Part shown: positions 1-64,000 of the stretch, piece by piece
Layout: each line of letters opens with the position of its first letter
Numbering within the stretch: the first letter of the stretch is position 1
Source of the DNA: Flavobacterium sp. H122
Lineage (GTDB): Bacteria; Bacteroidota; Bacteroidia; Flavobacteriales; Flavobacteriaceae
NCBI RefSeq assembly: GCF_004959765.1
Contig: NZ_SJZD01000002.1
Location: 124,001 to 188,000, forward strand
Reading direction: 5' to 3'
DNA length: 64,000 bases
Program-made: the position numbers and the translations under genes
Notes under the pieces: generated by a model
What the model saw: the letters and a program-made list of their open reading frames with translations, nothing else
The model's database searches: none
What the model was told of the DNA's origin: nothing

Positions 1-819
1 CCGTTTCTTTATTTTCAAATGGATAGAATAGTAGAAAATATGACAAAGGAACTGTATGGAACCGACTTGCATGCGCAAAATTTGAATGGAGCCGAGATTC
101 TGTGTCTCAGAAAAGGAAATAACAGCCGGTATGTGCATGCGGCAGTGGATAACATGATTAAGAAAAGAATACTTTCGGTGGAAGGAAAAACAGCGATACG
201 GCTTGGTTTTAATTCCAAAGTTGAAACCATTGATGAGGTTGCTGTAGGCAATGCAATGTCTGTAAACGAAACAATGACCTATCCTGATTTATTCCACAAA
301 CTGCGGGTAAAAGAATTGTTCTTGATTCCGCAGCAGGCAATGAATAATCTCAGAGAAAAAATAGTCAATGAGAAGCAATTTGTGAAGCATTTCACAGTGC
401 TGGCCTTGCTTTTGATGCCTGTCCTTTATATCTTATTAATCCGATTGCAGTTAGGTGTTCAAAGAGGCAAACCGGTTACTTTTTTACTGATTGAAATAGG
501 AATTTATGTTTTGGTCGGTCGCTATTTGCTTAAGAAGGCCTATAATCGTTTGTTTGTTAAAGCCATTCCAGAGCTTTACAATATAAAAATTAAGAGCGGG
601 GAAAGAATTGATTTGAAAGATAGTTGGGAGTGGCAATATTTACTTTTTGGAACTGCTTTTTACAGTCATGAATTTTTTCCTCTGGTACATCCTGTCCAGG
701 CAAGCGTTGATTCGGCTCAATCCTCATGGAGCAGTTGTGGCTCAGGTTGCAGTAATAGTTGCGGAAGCAGCTGTGGTTCCAGCTGTGGAGGTGGGTGCGG
801 CGGATGCGGCGGGGATTAA
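1..819 (+). CDS. TIGR04222-like membrane protein, 5' end outside the window
   Basis: The reading frame is open from base 1, so the gene is cut by the window edge; the first ATG (19) is probably internal. The visible part has a soluble N-terminal stretch, two hydrophobic segments (near FTVLALLLMPVLYILLI and LIEIGIYVLVGRYLL) and a C-terminal tail almost purely of Ser, Gly and Cys, with seven Cys spaced mostly every four residues. This layout matches the TIGR04222-type membrane proteins, whose C-termini carry Cys/Gly-rich tails; their function is unknown. The family call rests on the tail plus architecture. It runs towards the convergent nadD gene. Confidence 0.6.
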   Translation, partial: PFLYFQMDRIVENMTKELYGTDLHAQNLNGAEILCLRKGNNSRYVHAAVDNMIKKRILSVEGKTAIRLGFNSKVETIDEVAVGNAMSVNETMTYPDLFHKLRVKELFLIPQQAMNNLREKIVNEKQFVKHFTVLALLLMPVLYILLIRLQLGVQRGKPVTFLLIEIGIYVLVGRYLLKKAYNRLFVKAIPELYNIKIKSGERIDLKDSWEWQYLLFGTAFYSHEFFPLVHPVQASVDSAQSSWSSCGSGCSNSCGSSCGSSCGGGCGGCGGD

Positions 820-844
820 CCTATTGTTTTTCTGTTTTATGTTT

Positions 845-873
845 AATTCTGTAATGATACAGAGTTAAGCATT
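845..873 (+). terminator. Putative intrinsic terminator after the TIGR04222-like gene
   Basis: A 9-bp stem with one G-T pair (845-853 with 858-866) closes a 4-nt loop. It is followed after a few bases by a run of seven T. It lies 25 bases after the stop and before the convergent nadD end. The offset T-run makes it a weak example. Confidence 0.4.
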
Positions 874-876
874 TTT

Positions 877-1458
877 TTATTTCCTATAAAATAAATTGTG
901 ATCAATGTATTCCCAAACTTTGTTAGGCAGCATAGGGATTACATTCTTTTTGTTTTTAATGCATTCACGGATAAAAGTAGAAGACAATTCAATTACTGGA
1001 GCGCCAACCCGATTAATTTTTGGGTGGTTTGCAAATTGACTGTCTATTTCACCCGAATTCATTCTCGGATACACATAAATTGCATGATTTTGAAGAATAA
1101 CCTCATAGTTTTTCCATTTGTGAAGCGAATTCAGATTGTCTTCGCCCATGATTAATGAAAATTCATGAACCGGATACTTTTCCTGTAAATGTGCGAGTGT
1201 ATTTACGGTGTAATTAGGCTGCGGTAATTTGAATTCGATGTCGGAAGGTTTGATTTTTGGGAAATCTTCGGTAGCCAGATGCACCATATGCAAACGGTGA
1301 TAATCATCCAACAGTGAGTTTTTCTGCTTATGCGGATTATGGGGTGTGACCACCATCCAGATCTGATCCAAATCCGAATGCTCTGCCATATGGTTGGCAA
1401 TAATCAAATGTCCTATATGAATAGGGTTAAATGTCCCGAAGTAAAGTCCGATTTTCAT
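877..1458 (-). CDS. nadD: Nicotinate-nucleotide adenylyltransferase
   Basis: This 193-residue enzyme would transfer AMP from ATP to nicotinate mononucleotide, making deamido-NAD in NAD biosynthesis. The nucleotidyltransferase signature GTFNPIHIGH is at residues 8-17, and the C-terminal SSTFIR motif (the ISSTxIR signature) is present. The length is normal for NadD. The gene is last in a minus-strand run yicC-gmk-nadD, an order common in Bacteroidota. A heptamer repeat occupies the 71 bases between gmk and nadD. Confidence 0.93.
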   Translation of the reverse strand: MKIGLYFGTFNPIHIGHLIIANHMAEHSDLDQIWMVVTPHNPHKQKNSLLDDYHRLHMVHLATEDFPKIKPSDIEFKLPQPNYTVNTLAHLQEKYPVHEFSLIMGEDNLNSLHKWKNYEVILQNHAIYVYPRMNSGEIDSQFANHPKINRVGAPVIELSSTFIRECIKNKKNVIPMLPNKVWEYIDHNLFYRK

Positions 1459-1461
1459 TTT

Positions 1462-1532
1462 TTAGGCATTAGGCATTAGGCAATAGGCATTAGGCATTAG
1501 CTATTTACTAGTGCCTGGTGGCTGTTGCCTTA
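1462..1532. repeat. Heptamer array with a loosely inverted second arm
   Basis: Bases 1462-1500 hold about 5.6 copies of TTAGGCA (one reads ATAGGCA). A second arm, TGCCTGGTGGCTGTTGCCT (1512-1530), is rich in the complement (TGCC) and runs into the gmk stop codon. The two arms could fold into an imperfect hairpin in the gmk-nadD spacer. Seventeen of 19 bases of the second arm match 24098-24116, so this is a dispersed family and not chance low complexity. Confidence 0.75.
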
Positions 1533-2105
1533 TTGAACAAAATTCCTTACCAATTCATACGCTTCCTGTTTAGCTACATCCAAATCATAATTTTTGATAA
1601 TGGTATCAAATTGCGGCGCAGTAGCTAACTCAACGTGGGCTTTAGCAATACGCATGTTTATTTTGTCTTCGCTTTCTGTAGAGCGTTCTTTTAAACGGCG
1701 CTTTAATTCATCAACACTTGGCGGTTTTACAAATACAGCTAAAGTTTGTTCTGGAAATTTATGTTTAATACGTAATCCGCCTGCAACATCAATATCAAAA
1801 ATCACATTTTTGCCTAAAGCCCAGATGCGTTCTACTTCTGTTTTTAATGTGCCGTAAAAATTATCACGGTATACTTCTTCCCATTCTACGAAATCTTCGG
1901 CTTTAATATGCTTTTTGAATTCCTCAATAGACATGAAGTAATAGTCTTTTCCTGAAACTTCTTCTCCTCGAGGTTCACGTGTTGCTGCCGAAATTGAAAA
2001 TTCTAAGTTCAATTCTTCAATTCCTAATAAATGTCTTACTATAGTGGTTTTCCCGGATCCTGACGGCGCCGAGAATACGATTAATTTTCCTCCTTTTTCA
2101 CTCAT
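1530..2105 (-). CDS. gmk: Guanylate kinase
   Basis: This 191-residue P-loop kinase converts GMP to GDP with ATP. The Walker A segment APSGSGKT is at residues 13-20. The GMP-binding segment around ISAATREPR and the EWEEVYRDNFYGT lid region both match the family. The start ATG follows the yicC-like stop by 37 bases, consistent with an operon. The last codon and stop abut the TTAGGCA repeat element. Confidence 0.95.
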   Translation of the reverse strand: MSEKGGKLIVFSAPSGSGKTTIVRHLLGIEELNLEFSISAATREPRGEEVSGKDYYFMSIEEFKKHIKAEDFVEWEEVYRDNFYGTLKTEVERIWALGKNVIFDIDVAGGLRIKHKFPEQTLAVFVKPPSVDELKRRLKERSTESEDKINMRIAKAHVELATAPQFDTIIKNYDLDVAKQEAYELVRNFVQ

Positions 2106-2142
2106 GGTGATTTGTCTTTTTTCTTTGCTCTATTTTTTTCTC

Positions 2143-3003
2143 TTAAAGAACATTCAATACCTGTTCTTTAATTTTCTCCAATTCATCCTTCATCATCACA
2201 ACCAATTTCTGCATTTCAGAATGGTTGGATTTTGATCCCATGGTGTTTATTTCGCGGCCCATTTCCTGAGTGATAAAGCCTAATTTACGGCCATTGGCTT
2301 CTTGACCTTTTAAGGTTTCCAAGAAATAATCAAGATGATTTCCCAATCGGACTTTTTCTTCAGTGATATCGTATTTTTCCAAATAGAAAATCAATTCCTG
2401 TTCAAAACGGTTTTCATCTACATTTACCTGAAGTTCATCTAAAGCTGTACGTAACCTCGTTTTTACCGTTTCAACACGTTCAGCGTCGTAAGACACAGCT
2501 TCGTTCATCAAATTGTAAATGTTGGCAATACGTGTTTTGAATTCGGTTTCCAAAGATTGTCCTTCGTCTTTGCGGAATTGGTTGATGTTGACTAATGCTT
2601 CATTAATGACTTTTTGAATTTCCTTCCATTCATTTTCATCAATTTCCTCACGCTCTGTTTTTAAAGCATCAGGCATACGGACAGCCATTTTCATCAATTC
2701 GGTAGCATCAGCTTCAGGAAGTATTTCCTTCATTTGTGCTATGTAAGCTTTGACGATTGGTGCATTTATTTTTGAAGAGGTTTCTTCTCCGGTAACTTCT
2801 ATGTATAAAGAAAAGTCAACTTTCCCACGTTCCAGTTGTTGTGAAATTTGGTTGCGTAACCCTAATTCCATCTCACGATAGGTAGAAGGCATACGCACGT
2901 TTAAATCCAGACCTTTGCTGTTTAATGATTTTAGTTCAACAGTAATCTTTTTTGTAGGTAATTGCAGAGACGCTTTCCCAAAACCTGTCATTGATTGTAT
3001 CAT
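2143..3003 (-). CDS. YicC/YloC-family putative endoribonuclease
   Basis: The 286-residue protein begins with IQSMTGFGKA and ends with the family signature EMGREINTMGSKSN followed by the MKDELEKIKEQVLNVL tail. E. coli YicC has been reported to act as an RNase; the role in this lineage is not established. It is the first gene of the yicC-gmk-nadD run. Upstream lies a heptad inverted repeat shared with the end of the EamA transporter gene. Confidence 0.88.
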   Translation of the reverse strand: MIQSMTGFGKASLQLPTKKITVELKSLNSKGLDLNVRMPSTYREMELGLRNQISQQLERGKVDFSLYIEVTGEETSSKINAPIVKAYIAQMKEILPEADATELMKMAVRMPDALKTEREEIDENEWKEIQKVINEALVNINQFRKDEGQSLETEFKTRIANIYNLMNEAVSYDAERVETVKTRLRTALDELQVNVDENRFEQELIFYLEKYDITEEKVRLGNHLDYFLETLKGQEANGRKLGFITQEMGREINTMGSKSNHSEMQKLVVMMKDELEKIKEQVLNVL

Positions 3004-3034
3004 AGGCGAAAAATAAGGTGTAAAGATAGTGTTT

Positions 3035-3111
3035 TTAGTGATTAGTGAAGAGTGATTAGTTATTAGTCCTTTATTAAAAGCTATTCACTAATCACTTTTT
3101 ACTAATTACTT
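3035..3111. repeat. Heptad-type inverted repeat (TTAGTGA words)
   Basis: Arm 1 (3035-3066) is built of TTAGTGA-like words. Arm 2 (3081-3111) carries the complement (CTATTCACTAATCAC and onward). They are separated by a 14-base spacer, giving an imperfect long hairpin. Arm 2 overlaps the stop codon and last codons of the EamA gene. The design resembles the repeat at 1462-1532: heptads in one arm and complementary words in the other. Confidence 0.7.
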
Positions 3112-4003
3112 TTTTCTGTGTTACCAAATAAACTCCAATAAAAATCAACAAGGCTGATCCCGCTTTTACCCAACTCAATTCGTCTTTTCCTAGTCCAATA
3201 GCAAAAATCGAAGCAAAAAGTGGCTGCAGGTAAATAAAAACCGCTACTGTTGTAGGTTTAAGCTCTTTCATCGAAAGTAAATTCAGTAAATAGGTTAAGA
3301 ATGTTGAAAAAACAACCACAAATCCAATTTTAATATAGGCAGATGTTGGGACAATAGCCCAGTCAACCGACTGAAATTCCCCCCAACCAAACGGAATTAC
3401 CATTAAAAATCCGAAGAAATAAATCCATTTTACAAAGGAAAAGGCATTGTATTTGTCCATAAGTTTTTTAACAATGATGAGGTAAAAACCATACGACACT
3501 GCATTTACAAAAACCAGAAAATTACCCAACATAGCATTGGGTGCATTTACTTTTGCTTTCCCATAGAGAATTAAAGTTATAGTGCCGATTAATCCTAAAA
3601 GGATTCCTGCGATTTTTCGGTTTTCCATCCTTTCTTTGATCAAAATGGCTGAAAGAACCAATACAATCATAGGGGTCGTAACCATTAAAACGGCTCCCAT
3701 AATAGGGGAAGTATAACTCAATCCTTTGAAAAAAGTAAGCATATTGAAGGCAATCCCAAAAAATGATGCAGCTATGATTCTTGGGAAATCGGTTTTGTCT
3801 ATTTTTTCACTGCGAGCAGGACGAAGCAATCCAATTCCAATTGAAGAAAGCCAAAACAGCAACATAGATCCACCCACACGCAGAAAGATAAAACCATAGG
3901 CGTCAATATGTTTCGGCATCACATCTTTGGCAATGGTAAAAGTCACACCATAAATGATAGATACTAAAGTAGCGGCTACAAGTGCCCAATTTCTCTTACT
4001 CAT
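3092..4003 (-). CDS. EamA/DMT-family transporter
   Basis: A 303-residue integral membrane protein with about ten hydrophobic helices in two similar halves, as in EamA (drug/metabolite transporter) carriers. The substrate cannot be read from the sequence. It overlaps the upstream ArsC/Spx-like gene by 8 bases, so the two are co-transcribed. The last residues (VISKK) and the stop codon are encoded within arm 2 of the TTAGTGA inverted repeat, suggesting the 3' end was reshaped by that element. Confidence 0.85.
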   Translation of the reverse strand: MSKRNWALVAATLVSIIYGVTFTIAKDVMPKHIDAYGFIFLRVGGSMLLFWLSSIGIGLLRPARSEKIDKTDFPRIIAASFFGIAFNMLTFFKGLSYTSPIMGAVLMVTTPMIVLVLSAILIKERMENRKIAGILLGLIGTITLILYGKAKVNAPNAMLGNFLVFVNAVSYGFYLIIVKKLMDKYNAFSFVKWIYFFGFLMVIPFGWGEFQSVDWAIVPTSAYIKIGFVVVFSTFLTYLLNLLSMKELKPTTVAVFIYLQPLFASIFAIGLGKDELSWVKAGSALLIFIGVYLVTQKKVISKK

Positions 4004-4352
4004 TGCTCAAAAATTGAATCGCAGCGTCAACCGTTTTTGCACTGTTGCCTACAAAGATTTTTCCGTCAGCAATAATTACCGGACGTGATAAAAAAGTGTA
4101 ATGTTCTAAAATGTATCTTTTGAAGTCGGCTTCCGTTAGTTTTTCATCTTTCAATCCCATTTCTTTGTATAGGGTTGCTCTTTTGCTGAAAAGTACTTCG
4201 TAGCTTCCGGCCATTTGCTGCATTTCCTCTACTTGCTTAACCGTCATGGGTTGGATTTTAATGTCCTGTAATTCGAAAGTATCAAGATTCGGTAACGATT
4301 TTAAAATACGTTGGCAGGTACTACAGGTTTTAAGGTAATATATTTTGCGCAT
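3996..4352 (-). CDS. ArsC/Spx-family thioredoxin-fold protein
   Basis: Starting at the ATG at 4352 the protein has 118 residues and begins MRKIYYLKTCSTC, with the CxxC pair near the N-terminus as in ArsC/Spx proteins. The segment SRPVIIADGKIFVGN matches the conserved cis-proline region of the family. A longer frame from 4382 adds ten residues but pushes the thioredoxin strand inwards, so I prefer 4352. It could be an arsenate-reductase-like oxidoreductase or an Spx-like regulator. Confidence 0.75.
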   Translation of the reverse strand: MRKIYYLKTCSTCQRILKSLPNLDTFELQDIKIQPMTVKQVEEMQQMAGSYEVLFSKRATLYKEMGLKDEKLTEADFKRYILEHYTFLSRPVIIADGKIFVGNSAKTVDAAIQFLSNE

Positions 4353-4424
4353 ATTTTTTTCTGCAAAAATAAAGAATGTCAAGGAGATAAATTCTTATTT
4401 TTGATTGTCAAAATTATATGCCAC

Positions 4425-6719
4425 GTGGAAAATTTATCTAAAATCGCCCGTTTTACATTACAATTTGTAAATCAGACCAACAAATCTGTCTTTCTTACCG
4501 GAAAAGCCGGTACAGGAAAGACGACGCTGCTAAAAGAAATTATAGCAACTTCCCATAAAAACACAGCTGTTGTGGCTCCTACCGGTATTGCGGCTTTGAA
4601 TGCTGGTGGAGTAACCATTCACTCGATGTTTCAACTGCCGTTCGCAGCTTTTATTCCTGAATATATAAAAGATGAAGTAACCAATGGGAATTACCGTTTT
4701 GAGAGTAAAAGCTCTTTGGGAAGAATGTTTAAGATGGGCGCTTCAAAAAAACAGGTTTTAAAAAATCTGGAACTGCTGATTATAGATGAAGTTTCAATGC
4801 TGCGTCCTGATGTTTTAGATGCCATTGATTTTGTCCTGCAAAGCGTACGAAAATCAACGCAGCCGTTTGGAGGGGTTCAGGTTATGTTGATTGGTGATTT
4901 ATGGCAGCTGCCACCCGTTATCAAACCGGAAGAATGGATGCAGCTGCAAAAGTATTATCAGGGCATGTTTTTCTTCCATGCTAGAGTCATGCAGCAAAAT
5001 CCGCCATTGTATGTCGAATTGGATAAGATTTACCGTCAGGATGATGTTGCTTTTATCTCAATTCTGAACAATCTTCGGAATAATGTCATAACACCTTCCG
5101 ATGTTTCTGTGCTTAATAAATATGTCAATCCGCAATTTGATATCAGGAAAAATTCGGGAACTATAGTGGTTACGACGCATAATGCTAAAGCCGATGCAAT
5201 TAATAGAGAAGCGCTTGATGCTTTAACGGCCGAAAGTATTTTTTACAAACCTGAAATTGTAGCAGATTTCCCTGAAAAAATGTATCCGTTGGAACCAGCG
5301 TTGGAACTGAAAGTTGGCGCACAGGTTATGTTTGTTAAAAATGATCCTTCCATTGAAAAGAAATATTACAATGGGAAAATAGGTGTTGTCAAATCTTTGT
5401 CCGGTCAGGAGATTTTAGTTGAATTTCCCGAAGAGGACAAGACAATTGAAGTTGATAAATACATTTGGGAAAATATAGTTTATGAAGTAGATTCCAATAC
5501 CAATGAAATTGAAGAAAAAGTAATTGGGACTTTTAGTCAGTATCCTTTAAAATTAGCTTGGGCTATTACCGTTCATAAAAGTCAGGGCTTGACATTTGAC
5601 AAGGCAGTTCTTGATGTGGCTCAGGTTTTTGCGCCGGGTCAGGCTTATGTGGCATTGTCGCGGTTACGGAGTTTGGACGGATTGACATTGTTGCGTCCCA
5701 TTCAATTGAATGGTATTGAATCGGATAGATCGGTATTGCAGTATGCAGAGAATAAGGCAGATGAAGTGCTGCTGGAAACAACTTTGACTGCTGAGACAAA
5801 ACAGTATTTGTTGTCAGAGATTTTAAAAGGATTCAACATCCAGCAATTAACGCAGTCATGGCGGAATCATCTGTTTTCGTTTAAAGATGAATTACCTAAT
5901 TCTCCTAAGCAAAAATTTAAACCATGGGTTGAGAAACAATTGCAATTGCTGACAGGATTAGCCGATACTTCTCAGAAATTTCTTTCGCAGCTCCATAAAA
6001 TTGGAAATAGTGAAACCGTTGATCTGAATTTCTTACAGGAGAGATGCGAGGCGGGTTATCAGTATTTTTTCAAAGATTTAGACACTCTTTTTTCGGAGCT
6101 TTTACTCAAAATTGTTGAAGTGAAACAATTGAAAAAAGTAAAAACTTTTGCCGATGAATTACTGGAATTGGAAGAAGCATTGTTGAAATGTATTTTAGGA
6201 CTGAAAAAAATCCGACTGTTGATTAGAAATACAAGAGAAGGAAAAGAATTGTCTAAAAAAACGATGGAAGCGGATGAAATTAAGCTTTATAAGATTAATA
6301 AAATAGCATCCTTATCGGAGCAGTTCAAGCAAATAAGCGGGTTTATTGATGATGGGAATAATACAGATTTCAGTCGTCAGACCAAGGCTAAAAGAAAAAC
6401 TCAGGAAAAGAAAGAACCAAAAAAATCAACAATTGCCGAGACGTTTGATTTGTGGAAGCAAAATAAAACGATTCATCAAATTGCCGAAATTCGTAAATTA
6501 ACACCGCAAACCATTTATAATCATTTTTCGAAATTGATAGGTACGGGTGAAGTCCTGCTTTCTGATCTTTTGACAAAGGATAAAATAACAGCATTGGAAG
6601 CGGCTTTTTCTGATTATAATGATGAAAGTTTAGGAGAATTAAAAGATAAATTCGGCGAACAGTTTACCTGGGATGAACTGCGTTTGTTTAAGGCAAACTT
6701 GGAAGTGAATGCTAAATAA
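4425..6719 (+). CDS. PIF1-like AAA/superfamily 1 helicase with C-terminal HTH domain
   Basis: The 764-residue protein starts at a GTG (4425), giving MENLSKIARFTLQFV. An upstream extension in the same frame would run through the divergent promoter region. Walker A is GKAGTGKTT, Walker B LLIIDEVSM, and the later motifs TVHKSQGLTFDKAVLDV and ALSRLRSLDGL are typical of Pif1/RecD-type 5'-3' helicases. The C-terminal segment IHQIAEIRKLTPQTIYNHF is a helix-turn-helix like that at the end of some RecQ proteins. It probably acts in DNA repair or replication. Confidence 0.85.
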   Translation: MENLSKIARFTLQFVNQTNKSVFLTGKAGTGKTTLLKEIIATSHKNTAVVAPTGIAALNAGGVTIHSMFQLPFAAFIPEYIKDEVTNGNYRFESKSSLGRMFKMGASKKQVLKNLELLIIDEVSMLRPDVLDAIDFVLQSVRKSTQPFGGVQVMLIGDLWQLPPVIKPEEWMQLQKYYQGMFFFHARVMQQNPPLYVELDKIYRQDDVAFISILNNLRNNVITPSDVSVLNKYVNPQFDIRKNSGTIVVTTHNAKADAINREALDALTAESIFYKPEIVADFPEKMYPLEPALELKVGAQVMFVKNDPSIEKKYYNGKIGVVKSLSGQEILVEFPEEDKTIEVDKYIWENIVYEVDSNTNEIEEKVIGTFSQYPLKLAWAITVHKSQGLTFDKAVLDVAQVFAPGQAYVALSRLRSLDGLTLLRPIQLNGIESDRSVLQYAENKADEVLLETTLTAETKQYLLSEILKGFNIQQLTQSWRNHLFSFKDELPNSPKQKFKPWVEKQLQLLTGLADTSQKFLSQLHKIGNSETVDLNFLQERCEAGYQYFFKDLDTLFSELLLKIVEVKQLKKVKTFADELLELEEALLKCILGLKKIRLLIRNTREGKELSKKTMEADEIKLYKINKIASLSEQFKQISGFIDDGNNTDFSRQTKAKRKTQEKKEPKKSTIAETFDLWKQNKTIHQIAEIRKLTPQTIYNHFSKLIGTGEVLLSDLLTKDKITALEAAFSDYNDESLGELKDKFGEQFTWDELRLFKANLEVNAK

Positions 6720-6730
6720 TAATTTTGTAT

Positions 6731-6755
6731 CTGTCAGGTTTTTAAAACCTGACAG
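6731..6755. repeat. Perfect 11-bp-arm palindromic intergenic repeat
   Basis: CTGTCAGGTTT (6731-6741) and AAACCTGACAG (6745-6755) are exact complements around a 3-base loop. There is no T-run, so it is not a standard terminator. From general knowledge, AGGTTTTAAAACCT-type palindromes flanked by CTGTC/GACAG occur as dispersed repeats in Bacteroidota genomes. I see only this copy in the window. Confidence 0.6.
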
Positions 6756-6781
6756 GTGCAGGAACATAAATAAATTTAAAA

Positions 6782-7219
6782 ATGGGAATATTTACTAAAG
6801 AAATTTCAATTCGCTGGTCTGACCTTGACCCGAATTTTCATATGCGTCATAGCGCTTATTATGATTTTGGTGCACAGCACCGTGTTGAGGTTTTAGAAAA
6901 TGAAGGATTAACATTGAGGGTAATGCAGGAAAACCACATAGGCCCGATTTTATTCAGAGAGGAATGTATTTTCAGAAAAGAAATCCGTTTGGGAAATAAA
7001 ATTACCATAAGTACCAAAATAGGGAAAATGAAGGCTGATGCTTCAAGATGGACAATTGTTCATGAGTTGAAAAATGAAAAAGACGAATTGTGTGCTGTCA
7101 TTTCAGTTGATGGAGCCTGGATGGATACTAAATTGAGAAAACTGGCAAGCCCTACACCGCAAATTGTTCAGGATGTTATGAATGCATTTCCCAAAACTGA
7201 TGATTTTGTTTTACTATAA
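6782..7219 (+). CDS. Hotdog-fold acyl-CoA thioesterase (4HBT family)
   Basis: A 145-residue single hotdog domain. The N-terminal segment EISIRWSDLDPNFHMRHSAYYDF corresponds to the 4HBT active-site region, in which the Asp of the DLDP stretch would be the catalytic carboxylate. Such enzymes hydrolyse acyl-CoA thioesters; the acyl preference is unknown. The following DinB-fold gene starts 10 bases after the stop, so the pair may be co-transcribed. Confidence 0.8.
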   Translation: MGIFTKEISIRWSDLDPNFHMRHSAYYDFGAQHRVEVLENEGLTLRVMQENHIGPILFREECIFRKEIRLGNKITISTKIGKMKADASRWTIVHELKNEKDELCAVISVDGAWMDTKLRKLASPTPQIVQDVMNAFPKTDDFVLL

Positions 7220-7229
7220 TCATAAAGCT

Positions 7230-7685
7230 ATGGAATATACTTTTAGAATAAACACTTTGTCGCGAAATGTTTTCCTTAAATATCTTGAAGGGCATTCGTT
7301 GGATGAATTAAATAAAATTCCTGAGGGATTTAGTAATAATCTAATTTGGAACATTGGGCATGTCATAGTGGTACAACAAATGTTGGTCTATAAACTGTCT
7401 GGATTGCCTATGATGATTTCAGATGATATGGTAACTAAATATATGAAGGGAACAAAACCTGACGGAAATGTTACTCAAGAAGAGGTTGAGGAGCTTAAGA
7501 TTCTCCTTTTTACTACTTTAGAAAAAACGCAAAAAGATTTTCAGGATAGTATATTTAAAGAATATAAGGAGTTTACGACTTCTGCTGGATATACGGTTAC
7601 AAATGCTCATGATGCTATGGAATTCAGTAATTATCATGAAGGATTGCATACTGGTGTTGTGATGCAAATCAAGAAGTTTTTGTAG
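7230..7685 (+). CDS. DinB-fold (DinB_2-like) protein
   Basis: Taking the ATG at 7230 (MEYTFRINTLSRN) gives 151 residues. A frame opening at 7182 overlaps the thioesterase and lacks family similarity at its start. Three His that could bind a metal are visible: one in NIGHVIVVQQM and two in the C-terminal HEGLHTG. This is the arrangement of DinB/YfiT four-helix proteins, some of which are thiol-dependent metalloenzymes. No specific reaction can be assigned. Confidence 0.75.
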   Translation: MEYTFRINTLSRNVFLKYLEGHSLDELNKIPEGFSNNLIWNIGHVIVVQQMLVYKLSGLPMMISDDMVTKYMKGTKPDGNVTQEEVEELKILLFTTLEKTQKDFQDSIFKEYKEFTTSAGYTVTNAHDAMEFSNYHEGLHTGVVMQIKKFL

Positions 7686-7724
7686 AGACTTTTTCCTGAT
7701 AGAATCATTCTTAAAGAATAATAG

Positions 7725-7732
7725 TAAATTTG
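7725..7732 (+). promoter_or_regulatory. Putative -7 promoter element of the metB-like gene
   Basis: TAAATTTG matches the Bacteroidota -7 consensus TAnnTTTG and lies 20 bases upstream of the start codon. No good -33 TTTG is visible at the usual spacing. Confidence 0.45.
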
Positions 7733-7752
7733 TATTCTAAAAAAATAAAATA

Positions 7753-8898
7753 ATGAAATTCAATACAAAGGCAATACATGGTGGACAACACCATGAAAAA
7801 GTAACTGGAGCAGTAATGCCTCCGGTATTTCAAACATCCACTTTTGCTCAGGTATCTCCAGGGCAGCCGGTTGGCGAATATGAATACAGCCGCGCGGCAA
7901 ATCCTACGCGCCAGGCGTTGGAAGATGCTTTGGCTTCAATAGAAAACGGAGCAAGGGGATTAGCTTTTGCATCAGGTTTGGCAGCAACCGATTGTTTGCT
8001 TCGTCTTTTTAAGGCAGGTGATGAAATCATTGCTATGGATGATTTGTATGGCGGAACGTACCGTTTGTTTACCCGTTTGTATAAGGACAGCGGCATCAAA
8101 TTTCACTTCGTGGATATGAACGATTTGGACGGTTTTCAAAAATTGATTAATGAAAATACAAAGTTGGTTTGGGTTGAAACGCCTACAAATCCACTGATGA
8201 AATTAGCAGATATAGCTGCTATTGCGCAAATCACTAAAAAGCATAATATTTTATTTGCGGTTGATAATACATTTGCGACACCTTATCTTCAAAAGCCATT
8301 GGATTTAGGAGCTGATATCGTAATGCACTCGGCTACTAAATATTTAGGAGGACATAGTGATGTAATTGCTGGAGCATTAGTAATTAAGGATAAAACTCTT
8401 GGTGATGATTTACACTTTAAGCAATTTGCAACAGGGGGTACATTAGGGCCAATGGACAGCTTTTTGGTGTTACGCGGAATCAAAACACTTCACTTGCGTG
8501 TACAACGTCATTGCGAAAACGGTGTAAAAGTGGCTGAGTTTCTTCAGAATCACCCAAAAGTAGAAAAAGTGTATTATCCTGGTTTGGAAAATCATCCGTT
8601 TCATGAAATTGCCAAAAAGCAAATGATTGGTGGTTTTGGGGGTATGGTAACGTTTACTTTCAAATCTGGAACAAAACAAGATGCTGTTAGCTTCCTTGAA
8701 AAATTAAAAGTATTTACTCTTGCGGAATCACTAGGTGGTGTAGAATCATTAGCTAATCATCCTGCTTTAATGACACACGCTTCAATTCCAGAAGATAAAA
8801 GAAAAGAAGTAGGAATCACAGATGATTTGGTTCGTTTAAGTGTAGGTGTGGAAGATGCTGATGATTTAATCGAAGATTTGAAACAAGCATTAGCATAA
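7753..8898 (+). CDS. metB: Cys/Met-metabolism PLP enzyme, cystathionine gamma-synthase-like
   Basis: A 381-residue fold-type I PLP enzyme. K196 in HSATKYLGGHSDV is the predicted Schiff-base lysine. Other family marks are the EYSRAANPTR substrate loop, FASGLAAT and the VDNTFATPYLQ cofactor segment. It probably joins an activated homoserine to cysteine to make cystathionine, or works in the reverse direction as a lyase; the family cannot be subdivided safely by eye. It is followed by a strong bidirectional terminator. Confidence 0.82.
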   Translation: MKFNTKAIHGGQHHEKVTGAVMPPVFQTSTFAQVSPGQPVGEYEYSRAANPTRQALEDALASIENGARGLAFASGLAATDCLLRLFKAGDEIIAMDDLYGGTYRLFTRLYKDSGIKFHFVDMNDLDGFQKLINENTKLVWVETPTNPLMKLADIAAIAQITKKHNILFAVDNTFATPYLQKPLDLGADIVMHSATKYLGGHSDVIAGALVIKDKTLGDDLHFKQFATGGTLGPMDSFLVLRGIKTLHLRVQRHCENGVKVAEFLQNHPKVEKVYYPGLENHPFHEIAKKQMIGGFGGMVTFTFKSGTKQDAVSFLEKLKVFTLAESLGGVESLANHPALMTHASIPEDKRKEVGITDDLVRLSVGVEDADDLIEDLKQALA

Positions 8899-8903
8899 AA
8901 TAA

Positions 8904-8943
8904 AAACCCCCGAACGATTATTCAATTCATTCGGGGGTTTTTT
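8904..8943. terminator. Strong bidirectional intrinsic terminator
   Basis: The stem AAACCCCCGAA (8904-8914) pairs with TTCGGGGGTTT (8930-8940). T-runs follow on the plus side and, through the A-run, on the minus side. It sits between the convergent metB-like gene and the outer-membrane protein gene and can serve both. Confidence 0.85.
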
Positions 8944-8964
8944 CTTGTATCTTTTCTTATTTGA

Positions 8965-9774
8965 TTAATCAAGGTAATAGATATATCCAAAGTTTAACCA
9001 GACATTCCAGTCGTTGGCCTTGTTTTCTTTGTACAAATCAGGATTAGGGTTTAAACCATCTACCCAGTTGTCAAAATAATACTGCCAGCGCAAGTCCACA
9101 ACTAAGTCTGAAAGCGGGCTCAGTTTATATCTTGTGCCGATACTTGAAACAATAGACCAGGTGCTTCCTCTGTCATTTGAAAAACCATGGGGTTTTCCTT
9201 CAGAAGCATCCCAATACTTATAGTAAACGCTGTCTGGATTTAAAAGAGATCCATCGTTAAATGTTGTGTAAACTTCAGGTTTGTAAAAACTGTATTGGCC
9301 ACCTAAACTTACATATGGCGCCCAGCTTCCTGTAGATGCAGTGAAATTTCGGATGCTGAAAGGATAGTATTCCAGCTGCATCCCAATGTTTGTAACAGCA
9401 GTTGAACCCTGCATGCCTCTCAATTGCTGGGCCTCGGTTGAAGTTTTGTCCGGATCTACCCAATGACCAAAATGATTGAGATTTGTCTTGTTGTAAGACA
9501 GCTCTGATCTCACTTTGAAATGATCATTAAAATAAGTTTCCGGTGTGTAACAGTTACAATCAGCACGATATGAGAAATTCATATAATGAACAAGACCGAT
9601 ACCTAAACCGGTATTTCCTTTATTAGTGTCAAAATCGTGACGTTCACCATAGTCTGACTGAAATGCGACAGGACCGGTAATTATACCAACCTCATGTGAA
9701 AATCCTAGCTGTGCAAAAGTAGAATTAGCCTGAGTTACTAAAAAAAGTATTAAAATTCTAAATAGTTTGGGCAT
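8965..9774 (-). CDS. Putative outer-membrane beta-barrel protein
   Basis: From the ATG at 9774 the product is 269 residues and starts with a clear signal peptide (MPKLFRILILFLVTQANSTFAQ). The frame extends 17 residues further upstream, but that would bury the signal. The mature part has alternating aromatic and polar strands (for example SVYYKYWDASEGKP, LRWQYYFDNWV and a C-terminal WLNFGYIYYLD) typical of small Bacteroidota outer-membrane barrels. It resembles the family NCBI names THC0290_0291, recalled from memory. It is divergent from gdhA across a large inverted repeat. Confidence 0.65.
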   Translation of the reverse strand: MPKLFRILILFLVTQANSTFAQLGFSHEVGIITGPVAFQSDYGERHDFDTNKGNTGLGIGLVHYMNFSYRADCNCYTPETYFNDHFKVRSELSYNKTNLNHFGHWVDPDKTSTEAQQLRGMQGSTAVTNIGMQLEYYPFSIRNFTASTGSWAPYVSLGGQYSFYKPEVYTTFNDGSLLNPDSVYYKYWDASEGKPHGFSNDRGSTWSIVSSIGTRYKLSPLSDLVVDLRWQYYFDNWVDGLNPNPDLYKENKANDWNVWLNFGYIYYLD

Positions 9775-9858
9775 AAAATGTTTGTTTAAACCTTTAAACA
9801 ACAAATATATAAAAACATCATTCACTTGGAAAGAAAATATAAAAAAATAAAGTTTTAT

Positions 9859-11314
<1,456 letters not shown>

Positions 11315-11340
11315 TTCCAATACCAAAATATATACTATTT

Positions 11341-11367
11341 AAAAGCACCCGAAACGGGTGCTTTTTT
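11341..11367 (+). terminator. Intrinsic terminator of gdhA
   Basis: AAAAGCACCCG (11341-11351) pairs perfectly with CGGGTGCTTTT (11355-11365), a 3-base loop followed by more T. Confidence 0.9.
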
Positions 11368-11384
11368 ATTTATGTAACAAAAAT

Positions 11385-11413
11385 TTTGAAAACACGTTTT
11401 TAAACTATATTTG
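11385..11413 (+). promoter_or_regulatory. Promoter of the porZ-like gene
   Basis: TTTG (11385-11388), a 17-base spacer and TATATTTG (11406-11413) fit the Bacteroidota consensus. A second TATATTTG (11424-11431) ends two bases before the ATG and would give a leaderless transcript if used. Confidence 0.6.
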
Positions 11414-11433
11414 CTGAAGAAAATATATTTGTC

Positions 11434-13722
11434 ATGAGAAAATTATTGCTTTTTCTTATTTGTTTCTGTTTTGTTAATACCATTGCTCAAAATAATGAGC
11501 AATGGCAAGGCTACTTTTCTTATAACAATGTAAAAGATATTGTAGCAGGTGATGGAAAAATTTTTGTGGCAGCAGATAATAGTTATTTTATAAAGGATAT
11601 TTTGACAAATGAAGTTAGAAAAATAACTACTGTAGAAGGTCTTTCGGGGGATAGTATTACCCGAATGCACTATAGCGCTCAATATAAAAAAATTATTATC
11701 GGACATTCTAATGGATTGATAATTGTTGTGAATGAAACTGATGGCAGTATGTTTTCATTAATGGGGATTGTAGAGAAACCAACGATTCCGATTGATAAAA
11801 AAAGAATTAATCATTTTGAAGAGTTTAACGGGAAAATCTATATTTCAACCAATTATGGAATAACCGTTTTGGATTTAAATACATCACAATTCGGTGATAC
11901 TTATTTTATTGGTCCTAACGGGAGTAGTATCGAAGTTTTTCAAACAGCAGTTTTTAATGATACGATTTATGCAATTACTAACAATTACGGTCTGTTGAAA
12001 GCTAATGTCAGCAACCCTTTTTTGATTGATTATAATCAGTGGACTATGGCTGCCTCAGGCTCATGGAAATTGATAGAAACAACTCCAAATAAAATATATT
12101 TGATTAATATAGAAGGCTCAATATTTGAAATAGATGCCGCAAACAACTTAATTGCTAAGTATTCTTTGCCTCAAAGCCCAAAAGACTTTAAAATTTCAGA
12201 AAACAATTTAATTGTTACAGAAAATAATTACATTCAGATTTTTGATGAGTTTTTAAACAAGACTTTTGAAATTGATAATTCTGTTTTACCGAATTTTATT
12301 TTTTCAACAGCAATTGTTTTGAGTGATCAAATTTATATAGGAACAGAAAATGATGGATTAAAAACCTGTATGAAGTCATCAAATATTGTTTATGAAGATC
12401 TAACTCCTGATGGTCCTGTATTGAATAAAATATTTAAAATTAATAAAACAAATTCTAATTTATGGGCTGTTTATGGAGGATATACTAAGCAATATAACCC
12501 ATATACATATTGTTGCGGCAGACCAAGTGAATATGGAGTAAATAAATTTGATGTAAATAAGAAGTGGAATGTGATTTCTAATCAGGAAATTATGGGAATT
12601 AAAGCTGTAAGTAGTGTGGTTGAAAACCCAATAAATGAAAATGAAGTATACTTTGGTTCCTTTTTTTCAGGGTTGTTAAAAATGGAGAATGACTTACCTC
12701 AAGTTTTATACAATCAAACAAATAGCACACTGGATGACGATCTGATTCCAAACGTAACACTTGTAAATTCGTTGAATTTTGATTACGAGGGTAATTTATG
12801 GTTAACAAATAGCAGGGTAAACAATGCTGTAAATGTTTATAAAAAAAATGGGGAATGGGCCAGTTATTCTTTACAAAATATAACGAATAGACCTTCGGAC
12901 GATAGTTATTCTTCATTAGTTGTAGATAGAAATGGAACAAAATGGATTGGTTCCTACAGGAATGGAGTCATAGCATTCAATGAAAAGCTGAATAAATTTA
13001 TCGTTATTAATTCTAACCTGGATGGAGGCGGCTTGCCAGACAATGATGTAAGAAGTTTAGTAATAGATAATAATAATCAACTTTGGATTGGTACTTTTTC
13101 CGGGTTAAGGGTTTTGCCCAATATTAATAGTTTTTTAAATGAAACTAAGTTAAAAACAAAACCTATAATTATACTTCAGGATAATGTTGCGCAAGAACTC
13201 TTCTATAGATTTAATGTACTTGATATAGCTTTGGATGGTTCAAATTATAAATGGGTATCCGCTGAAAACTCCGGGGTATATTTAGTGTCTCCTGACGGTC
13301 AGAAAACAATTCATCATTTTACAAAAGACAATTCTCCATTACCAAGCGATAATGTATTGGATATAGATATTGATAACAAGACTGGTGAGGTTTTCTTCGC
13401 TACTGATAAAGGATTGGTTTCATTTAAAGGGGTGAGTACAGCAGGAACTTCTGATTATTCAAATACATACGTATACCCTAATCCATATAGGCCTGAACAT
13501 AATAATGGAGTTAAAATTACAGGGTTGAAAGATAAAAGTAATGTAAAAATAACCGATATAGAAGGAAATTTGGTTTTTGAAACCATTTCTGAAGGAGGCA
13601 CAGTCGAATGGGATACAAGATCATTTAATAAAAAATTAGTGTCTTCCGGTGTTTATATGGTAATGATTTCGGATGAAGAAGGGTTGGATACGGGAGTAAA
13701 AAAAATTATGATTATTAGATAA
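11434..13722 (+). CDS. porZ: PorZ-like type IX secretion system beta-propeller protein
   Basis: A 762-residue secreted protein with signal peptide MRKLLLFLICFCFVNTIAQ. It carries many propeller blades of the two-component-regulator type (DRNGTKWIGSYRNGVIAF, DNNNQLWIGTFSGLRVL). The C-terminal domain starts with YVYPNPYRP and resembles a type IX sorting/carboxy domain (VYMVMISDEEGLDTG). The N-terminus (WQGYFSYNNVKDIVAG, TTVEGLSGDSITRMHYS) and location next to recO are as in Bacteroidota porZ genes. PorZ acts at the cell surface in delivering anionic LPS to the sortase complex in Porphyromonas gingivalis; its role here is inferred. Confidence 0.8.
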   Translation: MRKLLLFLICFCFVNTIAQNNEQWQGYFSYNNVKDIVAGDGKIFVAADNSYFIKDILTNEVRKITTVEGLSGDSITRMHYSAQYKKIIIGHSNGLIIVVNETDGSMFSLMGIVEKPTIPIDKKRINHFEEFNGKIYISTNYGITVLDLNTSQFGDTYFIGPNGSSIEVFQTAVFNDTIYAITNNYGLLKANVSNPFLIDYNQWTMAASGSWKLIETTPNKIYLINIEGSIFEIDAANNLIAKYSLPQSPKDFKISENNLIVTENNYIQIFDEFLNKTFEIDNSVLPNFIFSTAIVLSDQIYIGTENDGLKTCMKSSNIVYEDLTPDGPVLNKIFKINKTNSNLWAVYGGYTKQYNPYTYCCGRPSEYGVNKFDVNKKWNVISNQEIMGIKAVSSVVENPINENEVYFGSFFSGLLKMENDLPQVLYNQTNSTLDDDLIPNVTLVNSLNFDYEGNLWLTNSRVNNAVNVYKKNGEWASYSLQNITNRPSDDSYSSLVVDRNGTKWIGSYRNGVIAFNEKLNKFIVINSNLDGGGLPDNDVRSLVIDNNNQLWIGTFSGLRVLPNINSFLNETKLKTKPIIILQDNVAQELFYRFNVLDIALDGSNYKWVSAENSGVYLVSPDGQKTIHHFTKDNSPLPSDNVLDIDIDNKTGEVFFATDKGLVSFKGVSTAGTSDYSNTYVYPNPYRPEHNNGVKITGLKDKSNVKITDIEGNLVFETISEGGTVEWDTRSFNKKLVSSGVYMVMISDEEGLDTGVKKIMIIR

Positions 13723-13727
13723 GAGTT

Positions 13728-14726
13728 TTGGAAAATAATAATAGTTTTAATTTTTTGCGTTTTATAATGGCCAATATTATTATGTTGGCACATTTATCCG
13801 AATTATCAGAGTCTGAAGAATTGGCTTTTTTATTAAGCTTCTGCAAATCTTCTTTAGGAGTTAGTGGTTTTTTTATTATCAGTGGTTTTCTAGTTGCTAA
13901 GAGTTATTCGAAATCGAATGATTTAAAAAAATATTTCATTAAGAGGACCAAAAGAATTTTTCCGGCATACATATTTGTTTTAATGTTTTTTGTTCTGGTT
14001 CTTTCTTTTTTCTCCGTTTTAGGTTTTACGGATTTCTTCCTGAATATCGAAACATATAAATATATTTTTTGGAATCTGCTTTTTTTAAACTTCATGCAGC
14101 CATGTTTACCAGGGGTTTTTGTGGATAACTTTAATTGTGCTGTGAACGGGTCATTATGGACCATGAAAATTGAAGAAGGTTTTTATATTGTACTTCCTTT
14201 GATTTTTTATTTAATGTATAAATTAAGGAAAAAAAATGCTGTTTTGGTATTTATATACATCATGTCGGTTTTATATACTTATGTAATGCTGGATGTATAT
14301 AATAAGCCTTTGCTGGCAAAACAACTTCCGGGTAAATTGGCTTATTTTGTTGTTGGTATTTTTATTTATTTGAATTTTAATAAGTTTATTATTAAAAAAT
14401 GGCTCTATTTAGTTCTTGCTTTAATTGTAATGATGCTTGAAATATCTTTTGTGTCTGTAAACGTGTTTTTTCCTTTGGTTTTTGGTACAATAATACTTTT
14501 TTTAGCGTATAGTGTTCCTTTTTTGAATAACTTCAGTAAAAAATCAGATTATACATATGGTATCTATTTATTTCATTATCCAATAATTCAAATTTTTGCT
14601 TATTTGAAATTATTTGATAAAATCAACCCTTTCGTTTCATCTGTAAGTATTATAATCTTGGTTTATTTTTTTGCGTACATTTCATGGCATTTAATTGAGA
14701 AGCGTTTTTTAAACCGTACTAATTAA
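13728..14726 (+). CDS. Acyltransferase 3 family membrane protein
   Basis: A 332-residue protein with about ten hydrophobic helices. The N-terminal FNFLRFIMANIIMLAHLSEL holds the conserved His of acyltransferase-3 (OafA/NolL type) enzymes, and FFIISGFLV follows as in the family. Translation apparently starts at TTG 13728: an in-frame TAG lies just upstream and there is no earlier ATG. Such enzymes O-acylate surface glycans. It follows porZ by 5 bases and precedes recO by 7, so the three probably share a transcript. Confidence 0.78.
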   Translation: MENNNSFNFLRFIMANIIMLAHLSELSESEELAFLLSFCKSSLGVSGFFIISGFLVAKSYSKSNDLKKYFIKRTKRIFPAYIFVLMFFVLVLSFFSVLGFTDFFLNIETYKYIFWNLLFLNFMQPCLPGVFVDNFNCAVNGSLWTMKIEEGFYIVLPLIFYLMYKLRKKNAVLVFIYIMSVLYTYVMLDVYNKPLLAKQLPGKLAYFVVGIFIYLNFNKFIIKKWLYLVLALIVMMLEISFVSVNVFFPLVFGTIILFLAYSVPFLNNFSKKSDYTYGIYLFHYPIIQIFAYLKLFDKINPFVSSVSIIILVYFFAYISWHLIEKRFLNRTN

Positions 14727-14733
14727 TTACCGG

Positions 14734-15447
14734 ATGCTGGTCAAAACCAAAGCTATTGTCCTTAGTGCTCTGAAATATCAGGAAAAATCTTTGATAGTAA
14801 AATGTTTTACCCAGTCGGAAGGTTTAAAAAGTTATTTTGTACCTAGCGCTTTTTCAACTAAAAAATCGAGTCAGCGAATTGCTTATTTTCAGCCGTTAAA
14901 TATTCTTGAAATTGAAGCCAATCATAAAAATAAAGGCTCGTTAGAACATTTTAAAGAAGTAAAGATTTCTGTGCCTTATCAAACATTAAACCTTGAAATT
15001 GTTAAAAGCACCATCGTTATTTTTCTTTCAGAAGTGCTGCATCATGCTATAAAAGAAGAAGAAAAAAATGAGCCGCTTTTCACGTTTTTGGAAACGGCCT
15101 TAATTTGGCTGGATACACACGATGAAATCGCTAATTTTCACATCATTTTACTGCTTGAAATCACAAAATTTTTAGGTTTTTATCCTGACGATTCCGAAAT
15201 GGATTTGCCTTTTTTTGACATAGTTGAAGGTCATTTTGCGCTTCATCAATCCATGAACTGTATTAACATGCAGGAAACGCTTTTGTTTAAAAAATTATTG
15301 GAGTTAAAATTTGACAGTTCACAAAAGTTTTTTACAGCTTCAGAACGTCAAACATTGCTTAAAATCCTTTTAGATTACTATGTAATTCACTTGGTTGGAT
15401 TCAAAAGACCAAAGTCGCTTGAAGTTTTAAAAGAGGTTTTCTCATAA
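14734..15447 (+). CDS. recO: DNA repair protein RecO
   Basis: A 237-residue protein with the RecO N-terminal OB-fold segment (KTKAIVLSALKYQEKSLIVKC). The helical C-terminal part lacks the four-Cys zinc cluster seen in many other RecO proteins. RecO loads RecA with RecR in the RecFOR pathway. The position behind porZ is typical of Flavobacteriia and supports both calls. Confidence 0.87.
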   Translation: MLVKTKAIVLSALKYQEKSLIVKCFTQSEGLKSYFVPSAFSTKKSSQRIAYFQPLNILEIEANHKNKGSLEHFKEVKISVPYQTLNLEIVKSTIVIFLSEVLHHAIKEEEKNEPLFTFLETALIWLDTHDEIANFHIILLLEITKFLGFYPDDSEMDLPFFDIVEGHFALHQSMNCINMQETLLFKKLLELKFDSSQKFFTASERQTLLKILLDYYVIHLVGFKRPKSLEVLKEVFS

Positions 15448-15504
15448 TATTTGGTTTTCTTTTAGAATACGCCTAGAATTTTAACCATTTTTTACCTTTC
15501 TTTC

Positions 15505-15536
15505 TTTGGCTATTGCCTTATAAATCACTACTTTCG
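15505..15536 (+). promoter_or_regulatory. Promoter of ileS
   Basis: TTTG (15505-15508), a 20-base spacer and TACTTTCG (15529-15536; one mismatch to TAnnTTTG) lie 32 bases before the ileS start codon. Confidence 0.6.
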
Positions 15537-15567
15537 CGGATTGATTTTATAAAACGACTCTAATAAT

Positions 15568-18500
15568 ATGAATTTCAACGAATACAAAGGACTTGACTTG
15601 CCTACAGTAGCATCTGAAGTGCTTGATTTTTGGAAAAAAAACAATGTCTTTGAACAATCTGTAACTTCTCGTGAAGGAGCTGCGCCGTATGTATTTTTTG
15701 AAGGACCTCCTTCAGCAAATGGATTACCGGGTATTCACCACGTGATGGCGCGAGCGATTAAAGATATTTTTTGTCGTTATAAAACTCAAAAAGGTTTTCA
15801 GGTAAAGCGTAAAGCAGGTTGGGATACGCACGGATTGCCTGTGGAATTAGGTACCGAAAAAGAATTAGGCATCACCAAAGAAGATATCGGGAAAACTATT
15901 TCCGTAACCGAATACAACGAAGCATGTAAGCGTACTGTTATGCGTTATACAGACGTATGGAATGACCTTACCGAAAAAATGGGGTATTGGGTAGATATGG
16001 AGGATCCGTATGTGACGTACAAATCTAAATACATGGAATCGGTTTGGTGGTTACTAAAACAGATTTATGACAAAGATTTATTGTATAAAGGATATACGAT
16101 ACAGCCATATTCGCCTAAAGCAGGAACCGGTTTATCATCACATGAGGTGAATCAGCCGGGTTCATACCGTGATGTGACGGATACGACAATCGTAGCCCAG
16201 TTTAAAGCCATCGAAAGTTCATTGCCTGATTTCTTAAAAGGTTTCGGAACGATCCATTTTATGGCTTGGACAACCACACCTTGGACGTTACCAAGTAATA
16301 CCGCATTAACAGTTGGTCCAAAAATCGATTACGCATTGGTGAAAACCTTCAATCAATACACGTTTGAACCAATTAATGTGATTTTGGCAGAAAACCTGAT
16401 CGGAAAACAGTTTGGGAGCAAATATTTCTTAGCTGAAACCGAAGAAGATTTCACTAATTATAAATCCGAAGATAAAAAGATACCGTATAGTATAGTAAAG
16501 GTAAGTAAAGGTGCCGATTTAGTAGGTATCAAATACGAACAATTATTGCCTTGGGCATTGCCATATCAAAATCCTGAGAATGCTTTCAGAGTAATTTCTG
16601 GTGATTTTGTTACTACCGAAGACGGTACGGGTATTGTTCACACAGCACCAACTTTTGGGGCTGATGATGCGAAAGTAGCTAAAGAAGCTACTCCAGAAGT
16701 GCCACCAATGTTAGTATTGGACGAAAACGGGAACCCAGTTCCTTTGGTTGATTTACAAGGAAAATTTGTAACACAATTAGGTGATTTTGGTGGGAAGTAC
16801 GTTAAAAACGAATACTATAATGATGGCGAAGCGCCTGAAAAATCAGTAGATGTTGAAATCGCTATTCAGTTAAAAGAAGAAAACAAAGCCTTCAAGGTTG
16901 AAAAATATGTTCACAGTTATCCTCATTGTTGGAGAACTGACAAACCAATTTTATACTATCCATTAGATTCTTGGTTCATCAAAGTAACTGAGGTTAAGGA
17001 TAGAATGTTCGATTTAAACGAAACGATCAATTGGAAGCCAAAAGCAACTGGTGAAGGACGTTTCGGTAATTGGTTAAAAAACGCAAATGACTGGAACTTA
17101 TCTCGTTCACGTTATTGGGGTATTCCATTGCCGTTATGGAGAAATGATGAAGGAACAGAAACACTTTGTGTAGGCTCAGTAGAAGAATTATACAACGAAA
17201 TCGAAAAAGCTGTTACAGCTGGTTTCATGATCGAAAATCCATATAAAGGATTCGTGATTGGTAATATGGAAGAAGCTAACTATGACTTGGTTGATTTACA
17301 TAAAAACATAGTAGATAACATCGTTTTAGTGTCACCTTCAGGAAAGCCAATGAAACGTGAAAGCGATTTGATTGACGTTTGGTTCGATTCAGGAGCAATG
17401 CCGTATGCACAATGGCATTACCCTTTCGAAAACAGAGAGTTAATAGATCAGAATAAAGCATTCCCTGCTGATTTCATTGCAGAAGGAGTAGATCAAACTC
17501 GCGGTTGGTTCTATACGTTGCATGCTATCGGAACTTTGGTTTTCGATAAAATAGCGTATAAAAATGTGGTGTCAAACGGATTGGTATTAGATAAAAACGG
17601 ACAAAAAATGTCGAAACGTTTGGGTAATGCTGTAGATCCTTTTGAAACATTGAAAGAATACGGACCCGATGCGACGCGTTGGTACATGATTTCAAACGCA
17701 AACCCTTGGGATAATTTGAAGTTTGATATCGAAGGAGTAGCTGAGGTTCGTCGTAAATTCTTTGGAACTTTATATAATACCTATTCGTTCTTTGCGTTGT
17801 ATGCAAACATTGACGGATTTAAATATGCTGAAGCAGAAGTGCCTTTAGCAGAAAGACCTGAAATCGACCGTTGGATTCTATCAGAATTACATACATTAAT
17901 CCAATTGGTTGATGAAGCCTATGCAGATTACGAACCAACAAAAGCAGCTCGTGCCATTTCTGATTTCGTTCAGGAAAACTTGAGTAACTGGTACGTTCGT
18001 TTGTGTAGAAGAAGATTCTGGAAAGGTGAGTACGGAACTGATAAAATTGCAGCATATCAAACGCTTTACACGTGCTTGATGACGGTTGCAAAACTATCGG
18101 CACCAATCGCTCCGTTTTTTATGGACAGACTTTATAAGGACTTAAATGAGGCTGCAAATGCCGAAAAATATGATAGTGTGCACTTAGCTGAGTTTCCAAA
18201 ATTTGTTGAAAATTTTGTTGATAAATCACTGGAAAGCAAAATGTTGAAGGCGCAAACGGTTTCGTCATTGGTGTTGTCACTTCGTAAAAAGGAAATGATA
18301 AAAGTACGTCAGCCACTGCAAAAGGTAATGATTCCGGTACTTGACGAGGTACAGCGTGCTGAAATCGAGGCGGTCTCCGACCTTATAAAAGCGGAAGTAA
18401 ACGTAAAAGAAATACAGCTTTTAGACGATGCTTCGGGCATATTAGTAAAGCAGATTAAGCCTAATTTTAAAGCTTTAGGGCCAAGATTTGGGAAGGATAT

Positions 18501-18963
18501 GGGGTTGATTTCCAAAGAAATACAGGGTTTCACGCAGGAACAGATTGCAGAAATCGAGAGAAATGGTAAGATTTCTATTGTTATTTCAGGAAATAGTGTT
18601 AATTTAACATCTCAAGATGTGGAAATTTCTTCACAGGATATTGAAGGTTGGCTGGTAGCTAATTCAAACGGTATAACAGTAGCATTGGACATAACGATTT
18701 CCGATGAATTGAGAAAAGAAGGTATCGCTAGGGAATTAGTTAATCGAATCCAAAATATTCGTAAAGATTCAGGTTTTGAAGTGACGGATAAGATTAAAGT
18801 AACCATGCAGCATGATGGGGAAATTCAATCAGCTGTTGAAGCTAATCTGGATTACATTAAATCAGAAACCTTAACGGAAGAACTGGCTTTCACAGCAAGT
18901 ATCGAAAATGGTACGGAAATTGAGTTTGATGAACTAAAAACTAAAATATTAATTTCAAAATAG
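15568..18963 (+). CDS. ileS: Isoleucyl-tRNA synthetase
   Basis: An 1131-residue class I synthetase. The HIGH-region reads GLPGIHH, the KMSKS-region KMSKR. The CP1 editing domain (WTTTPWTLPSNTAL) and the anticodon-binding region (NWYVRLCRRRFW) are recognisable. Length and GIHH/KMSKR motifs place it in the longer, eukaryote-like clade of bacterial IleS, some members of which are naturally less sensitive to mupirocin; sensitivity here is unknown. It heads an ileS-dksA-like-lspA run. Confidence 0.96.
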   Translation: MNFNEYKGLDLPTVASEVLDFWKKNNVFEQSVTSREGAAPYVFFEGPPSANGLPGIHHVMARAIKDIFCRYKTQKGFQVKRKAGWDTHGLPVELGTEKELGITKEDIGKTISVTEYNEACKRTVMRYTDVWNDLTEKMGYWVDMEDPYVTYKSKYMESVWWLLKQIYDKDLLYKGYTIQPYSPKAGTGLSSHEVNQPGSYRDVTDTTIVAQFKAIESSLPDFLKGFGTIHFMAWTTTPWTLPSNTALTVGPKIDYALVKTFNQYTFEPINVILAENLIGKQFGSKYFLAETEEDFTNYKSEDKKIPYSIVKVSKGADLVGIKYEQLLPWALPYQNPENAFRVISGDFVTTEDGTGIVHTAPTFGADDAKVAKEATPEVPPMLVLDENGNPVPLVDLQGKFVTQLGDFGGKYVKNEYYNDGEAPEKSVDVEIAIQLKEENKAFKVEKYVHSYPHCWRTDKPILYYPLDSWFIKVTEVKDRMFDLNETINWKPKATGEGRFGNWLKNANDWNLSRSRYWGIPLPLWRNDEGTETLCVGSVEELYNEIEKAVTAGFMIENPYKGFVIGNMEEANYDLVDLHKNIVDNIVLVSPSGKPMKRESDLIDVWFDSGAMPYAQWHYPFENRELIDQNKAFPADFIAEGVDQTRGWFYTLHAIGTLVFDKIAYKNVVSNGLVLDKNGQKMSKRLGNAVDPFETLKEYGPDATRWYMISNANPWDNLKFDIEGVAEVRRKFFGTLYNTYSFFALYANIDGFKYAEAEVPLAERPEIDRWILSELHTLIQLVDEAYADYEPTKAARAISDFVQENLSNWYVRLCRRRFWKGEYGTDKIAAYQTLYTCLMTVAKLSAPIAPFFMDRLYKDLNEAANAEKYDSVHLAEFPKFVENFVDKSLESKMLKAQTVSSLVLSLRKKEMIKVRQPLQKVMIPVLDEVQRAEIEAVSDLIKAEVNVKEIQLLDDASGILVKQIKPNFKALGPRFGKDMGLISKEIQGFTQEQIAEIERNGKISIVISGNSVNLTSQDVEISSQDIEGWLVANSNGITVALDITISDELRKEGIARELVNRIQNIRKDSGFEVTDKIKVTMQHDGEIQSAVEANLDYIKSETLTEELAFTASIENGTEIEFDELKTKILISK

Positions 18964-18968
18964 AAATT

Positions 18969-19349
18969 ATGGTGGAAGAACAAATTAGATATTCTGATGC
19001 AGATTTAGCAGAATTCAAGGAATTAATTCAAAGAAAGCTTGAAAAAGCCAAAACCGATTTAGACCTTATAAAAAGTGCTTATCTAAATGATTTGAATAAC
19101 GGTACTGATGATACATCGCCTACATTCAAAGCATTTGAAGAAGGAAGCGAGACTATGTCAAAAGAGGCTAACTCGCAATTAGCTATCCGTCAGGAAAAAT
19201 TTATCCGTGATTTAAAAAATGCATTAATCCGTATTGAAAATAAAACGTACGGAATATGTAAAGTTACCGGTAAATTAATAGCTAAAGAGCGATTGAAATT
19301 AGTTCCTCATGCGACTATGAGTATCGAAGCGAAAAACCTGCAAAAATAA
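18969..19349 (+). CDS. DksA/TraR-like regulator with a degenerate zinc finger
   Basis: A 126-residue coiled-coil protein followed by a finger-like segment GICKVTGKLIAKERLKLVPHAT. In canonical DksA this region has four Cys; here only one Cys remains and there is a His later, so a C4 zinc site cannot form. The family binds RNA polymerase in the secondary channel. It starts 5 bases after the ileS stop, separating ileS from lspA, which are adjacent in many bacteria. The acidic coiled-coil tip could not be judged by eye. Confidence 0.8.
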   Translation: MVEEQIRYSDADLAEFKELIQRKLEKAKTDLDLIKSAYLNDLNNGTDDTSPTFKAFEEGSETMSKEANSQLAIRQEKFIRDLKNALIRIENKTYGICKVTGKLIAKERLKLVPHATMSIEAKNLQK

Positions 19350-19370
19350 TTTTAGCGAAATATACTACTG

Positions 19371-19395
19371 AACGCTCCTTTTTGGGGCGTTTTTT
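19371..19395 (+). terminator. Intrinsic terminator after the dksA-like gene
   Basis: AACGCTCC (19371-19378) pairs with GGGGCGTT (19384-19391), with one G-T pair, then T-run. It separates ileS/dksA-like from lspA, which has its own candidate -7 element TATTTTTG at 19409-19416. Confidence 0.75.
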
Positions 19396-19434
19396 ATGCA
19401 ATAATGTGTATTTTTGTCTTACAAAAGTGAAAAA

Positions 19435-20028
19435 ATGAATCTGAAAAAAGCTTACCTGGTTGTAATCCTGGTCTTATTAATAGACCAAATTTCAAAAATT
19501 TATGTAAAAACTCATTTTATGCTGCACGAAGAAGTTGTGGTCACAAACTGGTTTAAATTTTTGTTTGTTGAAAATGAAGGTATGGCTTGGGGTGTTGAAT
19601 TGCCGGGGATTTATGGGAAATTAATTCTGACTTCTTTCAGAATTTTAGCTGTGGGTGGAATTGGATACTGGTTGTGGCTTTCTGTTAAAGAGGAAGCTTC
19701 CGGATTGCTTATATTTGCTATATCTTTAATTCTGGCAGGTGCCTTCGGAAATATTTTGGATTCTGTTTTTTACGGAGTAATTTTTGACCATAGTGAAGGA
19801 CAGGTGGCAACTTTGTTTACTGATAAACCTTATGGAAATTGGTTTTACGGTAAAGTGGTGGATATGTTTTATTTTCCTATTTGGCAGGGTAACCTACCTA
19901 ATTGGATTCCTGTCTTTGGCGGAAAATATTTCACGTTCTTTAATGCCATCTTCAATGTAGCCGATGTGGCCATTTCAACAGGTGTTGGAATATTAATTGT
20001 GTTTAATAAAAAAGTTTTTGGAAAATAA
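19435..20028 (+). CDS. lspA: Lipoprotein signal peptidase (signal peptidase II)
   Basis: From ATG 19435 (MNLKKAYLVVILVLLIDQIS) the enzyme has 197 residues. A TTG at 19414 in the same frame is part of the promoter. Four hydrophobic segments are visible. The two catalytic Asp lie in GNILDSVFYG and in FNVADVAIS. It is longer than the E. coli enzyme because of a loop before the last helices, as in Bacteroidota. It cleaves prolipoproteins at the inner membrane. Confidence 0.92.
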   Translation: MNLKKAYLVVILVLLIDQISKIYVKTHFMLHEEVVVTNWFKFLFVENEGMAWGVELPGIYGKLILTSFRILAVGGIGYWLWLSVKEEASGLLIFAISLILAGAFGNILDSVFYGVIFDHSEGQVATLFTDKPYGNWFYGKVVDMFYFPIWQGNLPNWIPVFGGKYFTFFNAIFNVADVAISTGVGILIVFNKKVFGK

Positions 20029-20048
20029 GACTTTACTTTATAAAAATT

Positions 20049-20077
20049 AAAAAGACCTCATTTGAGGTCTTTTTTTA
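20049..20077. terminator. Bidirectional terminator between lspA and a small lipoprotein gene
   Basis: AAAAAGACCTC (20049-20059) pairs with GAGGTCTTTTT (20064-20074), with T-runs on both strands. It overlaps the last base or so of the minus-strand lipoprotein gene. Confidence 0.85.
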
Positions 20078-20269
20078 ATTATGTCCGGGAGCATGATTTC
20101 TTGCGCTTCTTTCACCTGTTATTTTTTTAGCTTGTCCGGGCGGAAGCCTTTTTTGCTTTACCACCACAGTCCTTCTAGGGTGATGAACACTTACGCAGTT
20201 TGAAAATGAAACTGCCAACAGTAATAAAAATGTAAAACTTAAAGTCTTACTTAAAGTTATTTTTTTCAT
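20075..20269 (-). CDS. Small lipoprotein with a PPGQAKK motif
   Basis: A 64-residue product with a lipobox-type signal (LLLLAVSFSNC, Cys 25) and a basic mature part ending LPPGQAKKITGERSARNHAPGHN. Short Bacteroidota lipoproteins with PPGxAKK...SAR..APG tails are common and are sometimes annotated as 'quinol oxidase subunit 4', probably wrongly. No function can be given. Confidence 0.65.
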   Translation of the reverse strand: MKKITLSKTLSFTFLLLLAVSFSNCVSVHHPRRTVVVKQKRLPPGQAKKITGERSARNHAPGHN

Positions 20270-20301
20270 AAGTTAGGTTTTTTGGGTTTGGCTAATATAA
20301 A

Positions 20302-20865
20302 TTAAAATTTATAAATAGCATAAGGAGTAACACAAAAATCTAACTTAATATCATTTTCAAATATATCTTCAATATTTTCTTCGGGATCAAAGTACGAAAG
20401 GCCTATTTTAATGGTTTCAGGCTTGCATTCACTTAAAAATTTATCATAAAACCCTTTTCCGTAGCCGGTACGGTGCCCTTTTTTATCGTATGCCAGAAGC
20501 GGTACAAATACCACTTCAATTTTATTTGCCGGAACTTCAATGCCGTCAACTGGTTCCGGAATACCATAATCATTGGTTTTTATTTTGGTGTTATCAGTCA
20601 ATAGATAATGTGTCATTGAAGTATCTTCAAAATTGGATTTTGAAATTATAACTTCTTTATCTCTGCCTGCTAAAATCTGAAGGATAAATTCGGTGTTGAT
20701 TTCTTTTTGATTTTCTATTGGTAAAAACAAATGAAAATACGTTTTATCCCAAATAGGCAAATCAATGCAAAAATTTGCGATAGCTAAACTATCGTTCATG
20801 ATTTCATCAAATGTGAGTTGGTTTCTTAAGGTTTTGTATTTTTTACGTAAATCAGATTTTAACAT
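20302..20865 (-). CDS. 5-formyltetrahydrofolate cyclo-ligase
   Basis: A 187-residue protein of the MTHFS family, converting 5-formyl-THF and ATP to 5,10-methenyl-THF. N-terminal LRKKYKTLRNQL and the signature GYGKGFYDKFL are present. Its start overlaps the end of the upstream PLP decarboxylase gene by 14 bases, so they form one transcript. Confidence 0.9.
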   Translation of the reverse strand: MLKSDLRKKYKTLRNQLTFDEIMNDSLAIANFCIDLPIWDKTYFHLFLPIENQKEINTEFILQILAGRDKEVIISKSNFEDTSMTHYLLTDNTKIKTNDYGIPEPVDGIEVPANKIEVVFVPLLAYDKKGHRTGYGKGFYDKFLSECKPETIKIGLSYFDPEENIEDIFENDIKLDFCVTPYAIYKF

Positions 20866-22096
20866 GTAAGGTTTCCTTTAAATCGACTATAAAAGTACTC
20901 AAATCATCGACTTCTACATGATCCATAATCACAATTTTGTACCATTCATTTGTTTCGTCGTGTTTTTGAGGTACCAGATTGTATTTCTCTTCCAGATCTT
21001 TCGGTACGTTTTTAGCCTCTATGGTGACAATATTCATGTATGGCTCACGGTAATAACCCACATTAAGTCTGCTTAACTGCTCACATAGCCAGTTGGTACG
21101 CATCTGCAGCACGCTGATTTTTTCAAACCATCCAAAAGGACCATAGGTAAACAAAATCATCCAGACTGCAACCGCATTTGACCCGCTTCGGCTGCCGCAA
21201 AGGGTCAGATCCATTCCTTCAACATATTCGGCTTCTTTGGTCAATACATTTTCAATCAATCCTTTACGGCATACAAAAACGCCTGTTCCATAAGGAGCCT
21301 GCAGCATTTTATGTGCATCTATGGTTATGGAACTGATTTTAGGATTCTCAAAATTGATGGTATTTTTTTTATTGCTGAAAGGATATACAAAGCCACCATA
21401 AGCCGCGTCGATATGCAGTTTGTAGGTTAGTCCGTGTTTTTCTAAAACGGTGATGTAATCCTCAGGGTTGTCTACGGTTCCAAACATTGTTGTACCCATA
21501 TTGGCAACTGCAATACAATATTTTTTGCCGTTTGCTTTAGCTTTAGCAACAATCTCCTCCAAATGTTGAAGGTTTATTTTTCTGGATACAGTATCCACCT
21601 TTACCGGATAACGGTTCAGTAGTAATAAATTGGCTCCTTTAGGGATAGAATAGTGGGTGTCTTCGGAAGCAAAAATGGCAATTTCATCCGGACGGGCGTT
21701 ATATTCGTTTATAAATAAATTACGATACATCCACATAGCCTGAATATTGGCTTCGGTACCTCCGGAGGCAATATAGCCGTCATAGGAATCCGGAACGGCT
21801 TTAAAAATATCTACCGCAAGTACTTTTAGTACCTCACGTTCTATTTCCTGAGTACCGCTAAAAGCTTTTTCTGAAGAGCCAATGGTGTGGCAGCCAATGT
21901 TGTTTGGATTGGCTACATAGGCCTTAAGCGTAGGAGCGTCTTTTAAAAAGGGAGCATCACTGTTAAAAACCCTGTTGTCCAGCTTTGAGGCAGGATAGCC
22001 TAACGAGATGTCTTTTTCGAAATTCACATTATCTGATAAGGCACTTTCAATACGTTTCTGACGTTGTTCCTGCGTAAGTTTTTTCCAAGTAATCAT
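20852..22096 (-). CDS. PLP-dependent decarboxylase/aminotransferase-fold enzyme (group II type)
   Basis: A 414-residue fold-type I PLP enzyme. K263 in TIDAHKMLQAPYGTG is the predicted Schiff-base lysine. Upstream marks are SGGTEANIQA and HIDAAYGGF, as in glutamate/aromatic/diaminobutyrate decarboxylases. It is shorter than most of these, and the substrate cannot be deduced. It is coupled to the cyclo-ligase gene by overlap, which may reflect operon packing and not shared chemistry. Confidence 0.75.
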   Translation of the reverse strand: MITWKKLTQEQRQKRIESALSDNVNFEKDISLGYPASKLDNRVFNSDAPFLKDAPTLKAYVANPNNIGCHTIGSSEKAFSGTQEIEREVLKVLAVDIFKAVPDSYDGYIASGGTEANIQAMWMYRNLFINEYNARPDEIAIFASEDTHYSIPKGANLLLLNRYPVKVDTVSRKINLQHLEEIVAKAKANGKKYCIAVANMGTTMFGTVDNPEDYITVLEKHGLTYKLHIDAAYGGFVYPFSNKKNTINFENPKISSITIDAHKMLQAPYGTGVFVCRKGLIENVLTKEAEYVEGMDLTLCGSRSGSNAVAVWMILFTYGPFGWFEKISVLQMRTNWLCEQLSRLNVGYYREPYMNIVTIEAKNVPKDLEEKYNLVPQKHDETNEWYKIVIMDHVEVDDLSTFIVDLKETLHVKI

Positions 22097-22210
22097 AGCT
22101 GATAAATTTTATTAAAACTAAAACCTTCCTGTTTATTAAAAAATGATAATTGTTAGGTTTAGTTACTTTGGATACAATTTGTAAATTTGAAAAACAATCT
22201 GACACTATTC

Positions 22211-24004
22211 ATGACTATTCCTTCTTTAGACCTTCAAATACAAACTTTGCCTGATAAACCGGGTGTTTATCAGTACTTTGATAAAGAAGGAAAGATATTG
22301 TATGTAGGTAAAGCCAAAAATTTAAAAAAAAGAGTTTCTTCTTATTTTAATAAGATTCATGACTCAGGAAAGACAAATGTCCTGGTCAAAAAAATTGTTG
22401 AGATTAAGCATATTGTTGTGCCAACAGAAACCGACGCGCTTTTACTGGAAAACAACCTGATAAAGAAACTGCAGCCCCGATATAACATCAATTTAAAAGA
22501 CGATAAAACGTACCCGTGGATTTGTATTAAGAATGAACCTTTTCCCAGAATTTTTCCAACCCGGAGAATGGTTAAAGACGGATCGGAATATTTTGGGCCT
22601 TATACCAGTTTTAAAACGGTAAATACTATTTTGGATTTAGTGAAAGAGCTTTATCCACTGCGGACCTGCAACTACGATTTAAGTCAGGCAAATATTCGTT
22701 CCGGAAAGTTTAAAGTATGTCTTGAATATCATATAGGCAACTGTAAAGGTCCTTGCGAAGGATACGAAACCCAGGAAAATTATCACAATCAGGTCAATGC
22801 AATCCGTGAAATTCTCAAAGGAAATTTCAAAGAGAGTCTGAAAAATTTTAAAAAGCTGATGAACGATTTGGCGATGGATTTAAAATTTGAAGAAGCTCAA
22901 AAAATCAAAGACAAAATTGAAGTTCTGGAGAATTATCAGTCAAAATCAACCATCCTGAACCCGAAGATTACCAACTTGGATGTTTTTTCGATTGTTTCAG
23001 ATGAAGCTATGGCATATGTAAATTTTTTACAGATTTCCCACGGAGCCATAGTACGCTCGCATACAATGGAAATCAAGAAAAAACTAGATGAAACAAATGA
23101 AGAAATTCTTGAGCTGGCCATTGTAGAATTACGGGAACGTTTTCATTTGAACGCAAGAGAGATTGTGGTTCCTTTTGAATTGGATCTGGGAGAAAAAATA
23201 ACGGTTACCGTTCCTAAATTAGGCGATAAGAAGCAGATATTGGATTTATCGGAACGCAATGCGAAATACTATCGTCTGGATCAGTTGAAACAGATAAAAA
23301 TTGTAGACCCTGATCGACATACCAACCGAATTATGGCGCAGATGCAAAAAGATTTGCGACTTTCTGTTGAGCCTAGGCATATAGAATGTTTTGATAACTC
23401 GAATATTCAGGGAACCAATCCTGTATCGGCTTGTGTAGTATTTAAAGACGGAAAACCAAGCAAGAAAGATTATCGCCACTATAATATAAAAACAGTTGAA
23501 GGACCTAATGATTTTGCTTCGATGGAAGAGGTTGTGTATCGCCGTTACAAACGCTTGTTGGACGAAAAGCAGTCTCTGCCGGATTTAATTATTATTGATG
23601 GAGGAAAAGGCCAATTGTCATCAGCTTTAAAAAGTCTTGAAGATTTAGGACTTCGTGGAAAAATAGCTATTATAGGTATTGCAAAACGATTGGAAGAAAT
23701 CTATTATCCGGGTGATTCAGTACCGTTGTATTTGGATAAGAAATCGGAAACTTTAAAAATCATCCAGCATCTTCGTAATGAGGCACACCGTTTTGGGATT
23801 ACTTTTCATCGTGATAAGCGGAGCAAAAATGCTATTCAGTCTGAACTTGAATTAATTGAAGGAATTGGAGAAAAAACAATAGAAATGTTATTAAAACATT
23901 TCAAAAGTGTTAAAAGAGTTAAAGAAGCGTCAGAAAAAGAAATTTCTGAGGTGGTAGGTCTTTCAAAAGCCAAAAAAATTTCCGAATTTTATAAGAAAAT
24001 TTAG
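22211..24004 (+). CDS. uvrC: Excinuclease ABC subunit C
   Basis: From ATG 22211 the product is 597 residues; a TTG at 22187 would add eight residues unlike the family. Order of domains: GIY-YIG nuclease (PGVYQYFDKEGKILYVGKAK), UvrB-binding motif (LKFEEAQKIKDKIEVLE), RNase H-like nuclease (ECFDNSNIQGTNPVSACVVF, DLIIIDGGKGQLS) and a C-terminal helix-hairpin-helix (IEGIGEKTIEMLLKHF). It makes the dual incisions in nucleotide excision repair. Confidence 0.96.
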   Translation: MTIPSLDLQIQTLPDKPGVYQYFDKEGKILYVGKAKNLKKRVSSYFNKIHDSGKTNVLVKKIVEIKHIVVPTETDALLLENNLIKKLQPRYNINLKDDKTYPWICIKNEPFPRIFPTRRMVKDGSEYFGPYTSFKTVNTILDLVKELYPLRTCNYDLSQANIRSGKFKVCLEYHIGNCKGPCEGYETQENYHNQVNAIREILKGNFKESLKNFKKLMNDLAMDLKFEEAQKIKDKIEVLENYQSKSTILNPKITNLDVFSIVSDEAMAYVNFLQISHGAIVRSHTMEIKKKLDETNEEILELAIVELRERFHLNAREIVVPFELDLGEKITVTVPKLGDKKQILDLSERNAKYYRLDQLKQIKIVDPDRHTNRIMAQMQKDLRLSVEPRHIECFDNSNIQGTNPVSACVVFKDGKPSKKDYRHYNIKTVEGPNDFASMEEVVYRRYKRLLDEKQSLPDLIIIDGGKGQLSSALKSLEDLGLRGKIAIIGIAKRLEEIYYPGDSVPLYLDKKSETLKIIQHLRNEAHRFGITFHRDKRSKNAIQSELELIEGIGEKTIEMLLKHFKSVKRVKEASEKEISEVVGLSKAKKISEFYKKI

Positions 24005-24008
24005 ACAT

Positions 24009-26273
24009 ATGTATTTTAAGGCAAAAGCCAATAGTTTTAACCCAATAGCAAAAGTTAATATATTGCAGCGCAATTTTTTTTTACTTTTTCTAACTATTGC
24101 CTGTTGTCTGTTGCCTGATGATTTGTCAGCGCAGGATTCTAAAAAAAAGCCAAAAATCGGATTAGTGTTGAGTGGCGGCGGTGCTAAAGGTCTGGCTCAT
24201 ATAGGTGTGTTGAAAGAGATAGAACGTGCTGGCATTAAAATAGATTACATAGGTGGTACCAGTATGGGAGCCATCATAGGAGGCTTGTATGCCTGCGGCT
24301 ATTCTGCAGATGAGCTTGATTCGATATTTAACTCGGCAGATGCTGATGCCATTCTTCAGGATAATATTCCCAGAGGAAATAAAACGTTTTATGAAAAATA
24401 CAATGATGAGGTATATGCTTTGACATTGCCTTTTCAAAATTTAAAGGTTTCTTTTCCCAAAGGATTTTCAAAAGGGCTTTATAATTATAACCTGCTCAGT
24501 AAATTAACGCACAAGTATAGAAATGTCAATGATTTCAGTCAGTTGAAAATTCCTTTTTTGTGTATTGCTACTGATGTGGAAACAGGCGAAGAGATTGTGT
24601 TGAAAAAAGGCAGTCTTCCTTTGAGTCTTACGGCTAGTGGAGCCTTTCCCTCGCTGTATTCTCCTGTTGAAATCGATAACCGTTTTCTGATTGATGGCGG
24701 TGTGACCAATAATTTTCCTGTAGAGGAAGTAAAAAAAATGGGTGCCGACATAATTATTGGTGTTGATGTTCAGGATGATTTAAAGGATATTAATACGATA
24801 TCCGGAGGTACCGGTGTATTGGCACAGATTTCAAATTTCAGGACTGTTGAGGCTATGAACCGGAAAAAGAAATTGGCAAACATTTATATAAAGCCTGATA
24901 TTAAAGGTTTTTCGGTTATTTCTTTTGATCAGGGCAAGGAAATTATCCAAAACGGAGTGGATGCTTGCAAGCCCTTTGTGGAAGCATTTGAAAAATTGGG
25001 TTCAAACTATAAACCGGAAAAAAATTCTTTCTCTGAGGAAAAAATTTTAGTAAAAGGAATCCAGATAGAAGGTTATAAAAACTATACCAGACCCTATTTT
25101 TTAGGAAAAATTAGGGTTTTCCCAGGAAAAAAAATTACGTATTCTGATCTGCAGTCAGGATTAAACAATCTAAATGCGACACAAAACTTTTCATCCATAA
25201 ATTACAGGCTTGTAGGGAATGAAGAAGGAGATGATTTATTTCTTAAAGTAGTTGAAAATCCTGTTAAAACATATTTGAAATTAGGACTGCATTATGATGA
25301 ATTGTTCAAATCAAGTGCTTTGCTGAATATTACCAAAAAAAACCTTCTTTTTAAAAATGATTTAGCCTCCCTTGATTTTATTCTGGGAGATAACACCCGT
25401 TACAATATTGACTATTACATTGACAATGGTTTTAAATGGAGTTTTGGACTGAAATCCAATTTTGATCAGTTTTCCAAAAACAGTAAAACAGATTTCAAGG
25501 GGGGGCAGCTTTTAAATGCATTAAACAGGAATTCAATTAATCTGGATTATTTAGTGCTTTCAAACAGAGCGTATTTGCAGACACTTTTTGTTCAGAAGTT
25601 TTTAATGGGTGGCGGTTTGGAACATAAATTTGTTGATATTACTTCTGATGCGGCCGGTTCTATAGATAAATATATTGATAGGAGCAATTATTTTTCTGCT
25701 TTCGGTTTTTTGAGATTTGATTCTTTTGATAATAAATATTTTCCAAAAAAAGGCTGGTATTTTTTTGGCGACTTCAACAGTCATTTCTATTCCACGGATT
25801 ATGCAGATGATTTTCAGAAAATTTCAATGTTTATGGCTGATATGGCCTACGTTAAAACTTTTTGGAACAAAGTATCTGTCAAAGTGCAGACCGAAGGAGG
25901 ATTTACCGTAGGAGAAAATCAAAATCATATAAATGATTTTGTGTTAGGAGGTTATGGCTTTCACCGTTTTGGTTTTTTCAAACATTTTTACGGTTATGAT
26001 TTTCTTTCATTAAGCGGCGACAGTTATGTAAAAGGAAGTATTACCGCAGATTATATTTTTTATAGAAAACATCATTTAAACTTTACTGCAAATTATTCAA
26101 ACATAGGCCAGAAAATATTCGATAATAAGGAATGGATCACAAATCCTAATTATTCAGGGTATGGTTTTGGGTATGGTTTGGAAACACTTATAGGTCCTAT
26201 TGAAATCAAACATACATGGTCTCCTGAAACCAGAAAACATTTTACCTGGTTCAGTATTGGTTTTTGGTTTTAA
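24009..26273 (+). CDS. Patatin-like phospholipase fused to a POTRA/BamA-type barrel
   Basis: A 754-residue protein. After a signal peptide ending near LPDDLSAQ come the patatin oxyanion motif GGGAKG, the nucleophile GGTSMG and the DGG dyad (LIDGGVTNNFP). These are followed by a POTRA-like segment (ILVKGIQIEGYKNYTRPYF) and a C-terminal surface-antigen barrel ending in WFSIGFWF. This is the layout of PlpD-type autotransported lipases. The ATG at 24009 gives a long N-region; TTG 24063 would give a tighter signal peptide. Part of the signal region is made of a repeat element. It follows uvrC by 4 bases. Confidence 0.88.
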   Translation: MYFKAKANSFNPIAKVNILQRNFFLLFLTIACCLLPDDLSAQDSKKKPKIGLVLSGGGAKGLAHIGVLKEIERAGIKIDYIGGTSMGAIIGGLYACGYSADELDSIFNSADADAILQDNIPRGNKTFYEKYNDEVYALTLPFQNLKVSFPKGFSKGLYNYNLLSKLTHKYRNVNDFSQLKIPFLCIATDVETGEEIVLKKGSLPLSLTASGAFPSLYSPVEIDNRFLIDGGVTNNFPVEEVKKMGADIIIGVDVQDDLKDINTISGGTGVLAQISNFRTVEAMNRKKKLANIYIKPDIKGFSVISFDQGKEIIQNGVDACKPFVEAFEKLGSNYKPEKNSFSEEKILVKGIQIEGYKNYTRPYFLGKIRVFPGKKITYSDLQSGLNNLNATQNFSSINYRLVGNEEGDDLFLKVVENPVKTYLKLGLHYDELFKSSALLNITKKNLLFKNDLASLDFILGDNTRYNIDYYIDNGFKWSFGLKSNFDQFSKNSKTDFKGGQLLNALNRNSINLDYLVLSNRAYLQTLFVQKFLMGGGLEHKFVDITSDAAGSIDKYIDRSNYFSAFGFLRFDSFDNKYFPKKGWYFFGDFNSHFYSTDYADDFQKISMFMADMAYVKTFWNKVSVKVQTEGGFTVGENQNHINDFVLGGYGFHRFGFFKHFYGYDFLSLSGDSYVKGSITADYIFYRKHHLNFTANYSNIGQKIFDNKEWITNPNYSGYGFGYGLETLIGPIEIKHTWSPETRKHFTWFSIGFWF
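24018..24116. repeat. Heptad-type inverted repeat inside a coding 5' end
   Basis: Arm 1 (AAGGCAAAAGCCAATAG, 24018-24034) and arm 2 (24094-24116) are loosely complementary. Arm 2 contains TGCCTGTTGTCTGTTGCCT (24098-24116), which matches 1512-1530 at 17 of 19 bases in the same orientation. The element lies within the first 36 codons of the patatin gene. Confidence 0.65.
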
Positions 26274-26375
26274 ATTTCTAAAATTGTTAAACATTTAATA
26301 TTAAGTGTTTTTTTGCTCTATTTATATATAAAAAACTCTATTTTTGGCAATCTATAAACCAAACTATAATTTTTT

Positions 26376-27821
26376 ATGTCTATTTGGAAAAGAAAATCAA
26401 TAACGCAACTTCTTTCAGAGGCCGACGAATCTGAAAAAGGGCTTAAAAGAACTTTATCCTCTAAAGCACTTGTGGCTTTAGGTATTGGTGCCATAATAGG
26501 TGCCGGATTATTTTCACTTACGGGTATTGCGGCGGCAGAAAATGCCGGCCCGGCGGTAACTTTATCATTTGTATTGGCAGCTGTAGGCTGTGCTTTTGCT
26601 GGATTATGTTATGCAGAATTCGCGTCTATGATTCCGGTTGCCGGTAGTGCTTATACCTATTCTTATGCTACCATGGGTGAGTTTATGGCTTGGATCATTG
26701 GTTGGGATTTGGTTTTAGAGTATGCTTTGGGTGCCGCGACAGTTGGCGTTAGTTGGTCAAGATATTTTTTAGAGCTTTTAAATAAATTCGGAATTCATTT
26801 ACCGCACAATTTAATATGTTCTCCCTGGGAATCATTGAAATTAAGTGATGGTACAGTAATAGAGGGGGGAATCATAAATTTACCTGCGGTTGTAATTGTT
26901 TCTTTACTTTCATTACTGTTAATAAGAGGAACAAAGGAATCTGCGAATATGAATAACTTCCTGGTTATTTTAAAAGTTTCGGTAGTTATTTTGTTTATCG
27001 TTTTAGGATGGGGTTATATAGATGAGGCAAATTATTCGCCTTATATTCCTGAAAACACGGGTACTTTCGGACATTTTGGTTGGTCAGGTATTGCTCAGGG
27101 TGCGGCTACAGTATTCTTTGCTTTTATTGGTTTCGACGCGGTTTCTACTGCAGCTCAGGAAGCTAAAAATCCTCAAAAAGGTATGCCTATAGGTATTTTA
27201 GGTTCACTTGTTGTTTGTACAATTTTATATGTACTTTTTGCTCACGTAATGACCGGTTTAGTACCTTATCATGAATTTGCAGGTGATGCAAAACCTGCCG
27301 CTACAGCATTTGCTAAAACACCTTATGGGTTTTTACAAACAGGTTTAATTGTAGCTATTTTAGCAGGTTATACTTCTGTAATGCTGGTAATGTTAATGGG
27401 ACAAAGCCGTGTTTTCTATACCATGAGTAATGATGGTTTACTGCCAAAATTCTTCGGAGCAATTCATCCAAAATTTAGAACTCCTTGGAAAACAAATTTA
27501 TTTTTCATGGGATTTGTGAGTATTTTTGCAGGCTTCGTACCTGTGTCAGATCTGGGTCATATGGTTAGTATTGGTACTTTATTGGCATTTGTTCTGGTGT
27601 GTATAGGAGTGTTGGTGATGCGTAAAAAAATGCCGGAAATACCAAGAGCATTTAAAACACCACTAGTGCCTTTTGTACCTATTGCTGGTATTGTGGTTTG
27701 TTTAGTGTTAATGTATTCATTGCCGCTTGAGAGCTGGATGCGACTTTTTGTATGGATGGGATTAGGAGTTTTAGTCTATTTCATGTACGGTAAAAAGAAT
27801 AGTAAACTTAATGATGAGTAA
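26376..27821 (+). CDS. APC-family amino-acid permease
   Basis: A 481-residue protein with about twelve membrane helices. The TM1 motif GIGAIIGAGLFSLTG and the segment FFAFIGFDAVSTAAQEAKNPQK are hallmarks of APC/CAT-type (cationic amino-acid) transporters. The substrate is not certain. It is a single-gene unit with a terminator directly after the stop. Confidence 0.88.
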   Translation: MSIWKRKSITQLLSEADESEKGLKRTLSSKALVALGIGAIIGAGLFSLTGIAAAENAGPAVTLSFVLAAVGCAFAGLCYAEFASMIPVAGSAYTYSYATMGEFMAWIIGWDLVLEYALGAATVGVSWSRYFLELLNKFGIHLPHNLICSPWESLKLSDGTVIEGGIINLPAVVIVSLLSLLLIRGTKESANMNNFLVILKVSVVILFIVLGWGYIDEANYSPYIPENTGTFGHFGWSGIAQGAATVFFAFIGFDAVSTAAQEAKNPQKGMPIGILGSLVVCTILYVLFAHVMTGLVPYHEFAGDAKPAATAFAKTPYGFLQTGLIVAILAGYTSVMLVMLMGQSRVFYTMSNDGLLPKFFGAIHPKFRTPWKTNLFFMGFVSIFAGFVPVSDLGHMVSIGTLLAFVLVCIGVLVMRKKMPEIPRAFKTPLVPFVPIAGIVVCLVLMYSLPLESWMRLFVWMGLGVLVYFMYGKKNSKLNDE

Positions 27822-27829
27822 TATAAAGG

Positions 27830-27857
27830 AAAGCGACTTTTAAAGTCGCTTTTTTTA
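27830..27857 (+). terminator. Intrinsic terminator of the permease gene
   Basis: AAAGCGACTTT (27830-27840) and AAAGTCGCTTT (27842-27852) form a perfect stem with a T-run after it. Confidence 0.88.
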
Positions 27858-27885
27858 TTCTGTTTTTTTTACGAAATTTGTAGTC

Positions 27886-27951
27886 ATGGAACCTATTTTT
27901 AGAGGCTTATTAGCGCATTTGAAATTTCTCATCAAGAGGAATCCTGAGTGA
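27886..27951 (+). CDS. Possible 21-residue micro-ORF
   Basis: ATG to TGA encodes MEPIFRGLLAHLKFLIKRNPE, a basic amphipathic peptide, in the 214-base spacer between the permease and hmgA. There is no homologue I recognise, and it may be chance or a gene remnant. Confidence 0.2.
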   Translation: MEPIFRGLLAHLKFLIKRNPE

Positions 27952-28035
27952 TTAATGTTTTTTTGATTTAAAAAATACAGTTTATTGTTCGTAACTTTAA
28001 ACTGATAAACACATAAACTTTTTAAACAAAAAGAA

Positions 28036-29193
28036 ATGCCTATATATCATAAACTTGGAAAAATTCCACACAAGCGTCACATACAATTCCGTAAAGAAAA
28101 CGGAGATTTGTATTATGAACAGCTTTTTGGAACTATTGGATTTGATGGAATGTCAACCAATATGTACCATGAGCACAGACCTACTATGGTCAAGGAAATA
28201 AAAGGACAATATTCTGTTGCGCCAAAAATTGCTAAATCCAATAATATTCAATCCTATCGCCTGAGAGGTTTTCAGGTGGATCCGCAGGACGATTTTTTAG
28301 AAAGCAGAAAAATTGTTTTGACCAATTCAGATTGTCATATTGTACTTGCAGCACCAAGAAAATCTACTACAGATTATTTTTATAAGAACACTGATTCCGA
28401 TGAAGTTGTTTTTATTCACCGGGGAACAGGAAAATTAAGAACCATGCTTGGAAATCTTGATTTTAAATACGGTGACTATCTTGTTATTCCCCGCGGAATG
28501 ATTTATAAAATTGATTTTGATACAGAAGATAACCGTTTGTTTATCGTAGAGTCGCACCGCCCTATCTATACTCCTAAAAGATACAGAAACTGGTTTGGCC
28601 AATTATTGGAACATGCTCCTTTTTGTGAAAGAGACATCCGTCGTCCGGAAGAATTGGAAACATATAATGAAAAAGGTGACTTTTTGATTAAGATTAAAAA
28701 GAAAGACGAAATTTTTGATATGGTCTACGCCTCACATCCTTTTGATGTGATAGGATATGACGGTTACAATTATCCGTATGCATTTTCAATACATGATTTC
28801 GAACCAATTACAGGCCGAATTCACCAACCGCCTCCGGTGCATCAAACTTTTGAAACTGATGCTTTTGTAATCTGTTCGTTTGTGCCAAGATTGTATGACT
28901 ATCATCCTGAATCAATTCCTGCGCCATATAATCACAGCAATATAGACAGTGATGAAGTGTTGTATTATGTTGATGGTGACTTTATGAGCCGTAACGATAT
29001 TGAAGCAGGGCATATTTCATTGCATCCTGCCGGGATACCTCACGGACCGCATCCAGGAGCAACCGAAAGAAGTATTGGTAAAGTGGATACACAGGAATTA
29101 GCAGTTATGGTGGATACCTTTAAGCCTTTGATGGTTACTGAAGAAGCTATGAAAATAGCCGACGATAAATACTATCAGTCTTGGTTAGAGTAA
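28036..29193 (+). CDS. hmgA: Homogentisate 1,2-dioxygenase
   Basis: A 385-residue cupin-type Fe(II) enzyme that opens the homogentisate ring to maleylacetoacetate in tyrosine/phenylalanine breakdown. Family marks are the N-terminal YYEQLFGTIGFDG, the HQPPPVHQTFET loop, NHSNIDSDEVLYYVDG and PAGIPHGPHPG, which supply the iron-binding and active-site His. It is followed after 54 bases by hppD, giving two consecutive steps. Fumarylacetoacetase is not in the window. Confidence 0.93.
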   Translation: MPIYHKLGKIPHKRHIQFRKENGDLYYEQLFGTIGFDGMSTNMYHEHRPTMVKEIKGQYSVAPKIAKSNNIQSYRLRGFQVDPQDDFLESRKIVLTNSDCHIVLAAPRKSTTDYFYKNTDSDEVVFIHRGTGKLRTMLGNLDFKYGDYLVIPRGMIYKIDFDTEDNRLFIVESHRPIYTPKRYRNWFGQLLEHAPFCERDIRRPEELETYNEKGDFLIKIKKKDEIFDMVYASHPFDVIGYDGYNYPYAFSIHDFEPITGRIHQPPPVHQTFETDAFVICSFVPRLYDYHPESIPAPYNHSNIDSDEVLYYVDGDFMSRNDIEAGHISLHPAGIPHGPHPGATERSIGKVDTQELAVMVDTFKPLMVTEEAMKIADDKYYQSWLE

Positions 29194-29247
29194 TAAAAAT
29201 AAGCACAACTTTAGGACATTTAATTGTCTGTTAAAATATAGAATATC

Positions 29248-30411
29248 ATGTCACAGGAAATAAAATCAGTAGAATACGGATTAGAAAAAATTTTTGAAGG
29301 CGCACAGGATTTCCTTCCATTGTTAGGAACAGATTATGTTGAGTTATACGTAGGAAATGCAAAACAGGCGGCTCATTTTTACAAAACGGCTTTTGGTTTT
29401 CAGTCATTGGCATATGCCGGATTGGAAACAGGAGTGAAAGACAGAGCATCTTATGTTTTAAAGCAGGATAAAATCCGTTTAGTGTTAACAACGGCTTTAA
29501 ACAGTGATTCACCTATTGGGGAACACGTAAAAAAACACGGTGATGGTGTAAAAGTCATTGCGCTTTGGGTGGAGGATGCCCGTTCGGCTTTTGAAGAAAC
29601 TACAAAACGTGGTGCAAAACCGTTTTTTGAGCCAACAGTTGAAAAAGATGAAAACGGTGAAGTAGTACGTGCGGGTATTTATGGTGCGTACGGAGAAACT
29701 GTATTCATTTTTGTTGAGCGAAAAAATTATAATGGAATCTTTTTGCCAGGATACAGCGAATGGAAGTCTGATTATAATCCTCAATCTGTTGGATTGAAAT
29801 ACATTGACCACATGGTTGGTAATACAGGTTGGAACAGAATGAATGAAGCAGTAAAATGGTTTGAAGATGTGATGGGATTTGTAAATTTCCTTTCATTTGA
29901 TGACAAGCAGATTACTACTGAATATTCGGCATTGATGTCTAAAGTAATGTCAAATGGTAACGGACGTATCAAATTCCCAATTAATGAACCGGCTGAAGGA
30001 AAAAAACGTTCTCAAATTGAAGAATATTTGGATTTTTACGAAGGAGAGGGTGTACAGCACATTGCTGTAGCGACTGATGACATCATCAAAACTGTTGCAG
30101 ATATGCGTTCCCGCGGGGTTGAATTTTTGACGACACCACCGCAGGCGTATTATGATGCAATTCCGGAAAGATTAAAAGATCACATGTCTAAATTTAAAGA
30201 GGATATTAATGAGCTTCAAAAGTTGGGGATTATGATTGATGCGGATGAAGAAGGTTATTTACTGCAGATTTTTACTAAACCGGTTGAAGACAGGCCGACT
30301 CTTTTCTTTGAAATTATCCAAAGAATGGGAGCGCGTGGATTTGGAGCTGGAAACTTCAAAGCATTATTTGAATCAATTGAAAGAGAGCAGGCTTTGAGAG
30401 GAACTCTTTAA
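29248..30411 (+). CDS. hppD: 4-hydroxyphenylpyruvate dioxygenase
   Basis: A 387-residue enzyme of two VOC domains that makes homogentisate from 4-hydroxyphenylpyruvate. The three iron ligands are visible: His in LKYIDHMVGN, His in GVQHIAVATDDI and Glu in LFFEIIQRMGARGFG. The C-terminal GAGNFKALFESIEREQALRG tail matches the family. It supplies the substrate of the upstream hmgA product. Confidence 0.95.
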   Translation: MSQEIKSVEYGLEKIFEGAQDFLPLLGTDYVELYVGNAKQAAHFYKTAFGFQSLAYAGLETGVKDRASYVLKQDKIRLVLTTALNSDSPIGEHVKKHGDGVKVIALWVEDARSAFEETTKRGAKPFFEPTVEKDENGEVVRAGIYGAYGETVFIFVERKNYNGIFLPGYSEWKSDYNPQSVGLKYIDHMVGNTGWNRMNEAVKWFEDVMGFVNFLSFDDKQITTEYSALMSKVMSNGNGRIKFPINEPAEGKKRSQIEEYLDFYEGEGVQHIAVATDDIIKTVADMRSRGVEFLTTPPQAYYDAIPERLKDHMSKFKEDINELQKLGIMIDADEEGYLLQIFTKPVEDRPTLFFEIIQRMGARGFGAGNFKALFESIEREQALRGTL

Positions 30412-30430
30412 TTTTAAGAATATTTTAATA

Positions 30431-30466
30431 AAAAAGCAGAATAGGTGTCTTATTCTGCTTTTTTTT
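30431..30466 (+). terminator. Intrinsic terminator of hmgA-hppD
   Basis: AAAAAGCAGAATA (30431-30443) pairs with TATTCTGCTTTTT (30451-30463), loop of 7, T-run. Confidence 0.88.
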
Positions 30467-30618
30467 ATTTAAATCGGCCTCTAAATCAGTGATTTGGTAA
30501 TTATGGCAATTGTTTTTTGTTAAGTATTTCTTAATAAAAATGAATTTATGTTGAATTATTTCTAAACGACAACGTTTAAGTCACCTATGTTTTGATAAAA
30601 ATATGTTAAAGTTGGTTT

Positions 30619-30654
30619 TTTGTTATAAATAATTCAATTCTTGATATATCTTTG
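30619..30654 (+). promoter_or_regulatory. Promoter-like element of a putative small RNA
   Basis: TTTG (30619-30622) and TATCTTTG (30647-30654, TAnnTTTG) are 24 bases apart, somewhat wider than the usual 17-23. No gene starts close behind; the next start codon is 176 bases away, beyond a terminator. Confidence 0.45.
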
Positions 30655-30659
30655 CATTG

Positions 30660-30768
30660 CAATTGAGAGGGGTGGTTCCCTTTAGATTGAATAAATTTTT
30701 CATAATTTATAGTTTTTTGGTTGGTTAATAGCATAAAAACTCAGTCAGTAATGACTGGGTTTTTTTGT
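30660..30768 (+). ncRNA. Candidate orphan small RNA of about 110 nt
   Basis: The segment after the promoter-like element contains a hairpin AGAGGG/CCCTTT (30666-30683), a perfect 7-bp hairpin ATAAATT/AATTTAT (30691-30710) and a terminator hairpin (30737-30762) with T-run. It holds no ATG-started ORF. It could be a 5' leader attenuator of the DUF3108 gene instead. The 30412-30829 interval otherwise shows only the hppD terminator. Confidence 0.45.
30737..30767 (+). terminator. Intrinsic terminator ending the putative small RNA
   Basis: AAACTCAGTCA (30737-30747) pairs with TGACTGGGTTT (30752-30762), with one G-T pair, loop GTAA, then T-run. It lies about 60 bases before the DUF3108 gene. Confidence 0.8.
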
Positions 30769-30829
30769 TTTTTATTACTTTTGGAATGGAAATTGTATTC
30801 CTTGTGTTGAAAACATAAAATCAACAAAA

Positions 30830-31606
30830 ATGAAAAAGTCTTTACTGCTAATTTTAGCCTTGGTTTTTCCACTGCTTTCTTTTAAACAAAAGCCCGAAGC
30901 TTATGGAGTGGGTGAATGGCTCAAATTTAGAATTCATTACGGACTGGTAACTGCCGGATACGCAACTTTAGAATTGAAGGAATCTACCCGAAACAACCGT
31001 AAATGTTTTTATGCTGTTGGTCATGGATATACTGTGGGTATGTCAAAATTCTTTTTTAAGGTTGAAGATCATTATCAAAGTATTTTTGATCTGGAAACCA
31101 CTAAGCCCTACCAGTATTTAAGAAAAATTGATGAAGGCGGTTATACAAAAAATCAGGAAGGTTTTTTTAATCAGGAAAAGAACACAGTTTTAGTAAAAGA
31201 CTATAAACATAAAAAAGAAAAGACTATTAATGTTACTGAAAACGTTCAGGATATTGTTTCTTCTTTTTATTATTTAAGAAATCATCCTAAAATTCAGAGT
31301 TTGGATGTGGGCGAGTCGATTACAATAGATATGTTTTTTGATGATGAGATTTATAAGTTTAAAATGCGTTTTTTAGGACGTGAAACGTTGGATACAAAAT
31401 TCGGAAAGGTAAAAAGTTTGATTTTCAGACCTTTAGTGCAGTCCGGCCGGGTTTTTAAAGAAAAAGAAAGTCTTACTGTCTGGGTTTCAGACGATGAAAA
31501 TAAAATTCCTTTACGTATTAAAGCCAGTTTGGCAGTTGGCTCTTTAAAAGCTGATTTAGATGCCTTTAAAGGACTTAAAAATCCGTTTATGCTAACAAAA
31601 AATTAA
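30830..31606 (+). CDS. DUF3108-family exported protein
   Basis: A 258-residue protein with a signal peptide (MKKSLLLILALVFPLLSFKQ) and DUF3108-like features: EWLKFRIHYGLVTAGYATLEL near the start, FYYLRN in the middle and PLRIKASLAVGSLKADL near the end. Its function is unknown; it is probably a periplasmic beta-rich protein. The tryptophan dioxygenase gene starts 3 bases after its stop, so the two are co-transcribed. Confidence 0.75.
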   Translation: MKKSLLLILALVFPLLSFKQKPEAYGVGEWLKFRIHYGLVTAGYATLELKESTRNNRKCFYAVGHGYTVGMSKFFFKVEDHYQSIFDLETTKPYQYLRKIDEGGYTKNQEGFFNQEKNTVLVKDYKHKKEKTINVTENVQDIVSSFYYLRNHPKIQSLDVGESITIDMFFDDEIYKFKMRFLGRETLDTKFGKVKSLIFRPLVQSGRVFKEKESLTVWVSDDENKIPLRIKASLAVGSLKADLDAFKGLKNPFMLTKN

Positions 31607-31609
31607 AAA

Positions 31610-32533
31610 ATGAGTGATTATTCAGAACTAGTAAACGAAATTGATAAAAAGTATAAATCATTAGATCAAAAAACAGAAGCCTATCTTGAAGGTTTGCTTT
31701 GGTCGAAACCGATAACCTACTGGGATTATATACAAACCGATGCATTGCTTAATCTTCAGGTGCAAAGAACAGTGTTTCCTGATGAAAATGTATTTATAAT
31801 GTACCACCAGATTAATGAATTGTTATTCAAAATGATTTTGTGGGAAATCAAACAAGTTTCTTATGCTGAAAATCTGACCACAGCGTTTTTTGCGGAACGC
31901 TTGATGCGTATCAGCCGTTATTTTGATATGCTTACAACTTCTTTCACAATTATGGGAGATGGAATGGAAATAGAGCAATACACAAAATTCAGGCATACGC
32001 TTACTCCGGCAAGTGGTTTTCAAAGTGCACAGTATAGATTGATTGAATTTTGCTCAACCGATTTAATTAACTTGATTGATTACAGATTCAGGTCAATTAT
32101 TGATCGAAATACACCATATGAGCATGCTTTAGAGCATTTATACTGGCAGGCAGCCGGTAAAGATTATAAAACAGGTGAGAAATCATATTTCTTAAAACAA
32201 TTTGAAGAAAAGTATAAAGATTTGTTCCTTCGTACTATGGAGGAATACAATACGATAAACCTTTGGCAGAAATTTAAGGAACTCCCTGAGGCGGATCAAA
32301 AAACTCCTGAATTGATCAAAGCTATGCGTCATTATGATTATACTGTAAATATCACCTGGGTTATGGGACATTACAATGCTGCTAAAAAGTATATTGACAG
32401 TGCAACGGGTGATGGTGAGGCAACCGGAGGAAGTGACTGGAAAAAATACATGCATCCCCGTTACCAGCGCCGCATTTTCTTCCCTGAATTATGGACAGAG
32501 CAAGAATTGGCTTCCTGGGGTGAAAATGTGTAA
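31610..32533 (+). CDS. Tryptophan 2,3-dioxygenase family protein
   Basis: A 307-residue haem enzyme that would oxidise tryptophan to N-formylkynurenine. Marks: MYHQINELLFKMILWE near the substrate pocket, FRHTLTPASGFQSAQYRLIE, and the C-terminal ATGGSDWKKYMHPRYQRRI. It lies close to hppD/hmgA, forming an aromatic amino-acid catabolic neighbourhood, although a terminator and the putative sRNA separate them. Other kynurenine-pathway genes are not in the window. Confidence 0.9.
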   Translation: MSDYSELVNEIDKKYKSLDQKTEAYLEGLLWSKPITYWDYIQTDALLNLQVQRTVFPDENVFIMYHQINELLFKMILWEIKQVSYAENLTTAFFAERLMRISRYFDMLTTSFTIMGDGMEIEQYTKFRHTLTPASGFQSAQYRLIEFCSTDLINLIDYRFRSIIDRNTPYEHALEHLYWQAAGKDYKTGEKSYFLKQFEEKYKDLFLRTMEEYNTINLWQKFKELPEADQKTPELIKAMRHYDYTVNITWVMGHYNAAKKYIDSATGDGEATGGSDWKKYMHPRYQRRIFFPELWTEQELASWGENV

Positions 32534-32599
32534 TTTTTCCTATATTAGCTAACAGTTAAACTAATTTCTGTTATTCAGAAATCTCAAAAATTATTTTTT

Positions 32600-33820
32600 T
32601 TGAAAAAACTCGTTTACTTGTTAGCTTTTATTTTTGCTTTTTTTTCTTGTAAAAATGATTCTGATGTGGTTGTAAAACCCGTCAGGAATGCTGAGCCTAT
32701 CCGTTATGGTTATGGATTCAGACTTAATGATTTCAGGGTAATTGAAGATTCAGTGCGTAAAGACGATACTTTTGGCAGTATTATTCAAAAAGAAAACCTG
32801 AATGGTAAACAGGTTTATGACATCATTGCACAGGTAAAAGATTCTTTTAACGTACGGATTATGCATTTGTATAAGCCTTATATGATGCTGCTGTCAAAAG
32901 ATAAAACAAGAAAACTTCAGTATTTTATTTATAAGCCTGACAATAGGAGTTATTATGTGTTGGATTTTAATGATTCAATTGTAAAAGCTTCGAAAAAGAT
33001 ACTGCCTGTAACAATAAAAAGAAGGACAATAGCAGGTGAATTAAACGGCTCTTTGTCGGAAACGCTTAAAAATGAAGGAGCAGCGGCATCTTTATCCTCA
33101 AAATTGATTAATGTTTATAAATGGTCAATTGACTTTTTCAAATCCAAACAAGGAGATAAATTCGCAGTTACTTTTACCGAAAGATATATCAACGATACTA
33201 TTTATGACGGAGTAGATTCTCTGGAATGTGCTTTTTTTGAATACAAAGGCAAAAGAATTTATGCTTTTCCTTTTAAACAAAATGCGAAAGATAAAATTGA
33301 GTATTATGATGAAGAAGGGAAAGTTCTGAAGAACTTCTTTTTAAAAGCGCCACTAAAATCAATAAATATAACTTCAAGATTTTCTAAAAGACGTTTTCAT
33401 CCGGTACAGAAATTTTTCAAGGCTCATAAAGGTACCGATTATGCTGCTCCTCATGGAACATCCATTATGTCAACAGCGAACGGTGTTGTGGAATTGGCCG
33501 GATATACAGCCGGAAATGGCAATCATGTCAAAGTGAAGCACGATAAAACATATGCAACCCAATATTTACACATGTCGAGGATTTTGGTCAGAAGAGGCCA
33601 GAGAGTAAGACAAGGGCAAATAATTGGAAAAGTGGGAAGTACAGGACTGGCAACCGGTCCGCATGTCTGTTACCGCTTTTGGAAAAAAGGGAAACAGGTG
33701 GATCCGTTAAAAATCAAACTTCCTAATTCAACACCCATGGATCCAAAAAACAAGCCGGAATATTTGAACTTTATCGCACCGCTAAAAAAAGAACTGGATA
33801 GTATAGCGGGAGTGAAATAG
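32600..33820 (+). CDS. M23-family peptidoglycan metallopeptidase, lipoprotein
   Basis: Starts at TTG 32600 giving MKKLVYLLAFIFAFFSC, a lipoprotein signal with Cys 17. The C-terminal LytM domain carries H276 and D280 (HKGTD), H324 (YLHMS) and H355-V-C357 where most M23 enzymes have HxH. The third zinc ligand would thus be Cys instead of His. The N-terminal 250 residues resemble the Bacteroidota M23 partner domain. It likely trims peptidoglycan cross-links at the envelope. Confidence 0.87.
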   Translation: MKKLVYLLAFIFAFFSCKNDSDVVVKPVRNAEPIRYGYGFRLNDFRVIEDSVRKDDTFGSIIQKENLNGKQVYDIIAQVKDSFNVRIMHLYKPYMMLLSKDKTRKLQYFIYKPDNRSYYVLDFNDSIVKASKKILPVTIKRRTIAGELNGSLSETLKNEGAAASLSSKLINVYKWSIDFFKSKQGDKFAVTFTERYINDTIYDGVDSLECAFFEYKGKRIYAFPFKQNAKDKIEYYDEEGKVLKNFFLKAPLKSINITSRFSKRRFHPVQKFFKAHKGTDYAAPHGTSIMSTANGVVELAGYTAGNGNHVKVKHDKTYATQYLHMSRILVRRGQRVRQGQIIGKVGSTGLATGPHVCYRFWKKGKQVDPLKIKLPNSTPMDPKNKPEYLNFIAPLKKELDSIAGVK

Positions 33821-33932
33821 ATTTTTCAAACTACAACGTTTTCGTTTATAAATCTTTGTAATTACTTGATTTTATTGGTGTTTTTTCGATTTCAAAATTG
33901 TAAATTCGCTATATAAATCAAATGTTTATTGT

Positions 33933-35570
33933 ATGGGACTTCCATCTATCAACCCATCTGGGACACAAGCTTGGCAGAATTTAAGAGAGCATTTTTTTGA
34001 TATGCAATATGTTTCCATGCAGGAAATGTTTGCCCAGGATGAGCAAAGAGCAGAAAAATTTCATATCGAATGGGATAAGTTTTTGGTTGATTATTCTAAA
34101 AACAGAATCAATGAAAAGACTCTGCGGTTACTTTTGGATTTGGCTGCTGAAGTGAATTTAAAAGAAGCTATTCAGGCTCAATTTTCCGGAGAAAAAATAA
34201 ATCAAACGGAAGACAGATCAGTATTGCATGTTGCATTGCGGGCTCTGGAGAATGATGTTTTTTTGGTTGATGGAAAAAATGTTATGCCTGAGATTTATGC
34301 AGTAAAAAACAAAATAAAAAATTTCGCAGGAGATATTGTTGAGGGAAAACGAAAAGGATTTACAGGGAAAAATTTTACCGATGTGGTTAATATTGGTATT
34401 GGAGGTTCCGATTTAGGTCCGGCAATGGTTCTGGAATCATTACGTTTTTATAAAAATCATCTCAATGTACATTTTGTTTCTAATGTTGATGGTGACCATG
34501 TTTATGAAAGTATTAAAAATCTGAATCCCGAAACAACCCTCTTTGTTGTAGTTTCCAAAACATTCACAACTCAGGAAACCCTTTCTAATGCCGAAACAAT
34601 CCGTAATTGGTTTTTAAGATCTGCAAAACAGGAAGATATTGCAAAACATTTTGCGGCGGTGTCGACTAATATTCAAAAAGTAACCGAATTCGGTATTGAT
34701 GCTGAAAATGTATTTCCTATGTGGGATTGGGTTGGAGGCCGTTTTTCTTTGTGGGGAGCTGTTGGATTAAGCATCGCTCTTGGAGTAGGCTATGATAATT
34801 ATGAAAAATTATTGGAAGGTGCCCGTAAGATGGATGTCCATTTTAAAGAAAGTCCCTTTAATGAAAATATCCCGGTTGTATTGGCTTTACTGACCGTTTG
34901 GTATAATAATTTTTTTGGCGCGGAAACTGAAGCTGTTATTCCATATACCCAGTATTTGCAAAAATTAGCACCCTATTTACAGCAGGGAATAATGGAAAGC
35001 AACGGTAAGAGTATTGGACGCGATGGTTTTCCTGTTAATTATCAGACAGGGACTATTGTTTGGGGAGAACCTGGAACAAACTCCCAGCATGCATTTTTTC
35101 AGCTGATCCATCAGGGAACAAAATTAATCCCGGCGGACTTCATCGGTTTCAAAAAATCTTTATATGGTAATAAAGAGCATCACGATAAATTAATGTCCAA
35201 TTTCTTTGCACAGACAGAGGCTCTTTTAAATGGTAAAACTGCTGAACAGGTAAAAGATGAGTTTGTTAAAGCAGGGATTGAAGAGGAGAAACTAAAATTC
35301 TTGCTTCCCTTTAAAGTCTTTGAAGGCAATAAACCCACAAATACGCTGCTGATAGAATCATTAACACCGGAAACTTTAGGTTCTCTTGTTGCGCTTTATG
35401 AGCATAAAATTTTTGCACAGGGAATTTTGTGGAATATATTCAGTTATGACCAATGGGGTGTAGAACTTGGAAAACAATTGGCTGATACGATTTTAAATGA
35501 AATTGGCAAGAATAAACTTACAAAACATGATGCGTCTACAAATTTGTTATTGCATAAATATTTGAAATAG
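33933..35570 (+). CDS. pgi: Glucose-6-phosphate isomerase
   Basis: A 545-residue enzyme interconverting glucose-6-P and fructose-6-P. Marks: [30 protein letters not shown], the PGI signature [19 protein letters not shown], and [14 protein letters not shown] at the C-terminus. The length is standard. It ends in a long-stemmed terminator. Confidence 0.96.
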
Positions 35571-35599
35571 GTAATTTTTTTTTAATAAAATTTATTTTA

Positions 35600-35640
35600 A
35601 TGCGCTTTTGATAACGTTAAGTTGTCAAAAGTGCATTTTT
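35600..35640 (+). terminator. Long-stem intrinsic terminator of pgi
   Basis: A 16-bp stem (35600-35615 with 35621-35636; two G-T pairs) closes a 5-base loop and is followed by T's. Confidence 0.85.
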
Positions 35641-35713
35641 ATTTATATGCACGCATATTTTTTGTCATAATTCTTAACATTAACTTAACATTGAAAAGAA
35701 TAAATAGTGTCAA

Positions 35714-35750
35714 ATTTGTTGTGCAAATTTTAAATTCATACACAACAAAT
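35714..35750 (+). promoter_or_regulatory. Stem-loop that would mask the start codon of the TonB receptor
   Basis: ATTTGTTGTG (35714-35723) is the exact complement of CACAACAAAT (35741-35750), which includes the first two bases of the ATG. The loop is 17 bases. If transcription starts upstream, the mRNA start site could be hidden. Confidence 0.4.
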
Positions 35751-38700
35751 GAAAAACATGAAAAATTGGTTTTTGGTGTCTTTGTTTTTCTTGAGCATTT
35801 CTGTTTTTGCCCAAGTAACAAAATCCTCAATTTCAGGTACAGTAAAATCAAGCAAAGGAGAAACTTTGCCTGGAGTAAATGTTGAAATTAAGCATATACC
35901 ATCTGGAACTAAGTACTATGCAAATACTGATTTTAATGGGGCTTATTCTGCTCCTGCAGTCAAACCAGGCGGTCCATATACTGTTAAAGCATCTTTTATT
36001 GGGTATAAACCTTCAATTGTTGAAGAAGTTAATGCTCCTTTGGGAAGCAGTATAACAGTTAATCTCATTTTGGTAGATGAACTGACAAAATTAGACGAGG
36101 TTGTTGTTACAACTACAAGGTCAAATAGAACTTTTTCTAAAAACCGCAATGGTGCATCGCAACAGTTTTCCAATAGAGAAATTAATGCTGTTCCGGTATT
36201 GGGCTCGCGATCAATTGCTGCAGTTACAAAATATAATGCAAATGCAGGAAGTGGCGGAACTTTTGGAGGACAGGATTCACGTTTGAATAATGTAACTATC
36301 GATGGTTCGGTTTTTAATAATGGTTTTGGATTAGGTTCTGAAGCTCAGGCAGGAGGTAGAACAGGATCGACAGCTATATCTTTAGATGCAATTGAACAGA
36401 TTCAGGTTAATATTGCACCTTATGATGTAAGACAGACAGGATTTACTGGTTCAGGAATAAACGCAGTAACAAGAAGCGGTTCGAATGAAATTGAAGGTTC
36501 TGTTTATCATTCTTTTAGAAGTAATGATAAAACTTTTGTGGGAACAAAAGCTGGAGATGTAGAAATTGTGCCTGCTAAATTTGAAGAGAAAATATGGGGA
36601 GCTAGAATTGGAGCTCCTATAATTAAAGATAAATTGTTCTTTTTTGGAAGTTTTGAAACAGTTGATAAGTCATCTCCGGCAACAAACTGGACATCGACTG
36701 GTTCTCCGTTAGGAGGTGCACAGGTTTCTGCTCCTACTTATACAGAAATGCAAAGTTTATCTAATTATTTAGGAACCAACTTTAATTACCAAACGGGGCC
36801 TTGGGAAAATTTCGATGCCATATCAACTTCTAAAAAATTCTTAGGACGTTTAGATTGGAATATCAATAATGACCACAAATTAACTATGCGATATGTTCAT
36901 CATGATTCAGGATCAGATGAGTTAATTTCTAATTCTACTTCTTTAGGGCAAGGGAATAGAAGAACTAATGCTAATTCAATGGCATATAAAAACAGCGGAT
37001 ATGTTATTGAGGATAATACAAGGTCTATTGTTTTGGAATTGGATAGCAAATTATCAGAAAAATGGTCAAATAATTTCATGGCTGGTTTTGATAAGCAAAT
37101 TGAAGATAGAGGTTTGCAAGGAAGTTTTTTTCCAACAGTGGATGTTAAAAATGGTGCAAATAACTACATATCGTTTGGTTTAGATCCTTTTACGCCAGGA
37201 AATAAATTAAACTATTCTACTTTACACTTTACAAATAATATAACTGGTTTATTTGGCAAACATACTTTGTTGTTTGGTGCTAATTACGAAAGATTTAAGT
37301 CTGAAAACTTGTTTTTCCCAGGTTCTAATGGTGTATATATTTTTGATTCACTTCAAGATTTTTATGATGCTGCAGACGAATCTCTTGCCTTAGGAGGTTT
37401 GCCATCAGTTAATAATTTACCTAGTAGATTCCAATTCAGATATTCGGCTTTAAATGGTGGGGCTGAGCCAATGCAAATAATGAAATCTGATAAGATAGAT
37501 TTATATGCACAGGATGAATATAAAGTATATGATAATTTTAAATTGACATTTGGTTTAAGAGTATCAAGAATTTCATTTGAAGATACTGCTCTTGAGAATC
37601 CAGCGGTTACAGGTATGACTTTTATGGATGGTCAGAAGTTTAATACTGGAGAAATGTCTAAAACCCAATATTTATTTGAACCTAGAATAGGATTTAATTT
37701 AGATGTTGATGGTAAATCAAACACACAGGTACGTGGTGGAACTGGTATTTTTACAGGTAGACCTCCATTTGTTTTCTTGTCGAATGCTATTGGTAATAAT
37801 GGTGTTTTAACTGGATTTGTGGATGTTAGTGGTGCAAATGTTGGAACTGGTGGTTATAATGGAACTGGATATGGTTTTACAGCAAATCCTAACCAGTATT
37901 TTATACCTAGCACACCTACTCTGCCAACTACATTTGACCTGGCTTTTACAGATAGAAATTTTAAATTTCCTCAAGTATGGAAATCAAATGTTGCTTTAGA
38001 TCAAAGATTGCCATTTGGTTTCATTGGTACTGTTGAAGGAATTTTTTCAAAAAATATTAATGCTGTTCATTATTACAATGCAAATCTTGATGCGCCAGTT
38101 GGAACTTTTTCAGGAGTTGATGATAGACCAAGATATGCTAGAAATGATAATGGGGTAAGAATCAATGATAATGTTTCCAATGCAATTGTTTTAACCAATA
38201 CTGATGAAGGATATTTTTATTCAACAACCTTTAAGTTGGAGTATCCTTATAAAAATGGGTTGTGGGGGTCATTTGCTTACACTCATTCAAGTGCTTACGA
38301 TTTATTATCTGCAGGCTCAATTGCTTCAGGTTCTTGGACAGGTGCGAGATCAGTATTAGGTAATAATGATTTATCTGTTTCTTTATCAAATAACAATACA
38401 CCACACAGATTAGTAGGGGTGTTGGGATATAAAATTGATTATGGAAAGACTTATGGAGGTTCTACATCAATTAATTTAGGTTATATTGGAGAAAAAACTT
38501 CTCCGTTTACTTATAGCTATGGAGGTGATATGAATGGTGATAGAATTAACAATAATGATTTAATATTTGTGCCTTTAAGAGGTTCTGATATCAGATTCCA
38601 GCCTTTAACTGTTGGTTCAGTAGTTTATTCTGAAGCTGATCAACAAGCGGCTTATGATAGATATATAGAGCAAGATCCTTATCTTTCAACAAGAAGAGGT

Positions 38701-39057
38701 CAATATGCTGAGAGAAATGCAGTAGAATTACCAATGTTGCATAGAATTGACCTTTCAGTTACTCAAGATTTTTATATAAAAATTGCCGGGAAGAAAAATG
38801 CTTTTCAATTTAGAGCTGATATCTTGAACTTTACTAATTTGTTGAATAATGATTGGGGTATTTCTAAAAGAGCAACTAATACAAACGTATTGAATTATAG
38901 AACTACTAACGCAAGTAATGTTCCTTTCTTTCAGTTAGCTACACAAACTAATCCTGATGGTTCAAGAGAGTTAATTCGTCAAACATTCCAAAAAAATGCT
39001 TCTATTAATGACGTTTGGCAGGCACAATTTACTTTAAGATATACTTTTGGTAAATAA
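35749..39057 (+). CDS. TonB-dependent outer-membrane receptor, Oar-like
   Basis: 1102 residues: signal peptide (MKNMKNWFLVSLFFLSISVFAQ), an N-terminal carboxypeptidase-regulatory-like beta domain (SGTVKSSKGETLPGVNVEIKH), a plug (GQDSRLNNVTIDGS, DAIEQIQVNIAPYDVR, GSGINAVTRSGSN) and a long barrel ending in WQAQFTLRYTFGK. This is the form of OmpA-related (Oar) TonB receptors of Bacteroidota. The ligand is unknown. A possible start-codon hairpin lies upstream; a terminator follows. Confidence 0.9.
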   Translation: MKNMKNWFLVSLFFLSISVFAQVTKSSISGTVKSSKGETLPGVNVEIKHIPSGTKYYANTDFNGAYSAPAVKPGGPYTVKASFIGYKPSIVEEVNAPLGSSITVNLILVDELTKLDEVVVTTTRSNRTFSKNRNGASQQFSNREINAVPVLGSRSIAAVTKYNANAGSGGTFGGQDSRLNNVTIDGSVFNNGFGLGSEAQAGGRTGSTAISLDAIEQIQVNIAPYDVRQTGFTGSGINAVTRSGSNEIEGSVYHSFRSNDKTFVGTKAGDVEIVPAKFEEKIWGARIGAPIIKDKLFFFGSFETVDKSSPATNWTSTGSPLGGAQVSAPTYTEMQSLSNYLGTNFNYQTGPWENFDAISTSKKFLGRLDWNINNDHKLTMRYVHHDSGSDELISNSTSLGQGNRRTNANSMAYKNSGYVIEDNTRSIVLELDSKLSEKWSNNFMAGFDKQIEDRGLQGSFFPTVDVKNGANNYISFGLDPFTPGNKLNYSTLHFTNNITGLFGKHTLLFGANYERFKSENLFFPGSNGVYIFDSLQDFYDAADESLALGGLPSVNNLPSRFQFRYSALNGGAEPMQIMKSDKIDLYAQDEYKVYDNFKLTFGLRVSRISFEDTALENPAVTGMTFMDGQKFNTGEMSKTQYLFEPRIGFNLDVDGKSNTQVRGGTGIFTGRPPFVFLSNAIGNNGVLTGFVDVSGANVGTGGYNGTGYGFTANPNQYFIPSTPTLPTTFDLAFTDRNFKFPQVWKSNVALDQRLPFGFIGTVEGIFSKNINAVHYYNANLDAPVGTFSGVDDRPRYARNDNGVRINDNVSNAIVLTNTDEGYFYSTTFKLEYPYKNGLWGSFAYTHSSAYDLLSAGSIASGSWTGARSVLGNNDLSVSLSNNNTPHRLVGVLGYKIDYGKTYGGSTSINLGYIGEKTSPFTYSYGGDMNGDRINNNDLIFVPLRGSDIRFQPLTVGSVVYSEADQQAAYDRYIEQDPYLSTRRGQYAERNAVELPMLHRIDLSVTQDFYIKIAGKKNAFQFRADILNFTNLLNNDWGISKRATNTNVLNYRTTNASNVPFFQLATQTNPDGSRELIRQTFQKNASINDVWQAQFTLRYTFGK

Positions 39058-39078
39058 TCATATCGTATCAAATACTTT

Positions 39079-39109
39079 AAAAACCGCTCGTTAAACGAGT
39101 GGTTTTTTT
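39079..39109 (+). terminator. Intrinsic terminator of the TonB receptor gene
   Basis: AAAAACCGCTCG pairs with CGAGTGGTTTTT, with one G-T pair, around a TTAAA loop and with following T's. Confidence 0.85.
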
Positions 39110-39140
39110 ATTATATTTGTTTTAAACTAAATCTTACAAA

Positions 39141-39563
39141 ATGTACGAATTATTACAAAAATTTCACTCAGGATGGGCGTATTTGGCCTTGATTTTATTA
39201 GTGTTTGCAGTAGCTAACAGTGCTTTAGGCAGTTCTTCAAAGAAGGAGTTTACTGCTAAAGACAGAAAAATTGCTCTTTTTGGTTTGATAGCTACCCATA
39301 TTCAGTTTTTAGTGGGACTTATTTTATACTTCATATCACCTCTTGGGCTTTCAGGATTTAATATGAAAGATGCGGCATTGCGTTTAACGTCAATGGAGCA
39401 TCCTTTGATTAATTTAATAGCTATTGCATTAATCACTGTAGGGTGGTCAAAACATAAAAAAATGGACACAGGTTCAGATAAATTCAAAAAAATTGCTATT
39501 TTCTACGGAATAGGTTTAGTGCTGATTCTGTCACGTATTCCATGGAGTACATGGTTAGCATAA
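39141..39563 (+). CDS. Four-helix membrane protein of unknown function
   Basis: A 140-residue protein with four predicted helices. His residues lie in or next to three of them (H9 at HSGWAYLAL, one in LIATHIQFLVGL, one in MEHPLINLIAIAL). This pattern could bind haem, and similar Bacteroidota proteins are sometimes labelled cytochrome b-like, but that is inference. It is a single-gene unit between two terminators. Confidence 0.6.
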   Translation: MYELLQKFHSGWAYLALILLVFAVANSALGSSSKKEFTAKDRKIALFGLIATHIQFLVGLILYFISPLGLSGFNMKDAALRLTSMEHPLINLIAIALITVGWSKHKKMDTGSDKFKKIAIFYGIGLVLILSRIPWSTWLA

Positions 39564-39570
39564 AGAAATA

Positions 39571-39596
39571 AAAGCCCTTTTCAGGGCTTTCTTTTT
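39571..39596 (+). terminator. Intrinsic terminator after the four-helix protein
   Basis: AAAGCCCT (39571-39578) pairs with AGGGCTTT (39583-39590), loop TTTC, followed by CTTTTT. Confidence 0.8.
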
Positions 39597-39650
39597 CAAT
39601 TGGGGTATGGTATTTGATAGTTGGATGTTGAATTTTAAAAATGTAATAGT

Positions 39651-40145
39651 ATGATTAACAAATTAATATTGGGTGTTTCTACTATGGTTGCTGCTTTTTT
39701 GGCATCTAATTTCTCATTCCAAAAATTCGAATCAAATTCGTTTAATTCGAGTATTGTTCAGGATACAATCAAAAATGATACTGTAAAAGATTCATTGTTT
39801 ATAGACAGCCTTTCTATTGAAGAAGGATTATACAATTATAAATTGTATAAGAGTAAAAGCTATGCAACACATTATGCTAATAAATTTAATGGCAGAAGAA
39901 CTGCAAGCGGTGAACGTTTTGATAATAATAAGTTGACAGCTGCCCATAGAAGGCTTCCGTTTGGAACAAAAGTCAGAGTGACAAATATTACAAACGGCAG
40001 AAAAATTATTGTTAAAATAAACGACCGTGGCCCTCATGTAAAAGGAAGGGAAATTGACCTGTCAAACAAAGCTTTCAGATATTTGATGGCTGGAAGGCGC
40101 GGCGGTATAATGGCTGTTAAAATTGAATTGGCTGTCAAGAAATAA
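39651..40145 (+). CDS. RlpA-family protein (double-psi beta-barrel)
   Basis: A 164-residue exported protein. The RlpA/DPBB domain spans roughly residues 60-160: ATHYANKFNGRRTASGERFD, AAHRRLPFGTKVRVTN and VKINDRGPHVKGREIDLS with the conserved Asp residues. RlpA proteins in other bacteria are septal-ring lytic transglycosylases; activity here is inferred. There is no SPOR domain. It ends exactly where the convergent CYTH gene ends. Confidence 0.85.
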   Translation: MINKLILGVSTMVAAFLASNFSFQKFESNSFNSSIVQDTIKNDTVKDSLFIDSLSIEEGLYNYKLYKSKSYATHYANKFNGRRTASGERFDNNKLTAAHRRLPFGTKVRVTNITNGRKIIVKINDRGPHVKGREIDLSNKAFRYLMAGRRGGIMAVKIELAVKK

Positions 40146-40613
40146 TTACCAGGCTGTAAACGGATTGTTGCTTAAATAGGAGTTGTAATATCTTCTGTCT
40201 TTTGTGACTTCCTCTCCAAGCCAATCCGGTTTTTCAAACCATTCGTTTTCCGATTGAAGTTCAATTTCAGCAATAATCAATCCGTAATTATTTCCTGAAA
40301 AAACATCCACTTCGTAAAAATGATTGCCTACCGGTACTTCATAACGGATTTTATCAATCACGCCTGTTTCACATAAAGCTAAAAGTTGTTCCGCTTCGTT
40401 AAGCGGAATTTCTTTTTCCCATTCCAATCGGGTTGTGCCGGTATCATTGCTTTTTCCTTTAATCGTAATAAATCCTTTTTCTCCTTTTATACGGATACGG
40501 ACAGTGCGTTCTGGGTTTGAATTTAAATACCCTTGAACAATTCTGTTATGTGATGTGGCTTGAGTTAAAAAAACTTCATTATTCACTAAAAATTTGCGTT
40601 CTATTTCAATCAT
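40146..40613 (-). CDS. CYTH-domain triphosphate tunnel enzyme
   Basis: A 155-residue protein opening with the IEIERKFLV signature and carrying paired basic/acidic strands (VRIRIKGEKGFITIKGK, RLEWEKEIPL, EVDVFSGNNYGLIIAEIEL) of the CYTH/ThiTP fold. Members hydrolyse inorganic tripolyphosphate or other triphosphates. Its start overlaps the end of the upstream NAD(P)-binding gene by 4 bases. Confidence 0.85.
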   Translation of the reverse strand: MIEIERKFLVNNEVFLTQATSHNRIVQGYLNSNPERTVRIRIKGEKGFITIKGKSNDTGTTRLEWEKEIPLNEAEQLLALCETGVIDKIRYEVPVGNHFYEVDVFSGNNYGLIIAEIELQSENEWFEKPDWLGEEVTKDRRYYNSYLSNNPFTAW

Positions 40614-41272
40614 ATTTCCTTATTGGCTATTTGCTTTATCTGATGGGATTCTATGCGGTCAAAATTAAATTTTCTTTTGGTTAGTTGAAGCATTGCTTCT
40701 GCAATTTGTTCAGGAGTTATACTCTGATATTTTTTTAAAGAACCAACCAATAAAAAATTTAGAATGCGCATGAAATATACCGCAATTCTTTCTCCCAAAC
40801 GTTCATTTCTTACATAATCAATCAGTGACGGCTGCAGTATATAGGTTTGCTCAATTTTTTGAGCCAAAACATCTCTTTCCATTTCTCCTTTGGTACGGTT
40901 GTAAAAGATACTGCTGTTGACATCTGCTCCAAGAGCGGAAATTACTATAAAAATCTTGATGTTGTTTTGTCTGGCTAATTTGGCGGCATTTACAGGAATT
41001 CCATAATCGATGGCTTTGTACTGATTTTCGTCGGGAGTTTGTTTTTTAGTAGTGCCAATGCAGCAATAAACCACGTCGCCTGTAAATTCATTTTTATAAT
41101 TCTCCAGTTGAAGTAAATCAACCGGATATTCTTTGATTTTAGGATGGTTGATATTAACTGGTTTCCTGCTGAATACTTTAATGGTTTCAGATGTATCATC
41201 CCGCAACAGCTTTTGCAGCAAAATGTTTCCTGTCAGTCCCGTTGCCCCTATTATAATAGCAGTCTTTACCAT
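40610..41272 (-). CDS. NAD(P)-binding atypical SDR (HTATIP2-like)
   Basis: A 220-residue Rossmann protein with IIGATGLTGNILLQKLL at the N-terminus and VVYCCIGTT and FIVISALGAD segments. It resembles the NAD(P)H-binding atypical short-chain dehydrogenases. No substrate can be assigned. It is coupled to the CYTH gene and divergent from dinB with a 37-base gap. Confidence 0.78.
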   Translation of the reverse strand: MVKTAIIIGATGLTGNILLQKLLRDDTSETIKVFSRKPVNINHPKIKEYPVDLLQLENYKNEFTGDVVYCCIGTTKKQTPDENQYKAIDYGIPVNAAKLARQNNIKIFIVISALGADVNSSIFYNRTKGEMERDVLAQKIEQTYILQPSLIDYVRNERLGERIAVYFMRILNFLLVGSLKKYQSITPEQIAEAMLQLTKRKFNFDRIESHQIKQIANKEI

Positions 41273-41309
41273 AGATGAAAATTTGAATGAATATACATAA
41301 ATTTACAAA

Positions 41310-42386
41310 ATGGAATTCGTGCAACGAAAAATAATTCATGTCGATATGGATGCTTTTTATGCCTCTGTTGAGCAAATGGATAATCCTGAATTGAAAGGGA
41401 AACCATTGGCTGTGGGAGGCAGTGAAATACGTGGTGTGGTATCGGCGGCGAGTTATGAGGCACGTAAATTTGGTGTACGGAGTGCTATGAGCGGCGTGCA
41501 GGCGAAACGGTTATGTCCTGAACTTATATTTGTTCGTCCCCGTTTTGACCGTTATAAGGAGATTTCTAAAAAAATAAGGACTATTTTTAAGGATTATACT
41601 GATTTGGTTGAGCCGCTTTCTTTAGATGAAGCGTATTTGGATGTTACAGTCAATAAAAAAGGTAATCCAAGCGCCACTTTAATAGCTCAGGAAATCAGGA
41701 AAAGAATTTTTGAGGAAGTAGGACTTACGGCTTCTGCCGGAATTTCAATTAATAAGTTTGTGGCCAAAATTGCTTCGGATTATAATAAGCCTAACGGTCA
41801 AAAAACCATCAATCCCGATGAAGTGGAAACTTTTTTGGAAGGCTTGGATGTGAAAAAGTTTTATGGTATTGGTAAGGTAACCACTGAAAAAATGTATCAG
41901 TTGGGAATTTATACCGGAGCCGATTTAAAATCGAAATCGTTAGAATATTTAGATGAGCATTTTGGTAAAAGCGGCAGACATTATTATTATCTGGTAAGAG
42001 GAATTTCCAATAGTCAGGTAAAACCCAACAGGACAACTAAATCGGTAGCTGCAGAGCACACTTTTTATACGAATCTGACCTCAGAGATTTTTATGGAAGA
42101 AAAGTTAAACCGAATAGCTGAGGAACTTTCAAAACGATTGCAAAAACACAAAATATCAGGTAAAACGATTACTTTAAAAATAAAATATTCAGATTTTACC
42201 CAACAAACCCGAAGTAAAACCTTGCCTTATTTTGTTTCGGATAAAGGATTGTTGTTTGAAACAGTAAAAGAATTACTGTATCAGGAAAAAATGAAAGATT
42301 CAGTACGATTGCTGGGTATTTCACTTTCCAACTTAAATACTGAAATAAAAAAAACCGTAGTCGTGCAACTACGGTTTGAATTCTAA
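41310..42386 (+). CDS. dinB: DNA polymerase IV (Y family)
   Basis: A 358-residue translesion polymerase. The catalytic carboxylates are in HVDMDAFYASVEQ and SLDEAYLDVT; the thumb/HhH region KKFYGIGKVTTEKMYQLGI and little-finger domain follow. The final residues QLRFEF could serve as a clamp-binding tail. The last codons contain the terminator hairpin of the convergent pyk gene. Confidence 0.94.
   Translation: MEFVQRKIIHVDMDAFYASVEQMDNPELKGKPLAVGGSEIRGVVSAASYEARKFGVRSAMSGVQAKRLCPELIFVRPRFDRYKEISKKIRTIFKDYTDLVEPLSLDEAYLDVTVNKKGNPSATLIAQEIRKRIFEEVGLTASAGISINKFVAKIASDYNKPNGQKTINPDEVETFLEGLDVKKFYGIGKVTTEKMYQLGIYTGADLKSKSLEYLDEHFGKSGRHYYYLVRGISNSQVKPNRTTKSVAAEHTFYTNLTSEIFMEEKLNRIAEELSKRLQKHKISGKTITLKIKYSDFTQQTRSKTLPYFVSDKGLLFETVKELLYQEKMKDSVRLLGISLSNLNTEIKKTVVVQLRFEF
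42352..42377 (-). terminator. pyk terminator embedded in the dinB 3' coding end
   Basis: AAACCGTAGT (42352-42361) pairs exactly with ACTACGGTTT (42368-42377). On the minus strand the stem is followed by a run of T (plus-strand A-run 42347-42354). It lies 22 bases beyond the pyk stop and inside the last codons of dinB. Confidence 0.85.
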
Positions 42387-42398
42387 TATTTTATTTTA

Positions 42399-43832
42399 CT
42401 ATTCTATTTCAGAAATTCTCAAAGTATTTACCATTCCTTTGGCAACTACCGGCATAGCAGCTAAGTTGACAAGGATGTCCCCTTTTTCAACGAATTTACT
42501 TTCTTTGGCAATAGCATTAATATCATCAATAGTATCGTCTGTACTTACAAATTTATCATAGTAAAAAGCATGAACGCCCCATAACAGGTTTAACTGCGTT
42601 AAAATACGTCGGTTTGAGGTGAAAACCAATACATGAGCATGAGGACGCCAGGCTGAAACCTGAAAAGCCGTATAGCCACTATTTGTTAAAGTGGTAATCG
42701 CTTTTGCTTCAATATCATCAGCCAGGATAGCAGCGTGGTAACAAATATGTTTTGTAATGTATCTGTTGGTTTTAACCTGAGGTTGTTTTTGCGGTACCTG
42801 AATAAGCGGAGAATCCTCAACTGCTTCAATAATCTGTGTCATTTTTTCAATAACCTGAACCGGGTAATTACCCACTGAAGTCTCACCGGAAAGCATTACC
42901 GCATCCGCCCCGTCCATTACAGAATTGGCAACATCGTTTACTTCCGCTCGTGTAGGTGTAAGACTTGTAATCATGGTTTCCATCATTTGGGTTGCCACAA
43001 TTACTGGTATACGGGCCAATTTAGCACGGTTGATTAATTTTTTTTGAATCAACGGAACTTCGTGAGCCGGCATTTCTACACCAAGATCACCGCGGGCCAC
43101 CATAAAACCATCACAATGTGCTACTAACTTGTCTAAGTTTTCAATAGCCTCAGGTTTTTCAATCTTAGCTATAATTGGAATTTTATGCTCTGAATTTTTA
43201 TCGATCAGATCTTTTAAATCTTTTAAATCCTCCGGAGTTCTGACAAATGAAAGCGCAATCCAGTCAACCTGATTTTCAATAGCAAAAAGCGCGTCTCTGA
43301 TGTCTTTTTCAGTTAATGCAGGAAGTGAAACTTTTGTATTAGGTAAGTTAACTCCCTTTTTCGATTTCAAAGGACCTCCCTGAATTACTTTACAAACAAC
43401 TTTGTTTGCTTTTTTGTCGCTTGATACGGCTTCAAAAATTAATTTTCCGTCATCTAATAAAATTCTTTCGCCTGGATTTACATCCTGAGGAAAAGATTTG
43501 TAGGTCATGTAAACGTTGTCCGGTGTTCCCGGAACATCATCAGTGGTTTGAAAGGTTACTAAATCACCTTCATTAACCACTACGTCTTCTTTCATTACAC
43601 CTACACGTAGCTTAGGTCCTTGTAAATCGGCAAGGATAGCAGTTGTATATCCGCATTCATCGTTCAGTTCTCTAATAATGCGGATTCTTTCGGCTACATC
43701 CGTATAGTCAGCGTGTGAGAAGTTAATTCGGAAAACATCCACACCGGCATCCATCATTTTTTTAATTACTTCTTTCGTACTGCATGCCGGACCAAGGGTA
43801 GCAACTATTTTAGTCTTTTTTCTTGTGCGCAT
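42399..43832 (-). CDS. pyk: Pyruvate kinase
   Basis: A 477-residue glycolytic enzyme making pyruvate and ATP from phosphoenolpyruvate and ADP. Marks: KIVATLGPACS, INFSHADY, the active-site lysine region IPIIAKIEKPEAIENLD, VARGDLGVEM and SGETSVGNYP. The C-terminal domain is shorter and more variable than in allosteric forms. The IPExxxVDY gene ends 2 bases before its start. Confidence 0.96.
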   Translation of the reverse strand: MRTRKKTKIVATLGPACSTKEVIKKMMDAGVDVFRINFSHADYTDVAERIRIIRELNDECGYTTAILADLQGPKLRVGVMKEDVVVNEGDLVTFQTTDDVPGTPDNVYMTYKSFPQDVNPGERILLDDGKLIFEAVSSDKKANKVVCKVIQGGPLKSKKGVNLPNTKVSLPALTEKDIRDALFAIENQVDWIALSFVRTPEDLKDLKDLIDKNSEHKIPIIAKIEKPEAIENLDKLVAHCDGFMVARGDLGVEMPAHEVPLIQKKLINRAKLARIPVIVATQMMETMITSLTPTRAEVNDVANSVMDGADAVMLSGETSVGNYPVQVIEKMTQIIEAVEDSPLIQVPQKQPQVKTNRYITKHICYHAAILADDIEAKAITTLTNSGYTAFQVSAWRPHAHVLVFTSNRRILTQLNLLWGVHAFYYDKFVSTDDTIDDINAIAKESKFVEKGDILVNLAAMPVVAKGMVNTLRISEIE

Positions 43833-43834
43833 TT

Positions 43835-44314
43835 TTAAAAAATTAAGTTGTTCTTCGATTTGATTTCATTGGGGTCAACCTCATATACAGTGGTTATAAA
43901 ATCAATCTTTTTAAGTTTACTAATAATATCTTTTATGTCAATTTGTTCGTCGTGTTCTATTTTCAAAACAAAATCAGCTTTTTTTAAATCCGTAACCAAA
44001 TTGATTTGTTTTACAGTGCTGGTTTCTTCAAAAAGAGATGTGTTTTGAGTAATAATAGGCAGTTCTATCTCCTGTTTGTTTTGAATTAAATCCCAAGTCA
44101 TCATGGCTTCTTCATCATCAAATGTAAATCTCGAAAAAAAAGCGGGTTGTTTGTTGATTTCAAAAGTGATTTCATTCTCGTTTTTAGAAAGAAGAATTCC
44201 TAAATGCTGGTTTATTTTGAAGGCAATTCTATAATCTTCAAGTGTAGTGTGAATGGCAATAAGGTCATAATCAACCTGATCAAATTCTTCTAACTGGAGT
44301 TTATGAATAGCCAT
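43835..44314 (-). CDS. IPExxxVDY-family protein
   Basis: From ATG 44314 (MAIHKLQLEEFDQVDYDLIAIHT) the protein has 159 residues; the frame opens 9 bases earlier at a TTG. The name-giving motif of this Bacteroidota family reads LEEFDQVDY here, so the usual IPE is replaced by LEE. Function is unknown. The location between rnc and pyk is the typical context and supports the call. Confidence 0.78.
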   Translation of the reverse strand: MAIHKLQLEEFDQVDYDLIAIHTTLEDYRIAFKINQHLGILLSKNENEITFEINKQPAFFSRFTFDDEEAMMTWDLIQNKQEIELPIITQNTSLFEETSTVKQINLVTDLKKADFVLKIEHDEQIDIKDIISKLKKIDFITTVYEVDPNEIKSKNNLIF

Positions 44315-44373
44315 ATTATTCAAAATAAAATGTAAATATACTATTAATAAACTATACTTGAACAGTTTAAAAT

Positions 44374-44390
44374 GTTAGCTTTATGCTAAC
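44374..44390 (-). terminator. Weak hairpin downstream of rnc
   Basis: GTTAGC and GCTAAC form a 6-bp stem with a 5-base loop, 30 bases after the rnc stop. The T-stretch beyond it is short and mixed, so termination would be weak. Confidence 0.3.
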
Positions 44391-44419
44391 TTATTAACGA
44401 AAACGATTGAGGTTTGCAA

Positions 44420-45166
44420 TTATTTTGAGTCAATTTGTGACTGAAAAACGAAATAGGCTCTTTTTGAAGCAATTTCTTCAGCTTTTTTCTTAGAAGTTGC
44501 TCTGGCTTTTGCAACTACTTTTTTGTCAATGTGAAGTTTTACAGCAAAATGTTTTAGATTTCCGGTTCCGTTGTCATCATATATTTCGTAATGAAATGAT
44601 TTTTTTTCTTTTTGGCACCATTCAATAAGTAAGCTCTTGTAGCTTATTACTTTGCCTTCAAGACGGTCGATGTCTACATAAGGTTCAATGATTTTCTTCT
44701 GAATGAATTTTTCACAATATATGAATCCTTTATCTAAGTATATGGCACCAATGAAAGCTTCGAAAATATTACCATGTACATTTTCACCAAAATGCTGGGG
44801 AGAAACTTTGCTTTCCACAAATTGGATTAAATTAAAATCTTTTCCTAACTCGTTTAAGTGTTCCCTTGAAACAATTTTAGAGCGCATTTTGGTTAAATAA
44901 CCCTCATCACCATTAGGAACTTTGCTGAAAAGATGTGAGGCAATCACAGAACCAAGCATGGCATCACCTAAAAATTCTAATCTTTCATAATTTATGGGAT
45001 GGCCCTTTTCATCCAGTTTGTTCATAGAACGATGGGTGAAGGCTTTTCTGTAATGCTCAATATTGTTAGGCTTGAAACCTAAAATACTGGTAAGTTTTTC
45101 AAAAAAAATCCCGTCTTCAGACGAAAGAGGACGGGAAGTTTTAAATATTTTTTTGATAATTCTCAT
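44420..45166 (-). CDS. rnc: Ribonuclease III
   Basis: A 248-residue enzyme with the catalytic signature NYERLEFLGDAMLGS and HGNIFEAFIGAIYLD in the nuclease domain. A C-terminal double-stranded RNA-binding domain follows (YKSLLIEWCQKEKKSFHYEI, ATSKKKAEEIASKRA). It processes rRNA and double-stranded transcripts. The order acpP-fabF-rnc is common in Bacteroidota. Confidence 0.95.
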   Translation of the reverse strand: MRIIKKIFKTSRPLSSEDGIFFEKLTSILGFKPNNIEHYRKAFTHRSMNKLDEKGHPINYERLEFLGDAMLGSVIASHLFSKVPNGDEGYLTKMRSKIVSREHLNELGKDFNLIQFVESKVSPQHFGENVHGNIFEAFIGAIYLDKGFIYCEKFIQKKIIEPYVDIDRLEGKVISYKSLLIEWCQKEKKSFHYEIYDDNGTGNLKHFAVKLHIDKKVVAKARATSKKKAEEIASKRAYFVFQSQIDSK

Positions 45167-45175
45167 ATAATGGAA

Positions 45176-46426
45176 TTACTCTGCTTTTTTGAATAAAACA
45201 CAAGCATTATGACCGCCAAAACCAAAAGTGTTACTCATGGCTACAGTGATTTCACGTTTTTGTGCTTTGTTTAATGTTAAATTTAAAGACGGATCAATGT
45301 TTTCGTCAACTACTTTATGATTGATCGTAGGAGGGATGATTCCGTTTTTAATGGCTAATATAGAAGCAATAGCTTCAATAGCTCCGGCAGCTCCCAATAA
45401 GTGACCGGTCATAGATTTAGTTGAATTGATGTTGATGTTTTTAGCATGTTCACCAAATACGGTACTGATTGCTTTCAACTCAGCAACATCTCCTAATGGA
45501 GTCGATGTTCCGTGAGTATTGATGTGATCCACATCTTCCGGTTTCAGGCCGGCATCCTGCAGACAGTTTTTCATAACCGCAATTACACCGATTCCTTCAG
45601 GGTGTGGTGCTGTTAAATGGTAAGCGTCAGATGACATACCGCAGCCACCTACTTCGCAATAGATTTTTGCGCCTCGGGCTTTTGCATGTTCATATTCTTC
45701 CAGAACCAATGCTCCTGCACCTTCGCCTAAGACAAATCCGTCACGGGTTGCGTCAAACGGTCTTGAAGCCGTTTCAGGGCTTTCGTTTCTGGTTGATAGA
45801 GCCTGCATAGAGTTGAATCCTCCCATTCCGGCAATAGTTACAGCGGCTTCTGAACCTCCTGAAACAATTACGTCACATATTCCCAGGCGGATGTAGTTGA
45901 AAGCATCCACTAAGGCATTTGCTGATGAAGCACAAGCCGAAACCGTAGTGTAGTTAGGTCCCATGAAGCCATTTCGCATAGAAATGTGTCCTGGTGCGAT
46001 ATCTGCAATCATTTTAGGGATGAAAAACGGATTGAAACGTGGTGTCCCATCTCCTTTTGCGTAGTTAAGCATCTCTTCCTGGAAAGTTTCCAGACCGCCA
46101 ATTCCTGCGCCCCATATTACACCAACCCGATATTTGTTGATTTCTTCAGGATTTAAACCAGAGTCTTTAATGGCCTCATCGCTGGCAACAATTGCATATT
46201 GCGCAAATTTGTCCATTCTTCTGGCTTCTTTCTTATCGATAAAATCCTCAACGTTGAAGTTTTTGACTTCACATGCGAATTTGGTTTTGTGTTTTTCAGT
46301 GTCATAATAAGTGATAGGAGCGGCACCGCTTTTTCCGTTTATAAGCCCATCCCAATATTCCTGAAGAGTATTTCCAATGGGTGTTAATGCTCCTAATCCT
46401 GTTACTACTACTCGCTTTAATTGCAT
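45176..46426 (-). CDS. fabF: Beta-ketoacyl-ACP synthase II
   Basis: A 416-residue condensing enzyme of fatty-acid elongation. The catalytic triad is visible: Cys in TVSACASSANAL, His in INTHGTSTPLGD and His in KSMTGHLLGAAGAIE. It starts 9 bases upstream of rnc's start, giving a tight fabF-rnc unit, and its partner acpP lies upstream across a hairpin. Confidence 0.96.
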   Translation of the reverse strand: MQLKRVVVTGLGALTPIGNTLQEYWDGLINGKSGAAPITYYDTEKHKTKFACEVKNFNVEDFIDKKEARRMDKFAQYAIVASDEAIKDSGLNPEEINKYRVGVIWGAGIGGLETFQEEMLNYAKGDGTPRFNPFFIPKMIADIAPGHISMRNGFMGPNYTTVSACASSANALVDAFNYIRLGICDVIVSGGSEAAVTIAGMGGFNSMQALSTRNESPETASRPFDATRDGFVLGEGAGALVLEEYEHAKARGAKIYCEVGGCGMSSDAYHLTAPHPEGIGVIAVMKNCLQDAGLKPEDVDHINTHGTSTPLGDVAELKAISTVFGEHAKNININSTKSMTGHLLGAAGAIEAIASILAIKNGIIPPTINHKVVDENIDPSLNLTLNKAQKREITVAMSNTFGFGGHNACVLFKKAE

Positions 46427-46581
46427 AGTTCAGCTGGTTATGTTAAATATAAAAAATCCCAAAGTACTTTTAATATTAACTAAAAGAAACAATGGGTATT
46501 ACATGATATTTTATGATTGTAATACAATCAATGTTTGTACAAATCTAAGAAAAGATTTTGATAAAGACCGTAAAAAATAAT

Positions 46582-46613
46582 AACATCTGTAAGTTTTCAG
46601 GCTTACAGATGTT
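46582..46613 (-). terminator. 12-bp perfect hairpin between acpP and fabF
   Basis: AACATCTGTAAG (46582-46593) and CTTACAGATGTT (46602-46613) are exact complements around an 8-base loop, just after the acpP stop. On the minus strand TTATTATTTTTT follows, so it can terminate or attenuate read-through. This would let acpP be made in excess over fabF. Confidence 0.75.
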
Positions 46614-46622
46614 TGGAATTTA

Positions 46623-46859
46623 TTATTTTTTAGCTTCTTCGATGTAAGAGATAGCTTGACCTACAGTAGCAATGTTTTCAGCTTGGTCATCTGGAATTTG
46701 GATATCAAATTCTTTTTCGAATTCCATAATTAGCTCAACAGTGTCTAATGAATCAGCTCCTAAATCGTTAGTGAAGCTTGCTTCAGAAACTACTTCGTTC
46801 TCGTCAACACCTAATTTGTCTACGATAATCGCTTTTACTCTTGATGCAATGTCTGACAT
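46623..46859 (-). CDS. acpP: Acyl carrier protein
   Basis: A 78-residue acidic protein with the phosphopantetheine site [17 protein letters not shown]. It carries acyl chains in fatty-acid synthesis and is the first gene of acpP-fabF-rnc. A partial terminator follows it. Confidence 0.96.
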
Positions 46860-46890
46860 AATCTTTAAATTTTAAATTTTAATTAGTTGG

Positions 46891-46918
46891 CAAAAATAAA
46901 AAATTTATTTAAAACCAA
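46891..46918 (-). promoter_or_regulatory. Putative acpP promoter
   Basis: On the minus strand TATTTTTG (46891-46898) matches TAnnTTTG, and TTG (46916-46918) lies 17 bases upstream, 32-59 bases before the acpP start. The region 46860-47091 also holds the unassigned purN promoter. Confidence 0.45.
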
Positions 46919-47091
46919 GTTTTTTAGTTAATAAATGTTAGTACGAAATTAAAAAATTAATTTTACAAAGAGGGTCAATTTTAATTATTTGTCATTTATT
47001 ATTCTTTTTTTTGCATAATAAAAATTACAGTTGCGTCTATAACCCAATCTAGATTAGGCTCAATAGCAACACGATTAAACACATACAACAA

Positions 47092-47661
47092 ATGAACAAA
47101 ATTGTAATATTTGCTTCCGGTTCAGGATCCAATGCCGAAAAAATTATATTACATTTTAAAAACAACTCTTCAGTGAACGTAGCTGGAATCTTTTCTAACA
47201 ATCTGCGTGCCAAAGTTTTAGAGAGGGCTGCAGCTCATGATGTCCCGACTTTTGTTTTTAATAAAGAGGAATTAAATACCGGTGAAGTTTTACGGCAATT
47301 GAATGAAATTCAGCCTGATTTAATTGTATTAGCTGGTTTTTTATTAAAGTTCCCTGAGGATATTATTCATGCTTATCCTAATATGGTGATTAATATACAT
47401 CCTGCTTTGCTGCCTAAGTATGGAGGAAAAGGTATGTATGGTATGCATGTGCATCAAGCTGTTTTGGATAATAACGAGAAGGAAACAGGTATAACTATTC
47501 ATTATGTAAATGAACATTATGATGAAGGGGCAATTATCGCACAGCATTTTGTTAACATTGAAAATTGTACTTCGGCGGAAGAAATTGCTCAAAAGGTTCA
47601 TGAATTGGAACATGTGTATTTTCCAATTACTATAGAGAAACTTATAACTCATAACTTATAA
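47092..47661 (+). CDS. purN: Phosphoribosylglycinamide formyltransferase
   Basis: A 189-residue enzyme that formylates GAR with 10-formyl-THF in purine synthesis. Marks: VIFASGSGSNAEKII at the N-terminus, LAGFLLKFPEDII and the active-site region INIHPALLPKYGGKGMYG, then ETGITIHYVNEHYDEGAII. rnhA starts 7 bases after its stop. The purF gene of the same pathway lies about 1.6 kb downstream. Confidence 0.95.
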   Translation: MNKIVIFASGSGSNAEKIILHFKNNSSVNVAGIFSNNLRAKVLERAAAHDVPTFVFNKEELNTGEVLRQLNEIQPDLIVLAGFLLKFPEDIIHAYPNMVINIHPALLPKYGGKGMYGMHVHQAVLDNNEKETGITIHYVNEHYDEGAIIAQHFVNIENCTSAEEIAQKVHELEHVYFPITIEKLITHNL

Positions 47662-47667
47662 TTTAAA

Positions 47668-48135
47668 TTGTCACATCAGGTACATATATATACAGACGGT
47701 GCTGCAAAAGGAAATCCCGGTCCGGGAGGCTATGGAGTAGTCATGGAATTAGTGGGAACCAATTATAAAAAGGAATTTTATGAAGGGTTTCGGTTGACGA
47801 CTAATAACCGGATGGAATTATTGGCGGTAATTATTGGCTTGGAGAAGCTTAAAAACCCGAATATGAAAGTTTTGGTGGTTTCTGATTCCAAATATGTGGT
47901 TGATGCTGTTGAAAAAAGATGGGTGTTTGGTTGGGAAAAAATTGATTTCAAAGCAAAAAAAAATCCTGATTTATGGATGCGTTTTTTGAAGATTTACCGC
48001 AAACATAAAGTCGACTTTAAATGGGTAAAAGGGCATAACAATCATCCTCAAAATGAACGTTGTGATGAATTGGCGGTTATGGCTTCGCAGCAGGCAAAAC
48101 TTTCTGTAGACCTATATTATGAAAATCAAGAATAA
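47668..48135 (+). CDS. rnhA: Ribonuclease HI
   Basis: A 155-residue nuclease for RNA in RNA-DNA hybrids. The four acidic residues are visible in IYTDGAAKGNPGPGGYG, NRMELLAVI, VSDSKYVVDAV and RCDELAV. Translation starts at TTG 47668, as no ATG fits and purN ends just before. It probably shares the purN transcript. Confidence 0.92.
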   Translation: MSHQVHIYTDGAAKGNPGPGGYGVVMELVGTNYKKEFYEGFRLTTNNRMELLAVIIGLEKLKNPNMKVLVVSDSKYVVDAVEKRWVFGWEKIDFKAKKNPDLWMRFLKIYRKHKVDFKWVKGHNNHPQNERCDELAVMASQQAKLSVDLYYENQE

Positions 48136-48188
48136 TTATTGGTGTAATGTACTGATAATAAATAAATTGTTAATTGAAACTTAATCAA

Positions 48189-48221
48189 TTTGGTATTTAC
48201 AAAAACTAAATTGTACATTTG
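48189..48221 (+). promoter_or_regulatory. Promoter of the PfkB-kinase gene
   Basis: TTTG (48189-48192), a 21-base spacer and TACATTTG (48214-48221), 23 bases before the start codon. Confidence 0.65.
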
Positions 48222-48244
48222 CGCTCTAATTTTCAATTCGTTTT

Positions 48245-49171
48245 ATGAATAAATTATTAATTGTAGGAACAGTAGCTTTTGATGCTATTGAAACGCCGTT
48301 TGGAAAAACAGATAAAATTTTAGGTGGTGCTGGTACTTTTATCGGGCTTTCAGCTTCACATTTTAACTTGCAGTCAGCTATTGTATCGGTTGTAGGCGAG
48401 GACTTTCCACAAGAATATATCGATTTATTAAAATCAAGAAATATTGATGTAACCGGACTTGAAGTTGTAAAAGGAGGAAAGACTTTCTTTTGGAGCGGAA
48501 AATACCACAATGATTTGAATTCACGTGATACATTGGTTACTGAATTAAATGTATTGGCAGATTTCAAACCTGTTGTACCGGAAAATTTTAAAAATGCCGA
48601 TGTGGTAATGTTAGGAAACTTACACCCGTTAGTACAAAGCAACGTTTTGGATCAATTGACAGAGAAGCCTAAATTGGTAGTTTTAGATACTATGAATTTC
48701 TGGATGGATTGTGCATTACCTGAATTAAAAGAAGTAATGAAACGTGTTGATGTTATTACAATTAATGATGAGGAGGCACGTCAGTTGTCAGGTGAATATT
48801 CATTGGTAAAAGCAGCTGCTGAAATTCATAAAATGGGACCTGAGTATGTGGTTATCAAAAAAGGGGAACATGGTGCTTTGTTATTCCACGACAACCAAGT
48901 GTTTTTTGCACCAGCTTTACCATTAGAGGAAGTTTTTGATCCTACAGGTGCAGGTGATACTTTTGCAGGTGGTTTTTCTGGATTTATCACACAAAGCGAA
49001 AACATATCTTTCGAGAATATGAAAGCAGCTATTGTGCATGGATCGAATTTAGCCTCTTTCTGTGTTGAGAAATTCGGGACAGAAAGAATGGTTGGACTTA
49101 CAAAAGAAGAAGTTCAAAGCCGTTTGAAGCAATTTAAAGCGCTAACACAGTTTGAAATAGAATTAACATAA
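48245..49171 (+). CDS. PfkB-family carbohydrate/nucleoside kinase
   Basis: A 308-residue ribokinase-like protein. N-terminal LLIVGTVAFDAIETPFGK, GGAGTFIGLSASHF and the C-terminal signature DPTGAGDTFAGGFSGF with the catalytic Asp are clear. The substrate is not certain; the position between purN/rnhA and purF could suggest a purine-related sugar or nucleoside. Confidence 0.85.
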   Translation: MNKLLIVGTVAFDAIETPFGKTDKILGGAGTFIGLSASHFNLQSAIVSVVGEDFPQEYIDLLKSRNIDVTGLEVVKGGKTFFWSGKYHNDLNSRDTLVTELNVLADFKPVVPENFKNADVVMLGNLHPLVQSNVLDQLTEKPKLVVLDTMNFWMDCALPELKEVMKRVDVITINDEEARQLSGEYSLVKAAAEIHKMGPEYVVIKKGEHGALLFHDNQVFFAPALPLEEVFDPTGAGDTFAGGFSGFITQSENISFENMKAAIVHGSNLASFCVEKFGTERMVGLTKEEVQSRLKQFKALTQFEIELT

Positions 49172-49177
49172 ATTTAC

Positions 49178-49204
49178 GCCTCGAATTTTCGGGGCTTTTT
49201 TTAT
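49178..49204 (+). terminator. Intrinsic terminator of the PfkB-kinase gene
   Basis: GCCTCG (49178-49183) pairs with CGGGGC (49190-49195), with one G-T pair, then a long T-run. Confidence 0.78.
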
Positions 49205-49306
49205 TTTTTGAAATGGATTTTTTTAAAAAAAGTATTGAAATTCAAGCAACTATAACAATACAACAACTTTTTTCTGGATTAATTTCAGAGACAACACAAT
49301 TAAGAT

Positions 49307-51205
49307 ATGAGTGACGCAATTAAACACGAATGCGGAATTGCACTTTTGCGATTAAAAAAACCTTTAGAATACTACAAAGAAAAATACGGTACAGCTTTTT
49401 ATGGTGTAGAAAAAATGTACCTGCTTCTTGAAAAACAACATAACCGCGGACAGGATGGTGCAGGTTTGGCAAGTATAAAACTGGATGTTGAACCGGGAGA
49501 AAGATATATAAGCCGGATCCGTTCAAATCAGGCACAACCTATTCAGGATATTTTTGGACAAATTAATGCCAGAATAAGTCAGGAATTGGAACTTCACCCG
49601 GAATATAAAGATAATGTGGCACTTCAAAAAGAACATATTCCTTATGTAGGTGAGGTTTTCTTAGGGCACGTACGTTACGGTACTTTTGGTAAGAACAGTA
49701 TTGAAAATGTTCATCCCTTTTTACGTCAGAATAACTGGATGCACCGTAATTTGATTGTAGCCGGAAACTTTAATATGACCAATGTAAAAGAGTTGTTTCA
49801 GGATTTAGTGCGATTAGGTCAGCATCCTAAACAAATGGCAGATACGGTAACTGTGATGGAGAAGATAGGTCATTTTCTTGATGATGAAGTGACAGATTTG
49901 TATCAGGAGTGTAAAGAAAACGGTTTGTCAAAACGCGAAGCTTCTCCGGTTATTGCAGAAAAACTGAATATTGGCCGTATTTTAAGAAGAGCTTCTAAAA
50001 ACTGGGACGGAGGTTATGCAATGGCTGGTTTAATAGGTCATGGTGATGCATTCGTAACCCGTGATCCTGCAGGTATCCGTCCTGCATATTACTATCAGGA
50101 TGACGAGATAGTTGTAGTGGCTTCAGAAAGACCTGTGATTCAAACAGTTTTTAATGTTCCTTTTGATGCTATTCAGGAAATTACTCCTGGTCATGCTTTA
50201 ATTATTAAAAAAGACGGAAGAGTAATCGATGAAAAAGTCAGAGAAGCTTCGGTTAAGAAAGCATGTTCTTTTGAACGTATTTATTTTTCCCGTGGAAGCG
50301 ATGCGGAGATTTATCAGGAAAGAAAAGAGCTTGGGAAACTGATCATGCCGGCTGTATTGAAAGCTGTTGGCCATGATACAGAAAATACTGTTTTTTCATA
50401 TATACCTAATACTGCCGAAACTTCTTTCTTCGGGATGGTTGAGGCTGCCAATGATTATTTGAACCAGCACAAGATTAATCTGATTCTTGAAAACAAAGAC
50501 AATCTTTCGGCTGATAAATTAAAAGAGATTTTAGATGTTAAACTCCGTTCTGAAAAGATTGCCATAAAAGATGTGAAGCTTCGTACATTTATAACAGAAG
50601 ACAGTTCGCGTGATGATATGGTGGCGCATGTTTACGATGTAACGTACGGTGTGATAAAACCAACAGATAATCTGGTAATCATTGATGATAGTATTGTTCG
50701 TGGTACTACATTGAAGAAAAGTATCATCAAAATGATGGATCGTTTGAATCCTAAAAAGATTGTTATTGTTTCTTCAGCGCCGCAGATCCGTTATCCGGAT
50801 TGTTACGGAATTGATATGGCTAAGTTGGAAACGTTGGTAGCATTTCAGGCAATGCTGGAACTTCTAAAAGAAAATAATAAATATTATCTGGTAGATGAGG
50901 TTTATGCCAAATGTAAAGCGCAGGAACACCTGAATGATTCGGAAGTGGTAAACTATGTAAACGAATTGTATGAACAGTTTACTGATGAACAGATTTCAGA
51001 TAAAATTGCGGTAATGCTTACAGAACCGTCGGTAAAAGCAGAAGTAAAAATTATTTTCCAATCGGTTGCCGATTTGCATAAGGCATGTCCTAAAAATTCA
51101 GGGGATTGGTATTTTACAGGTGATTACCCTACTGATGGCGGTAACCGTGTAGTGAACAGAGCTTTTATGAATTTCTATGAAGGGAAGGACGCCAGAGCGT
51201 ACTAA
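49307..51205 (+). CDS. purF: Amidophosphoribosyltransferase
   Basis: A 632-residue enzyme, longer than the E. coli form. The N-terminal class-II glutaminase has its candidate nucleophile at C9 (HECGIALLR), not at residue 2, so an N-terminal propeptide would be needed if Cys must be exposed. The phosphoribosyltransferase site is VIIDDSIVRGTTLKKSI. It makes phosphoribosylamine, the first step of purine synthesis. The C-terminal 100 residues are an extension typical of Bacteroidota. Confidence 0.9.
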   Translation: MSDAIKHECGIALLRLKKPLEYYKEKYGTAFYGVEKMYLLLEKQHNRGQDGAGLASIKLDVEPGERYISRIRSNQAQPIQDIFGQINARISQELELHPEYKDNVALQKEHIPYVGEVFLGHVRYGTFGKNSIENVHPFLRQNNWMHRNLIVAGNFNMTNVKELFQDLVRLGQHPKQMADTVTVMEKIGHFLDDEVTDLYQECKENGLSKREASPVIAEKLNIGRILRRASKNWDGGYAMAGLIGHGDAFVTRDPAGIRPAYYYQDDEIVVVASERPVIQTVFNVPFDAIQEITPGHALIIKKDGRVIDEKVREASVKKACSFERIYFSRGSDAEIYQERKELGKLIMPAVLKAVGHDTENTVFSYIPNTAETSFFGMVEAANDYLNQHKINLILENKDNLSADKLKEILDVKLRSEKIAIKDVKLRTFITEDSSRDDMVAHVYDVTYGVIKPTDNLVIIDDSIVRGTTLKKSIIKMMDRLNPKKIVIVSSAPQIRYPDCYGIDMAKLETLVAFQAMLELLKENNKYYLVDEVYAKCKAQEHLNDSEVVNYVNELYEQFTDEQISDKIAVMLTEPSVKAEVKIIFQSVADLHKACPKNSGDWYFTGDYPTDGGNRVVNRAFMNFYEGKDARAY

Positions 51206-51258
51206 AAGGATTGTTAAAATGTATTTTATCGAGTATTTTTACAATTCACCGACATAAT

Positions 51259-51289
51259 TTTGAATACAATATTAATCAGTCTAGCTTTG
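51259..51289 (+). promoter_or_regulatory. Consensus promoter of twin small-RNA unit 1
   Basis: TTTG (51259-51262), a spacer of exactly 19 and TAGCTTTG (51282-51289) match the Bacteroidota consensus. The predicted transcript start is at or near A 51294. Confidence 0.65.
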
Positions 51290-51293
51290 CTTC

Positions 51294-51366
51294 ACCATTA
51301 CATAAGTAGGTTAAGTTTATGGTAGATTTGGGGCAAAAAGGGTAGAAAGGAATTTCTACCTTTTTT
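51294..51366 (+). ncRNA. Putative small RNA, copy 1 of a tandem pair
   Basis: A unit of about 73 nt begins four bases after a consensus -7 box. It has a short 5' hairpin (ACCAT 51294-51298 with ATGGT 51319-51323), a conserved unpaired stretch containing GATTTGGGGCAAAAA and a terminator hairpin. Copy 2 at 51559-51628 is nearly identical outside the terminator stem. No convincing protein is encoded: the frame from the internal ATG stops after eight codons. Confidence 0.6.
51341..51366 (+). terminator. Terminator of small-RNA copy 1
   Basis: GGTAGAAA (51341-51348) pairs with TTTCTACC (51353-51360), loop GGAA, then TTTTTT. It could also end purF transcripts. Confidence 0.85.
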
Positions 51367-51451
51367 ATTTTATATACTTTTCTTTTTTTGCCCTTCTTTT
51401 TTATTCTTCTTTATTTTTTCTGCCGAATAAGAACTTAATGTTAAAATTACA

Positions 51452-51467
51452 TCACCAAATTTGGTGA
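51452..51467. promoter_or_regulatory. Perfect 16-nt palindrome, possible operator
   Basis: TCACCAAATTTGGTGA is its own reverse complement. It lies between the two small-RNA units, about 55 bases upstream of the -33 element of copy 2. Confidence 0.4.
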
Positions 51468-51522
51468 GTAAAAAAAGACGTTTCATCTCGTTGTCGACTT
51501 TTTTATCTGTTTACCGATTTTG

Positions 51523-51554
51523 TTTGTTTTATTCAAATTCCGAACATACATTTG
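51523..51554 (+). promoter_or_regulatory. Consensus promoter of twin small-RNA unit 2
   Basis: TTTG (51523-51526), a spacer of 20 and TACATTTG (51547-51554). The distance from this box to the ACCAT start is four bases, the same as in copy 1. Confidence 0.65.
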
Positions 51555-51558
51555 ATTC

Positions 51559-51628
51559 ACCATTACATAAGTAGGTTAAGTTATGGTAGATTTGGGGCAA
51601 AAAAGGCAGGAGCAATCCTGCCTTTTTT
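51559..51628 (+). ncRNA. Putative small RNA, copy 2 of a tandem pair
   Basis: This unit repeats copy 1 with one 1-nt indel over the first 46 nt, keeps the 5' hairpin (ACCAT 51559-51563, ATGGT 51583-51587) and the GATTTGGGGCAAAAA stretch, and ends in its own terminator. The frame from the internal ATG reads on for about 35 codons and shares only seven residues with copy 1, so coding is unlikely. Confidence 0.6.
51605..51628 (+). terminator. Terminator of small-RNA copy 2
   Basis: GGCAGGA (51605-51611) pairs with TCCTGCC (51616-51622), loop GCAA, then TTTTTT. Relative to copy 1, two base pairs have changed on both sides. Confidence 0.85.
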
Positions 51629-51700
51629 ATTTTATATCGGTTGCGGTTTTTCAGATTGCCGGATGCGGTTCTCGAATTGTTGGCTGAGGCTCCCGAAGCC

Positions 51701-51727
51701 AAAAAAAGTCCCGGCAATGCGGGACTT
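51701..51727 (-). terminator. Intrinsic terminator of sod
   Basis: On the minus strand AAGTCCCG pairs with CGGGACTT around a 6-base loop and is followed by a T-run (plus-strand A's at 51701-51707). It lies 26 bases after the sod stop. Confidence 0.85.
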
Positions 51728-51752
51728 CAATCATATTGTTTTTTTACTGAAA

Positions 51753-52358
51753 TTATTTTGCTTCAGCATAACGTCTGGCTACTTCAGACCAGTTAATCAC
51801 ATTAAAGAAAGCTTCAATATAATCAGGACGGCGGTTTTGATAGTTTAAGTAGTAAGCATGTTCCCAAACATCCATTCCTAAAATTGGAGTTCCACCACAA
51901 CCTACACCCGGCATCAAAGTATTATCCTGGTTTGGTGTGCCGCAAACTTCAAGTTTTCCGTCTTTAACACATAACCAAGCCCATCCTGAACCAAATTGCG
52001 TAGCGCCTGCTTTAGAAAAAGCTTCTTTGAAAGCAGCAAAACTTCCGAAAGATGAATTAATAGCATCAGATAATTCTCCGGTTGGTTCACCACCGCCATT
52101 TGGAGACATTACTGTCCAAAATAAATTGTGGTTGTAAAAACCACCGCCATTGTTGCGCACAGCAGCTTTGGTCATGTCAAGATTTTTAAGGATTTCCTCA
52201 ATTGATTTTCCTTCTAAATCAGTTCCTGCTATAGCAGCATTTAAATTTGTTGTATAAGCATTGTGATGCTTTGTATGGTGGATTTCCATAGTTCTTGCAT
52301 CAATATGTGGTTCCAATGCATCGTATGCATAAGGTAATTGCGGTAACTCAAAAGCCAT
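51753..52358 (-). CDS. Superoxide dismutase (Mn/Fe family)
   Basis: A 201-residue enzyme. Metal-binding and signature segments are present: [30 protein letters not shown] and [19 protein letters not shown]. Residue patterns do not let me choose Mn or Fe safely. It faces the twin small-RNA region convergently. A minus-strand TAnnTTTG box (52396-52403) may be its promoter. Confidence 0.93.
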
Positions 52359-52537
52359 ATTATTTGTATTTTAAAGATTAAAAATTAAATTCAATCAAAA
52401 TTAATCAATTAACTTTGGAATTAAAATTTTTTGAAGCTATTTCCCGCTATTAGCACAATCTTTTTATTTTTATACAAGACAGAACGAAGTCTAAAAATAA
52501 ATGGATTTCCACAGTTGCAGTAGTTAAAATTATAAAA

Positions 52538-53956
52538 ATGAAACACTTATTTTCCATAATCATATCGTTGCTTTTTGTACACCAAAATTATTCTCAAAAC
52601 TTTTTGAATTACAAAGTAAGCAAGCTTTACTGTGTTTTAAATTTCATGCAGACAGCGTCCGGAGCGCAGGCAACATCACCTTCTTTTAAGGAATTTATCA
52701 ATTTGAAAACGCAGCATAATTTGGAATTCAAAAAGCTGGTCGCAGATTTTTCAAAACTGAATCTGTATCATAACATCATCAAAACTGATTTTCCAAAGAA
52801 CCGGGATCAAAATAATTCAACTTATGATTTGATAGCTATGCATGCCGTTAATTCAGTGGATTTTAATGAATTTAAAATGAAATGTCTGGGGCTGATTCCT
52901 ATAGAAACAAATCAAAAAATGATTGCTCTGCTGAAATCGGCTGAACAAGTATATGATAAAATAATCTGGAACGAATACAAACCGAAAATTGAAAAACAAC
53001 TAGCCGAATTGTCAAAATACGAAAATGCGAACATGCAGATTTTTAATAAGATAAAGGCATTCTATGATTCAACCTGGTCTGAAGATATTCCTTTTCAGAT
53101 AGCAATTTACCCAATTCCCGGGGTAAATGGATTTTCTACCGCAACGCCCCACATCAATAGTTTGTGTGTAGGGGTTTTAACCGATGAAACCGACTATAAC
53201 TCAAGGAATGGAGCAGTACTTCATGAAATATGCCACATGCTTTATAAGGAACAGCCACGGGACAAACAGTTTGAAGTTGATCAGTATTTTAAAGATAATA
53301 ATACCATCTATTCGAAACATGCTTATTCGTATATGGATGAATCTGTGGCAACAGCTATAGGTAACGGCTGGGCTTATAAAAAAATAAGCGGTAAAATTGA
53401 TGAAAATGACTGGTATGCCAATAAAACCATAAACGATTTTGCAAAGGTGTTGTATCCAAAAGTAGAGGAATATCTGGAAAAGGGTAAGACAATAGATAAA
53501 GAATTTGTTGACAATGCAATTGCGGTTTTTTCAAAGAAATTTCCAAAATCAATTTATGATTACTCGATTTTATTAAACAGTTGTTTTGTTTATGCCGATG
53601 ATATGAGCGAAATGGAAGCGGTAAACAGCCTGAGTGATTTTTTTCAGATTTACAGTCTCAATTTTTCTGCCTCAATTTTGCATTCAAACAACTTTAATCT
53701 GACTGACGATTCGAAAGACACACGGGTTTTCATAATTCATAAAAATCAGCTGCAGACACTAAGCTCCTTAAAAAAAATCTTTCCGCAGATCCAGGATTAT
53801 GAATTTAAAAAACAGCCAATGACTTTGAGTTTCTTCGATAATGACGGTAGAGCTGTAATTATTCTTGTTTTAAATAATAAAACAGAATTAGGCGGTGAAT
53901 TGCTGAAAATGAGGAATAAGAATTTTTTTGATATAAAGAGTCCGCTTCAACAATAA
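52538..53956 (+). CDS. Secreted putative zinc metallopeptidase, unknown family
   Basis: A 472-residue protein with a signal peptide (MKHLFSIIISLLFVHQNYSQ). The motif HEICH at residues 229-233 matches HExxH, and E268 in MDESVATAIGNGW could be the third zinc ligand, as in gluzincins. The rest is helical with no recognised domain. It is followed by the AddA-like gene after 16 bases. Catalysis is inferred from the motif only. Confidence 0.6.
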   Translation: MKHLFSIIISLLFVHQNYSQNFLNYKVSKLYCVLNFMQTASGAQATSPSFKEFINLKTQHNLEFKKLVADFSKLNLYHNIIKTDFPKNRDQNNSTYDLIAMHAVNSVDFNEFKMKCLGLIPIETNQKMIALLKSAEQVYDKIIWNEYKPKIEKQLAELSKYENANMQIFNKIKAFYDSTWSEDIPFQIAIYPIPGVNGFSTATPHINSLCVGVLTDETDYNSRNGAVLHEICHMLYKEQPRDKQFEVDQYFKDNNTIYSKHAYSYMDESVATAIGNGWAYKKISGKIDENDWYANKTINDFAKVLYPKVEEYLEKGKTIDKEFVDNAIAVFSKKFPKSIYDYSILLNSCFVYADDMSEMEAVNSLSDFFQIYSLNFSASILHSNNFNLTDDSKDTRVFIIHKNQLQTLSSLKKIFPQIQDYEFKKQPMTLSFFDNDGRAVIILVLNNKTELGGELLKMRNKNFFDIKSPLQQ

Positions 53957-53972
53957 TAAATAGTTATAGTAA

Positions 53973-56900
53973 ATGCATAAAACAGCATTTTCAATATATA
54001 ATGCATCGGCAGGTTCAGGAAAGACCTATACTCTTGTAAAGGAATACTTGAAAATTATTCTGTTGTCACCTAAAGAAGATGCATATAAAAACATTCTTGC
54101 CATCACTTTTACCAACAAGGCGGTGCATGAAATGAAAAGCCGTATTGTGGACAGTCTGTTTGATTTTACAAAAGATAATCCCACTGATAAATCTCTTAAT
54201 TTAATGAAAGATTTATCTCTAGAAACTGGCCTAAGTCTGAATGAAATTACAGCTAAGGCAAAATTGATCATTAAGAATATCATTCACAATTATGCTGCTT
54301 TTGATATTTCTACGATTGATAAGTTTACCCATAAAGTAATCCGTTCTTTTGCAATCGATTTAAATCTGCCTGTTACTTTTGATGTTTCTTTGGATACTGA
54401 AAGTTTATTGCAGGAAGCAGTGGATGCCATAGTAGCCGAAGCTGGTGAAAATGACGAATTGACAAAATTGCTGGTCGATTTCACCATGGAAAAAACGGAT
54501 GATGATAAATCGTGGGATGTTTCGGGAGAGATTTTCAATACCGGAAAACTGATTTTGAATGAAAATAATCGTGAAGAGGTTCTTTCTTTACAGGATAAGT
54601 CCATTCAGGAGTTTGTTGTTTTGAAAAATAAACTGCAGGAATTGTGTAATAACATTGAAGCCGAAACAAGTGAGCAGGCTAAACTGGCTTTGGAATTGAT
54701 CGAAAATAAAGGAATCGATTTGAAGTCTTTTTCGGGAGGATATTTCCCTAAGCATCTGCAAGGTATTGCAGAAGGAAAATTCAATCCGCAAAATAAAACC
54801 TATCACGAATTTGATGATATTAAAATCAATAAATCTGCAAAAGATAAAGAAATAATCGAAGGCTGTGTTCCTGAATTGCTGTCTGTTCTGGCTGTAGTCT
54901 ATCAAAAGTTTCAAAAGAAGAATTTGTATGAAGCGTTCTTAAAAAACATAACACCTCTGTCACTTTTAAATACGGTTAATAACAAATTAAAAAACATACA
55001 AGAAGAACAGAATATCTTGTCCATAACTGAGTTTAATAAACTTATCAATGAACAAATTAAGCATCAGCCGGCTCCTTTTATTTATGAACGTTTGGGTGAG
55101 CGTTACAAACATTTTTTCATTGATGAGTTTCAGGACACTTCGCAAATGCAGTGGCAAAATCTCATTCCGCTGATTGATAATGCGCTTTCAAGTGAGGATT
55201 TACAGGGAAATCAAGGTTCATTGTTAATTGTAGGTGATCCTAAACAGTCTATTTACCGTTGGCGTGGTGGTAAAGCGGAGCAGTTTATCGATTTGGCAAA
55301 AACTGAAAATCCGTTCAGTAATAAAGATAAGCAGGTAATTAATTTAGAATCTAATTATCGGAGTTATGATGAGGTAATTCACTTTAATAACGATTTTTTT
55401 AAATTCTTATCTCAAAAATTTGAAAACGAAGATTATAAGGATTTATATGAAAACAAAAGTTTCCAGAAGTCAAATTCTAAAAAAGGAGGGTCTGTAAATA
55501 TTTCTTTTTTGCCAAAAGCTGATGAGATTGAGACCGAAGAAGAAATCACCCAGGATGATTTGTATCTTCAAAAAACATTACAAACTATTTATGAAATCCA
55601 GCAAAAAGGATTTTCTTTAAGCGAAATAGTTATTTTAGTACGGAATAATAGTAAAGGAGTATTACTGGCTAATTATCTTACGGAACAAAAAATCCCTGTA
55701 ATCTCTTCAGAGAGTTTGTTGCTTTCGACTTCTTCCGAAGTACAATTTCTTCTCAATATGCTTCGCTATTTAAGCGATAGAAAAAACAAAGAGGCATTAG
55801 TTCAGGTATTGTATTATTTGGTCAATAATTTTGAGACTCATTTACAAATTCACGATTTTATCTGGCAAGGATTGCAATTTGCTACAGAAGCTGAATTACA
55901 GCAATGGTTAGAAGACTTTGGTGTCCAAATTAATTTTGCTTCAATTCGGCGAAAACCATTATATGAAATTGTAGAAGATTTGATTTTGGCTGGAATACCT
56001 CCATCAAAAAACAATGCATATGTGCAGTATTTTTTGGATGCAGTATTAGAAAAGGATGTCAAATACCAATATTCAATGGCTGACTTTTTGGATTTTTGGG
56101 AAAAAAGCAGTCACAAATTAAGCGTTCCTACAGCCGAAGGTGCTGAGGCAATTCGTATTATGACTATTCATAAATCAAAAGGATTGGAATTTCCGGTAGT
56201 TATTTTTCCTTTTGCCGAAGAGAGTTATAGTGTAAATAAACGTGAAAAAATGTGGCTTGATGCTCCTGAAGAAGAAGCTTCGTTTGAAAAATATCTGATA
56301 GATAAGTCGAGTAAAGTAAAAGAGTATGGTGCCGAAGCATCAAAAGTTTATGATCAAAAGAGTCAGGAAGAATTATTGGACAATGTTAATGTGTTGTATG
56401 TGGCTCTAACGCGTGCGGAAGAACAATTATACATTATTTCTTCTTGGAAGGACAGAAACAAGCAAGGTAATTTACCTAATAATCTGGCTTCATTTTTTAT
56501 TGAATTTATTGAAGATAGGGTAGATTTTGATCAAAATTCTTTGAAATATGATTGGGGACTTTCGGAAAGGGTTTCAATTAGACATTATTCAGAACGTAAA
56601 ATAGACATTATTCAGCCAGTTACATCTTCATTGGTGTCTGAAAATATAAAAATTGCCCAGCGGGAAGCAATGATGTGGGGTAGTAAACAACAAGAGGCAA
56701 TTGAGTTTGGTAATACCATGCATGAAGTGCTTTCGTTTGTAAAGAGTAAATATGATGTTGATTTGGCAATTATAAAAGCCATTGAGAACGGATTGATTAC
56801 TGAAAATCAAAAAGAAGTAGTGCTTCAAATGCTGAATGATATAGTGTTTCATTCGGAATTAGCCGATTTTTTTGATGGAAAAGGGCAAGTATTTAATGAA

Positions 56901-57119
56901 AGAACCATATTAAAAAAAGGAACTAAGAATCATATACCAGACCGGATTGTAGTAAAGGAGAAAGAAGCCTATTTATTGGATTACAAAACCGGAACACATA
57001 ATCAGAAATATGTAGTCCAAATTTTAGAGTATGAAAATGCTTTAAAAGAAATGGGTTTTTCAGTTCAAAAAAAATCACTCGTATATATAGGAGAAAAAAT
57101 TGAAATACTAAATTTGTAA
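53973..57119 (+). CDS. UvrD/RecB-family helicase-nuclease (AddA-like)
   Basis: 1048 residues. Motif I ASAGSGKTYTLVKEYL, motif II FIDEFQDTSQMQWQ, GDPKQSIYRWRGG, IMTIHKSKGLEFPVVIF and VALTRAEEQLYII define a superfamily 1A helicase. The C-terminal PDRIVVKEKEAYLLDYKTG is a PD-(D/E)xK nuclease core. It probably processes double-strand breaks together with the AddB-like protein encoded 2.8 kb downstream, beyond kbl and ompA. Confidence 0.88.
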   Translation: MHKTAFSIYNASAGSGKTYTLVKEYLKIILLSPKEDAYKNILAITFTNKAVHEMKSRIVDSLFDFTKDNPTDKSLNLMKDLSLETGLSLNEITAKAKLIIKNIIHNYAAFDISTIDKFTHKVIRSFAIDLNLPVTFDVSLDTESLLQEAVDAIVAEAGENDELTKLLVDFTMEKTDDDKSWDVSGEIFNTGKLILNENNREEVLSLQDKSIQEFVVLKNKLQELCNNIEAETSEQAKLALELIENKGIDLKSFSGGYFPKHLQGIAEGKFNPQNKTYHEFDDIKINKSAKDKEIIEGCVPELLSVLAVVYQKFQKKNLYEAFLKNITPLSLLNTVNNKLKNIQEEQNILSITEFNKLINEQIKHQPAPFIYERLGERYKHFFIDEFQDTSQMQWQNLIPLIDNALSSEDLQGNQGSLLIVGDPKQSIYRWRGGKAEQFIDLAKTENPFSNKDKQVINLESNYRSYDEVIHFNNDFFKFLSQKFENEDYKDLYENKSFQKSNSKKGGSVNISFLPKADEIETEEEITQDDLYLQKTLQTIYEIQQKGFSLSEIVILVRNNSKGVLLANYLTEQKIPVISSESLLLSTSSEVQFLLNMLRYLSDRKNKEALVQVLYYLVNNFETHLQIHDFIWQGLQFATEAELQQWLEDFGVQINFASIRRKPLYEIVEDLILAGIPPSKNNAYVQYFLDAVLEKDVKYQYSMADFLDFWEKSSHKLSVPTAEGAEAIRIMTIHKSKGLEFPVVIFPFAEESYSVNKREKMWLDAPEEEASFEKYLIDKSSKVKEYGAEASKVYDQKSQEELLDNVNVLYVALTRAEEQLYIISSWKDRNKQGNLPNNLASFFIEFIEDRVDFDQNSLKYDWGLSERVSIRHYSERKIDIIQPVTSSLVSENIKIAQREAMMWGSKQQEAIEFGNTMHEVLSFVKSKYDVDLAIIKAIENGLITENQKEVVLQMLNDIVFHSELADFFDGKGQVFNERTILKKGTKNHIPDRIVVKEKEAYLLDYKTGTHNQKYVVQILEYENALKEMGFSVQKKSLVYIGEKIEILNL

Positions 57120-57170
57120 TCGGTTTTATAAAACCAAATTTGTGAATCACCGAATTAACATCAATAAAAA

Positions 57171-58364
57171 ATGTACGGAAAAATCAAACAACACTTACAA
57201 CAGGAATTGGATACCATTACAGCTAATGGTTTGTATAAAAAAGAAAGAATTATCACTTCGCCACAAGGAGCAGAAATCACAGTAAACGGTAAAACAGTTT
57301 TGAATTTTTGTGCCAACAATTATTTAGGACTGTCTTCACATCCTGAAGTAGTGCAGGCAGCAAAAGACGCGTTGGATACACATGGTTTTGGAATGTCTTC
57401 AGTACGGTTCATTTGTGGTACGCAGGATATTCATAAAGAGTTGGAAGAAACCATTGCTAAATTCTATGGTACAGAAGACACTATATTATATGCCGCGGCA
57501 TTTGACGCCAACGGAGGAGTTTTTGAGCCTTTGTTGGGTGAAGAAGACTGTATTATTTCAGATAGTCTGAACCATGCTTCAATTATTGACGGGGTCCGTT
57601 TGTGTAAGGCGGCTCGTTATCGTTATGAAAATAACAACATGGCCGATTTAGAGGAGCAATTGAAAAAAGCGACTGAAGCTGGTCACCGTTTTAAGTTGAT
57701 TGTAACAGACGGTGTTTTCTCTATGGACGGTTTAGTAGCGCCTTTGGATAAAATTTGTGATTTGGCTGATAAATATGATGCTATGGTAATGGTGGATGAG
57801 TGTCATGCGGCTGGTTTTATAGGTAAAACCGGAAAAGGAACGCTTGAAGCTAAAGGAGTAATGGGGCGTGTGGATATTATTACAGGGACATTAGGTAAAG
57901 CTTTAGGCGGTGCAATGGGTGGTTACACAACGGCTAAAAAAGAAATAATTGAGATTCTGCGTCAGCGTTCAAGACCTTATTTATTTTCAAATTCATTGTC
58001 TCCGGCAATTGTGGGAGCTTCTTTGAAAGTTTTTGAACTATTGGAAAAAGATACATCTTTAAGAGATAAATTAGAATGGAATACTAATTATTTCAAAGAA
58101 GGAATGAAGAAAGCCGGATTGGATATTATTGATGGAGATTCGGCTATTGTGCCTGTAATGCTCTATGATGCCAAGTTGTCTCAAATCATGGCAGATAAGC
58201 TTTTGGAAAAAGGGATTTATGTAATAGGATTCTTTTTTCCGGTGGTTCCAAAAGAAAAAGCAAGAATTCGGGTACAGCTTTCCGCAGCGCATACTAAGGA
58301 GCATTTAGATAAAGCTATTCAGGCATTTACGGAAGTTGGACGTGAGCTAGGTATTGTAAAATAG
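57171..58364 (+). CDS. kbl: Glycine C-acetyltransferase (2-amino-3-ketobutyrate CoA ligase)
   Basis: A 397-residue alpha-oxoamine synthase. The Schiff-base lysine is in [15 protein letters not shown], with [16 protein letters not shown] and [11 protein letters not shown] also typical. It splits 2-amino-3-ketobutyrate into glycine and acetyl-CoA in threonine breakdown. The full identity over the KBL-type N-terminus favours this over BioF or ALA synthase. Confidence 0.9.
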
Positions 58365-58405
58365 TAGTTTTTTTGTTAAAAACATCATTTTTTTTAACAA
58401 TTCAT

Positions 58406-58436
58406 TTTGTAATTAACTCCTTATCACTTACTTTTG
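58406..58436 (+). promoter_or_regulatory. Consensus promoter of the OmpA-family gene
   Basis: TTTG (58406-58409), a spacer of exactly 19 and TACTTTTG (58429-58436), 37 bases before the start. It is one of the best matches in the window, fitting a strongly expressed envelope gene. Confidence 0.7.
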
Positions 58437-58472
58437 TCATAATAACGTATTGTAATCAAATAAAAATTAAGT

Positions 58473-59891
58473 ATGAAACATCTTAACAAACTTTTTGTTT
58501 CTATGTTGATGGTTGCTGGTTTAGGTGCTAATGCACAAAGCAGTGATAATCCATGGGCAATATCATTTGGAGCAAATGCAATAGATACTAAAACTAGTGC
58601 ATATAGTGAGGATGGTAAATTTACAGATCATTTTACTCAACCGTTTAAAGTTAAAGATCATTGGAATATTATTCCTTCGGTATCTTACTTGTCAGTTACA
58701 AGAAATGTAGGTGGAAACTGGTCGTTTGGTGTTGTAGGATCTGTAAACAAAATTTCCAAATATGTTGTTTGGCAAGGCCCTTCTGCAAATGCTACAACTG
58801 TAGTTAATCCAGGTGATTGGATGTACTATGGTGTTGATGGTAAAATTGCTTACAGCTTTAAAAGTTTATTCGGAACTAAGTGGTTTGATCCTTCTATCCA
58901 TATTGGAGGAGGTTATACTTTCTTGGATGAAAAATCTGCTGGAAATGTTAATGCTGGTGCCGGTGTTACTTTTTGGTTGACTGAACAAGTTGGTTTATCA
59001 TTGAGCTCTAGCTACAAAAAAGCATTTACTGATAGAGTTGAGTCAGACGGTTCTTTGGATGTTCCTTCTTTATTCCAACACATGGCTGGTTTAACTTTCC
59101 AATTTGGAGGTAAAGATACAGACGGTGACGGTATCTATGATAAAGAAGATGCTTGTCCGGATGTTGCTGGTTTAAAAGAATACCAAGGCTGTCCTGATAC
59201 AGATGCTGACGGTATCCAAGATAAAGAAGATGCTTGCCCGGATGTTGCTGGTAAAAAAGAATTAAACGGTTGTCCTGACGGAGACGGAGACGGTATCGCT
59301 GATAAAGATGATGCTTGTCCAGAAGTTGCTGGTTTAACTGCTTTACAAGGTTGTCCAGATGCTGACGGTGACGGTGTAGCTGACAACAAAGATAAATGTC
59401 CTAACCAGGCAGGTCCTAGAGAAAATGCAGGTTGTCCTTGGCCAGATACAGACGGTGACTCAGTTCTTGATAAAGACGATAAGTGTCCGGATGTTAAAGG
59501 TACTGTAGCTAACAACGGTTGTCCTGAGGTAAGCGAAGAAGTTATGAAAAAATTAAACGACTACGCTAAAACTATCTTATTCGACACTAACAAAGCTACT
59601 TTCCAACAAAGAACTTACCCGGTATTAGAAGCTATGACAGCTATCTTAAAAGAGTACCCAGGTTCTAACTTCTCTATCGAAGGTCACACAGACGCTGATG
59701 GTAAAGACACTGCTAACCAAACTTTATCTGAAAATAGAGCTGCAGCTGTTAAAGATTATTTAATCTCTCAAGGAATTGATGCTGCTAGATTGACTTCAAC
59801 TGGTTTTGGTGAGTCTAAACCAATTGCTTCTAACAAAACTAAAGCTGGTAAAGCTTTAAACAGAAGAGTAGAAGTGAAATTAGTAAAATAA
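58473..59891 (+). CDS. OmpA-family porin/peptidoglycan-binding protein with TSP3 repeats
   Basis: 472 residues: signal peptide ([22 protein letters not shown]), an N-terminal beta-barrel, five calcium-type thrombospondin type 3 repeats ([16 protein letters not shown] and relatives, about residues 215-350) and a C-terminal OmpA domain ([20 protein letters not shown]). It would tie the outer membrane to peptidoglycan. Codon choice looks like that of a highly expressed gene, and the promoter and terminator are strong. Confidence 0.92.
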
Positions 59892-59917
59892 TTTCTTTAA
59901 AATATTTCTTTGAAAAG

Positions 59918-59943
59918 GCCCCGAAATTTCGGGGCTTTTTTTA
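59918..59943 (+). terminator. Intrinsic terminator of the OmpA-family gene
   Basis: GCCCCGAAATTTCGGGGC (59918-59935) is a perfect 18-nt palindrome followed by a T-run. Confidence 0.9.
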
Positions 59944-59953
59944 TTTTTATCCT

Positions 59954-62713
59954 ATGATGAACGCTACTTTTCTTGATAAACTTGTTGGACATTTATTTCA
60001 AAAATATTCTGAAAATTTATCGGAAATTGTAATTGTACTTCCTAATAAAAGGGCTAGGGTATTCTTGCTGGATAAACTTAAATCTCATTTTGAAAATTAT
60101 TTCTTTGCCCCTAAAATAATAAGTATTGAAGAATTTGTTGAGGAATTATCCGGAGTTCGTAGTATAGATAATATTGAACTGCTTTTTGAATTTTATCAGG
60201 TTTATCTACAATTAAGTAGTAAAGAAACTGCTCAAAATTTTGATCAGTTTTCTAATTGGGCAAAAACACTTCTACAGGATTTTAATGAAATTGACCGCTA
60301 TCTAATCGAACCAAATTATGTTTTTTCCTATTTGAAAGACATTGAAGTTTTAAAACGCTGGGATTTATCTGTAGAGCAAAAAACAGAATTAATAGAAAAA
60401 CAATTAATTTTTTGGGACAAACTTCCTGAATATTATCAAGAGTTCTATAATCATTTGCTGACAAAAGGATTAGGTTACCAAGGGTTAATTTATCGAGAAG
60501 CAGTTAATCATTTGGAGTTTTTTTCTTCACAATTACAATCCGAAAAAATAATCTTTGCTGGTTTTAACGCTTTAAATCAAGCCGAAGAAAGAATCATCCA
60601 ACATTTATTAGCTGTAGATAAGGCTGAAATTCTGTGGGATATCGACAAGACTTTTTTAAATGATTTTTATCATGATGTTGGTTTATTTATACGTCGTTTT
60701 AAAGAAAAATGGATTTACTTTAAAAACAATCCTTTTGAATGGATAATTGATGAGTTTTCTCAACAAAAGAATATAGAAATTATTGGTACTTCAAGATCAA
60801 TCGGACAAGCTAAAATAGTTTCTAATATAATTTCTGACCTAACAGAAAATAGTACATCTTTAGATAAAGTTGCTGTTGTTCTTGGCGACGAAAACTTATT
60901 AATTCCTACATTACATTCATTGCCTTCTACTGTTGGCAGTTTGAATATCACGATGGGTTATTCAGCAAAAAATAATCCTATCCAGGTTTTTATCAATAAG
61001 CTTTTTAAGATGCATGTTAATGCTGTTAAGAGAAATCAAAATAGCTATGTGTTTTATTACCGTGATGTGCTCGATGTTTTAAATAATCCTATCATTGAGT
61101 CTTATATTAATGTAACCAATTTGGTTGATGTCATAAAAAAGAACAATTATACTTTTATTACACATCATAAATTACTCAGTCTGCAAGAACAGAAAAGTAA
61201 TCTATTCGATTTAATCTTTCAAAAATGGAATGAAAAACCCGATTTTATTTTAGAGAATATCAGTAAGATTCTTCTTGTTGTCAAGCAAAATTTGGATAAT
61301 GAAAATAATGACGATAAAATTCTTAAAACGTTTTTATACGCAATTTTTAAGGTCATAAACAAGTTGATTTCGTATTGTTCAAAAAACAATTATGTAGAGA
61401 ATTTAGATACATTATTTTCAATTTATAAGCAAGTTATTGATGTGGCCGAGGTTTCTTTTGAAGGAGAGCCACTCTCTGGTTTGCAAATCATGGGTGTTTT
61501 AGAAAGCCGTGTACTCGATTTTGAAACTGTTATCATAACTTCCATGAATGAAGGGAAATTTCCTGCTGGTAAATCAACTAATTCTTTTATCCCTTATGAT
61601 GTGAAGAGGGAAATAGGTTTACCTACTTTTAAGGAAAAGGATGCTATTTATACCTATCATTTTTATCATTTGTTGCTAAGGGCAAAAAATATTTATTTGA
61701 TATACAATACTGAAAATGATGGATTGGATGGTGGAGAAAAAAGTCGATTTATTACGCAATTGGAAGTTGAAAAACAGCCAAGTCATATTATTAGACACAA
61801 AATCTTACAGCCTGAAATTCCCAACATTGCATATGAAAAGCAAATCATACCTAAATCAGATGCAGTTTTAAAAAGATTGCATGAAATTGCTTCAGATAAA
61901 GGTTTTTCACCTTCAGCTTTAACAGCTTATATCAGAAACCCTATTCAGTTTTATTTCCAAAGACTTTTATCTATTCGTGAAACTGAAGAAGTAGAAGAAA
62001 ATATCGCATTAAATACACTGGGAACAATTATTCATAAAACTCTGGAAGAATTGTATAAGCCCTATTTGAACAAATTTCTATCGGTTTCAGATATCGATTT
62101 TATGATTTCAATGGCTGATAATGAAGTTCTAAGGCAATTTAAAGAAGAATATAAAGAAGGTGAAGTAACTAAAGGTAAAAATCTTTTGGCTTTCGAAGTG
62201 GCAAAACGTAACATTTTCAATTTTTTAAAAGAAGAAAAGAGAGATATAGTTTCTGGAGATGTCGTGAAAGTTATTGCTGTTGAAACTTCATTAAAAGAAG
62301 TGATTCATGATGATAGATTGCCTTTTCCTATAACAATTTCAGGAAATGTTGACCGAATTGAAATTCGAAATAATTTCATAAGAATCATTGATTATAAGAC
62401 AGGGAAAGTAGAGCAAACGTCTTTGAGAATTAAAGATTGGAACGGTTTAACGTTAGATATAAAAAACGAAAAAATAATTCAGTTGCTTTGTTATGCATTA
62501 ATGTATCAAAATGAATTGGGTGGTAAAGAGATGGAGGTTGGAATTATTTCTTTTAAAAATATGAAAGCTGGATTCATGCCTTTTCAGTATCAGTTTGAAA
62601 AAGAAAAGTTTTCAATAATATCAAGTGAAATTATCGAAAACTTCAAATCTGAATTAATAAATTTAATAGTTGAAATTTTAGATTCTTCAATTCCTTTTGA
62701 AGAAAAAGTCTAA
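59954..62713 (+). CDS. PD-(D/E)xK nuclease family protein (AddB-like)
   Basis: 919 residues. The N-terminal part is an inactivated helicase-like region (IVIVLPNKRARVFLLDKL). The C-terminal nuclease core is SGNVDRIEIRNNFIRIIDYKTGKVEQ. In Fe-S AddB proteins a Cys precedes the nuclease in a CPxxYF context; here the segment reads YIRNPIQFYFQRLL, so that Cys is missing. It probably partners the AddA-like protein. The gene starts 11 bases after the ompA terminator and ends overlapping a convergent gene by 4 bases. Confidence 0.83.
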   Translation: MMNATFLDKLVGHLFQKYSENLSEIVIVLPNKRARVFLLDKLKSHFENYFFAPKIISIEEFVEELSGVRSIDNIELLFEFYQVYLQLSSKETAQNFDQFSNWAKTLLQDFNEIDRYLIEPNYVFSYLKDIEVLKRWDLSVEQKTELIEKQLIFWDKLPEYYQEFYNHLLTKGLGYQGLIYREAVNHLEFFSSQLQSEKIIFAGFNALNQAEERIIQHLLAVDKAEILWDIDKTFLNDFYHDVGLFIRRFKEKWIYFKNNPFEWIIDEFSQQKNIEIIGTSRSIGQAKIVSNIISDLTENSTSLDKVAVVLGDENLLIPTLHSLPSTVGSLNITMGYSAKNNPIQVFINKLFKMHVNAVKRNQNSYVFYYRDVLDVLNNPIIESYINVTNLVDVIKKNNYTFITHHKLLSLQEQKSNLFDLIFQKWNEKPDFILENISKILLVVKQNLDNENNDDKILKTFLYAIFKVINKLISYCSKNNYVENLDTLFSIYKQVIDVAEVSFEGEPLSGLQIMGVLESRVLDFETVIITSMNEGKFPAGKSTNSFIPYDVKREIGLPTFKEKDAIYTYHFYHLLLRAKNIYLIYNTENDGLDGGEKSRFITQLEVEKQPSHIIRHKILQPEIPNIAYEKQIIPKSDAVLKRLHEIASDKGFSPSALTAYIRNPIQFYFQRLLSIRETEEVEENIALNTLGTIIHKTLEELYKPYLNKFLSVSDIDFMISMADNEVLRQFKEEYKEGEVTKGKNLLAFEVAKRNIFNFLKEEKRDIVSGDVVKVIAVETSLKEVIHDDRLPFPITISGNVDRIEIRNNFIRIIDYKTGKVEQTSLRIKDWNGLTLDIKNEKIIQLLCYALMYQNELGGKEMEVGIISFKNMKAGFMPFQYQFEKEKFSIISSEIIENFKSELINLIVEILDSSIPFEEKV

Positions 62714-63492
62714 CACTTTTCAAAAAAATCAAGTAAAATATCACCTAAAACATTTCTGTTTTCAATATGACTCATATGTCCGTCAGGTAAAGTTACAAGT
62801 TCTACCGAAGTACCTTCAATTTGAGAAACAGCGTCATCATAATTTAATACAGGGTCTTTTTTACCTAAAATTAAAAGGATAGGGAATGTAGCCTGGTGTA
62901 AAATAAATTCCCTGTCTTTTCTCACTTTCATACCTTCTAAAGCAGAAATTACGCCTTGAACACTTGTTGTAACAGCTTCCTGTTTTATTTTGTCAATTTC
63001 ATGGACTAATGTTTCGCGGTTATTCTCGCTAAATAAATTAGCAATTGACATGCCTATAAATATATCCGGGTTTTGTTTAACAGCTTTAATGGCACGCATC
63101 CTGTTTATTTTACGTTCCTGACTGTCTTCTTTTGAGGTAGAATTTAGTAATACGATTCCTTTAGCCATTTCAGGGTATAATTCGGCAAAGGCTAAAGAAA
63201 CATAACCTCCCATTGAGTGTCCAATAAATATGGCTTCAGAAATATTCAAATGGTGGAGCACAGCATGAACAGTATCTGCCATATCTTCCATGGTGTGCAT
63301 ATAGCTCAAGTTTTCAGTTTGACCATGACCTGGTAAATCAATAGTAATGACCTGATGATTTTGGGTAAAATCGTTAATATAGAACTCCCACATAGTGGAG
63401 TTTTCTAAAAAACCATGAAGTAATACGACGGCTTTTCCTTTTCCAATAGTGGAATAAGCTATTTTGATGTTTTTATAATTAATGGTATTCAA
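62710..63492 (-). CDS. Alpha/beta hydrolase
   Basis: A 260-residue alpha/beta-hydrolase with oxyanion HGFLENSTMWE, nucleophile elbow FIGHSMGGYVSLAF, acid LLILGKKDPVLN and catalytic His LPDGHMSHIEN. Substrate unknown; close to esterase/haloperoxidase-type members. Its start lies 3 bases after the upstream DUF2891 gene's stop, so they share a transcript. Confidence 0.85.
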   Translation of the reverse strand: MNTINYKNIKIAYSTIGKGKAVVLLHGFLENSTMWEFYINDFTQNHQVITIDLPGHGQTENLSYMHTMEDMADTVHAVLHHLNISEAIFIGHSMGGYVSLAFAELYPEMAKGIVLLNSTSKEDSQERKINRMRAIKAVKQNPDIFIGMSIANLFSENNRETLVHEIDKIKQEAVTTSVQGVISALEGMKVRKDREFILHQATFPILLILGKKDPVLNYDDAVSQIEGTSVELVTLPDGHMSHIENRNVLGDILLDFFEKC

Positions 63493-63495
63493 TGC

Positions 63496-64000
63496 TTATT
63501 TTGTTGTGAGTGCAAAAATAGCAAAAGATGCGAGCCAATGTTCACCGCCATAGCCACTATCAAATAAAACCGTTAACGATTTACTTATAAATTGCTGAGC
63601 TGTAGTTTCAAATTTTGTTTTAATTGGATTTTTTTCAGAAAGATTTCTAGCTATATTTTTCATATTCCACGCTCTGCTGAATGATAAACCGTCTAAATGT
63701 ACAATTTGATAGTCATTTCTGTCGCTGACAGTTGGGGTTTGGCAAATTCTTTCAAGTCCTTTTTTAGTGTAAAAGTTTTTGAACCATTTTTCAAACTCTT
63801 TTTGAGGTAAAATCCGCGTCATTAAATCAGCCGATTGTAAACTAGGAGAGAAAAAGTCGCTTCCGTCTGGTTCCAAATGGGCTGGGATTTCTTTATTTGA
63901 CAGATAGAAAGTTTTACTTTTTTGAATAATGAGGTTTAAAAAGTCAGTTTCATTTTTGGTTTTTGCCCAATCATACGCAAAACATAATCCAAAGGCAGTG
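63496..64000 (-). CDS. DUF2891-family protein, 5' end outside the window
   Basis: The minus-strand frame is open to the window edge; read from the edge it starts TAFGLCFAYDWAKTKNETD. The TTG at 63876 is internal (it encodes the L of AHLEPDG). The segments AHLEPDGSDFFSPSLQSADLM and VHLDGLSFSRAWNMKNIA are typical of DUF2891 proteins, which have no established function. About 167 C-terminal residues are visible. Confidence 0.78.
   Translation of the reverse strand, partial: TAFGLCFAYDWAKTKNETDFLNLIIQKSKTFYLSNKEIPAHLEPDGSDFFSPSLQSADLMTRILPQKEFEKWFKNFYTKKGLERICQTPTVSDRNDYQIVHLDGLSFSRAWNMKNIARNLSEKNPIKTKFETTAQQFISKSLTVLFDSGYGGEHWLASFAIFALTTK

What the first reader, a model, noticed from the sequence alone, without database searches (positions are those of the whole stretch)
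51259..51637. Tandem twin small-RNA genes between purF and sod
Two units about 265 bases apart repeat the same layout: TTTG, 19-20 bases, TAnnTTTG, four bases, ACCAT..., a conserved GATTTGGGGCAAAAA stretch and a terminator. Similarity begins near the promoter -7 box and ends in the T-tract (15 bases after the stem are identical), with unrelated sequence outside. The terminator stems differ by matched changes (T-A to C-G and A-T to G-C), which points to selection on RNA structure. Neither copy has a plausible conserved ORF. This looks like a duplicated small RNA, possibly undescribed.
Basis: partly seen in the sequence, partly recalled or inferred. Interest (0 to 1): 0.78.

Follow-up and report, generated by a model that had tools for sequence, protein, structure and literature searches.

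The report
Tandem antisense small RNAs of Flavobacteriaceae
The two repeated units look like real small-RNA genes of a family found in most Flavobacteriaceae sampled, and in many relatives about forty bases of the RNA are antisense to the start of the messenger for a surface lipoprotein, which probably blocks its translation.

Summary
The two units (about 51294-51367 and 51559-51629, + strand) are copies of a ~74-nt non-coding RNA: 5' hairpin, near-invariant linker AGAUUUGGGGC, intrinsic terminator, own TTTG/TAnnTTTG promoter. No Rfam match. A covariance model hits 214 of 249 sampled Flavobacteriaceae genomes (201 beyond noise) and nothing credible in samples outside the family. It usually lies 3' of purF, in 1-5 copies, with compensatory changes in both helices.

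Targets emerged from the sequence. In many Flavobacterium genomes the leader of a CAP-domain (PF00188) lipoprotein gene carries 34-43 nt antisense to the RNA's loop plus linker, ending near the start codon. In other genera shorter sites precede the same gene, and a second target appears: an unannotated ~40-aa ORF 3' of scoB. In the window's own genome the match is 13 perfect nt in codons 5-9 of the CAP gene. CAP genes found by protein search carry sites far more often than neighbouring genes.

Best explanation: a multicopy trans-acting antisense sRNA that blocks translation initiation. Expression and repression are untested. An F. psychrophilum transcript (Rfp1-89) could be the same RNA; its tables were unreadable here.

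The parts
51259..51262 (+). copy 1, -33 element TTTG
   Evidence: only 63 of the 182 instances with a -7 box have an exact TTTG 17-22 nt upstream, 53 of them at 20 nt
51282..51289 (+). copy 1, -7 element TAGCTTTG (TAnnTTTG)
   Evidence: TAnnTT(T/C)G or TAnnTTTA ends exactly 4 nt before ACCAT in 159 of 242 instances and 3-6 nt before it in 182; shuffled control 13 of 242
51294..51367 (+). copy 1, small RNA (about 74 nt, inferred ends)
   Evidence: CM R1 hit 51294-51369, 88.4 bits, E 2.7e-18 (contig position minus 124000); folding z -3.5
51294..51323 (+). copy 1, 5' hairpin ACCAU...AUGGU with conserved loop region AUAAGUAGGUUAA
   Evidence: five outer pairs all possible in 206 of 242 instances, with ACTAT/ATAGT (2) and ATCAT/ATGAT (1) as compensated forms; helix 1: 97.5% of cells paired, three pairs with change on both sides
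51324..51334 (+). copy 1, near-invariant single-stranded linker AGATTTGGGGC (proposed seed)
   Evidence: alignments (instances were partly selected by this core, so invariance is overstated); antisense sites in target genes
51335..51366 (+). copy 1, intrinsic terminator
   Evidence: terminator-region MFE -12.1 to -20.7 kcal/mol in 242 of 242 instances; pairs with change on both sides
51523..51526 (+). copy 2, -33 element TTTG
51547..51554 (+). copy 2, -7 element TACATTTG
51559..51629 (+). copy 2, small RNA (about 71 nt, inferred ends)
   Evidence: CM R1 hit 51559-51631, 91.3 bits, E 4.9e-19; folding z -4.8
51588..51598 (+). copy 2, linker AGATTTGGGGC
   Evidence: as for copy 1
51599..51628 (+). 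copy 2, intrinsic terminator
49307..51205 (+). purF, conserved upstream neighbour
   Evidence: purF on the same locus in 131 of 149 records (some truncated) and 41 of 49 further loci (three of the 49, L209-L211, lack the core)
51753..52358 (-). sodA, usual convergent downstream neighbour
   Evidence: sodA in 118 of 149 records, several records being truncated

Best explanation
The locus makes two near-identical copies of a ~74-nt trans-acting antisense sRNA, each from its own promoter and ending at its own terminator. The 5' hairpin presents the loop AUWAGUAGGUUAA; the linker AGAUUUGGGGC stays single-stranded. Both pair with the translation-initiation region of a CAP-domain lipoprotein mRNA. 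In many Flavobacterium genomes this is a 34-43 nt site ending within a few bases of the start codon. In other genera it is often two shorter modules, or only the loop module, just before the start codon. In the window's species it is a 13-nt seed in codons 5-9. In other genera the same surfaces also pair with the leader and first codons of a ~40-aa small-protein gene 3' of scoB. Most likely result: ribosome exclusion, perhaps with cleavage of the duplex, so the sRNA represses an envelope lipoprotein and a small protein; the copies add dose. Shown: RNA structure conservation, distribution, synteny, target complementarity beyond controls. Inferred: transcription, direction of regulation, duplex cleavage.
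For: Rfam none. CM R1 hits 214 of 249 family genomes at E<=0.01; by my count of the table 201 at E<=1e-7. Outside the family 15 genomes of the order sample and 11 of the phylum sample have hits, none better than 5.0e-6; the best was inspected and is only a terminator, the others were not inspected. Compensatory changes in both helices. Target lead: an exact 12-mer antisense of the linker falls in codons 6-9 of the CAP gene in the own genome and 37 nt 3' of the CAP gene of G005, whose leader then showed a long site (Pfam CAP E 1.8e-12). CAP genes collected by protein search, the two discovery loci excluded: antisense score >=11 in 20 of 32 windows (genus) against 0 of 37 neighbouring genes, and 20 of 30 (other genera) against 3 of 50. 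Shuffled-sRNA control: mean 0.7, at most 15 of 64 CAP windows reach 11, against 42 of 64 (a set that includes CAP loci fetched by their site). Cognate duplexes in five genus genomes chosen for strong sites -45 to -52 kcal/mol, z -8 to -10; own genome -29.8, z -3.8 and -4.4, 0 of 300 shuffles as good. In 36 genus genomes the 9 without the sRNA also lack a CAP hit, 25 of 27 with it have one (Fisher 5.8e-7). Downstream of scoB 18 of 27 non-discovery genomes exceed the 99% null, beside an ORF of ~40 aa seen in 23 of 32 loci.
Against: No expression data were available. 12 of 32 genus CAP windows and 10 of 30 others score below 11; the relative G329, whose purF is 91% identical, has the sRNA but no site in its CAP leader. 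Six genomes have the sRNA but no CAP hit at E<=1e-10: G001 and G032, G345, G073, G182 and G102. The own genome lacks the long leader site and relies on a 13-nt match in the coding region. Sites in other genera are short; three chosen pairs have z -2.8 to -4.4. A longer antisense pattern in the own genome gave no excess over its control. Co-occurrence is not corrected for phylogeny. Repression rather than activation is assumed.
Confidence: 0.75

Rival explanations
1. The RNA mainly binds a protein (titration or scaffold); the near-invariance of loop and linker reflects protein recognition, and the antisense sites are secondary.
For: Sequence near-invariance in loop and linker (partly selected) and multiple copies are also seen in protein-binding RNAs (recalled).
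Against: Two unrelated genes carry antisense copies of loop plus linker at their translation starts, which protein binding does not predict.
Confidence: 0.12
2. The CAP and small-ORF leaders act on the sRNA: they are sponges, or the pairing stabilises or activates the mRNA by opening an inhibitory structure.
For: Some loci have two antisense sites in one short leader (scoB region).
Against: Sites abut or cover the start codon, which is typical of repression (recalled); 1-5 sRNA copies per record argue for a regulator in excess.
Confidence: 0.12
3. The units are only purF transcription terminators or purF 3'-UTR fragments, not independent genes.
For: Conserved position directly 3' of purF.
Against: Copies have their own -7 box at fixed spacing; conservation extends over hairpin and linker, not needed for termination; copies without purF on the locus occur (L163, L181-L183).
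Confidence: 0.03

Closest known systems
FopS/GibS sRNA family of Bacteroides thetaiotaomicron (PMC11697453, passages read)
   Same: Multicopy ~65-70 nt sRNAs of Bacteroidota with canonical sigma-ABfr promoters, pairing near the start codon of mRNAs for envelope proteins.
   Different: No sequence relation: alignment of the published 35-nt FopS consensus to this core is at chance (p 0.16-0.28). FopS copies are spread over several loci and target susC-like genes; these are tandem at purF and match CAP lipoprotein genes.
Rfp18 and the other Rfp1-89 transcripts of Flavobacterium psychrophilum (PMC9723704: abstract, passages and the sRNA section read)
   Same: Flavobacterial sRNAs; Rfp11, 13, 15 and 18 are reported as conserved in other species. 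One Rfp could be this RNA.
   Different: Rfp18 is described with a third stem-loop and metalloprotease targets; this RNA has two hairpins and different targets. The Rfp sequences are in an unreadable supplement.
OmrA/OmrB, Qrr, LhrC type sibling sRNAs (OmrA/B: abstract start in a listing, PMC12692685; the others recalled)
   Same: Homologous or multicopy sRNAs with a shared seed and overlapping targets.
   Different: Different phylum; pairing here extends to ~40 nt in some species. No sequence comparison was run beyond Rfam.
Type I toxin-antitoxin antisense RNAs such as IstR-1/tisB and OhsC/shoB (recalled)
   Same: Trans-encoded antisense RNA with long complementarity to a leader, one target being a ~40-aa peptide.
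   Different: The main target is a CAP lipoprotein, no toxicity is known, and sRNA and targets lie at separate loci.

Membership tests
Any Rfam 15 family | score at or above a curated gathering threshold | tested here: not met
   0 matches in the window; best sub-threshold match STnc50 24.7 bits against 55
FopS/GibS | shared R1/R1' seed sequence | tested here: not met
   best local match 7 nt, p 0.16-0.28
FopS/GibS | binding by the RRM protein RbpB | not testable with these tools
   needs RNA-protein data
Trans-acting base-pairing sRNA | own promoter and intrinsic terminator | tested here: met
   (sequence signals only)
Trans-acting base-pairing sRNA | conserved complementarity to translation-initiation regions at other loci | tested here: met
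Trans-acting base-pairing sRNA | transcript and regulation of the target shown | not testable with these tools
   no RNA-seq or bench data
Sibling (multicopy) sRNAs | two or more paralogues with identical seed | tested here: met
   two copies in the own genome; 86 of 149 records with a hit have two or more (overlapping and truncated records and one spurious record, L031, included)
Type I toxin-antitoxin | small hydrophobic toxic peptide | not tested
   a ~40-aa ORF exists in other genera, toxicity unknown; none was seen 3' of scoB in the own genome

The most novel reading that the evidence does not exclude
One ancient, family-wide multicopy sRNA forms a double antisense circuit: it represses a CAP-domain envelope lipoprotein and an unannotated ~40-aa peptide encoded 3' of scoB, and with respect to the peptide it works like a trans-encoded type I antitoxin whose antisense surface spans nearly its whole 5' half.
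Probability: 0.15. Interest if true: 0.88.

Novelty: new member of a known kind. Interest (0 to 1): 0.74.

Why it matters
Flavobacteriaceae are a large, common family in which post-transcriptional control is little studied. This is an sRNA family in about 200 of 249 sampled genomes, absent from Rfam 15, with targets written in sequence strongly enough to test at once, including ~40-nt trans complementarity, unusually long for a chromosomal sRNA (recalled comparison). It gives a first handle on control of a conserved but uncharacterised CAP lipoprotein and points to an unannotated small-protein family. The covariance model and target motif could be added to annotation pipelines.

Tried and rejected
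Rfam at gathering and E-value levels: nothing. A 17-mer antisense search of the own genome with 3 mismatches gave no excess over the reversed-pattern control (4+8 against 5+9, the two sRNA genes included); only the shorter exact 12-mer gave the lead. Other exact 12-mer sites: of the eight stretches fetched from seven other genus genomes only G005 pointed to the CAP gene; the second own-genome site runs antisense to its gene; the seven sites in genomes outside the genus (G037, G038, G043, G045, G049) were not examined. The exact 9-mer GCCCCAAAT has 7+11 sites in the own genome against 5+3 for its control; apart from the sRNA genes and the two CAP sites none showed a clear start-codon site. FopS homology rejected. 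The order-level hit L209 is only a terminator near rpmF-like sequence (identity of the gene by eye). L072 and L079 first looked like a second sRNA type; they are the opposite strand of the scoB small-ORF target sites. Loop-base co-variation between sRNA and target (T with A 13 of 16, A with T 5 of 5) is suggestive but essentially one clade-level switch and includes doubtful sites, so it carries no weight here. DalA (a Rhodobacter lipoprotein) matches the CAP protein far below its NCBIfam cut-off (24 bits against 200), so no function is borrowed from it; passages of PMC10470522 were seen. The first CAP recogniser, was too loose and was replaced by phmmer; one search includes CAP loci that were fetched by their site, one search does not. 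The alignment behind the covariance model was restricted to instances with a 30-nt hairpin and a terminator stem of at least 10 pairs, so its terminator pairing percentage is selected.

Paper searches: (the sequence itself), 21, 29, 70, 71, 84 aimed at this RNA or its targets, 76 at DalA, 79 at Rfp18; listings and abstract starts only, apart from the three papers named.

Full report
What is there. Between purF (49307-51205, +) and sodA (51753-52358, -) lie two copies of one unit, 265 nt apart. Each has TTTG, 19 or 20 nt, TAnnTTTG, four nt, then ACCAUUACAUAAGUAGGUUAAGUU(U)AUGGU, the linker AGAUUUGGGGC, an A-tract and a terminator. Both fold better than dinucleotide shuffles, z -3.5 and -4.8. 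They are the only matches in the genome at E<=0.001.

How widespread. In one search, 31 of 60 genomes (own included) match at E<=0.01, all in one genus; three of them (G018, G024, G033) only through terminator-like repeats. The genus is Flavobacterium and the family Flavobacteriaceae by inference: contigs of G005, G007 and G029 have the lengths of named F. flevense, F. caseinilyticum and F. glaciei contigs, and a G066 contig that of Salinimicrobium catena. A covariance model from 45 instances (E-values are rough) matched 214 of 249 genomes of the family at E<=0.01, and 203 of 235 genera. Thirteen of the 214 have best E above 1e-7 and may be noise, which leaves 201 by my count. In samples of the order (148 genomes) and the phylum (198 genomes), 15 and 11 genomes outside the family have hits at E<=0.001, none better than 5.0e-6; the best proved to be only a terminator, the rest were not inspected. 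The unit is usually at one locus: purF was recognised in 131 of 149 records and purF plus sodA in 108, with many records truncated; 41 of 49 further loci have purF (L209-L211 lack the core). There were 1, 2, 3, 4 or 5 copies in 63, 59, 16, 10 and 1 of 149 records (the own genome is represented several times, and L031 is spurious). Some loci hold an orphan copy without purF.

It is an RNA. In a diverse alignment of 58 instances, not selected for pairing, 6 of the 8 pairs that RNAalifold predicts have a change on both sides. Over 242 distinct instances the five outer pairs of hairpin 1 are all possible in 206, with compensated forms ACTAT/ATAGT and ATCAT/ATGAT, and all 242 have a strong terminator fold. 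On the 45-instance alignment the two helices keep 98.4% of cells paired and ten pairs change on both sides; four of five measures beat all 500 shuffles, the fifth was reached by 1 of 500, and all slid versions are lower. Those 45 were chosen for fixed geometry and a terminator stem of at least 10 pairs, so the terminator's percentage is selected; hairpin 1 was selected by sequence, not by pairing. A -7 box ends exactly four nt before ACCAT in 159 of 242 instances, and within 3-6 nt in 182, against 13 in shuffled flanks; an exact TTTG stands at the right distance in only 63 of the 182. ACCAT is therefore probably the 5' end. By inspection no ORF is kept, since the A-tract and terminator vary in length. 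Rfam has nothing.

Finding targets. The antisense 12-mer TTGCCCCAAATC, searched in 37 genomes, hits the sRNA genes and a handful of other places. In the own genome one lies in codons 6-9 of a 167-aa lipoprotein gene, inside a 13-nt match, Pfam CAP, E 1.8e-12. In G005 one lies 37 nt 3' of the homologous gene, and that gene's leader proved to hold about 35 nt antisense to the loop-plus-linker surface. CAP genes were then collected by protein search, without regard to sites; each search returned loci for 30 of its matches (36, 55). In the genus, 22 of 34 CAP ORFs exceed the 99th percentile of shuffled windows, and the full sites (34-43 nt, consensus AGTTTGCCCCACAATCTACTTTAAACTTAAACTACTA) end within a few bases of the start codon. 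With the two discovery loci excluded, 20 of 32 CAP windows score at least 11 against 0 of 37 neighbouring genes; in other genera 20 of 30 against 3 of 50. In a survey of 1051 gene starts in all loci, the 987 non-CAP genes never exceed 12.5, while 26 of 64 CAP genes reach 13 or more (this set includes CAP loci fetched by their site, and its shuffled-sRNA control used one of the two cores). Cognate duplexes in five genus genomes, chosen for strong sites, are -45 to -52 kcal/mol, z -8 to -10; in three chosen other genera about -31, z -2.8 to -4.4; in the own genome -29.8, z -3.8 and -4.4 (-33.9 and -33.0, z -5.1 and -4.7, with a longer window). In other genera the site is often two modules, CCAAATCTA and ACTTAACCTA, the pieces that face the linker and the loop, with the sRNA stem skipped, or the loop module alone.

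Second target. A profile of the leader motif, run on 67 genomes, hit sRNA genes (on their opposite strand), CAP leaders, and in other genera a place 3' of scoB. In scoB loci obtained by protein search (30 loci; 35 of 38 genomes matched), 18 of the 27 non-discovery loci exceed the 99% null there (one of the 18, L403, matches away from the ORF). The sites flank the start of a small ORF of consensus M(N)xxAPNLPxPT....KLxE....TLRLLKSxLxLTKKIFML, found in 23 of 32 loci, L072 and L079 included. Codon positions 1, 2 and 3 differ in 50%, 35% and 60% of comparisons in its middle part, as expected of coding sequence. Pfam has no match for four of these peptides; NCBIfam only a chance-level one for three. 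The own genome lacks this ORF 3' of scoB.

Co-occurrence. Among 36 genus genomes, the 9 without an sRNA hit (terminator-like noise discounted) are all without a CAP hit; 25 of the 27 with the sRNA have one (Fisher 5.8e-7). The model R1 was not run on those nine; the antisense profile R2, which also finds sRNA genes, found nothing in eight and one weak hit (E 0.002) in G035. This is not corrected for common descent. G345, G073, G182 and G102 have the sRNA without a CAP hit.

Mechanism. Sites at and just before the start codon in a phylum that hardly uses Shine-Dalgarno pairing (recalled) point to steric block of initiation, perhaps with cleavage of the long duplexes. Copies likely raise dose. 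The distribution, structure and complementarity are shown; transcription, direction and outcome are inferred.

Relation to known systems. It works like a multicopy trans-acting sRNA such as FopS/GibS of Bacteroides (PMC11697453, passages) but shares no sequence with it. Rfp18 of F. psychrophilum (PMC9723704; abstract, passages and sRNA section) has other targets and structure; whether another Rfp transcript is this RNA could not be checked. Seven paper searches aimed at it did not show this RNA or these targets.

Noticed in passing
L330-L332, L374-L403, 3' of scoB: An unannotated ~40-aa small-protein family (consensus ending LTKKIFML) in many of the Flavobacteriaceae genera examined, without a Pfam match; its start region carries the sRNA antisense sites.
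   Followed up: partly
L256 about 1388-1412 and L262 (reverse strand) about 840-860: The CAP gene promoter regions of two Flavobacterium genomes share a box AGTTTATCGA between TTTG and the -7 element, possibly a regulator site.
   Followed up: no
L163, L181, L182, L183, L034, L078, L133: Single copies of the sRNA without purF on the locus, some (L034, L182, L183) next to genes for Lys/Glu-rich secreted proteins.
   Followed up: partly
window 52538-53956: A 472-aa ORF without a Pfam match (E<=0.001) lies between sodA and the UvrD-type helicase gene; a homologue was seen in two relatives (L142, L206), while many loci have the helicase gene near sodA without it.
   Followed up: partly
L101: A contig filed as Lentimicrobium sp. 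carries Flavobacterium-like purF, sodA and the sRNA array; probably mis-binned.
   Followed up: no
window 51383-51393: Just 3' of copy 1 the sequence TTTTTTTGCCC is complementary to the sRNA's GGGCAAAAA; possibly chance.
   Followed up: no
L262 (reverse strand) around 1488: In G005 a second antisense site, TTTGCCCCAAATCTAT, lies 37 nt after the stop codon of the CAP gene, besides the one in the leader.
   Followed up: no
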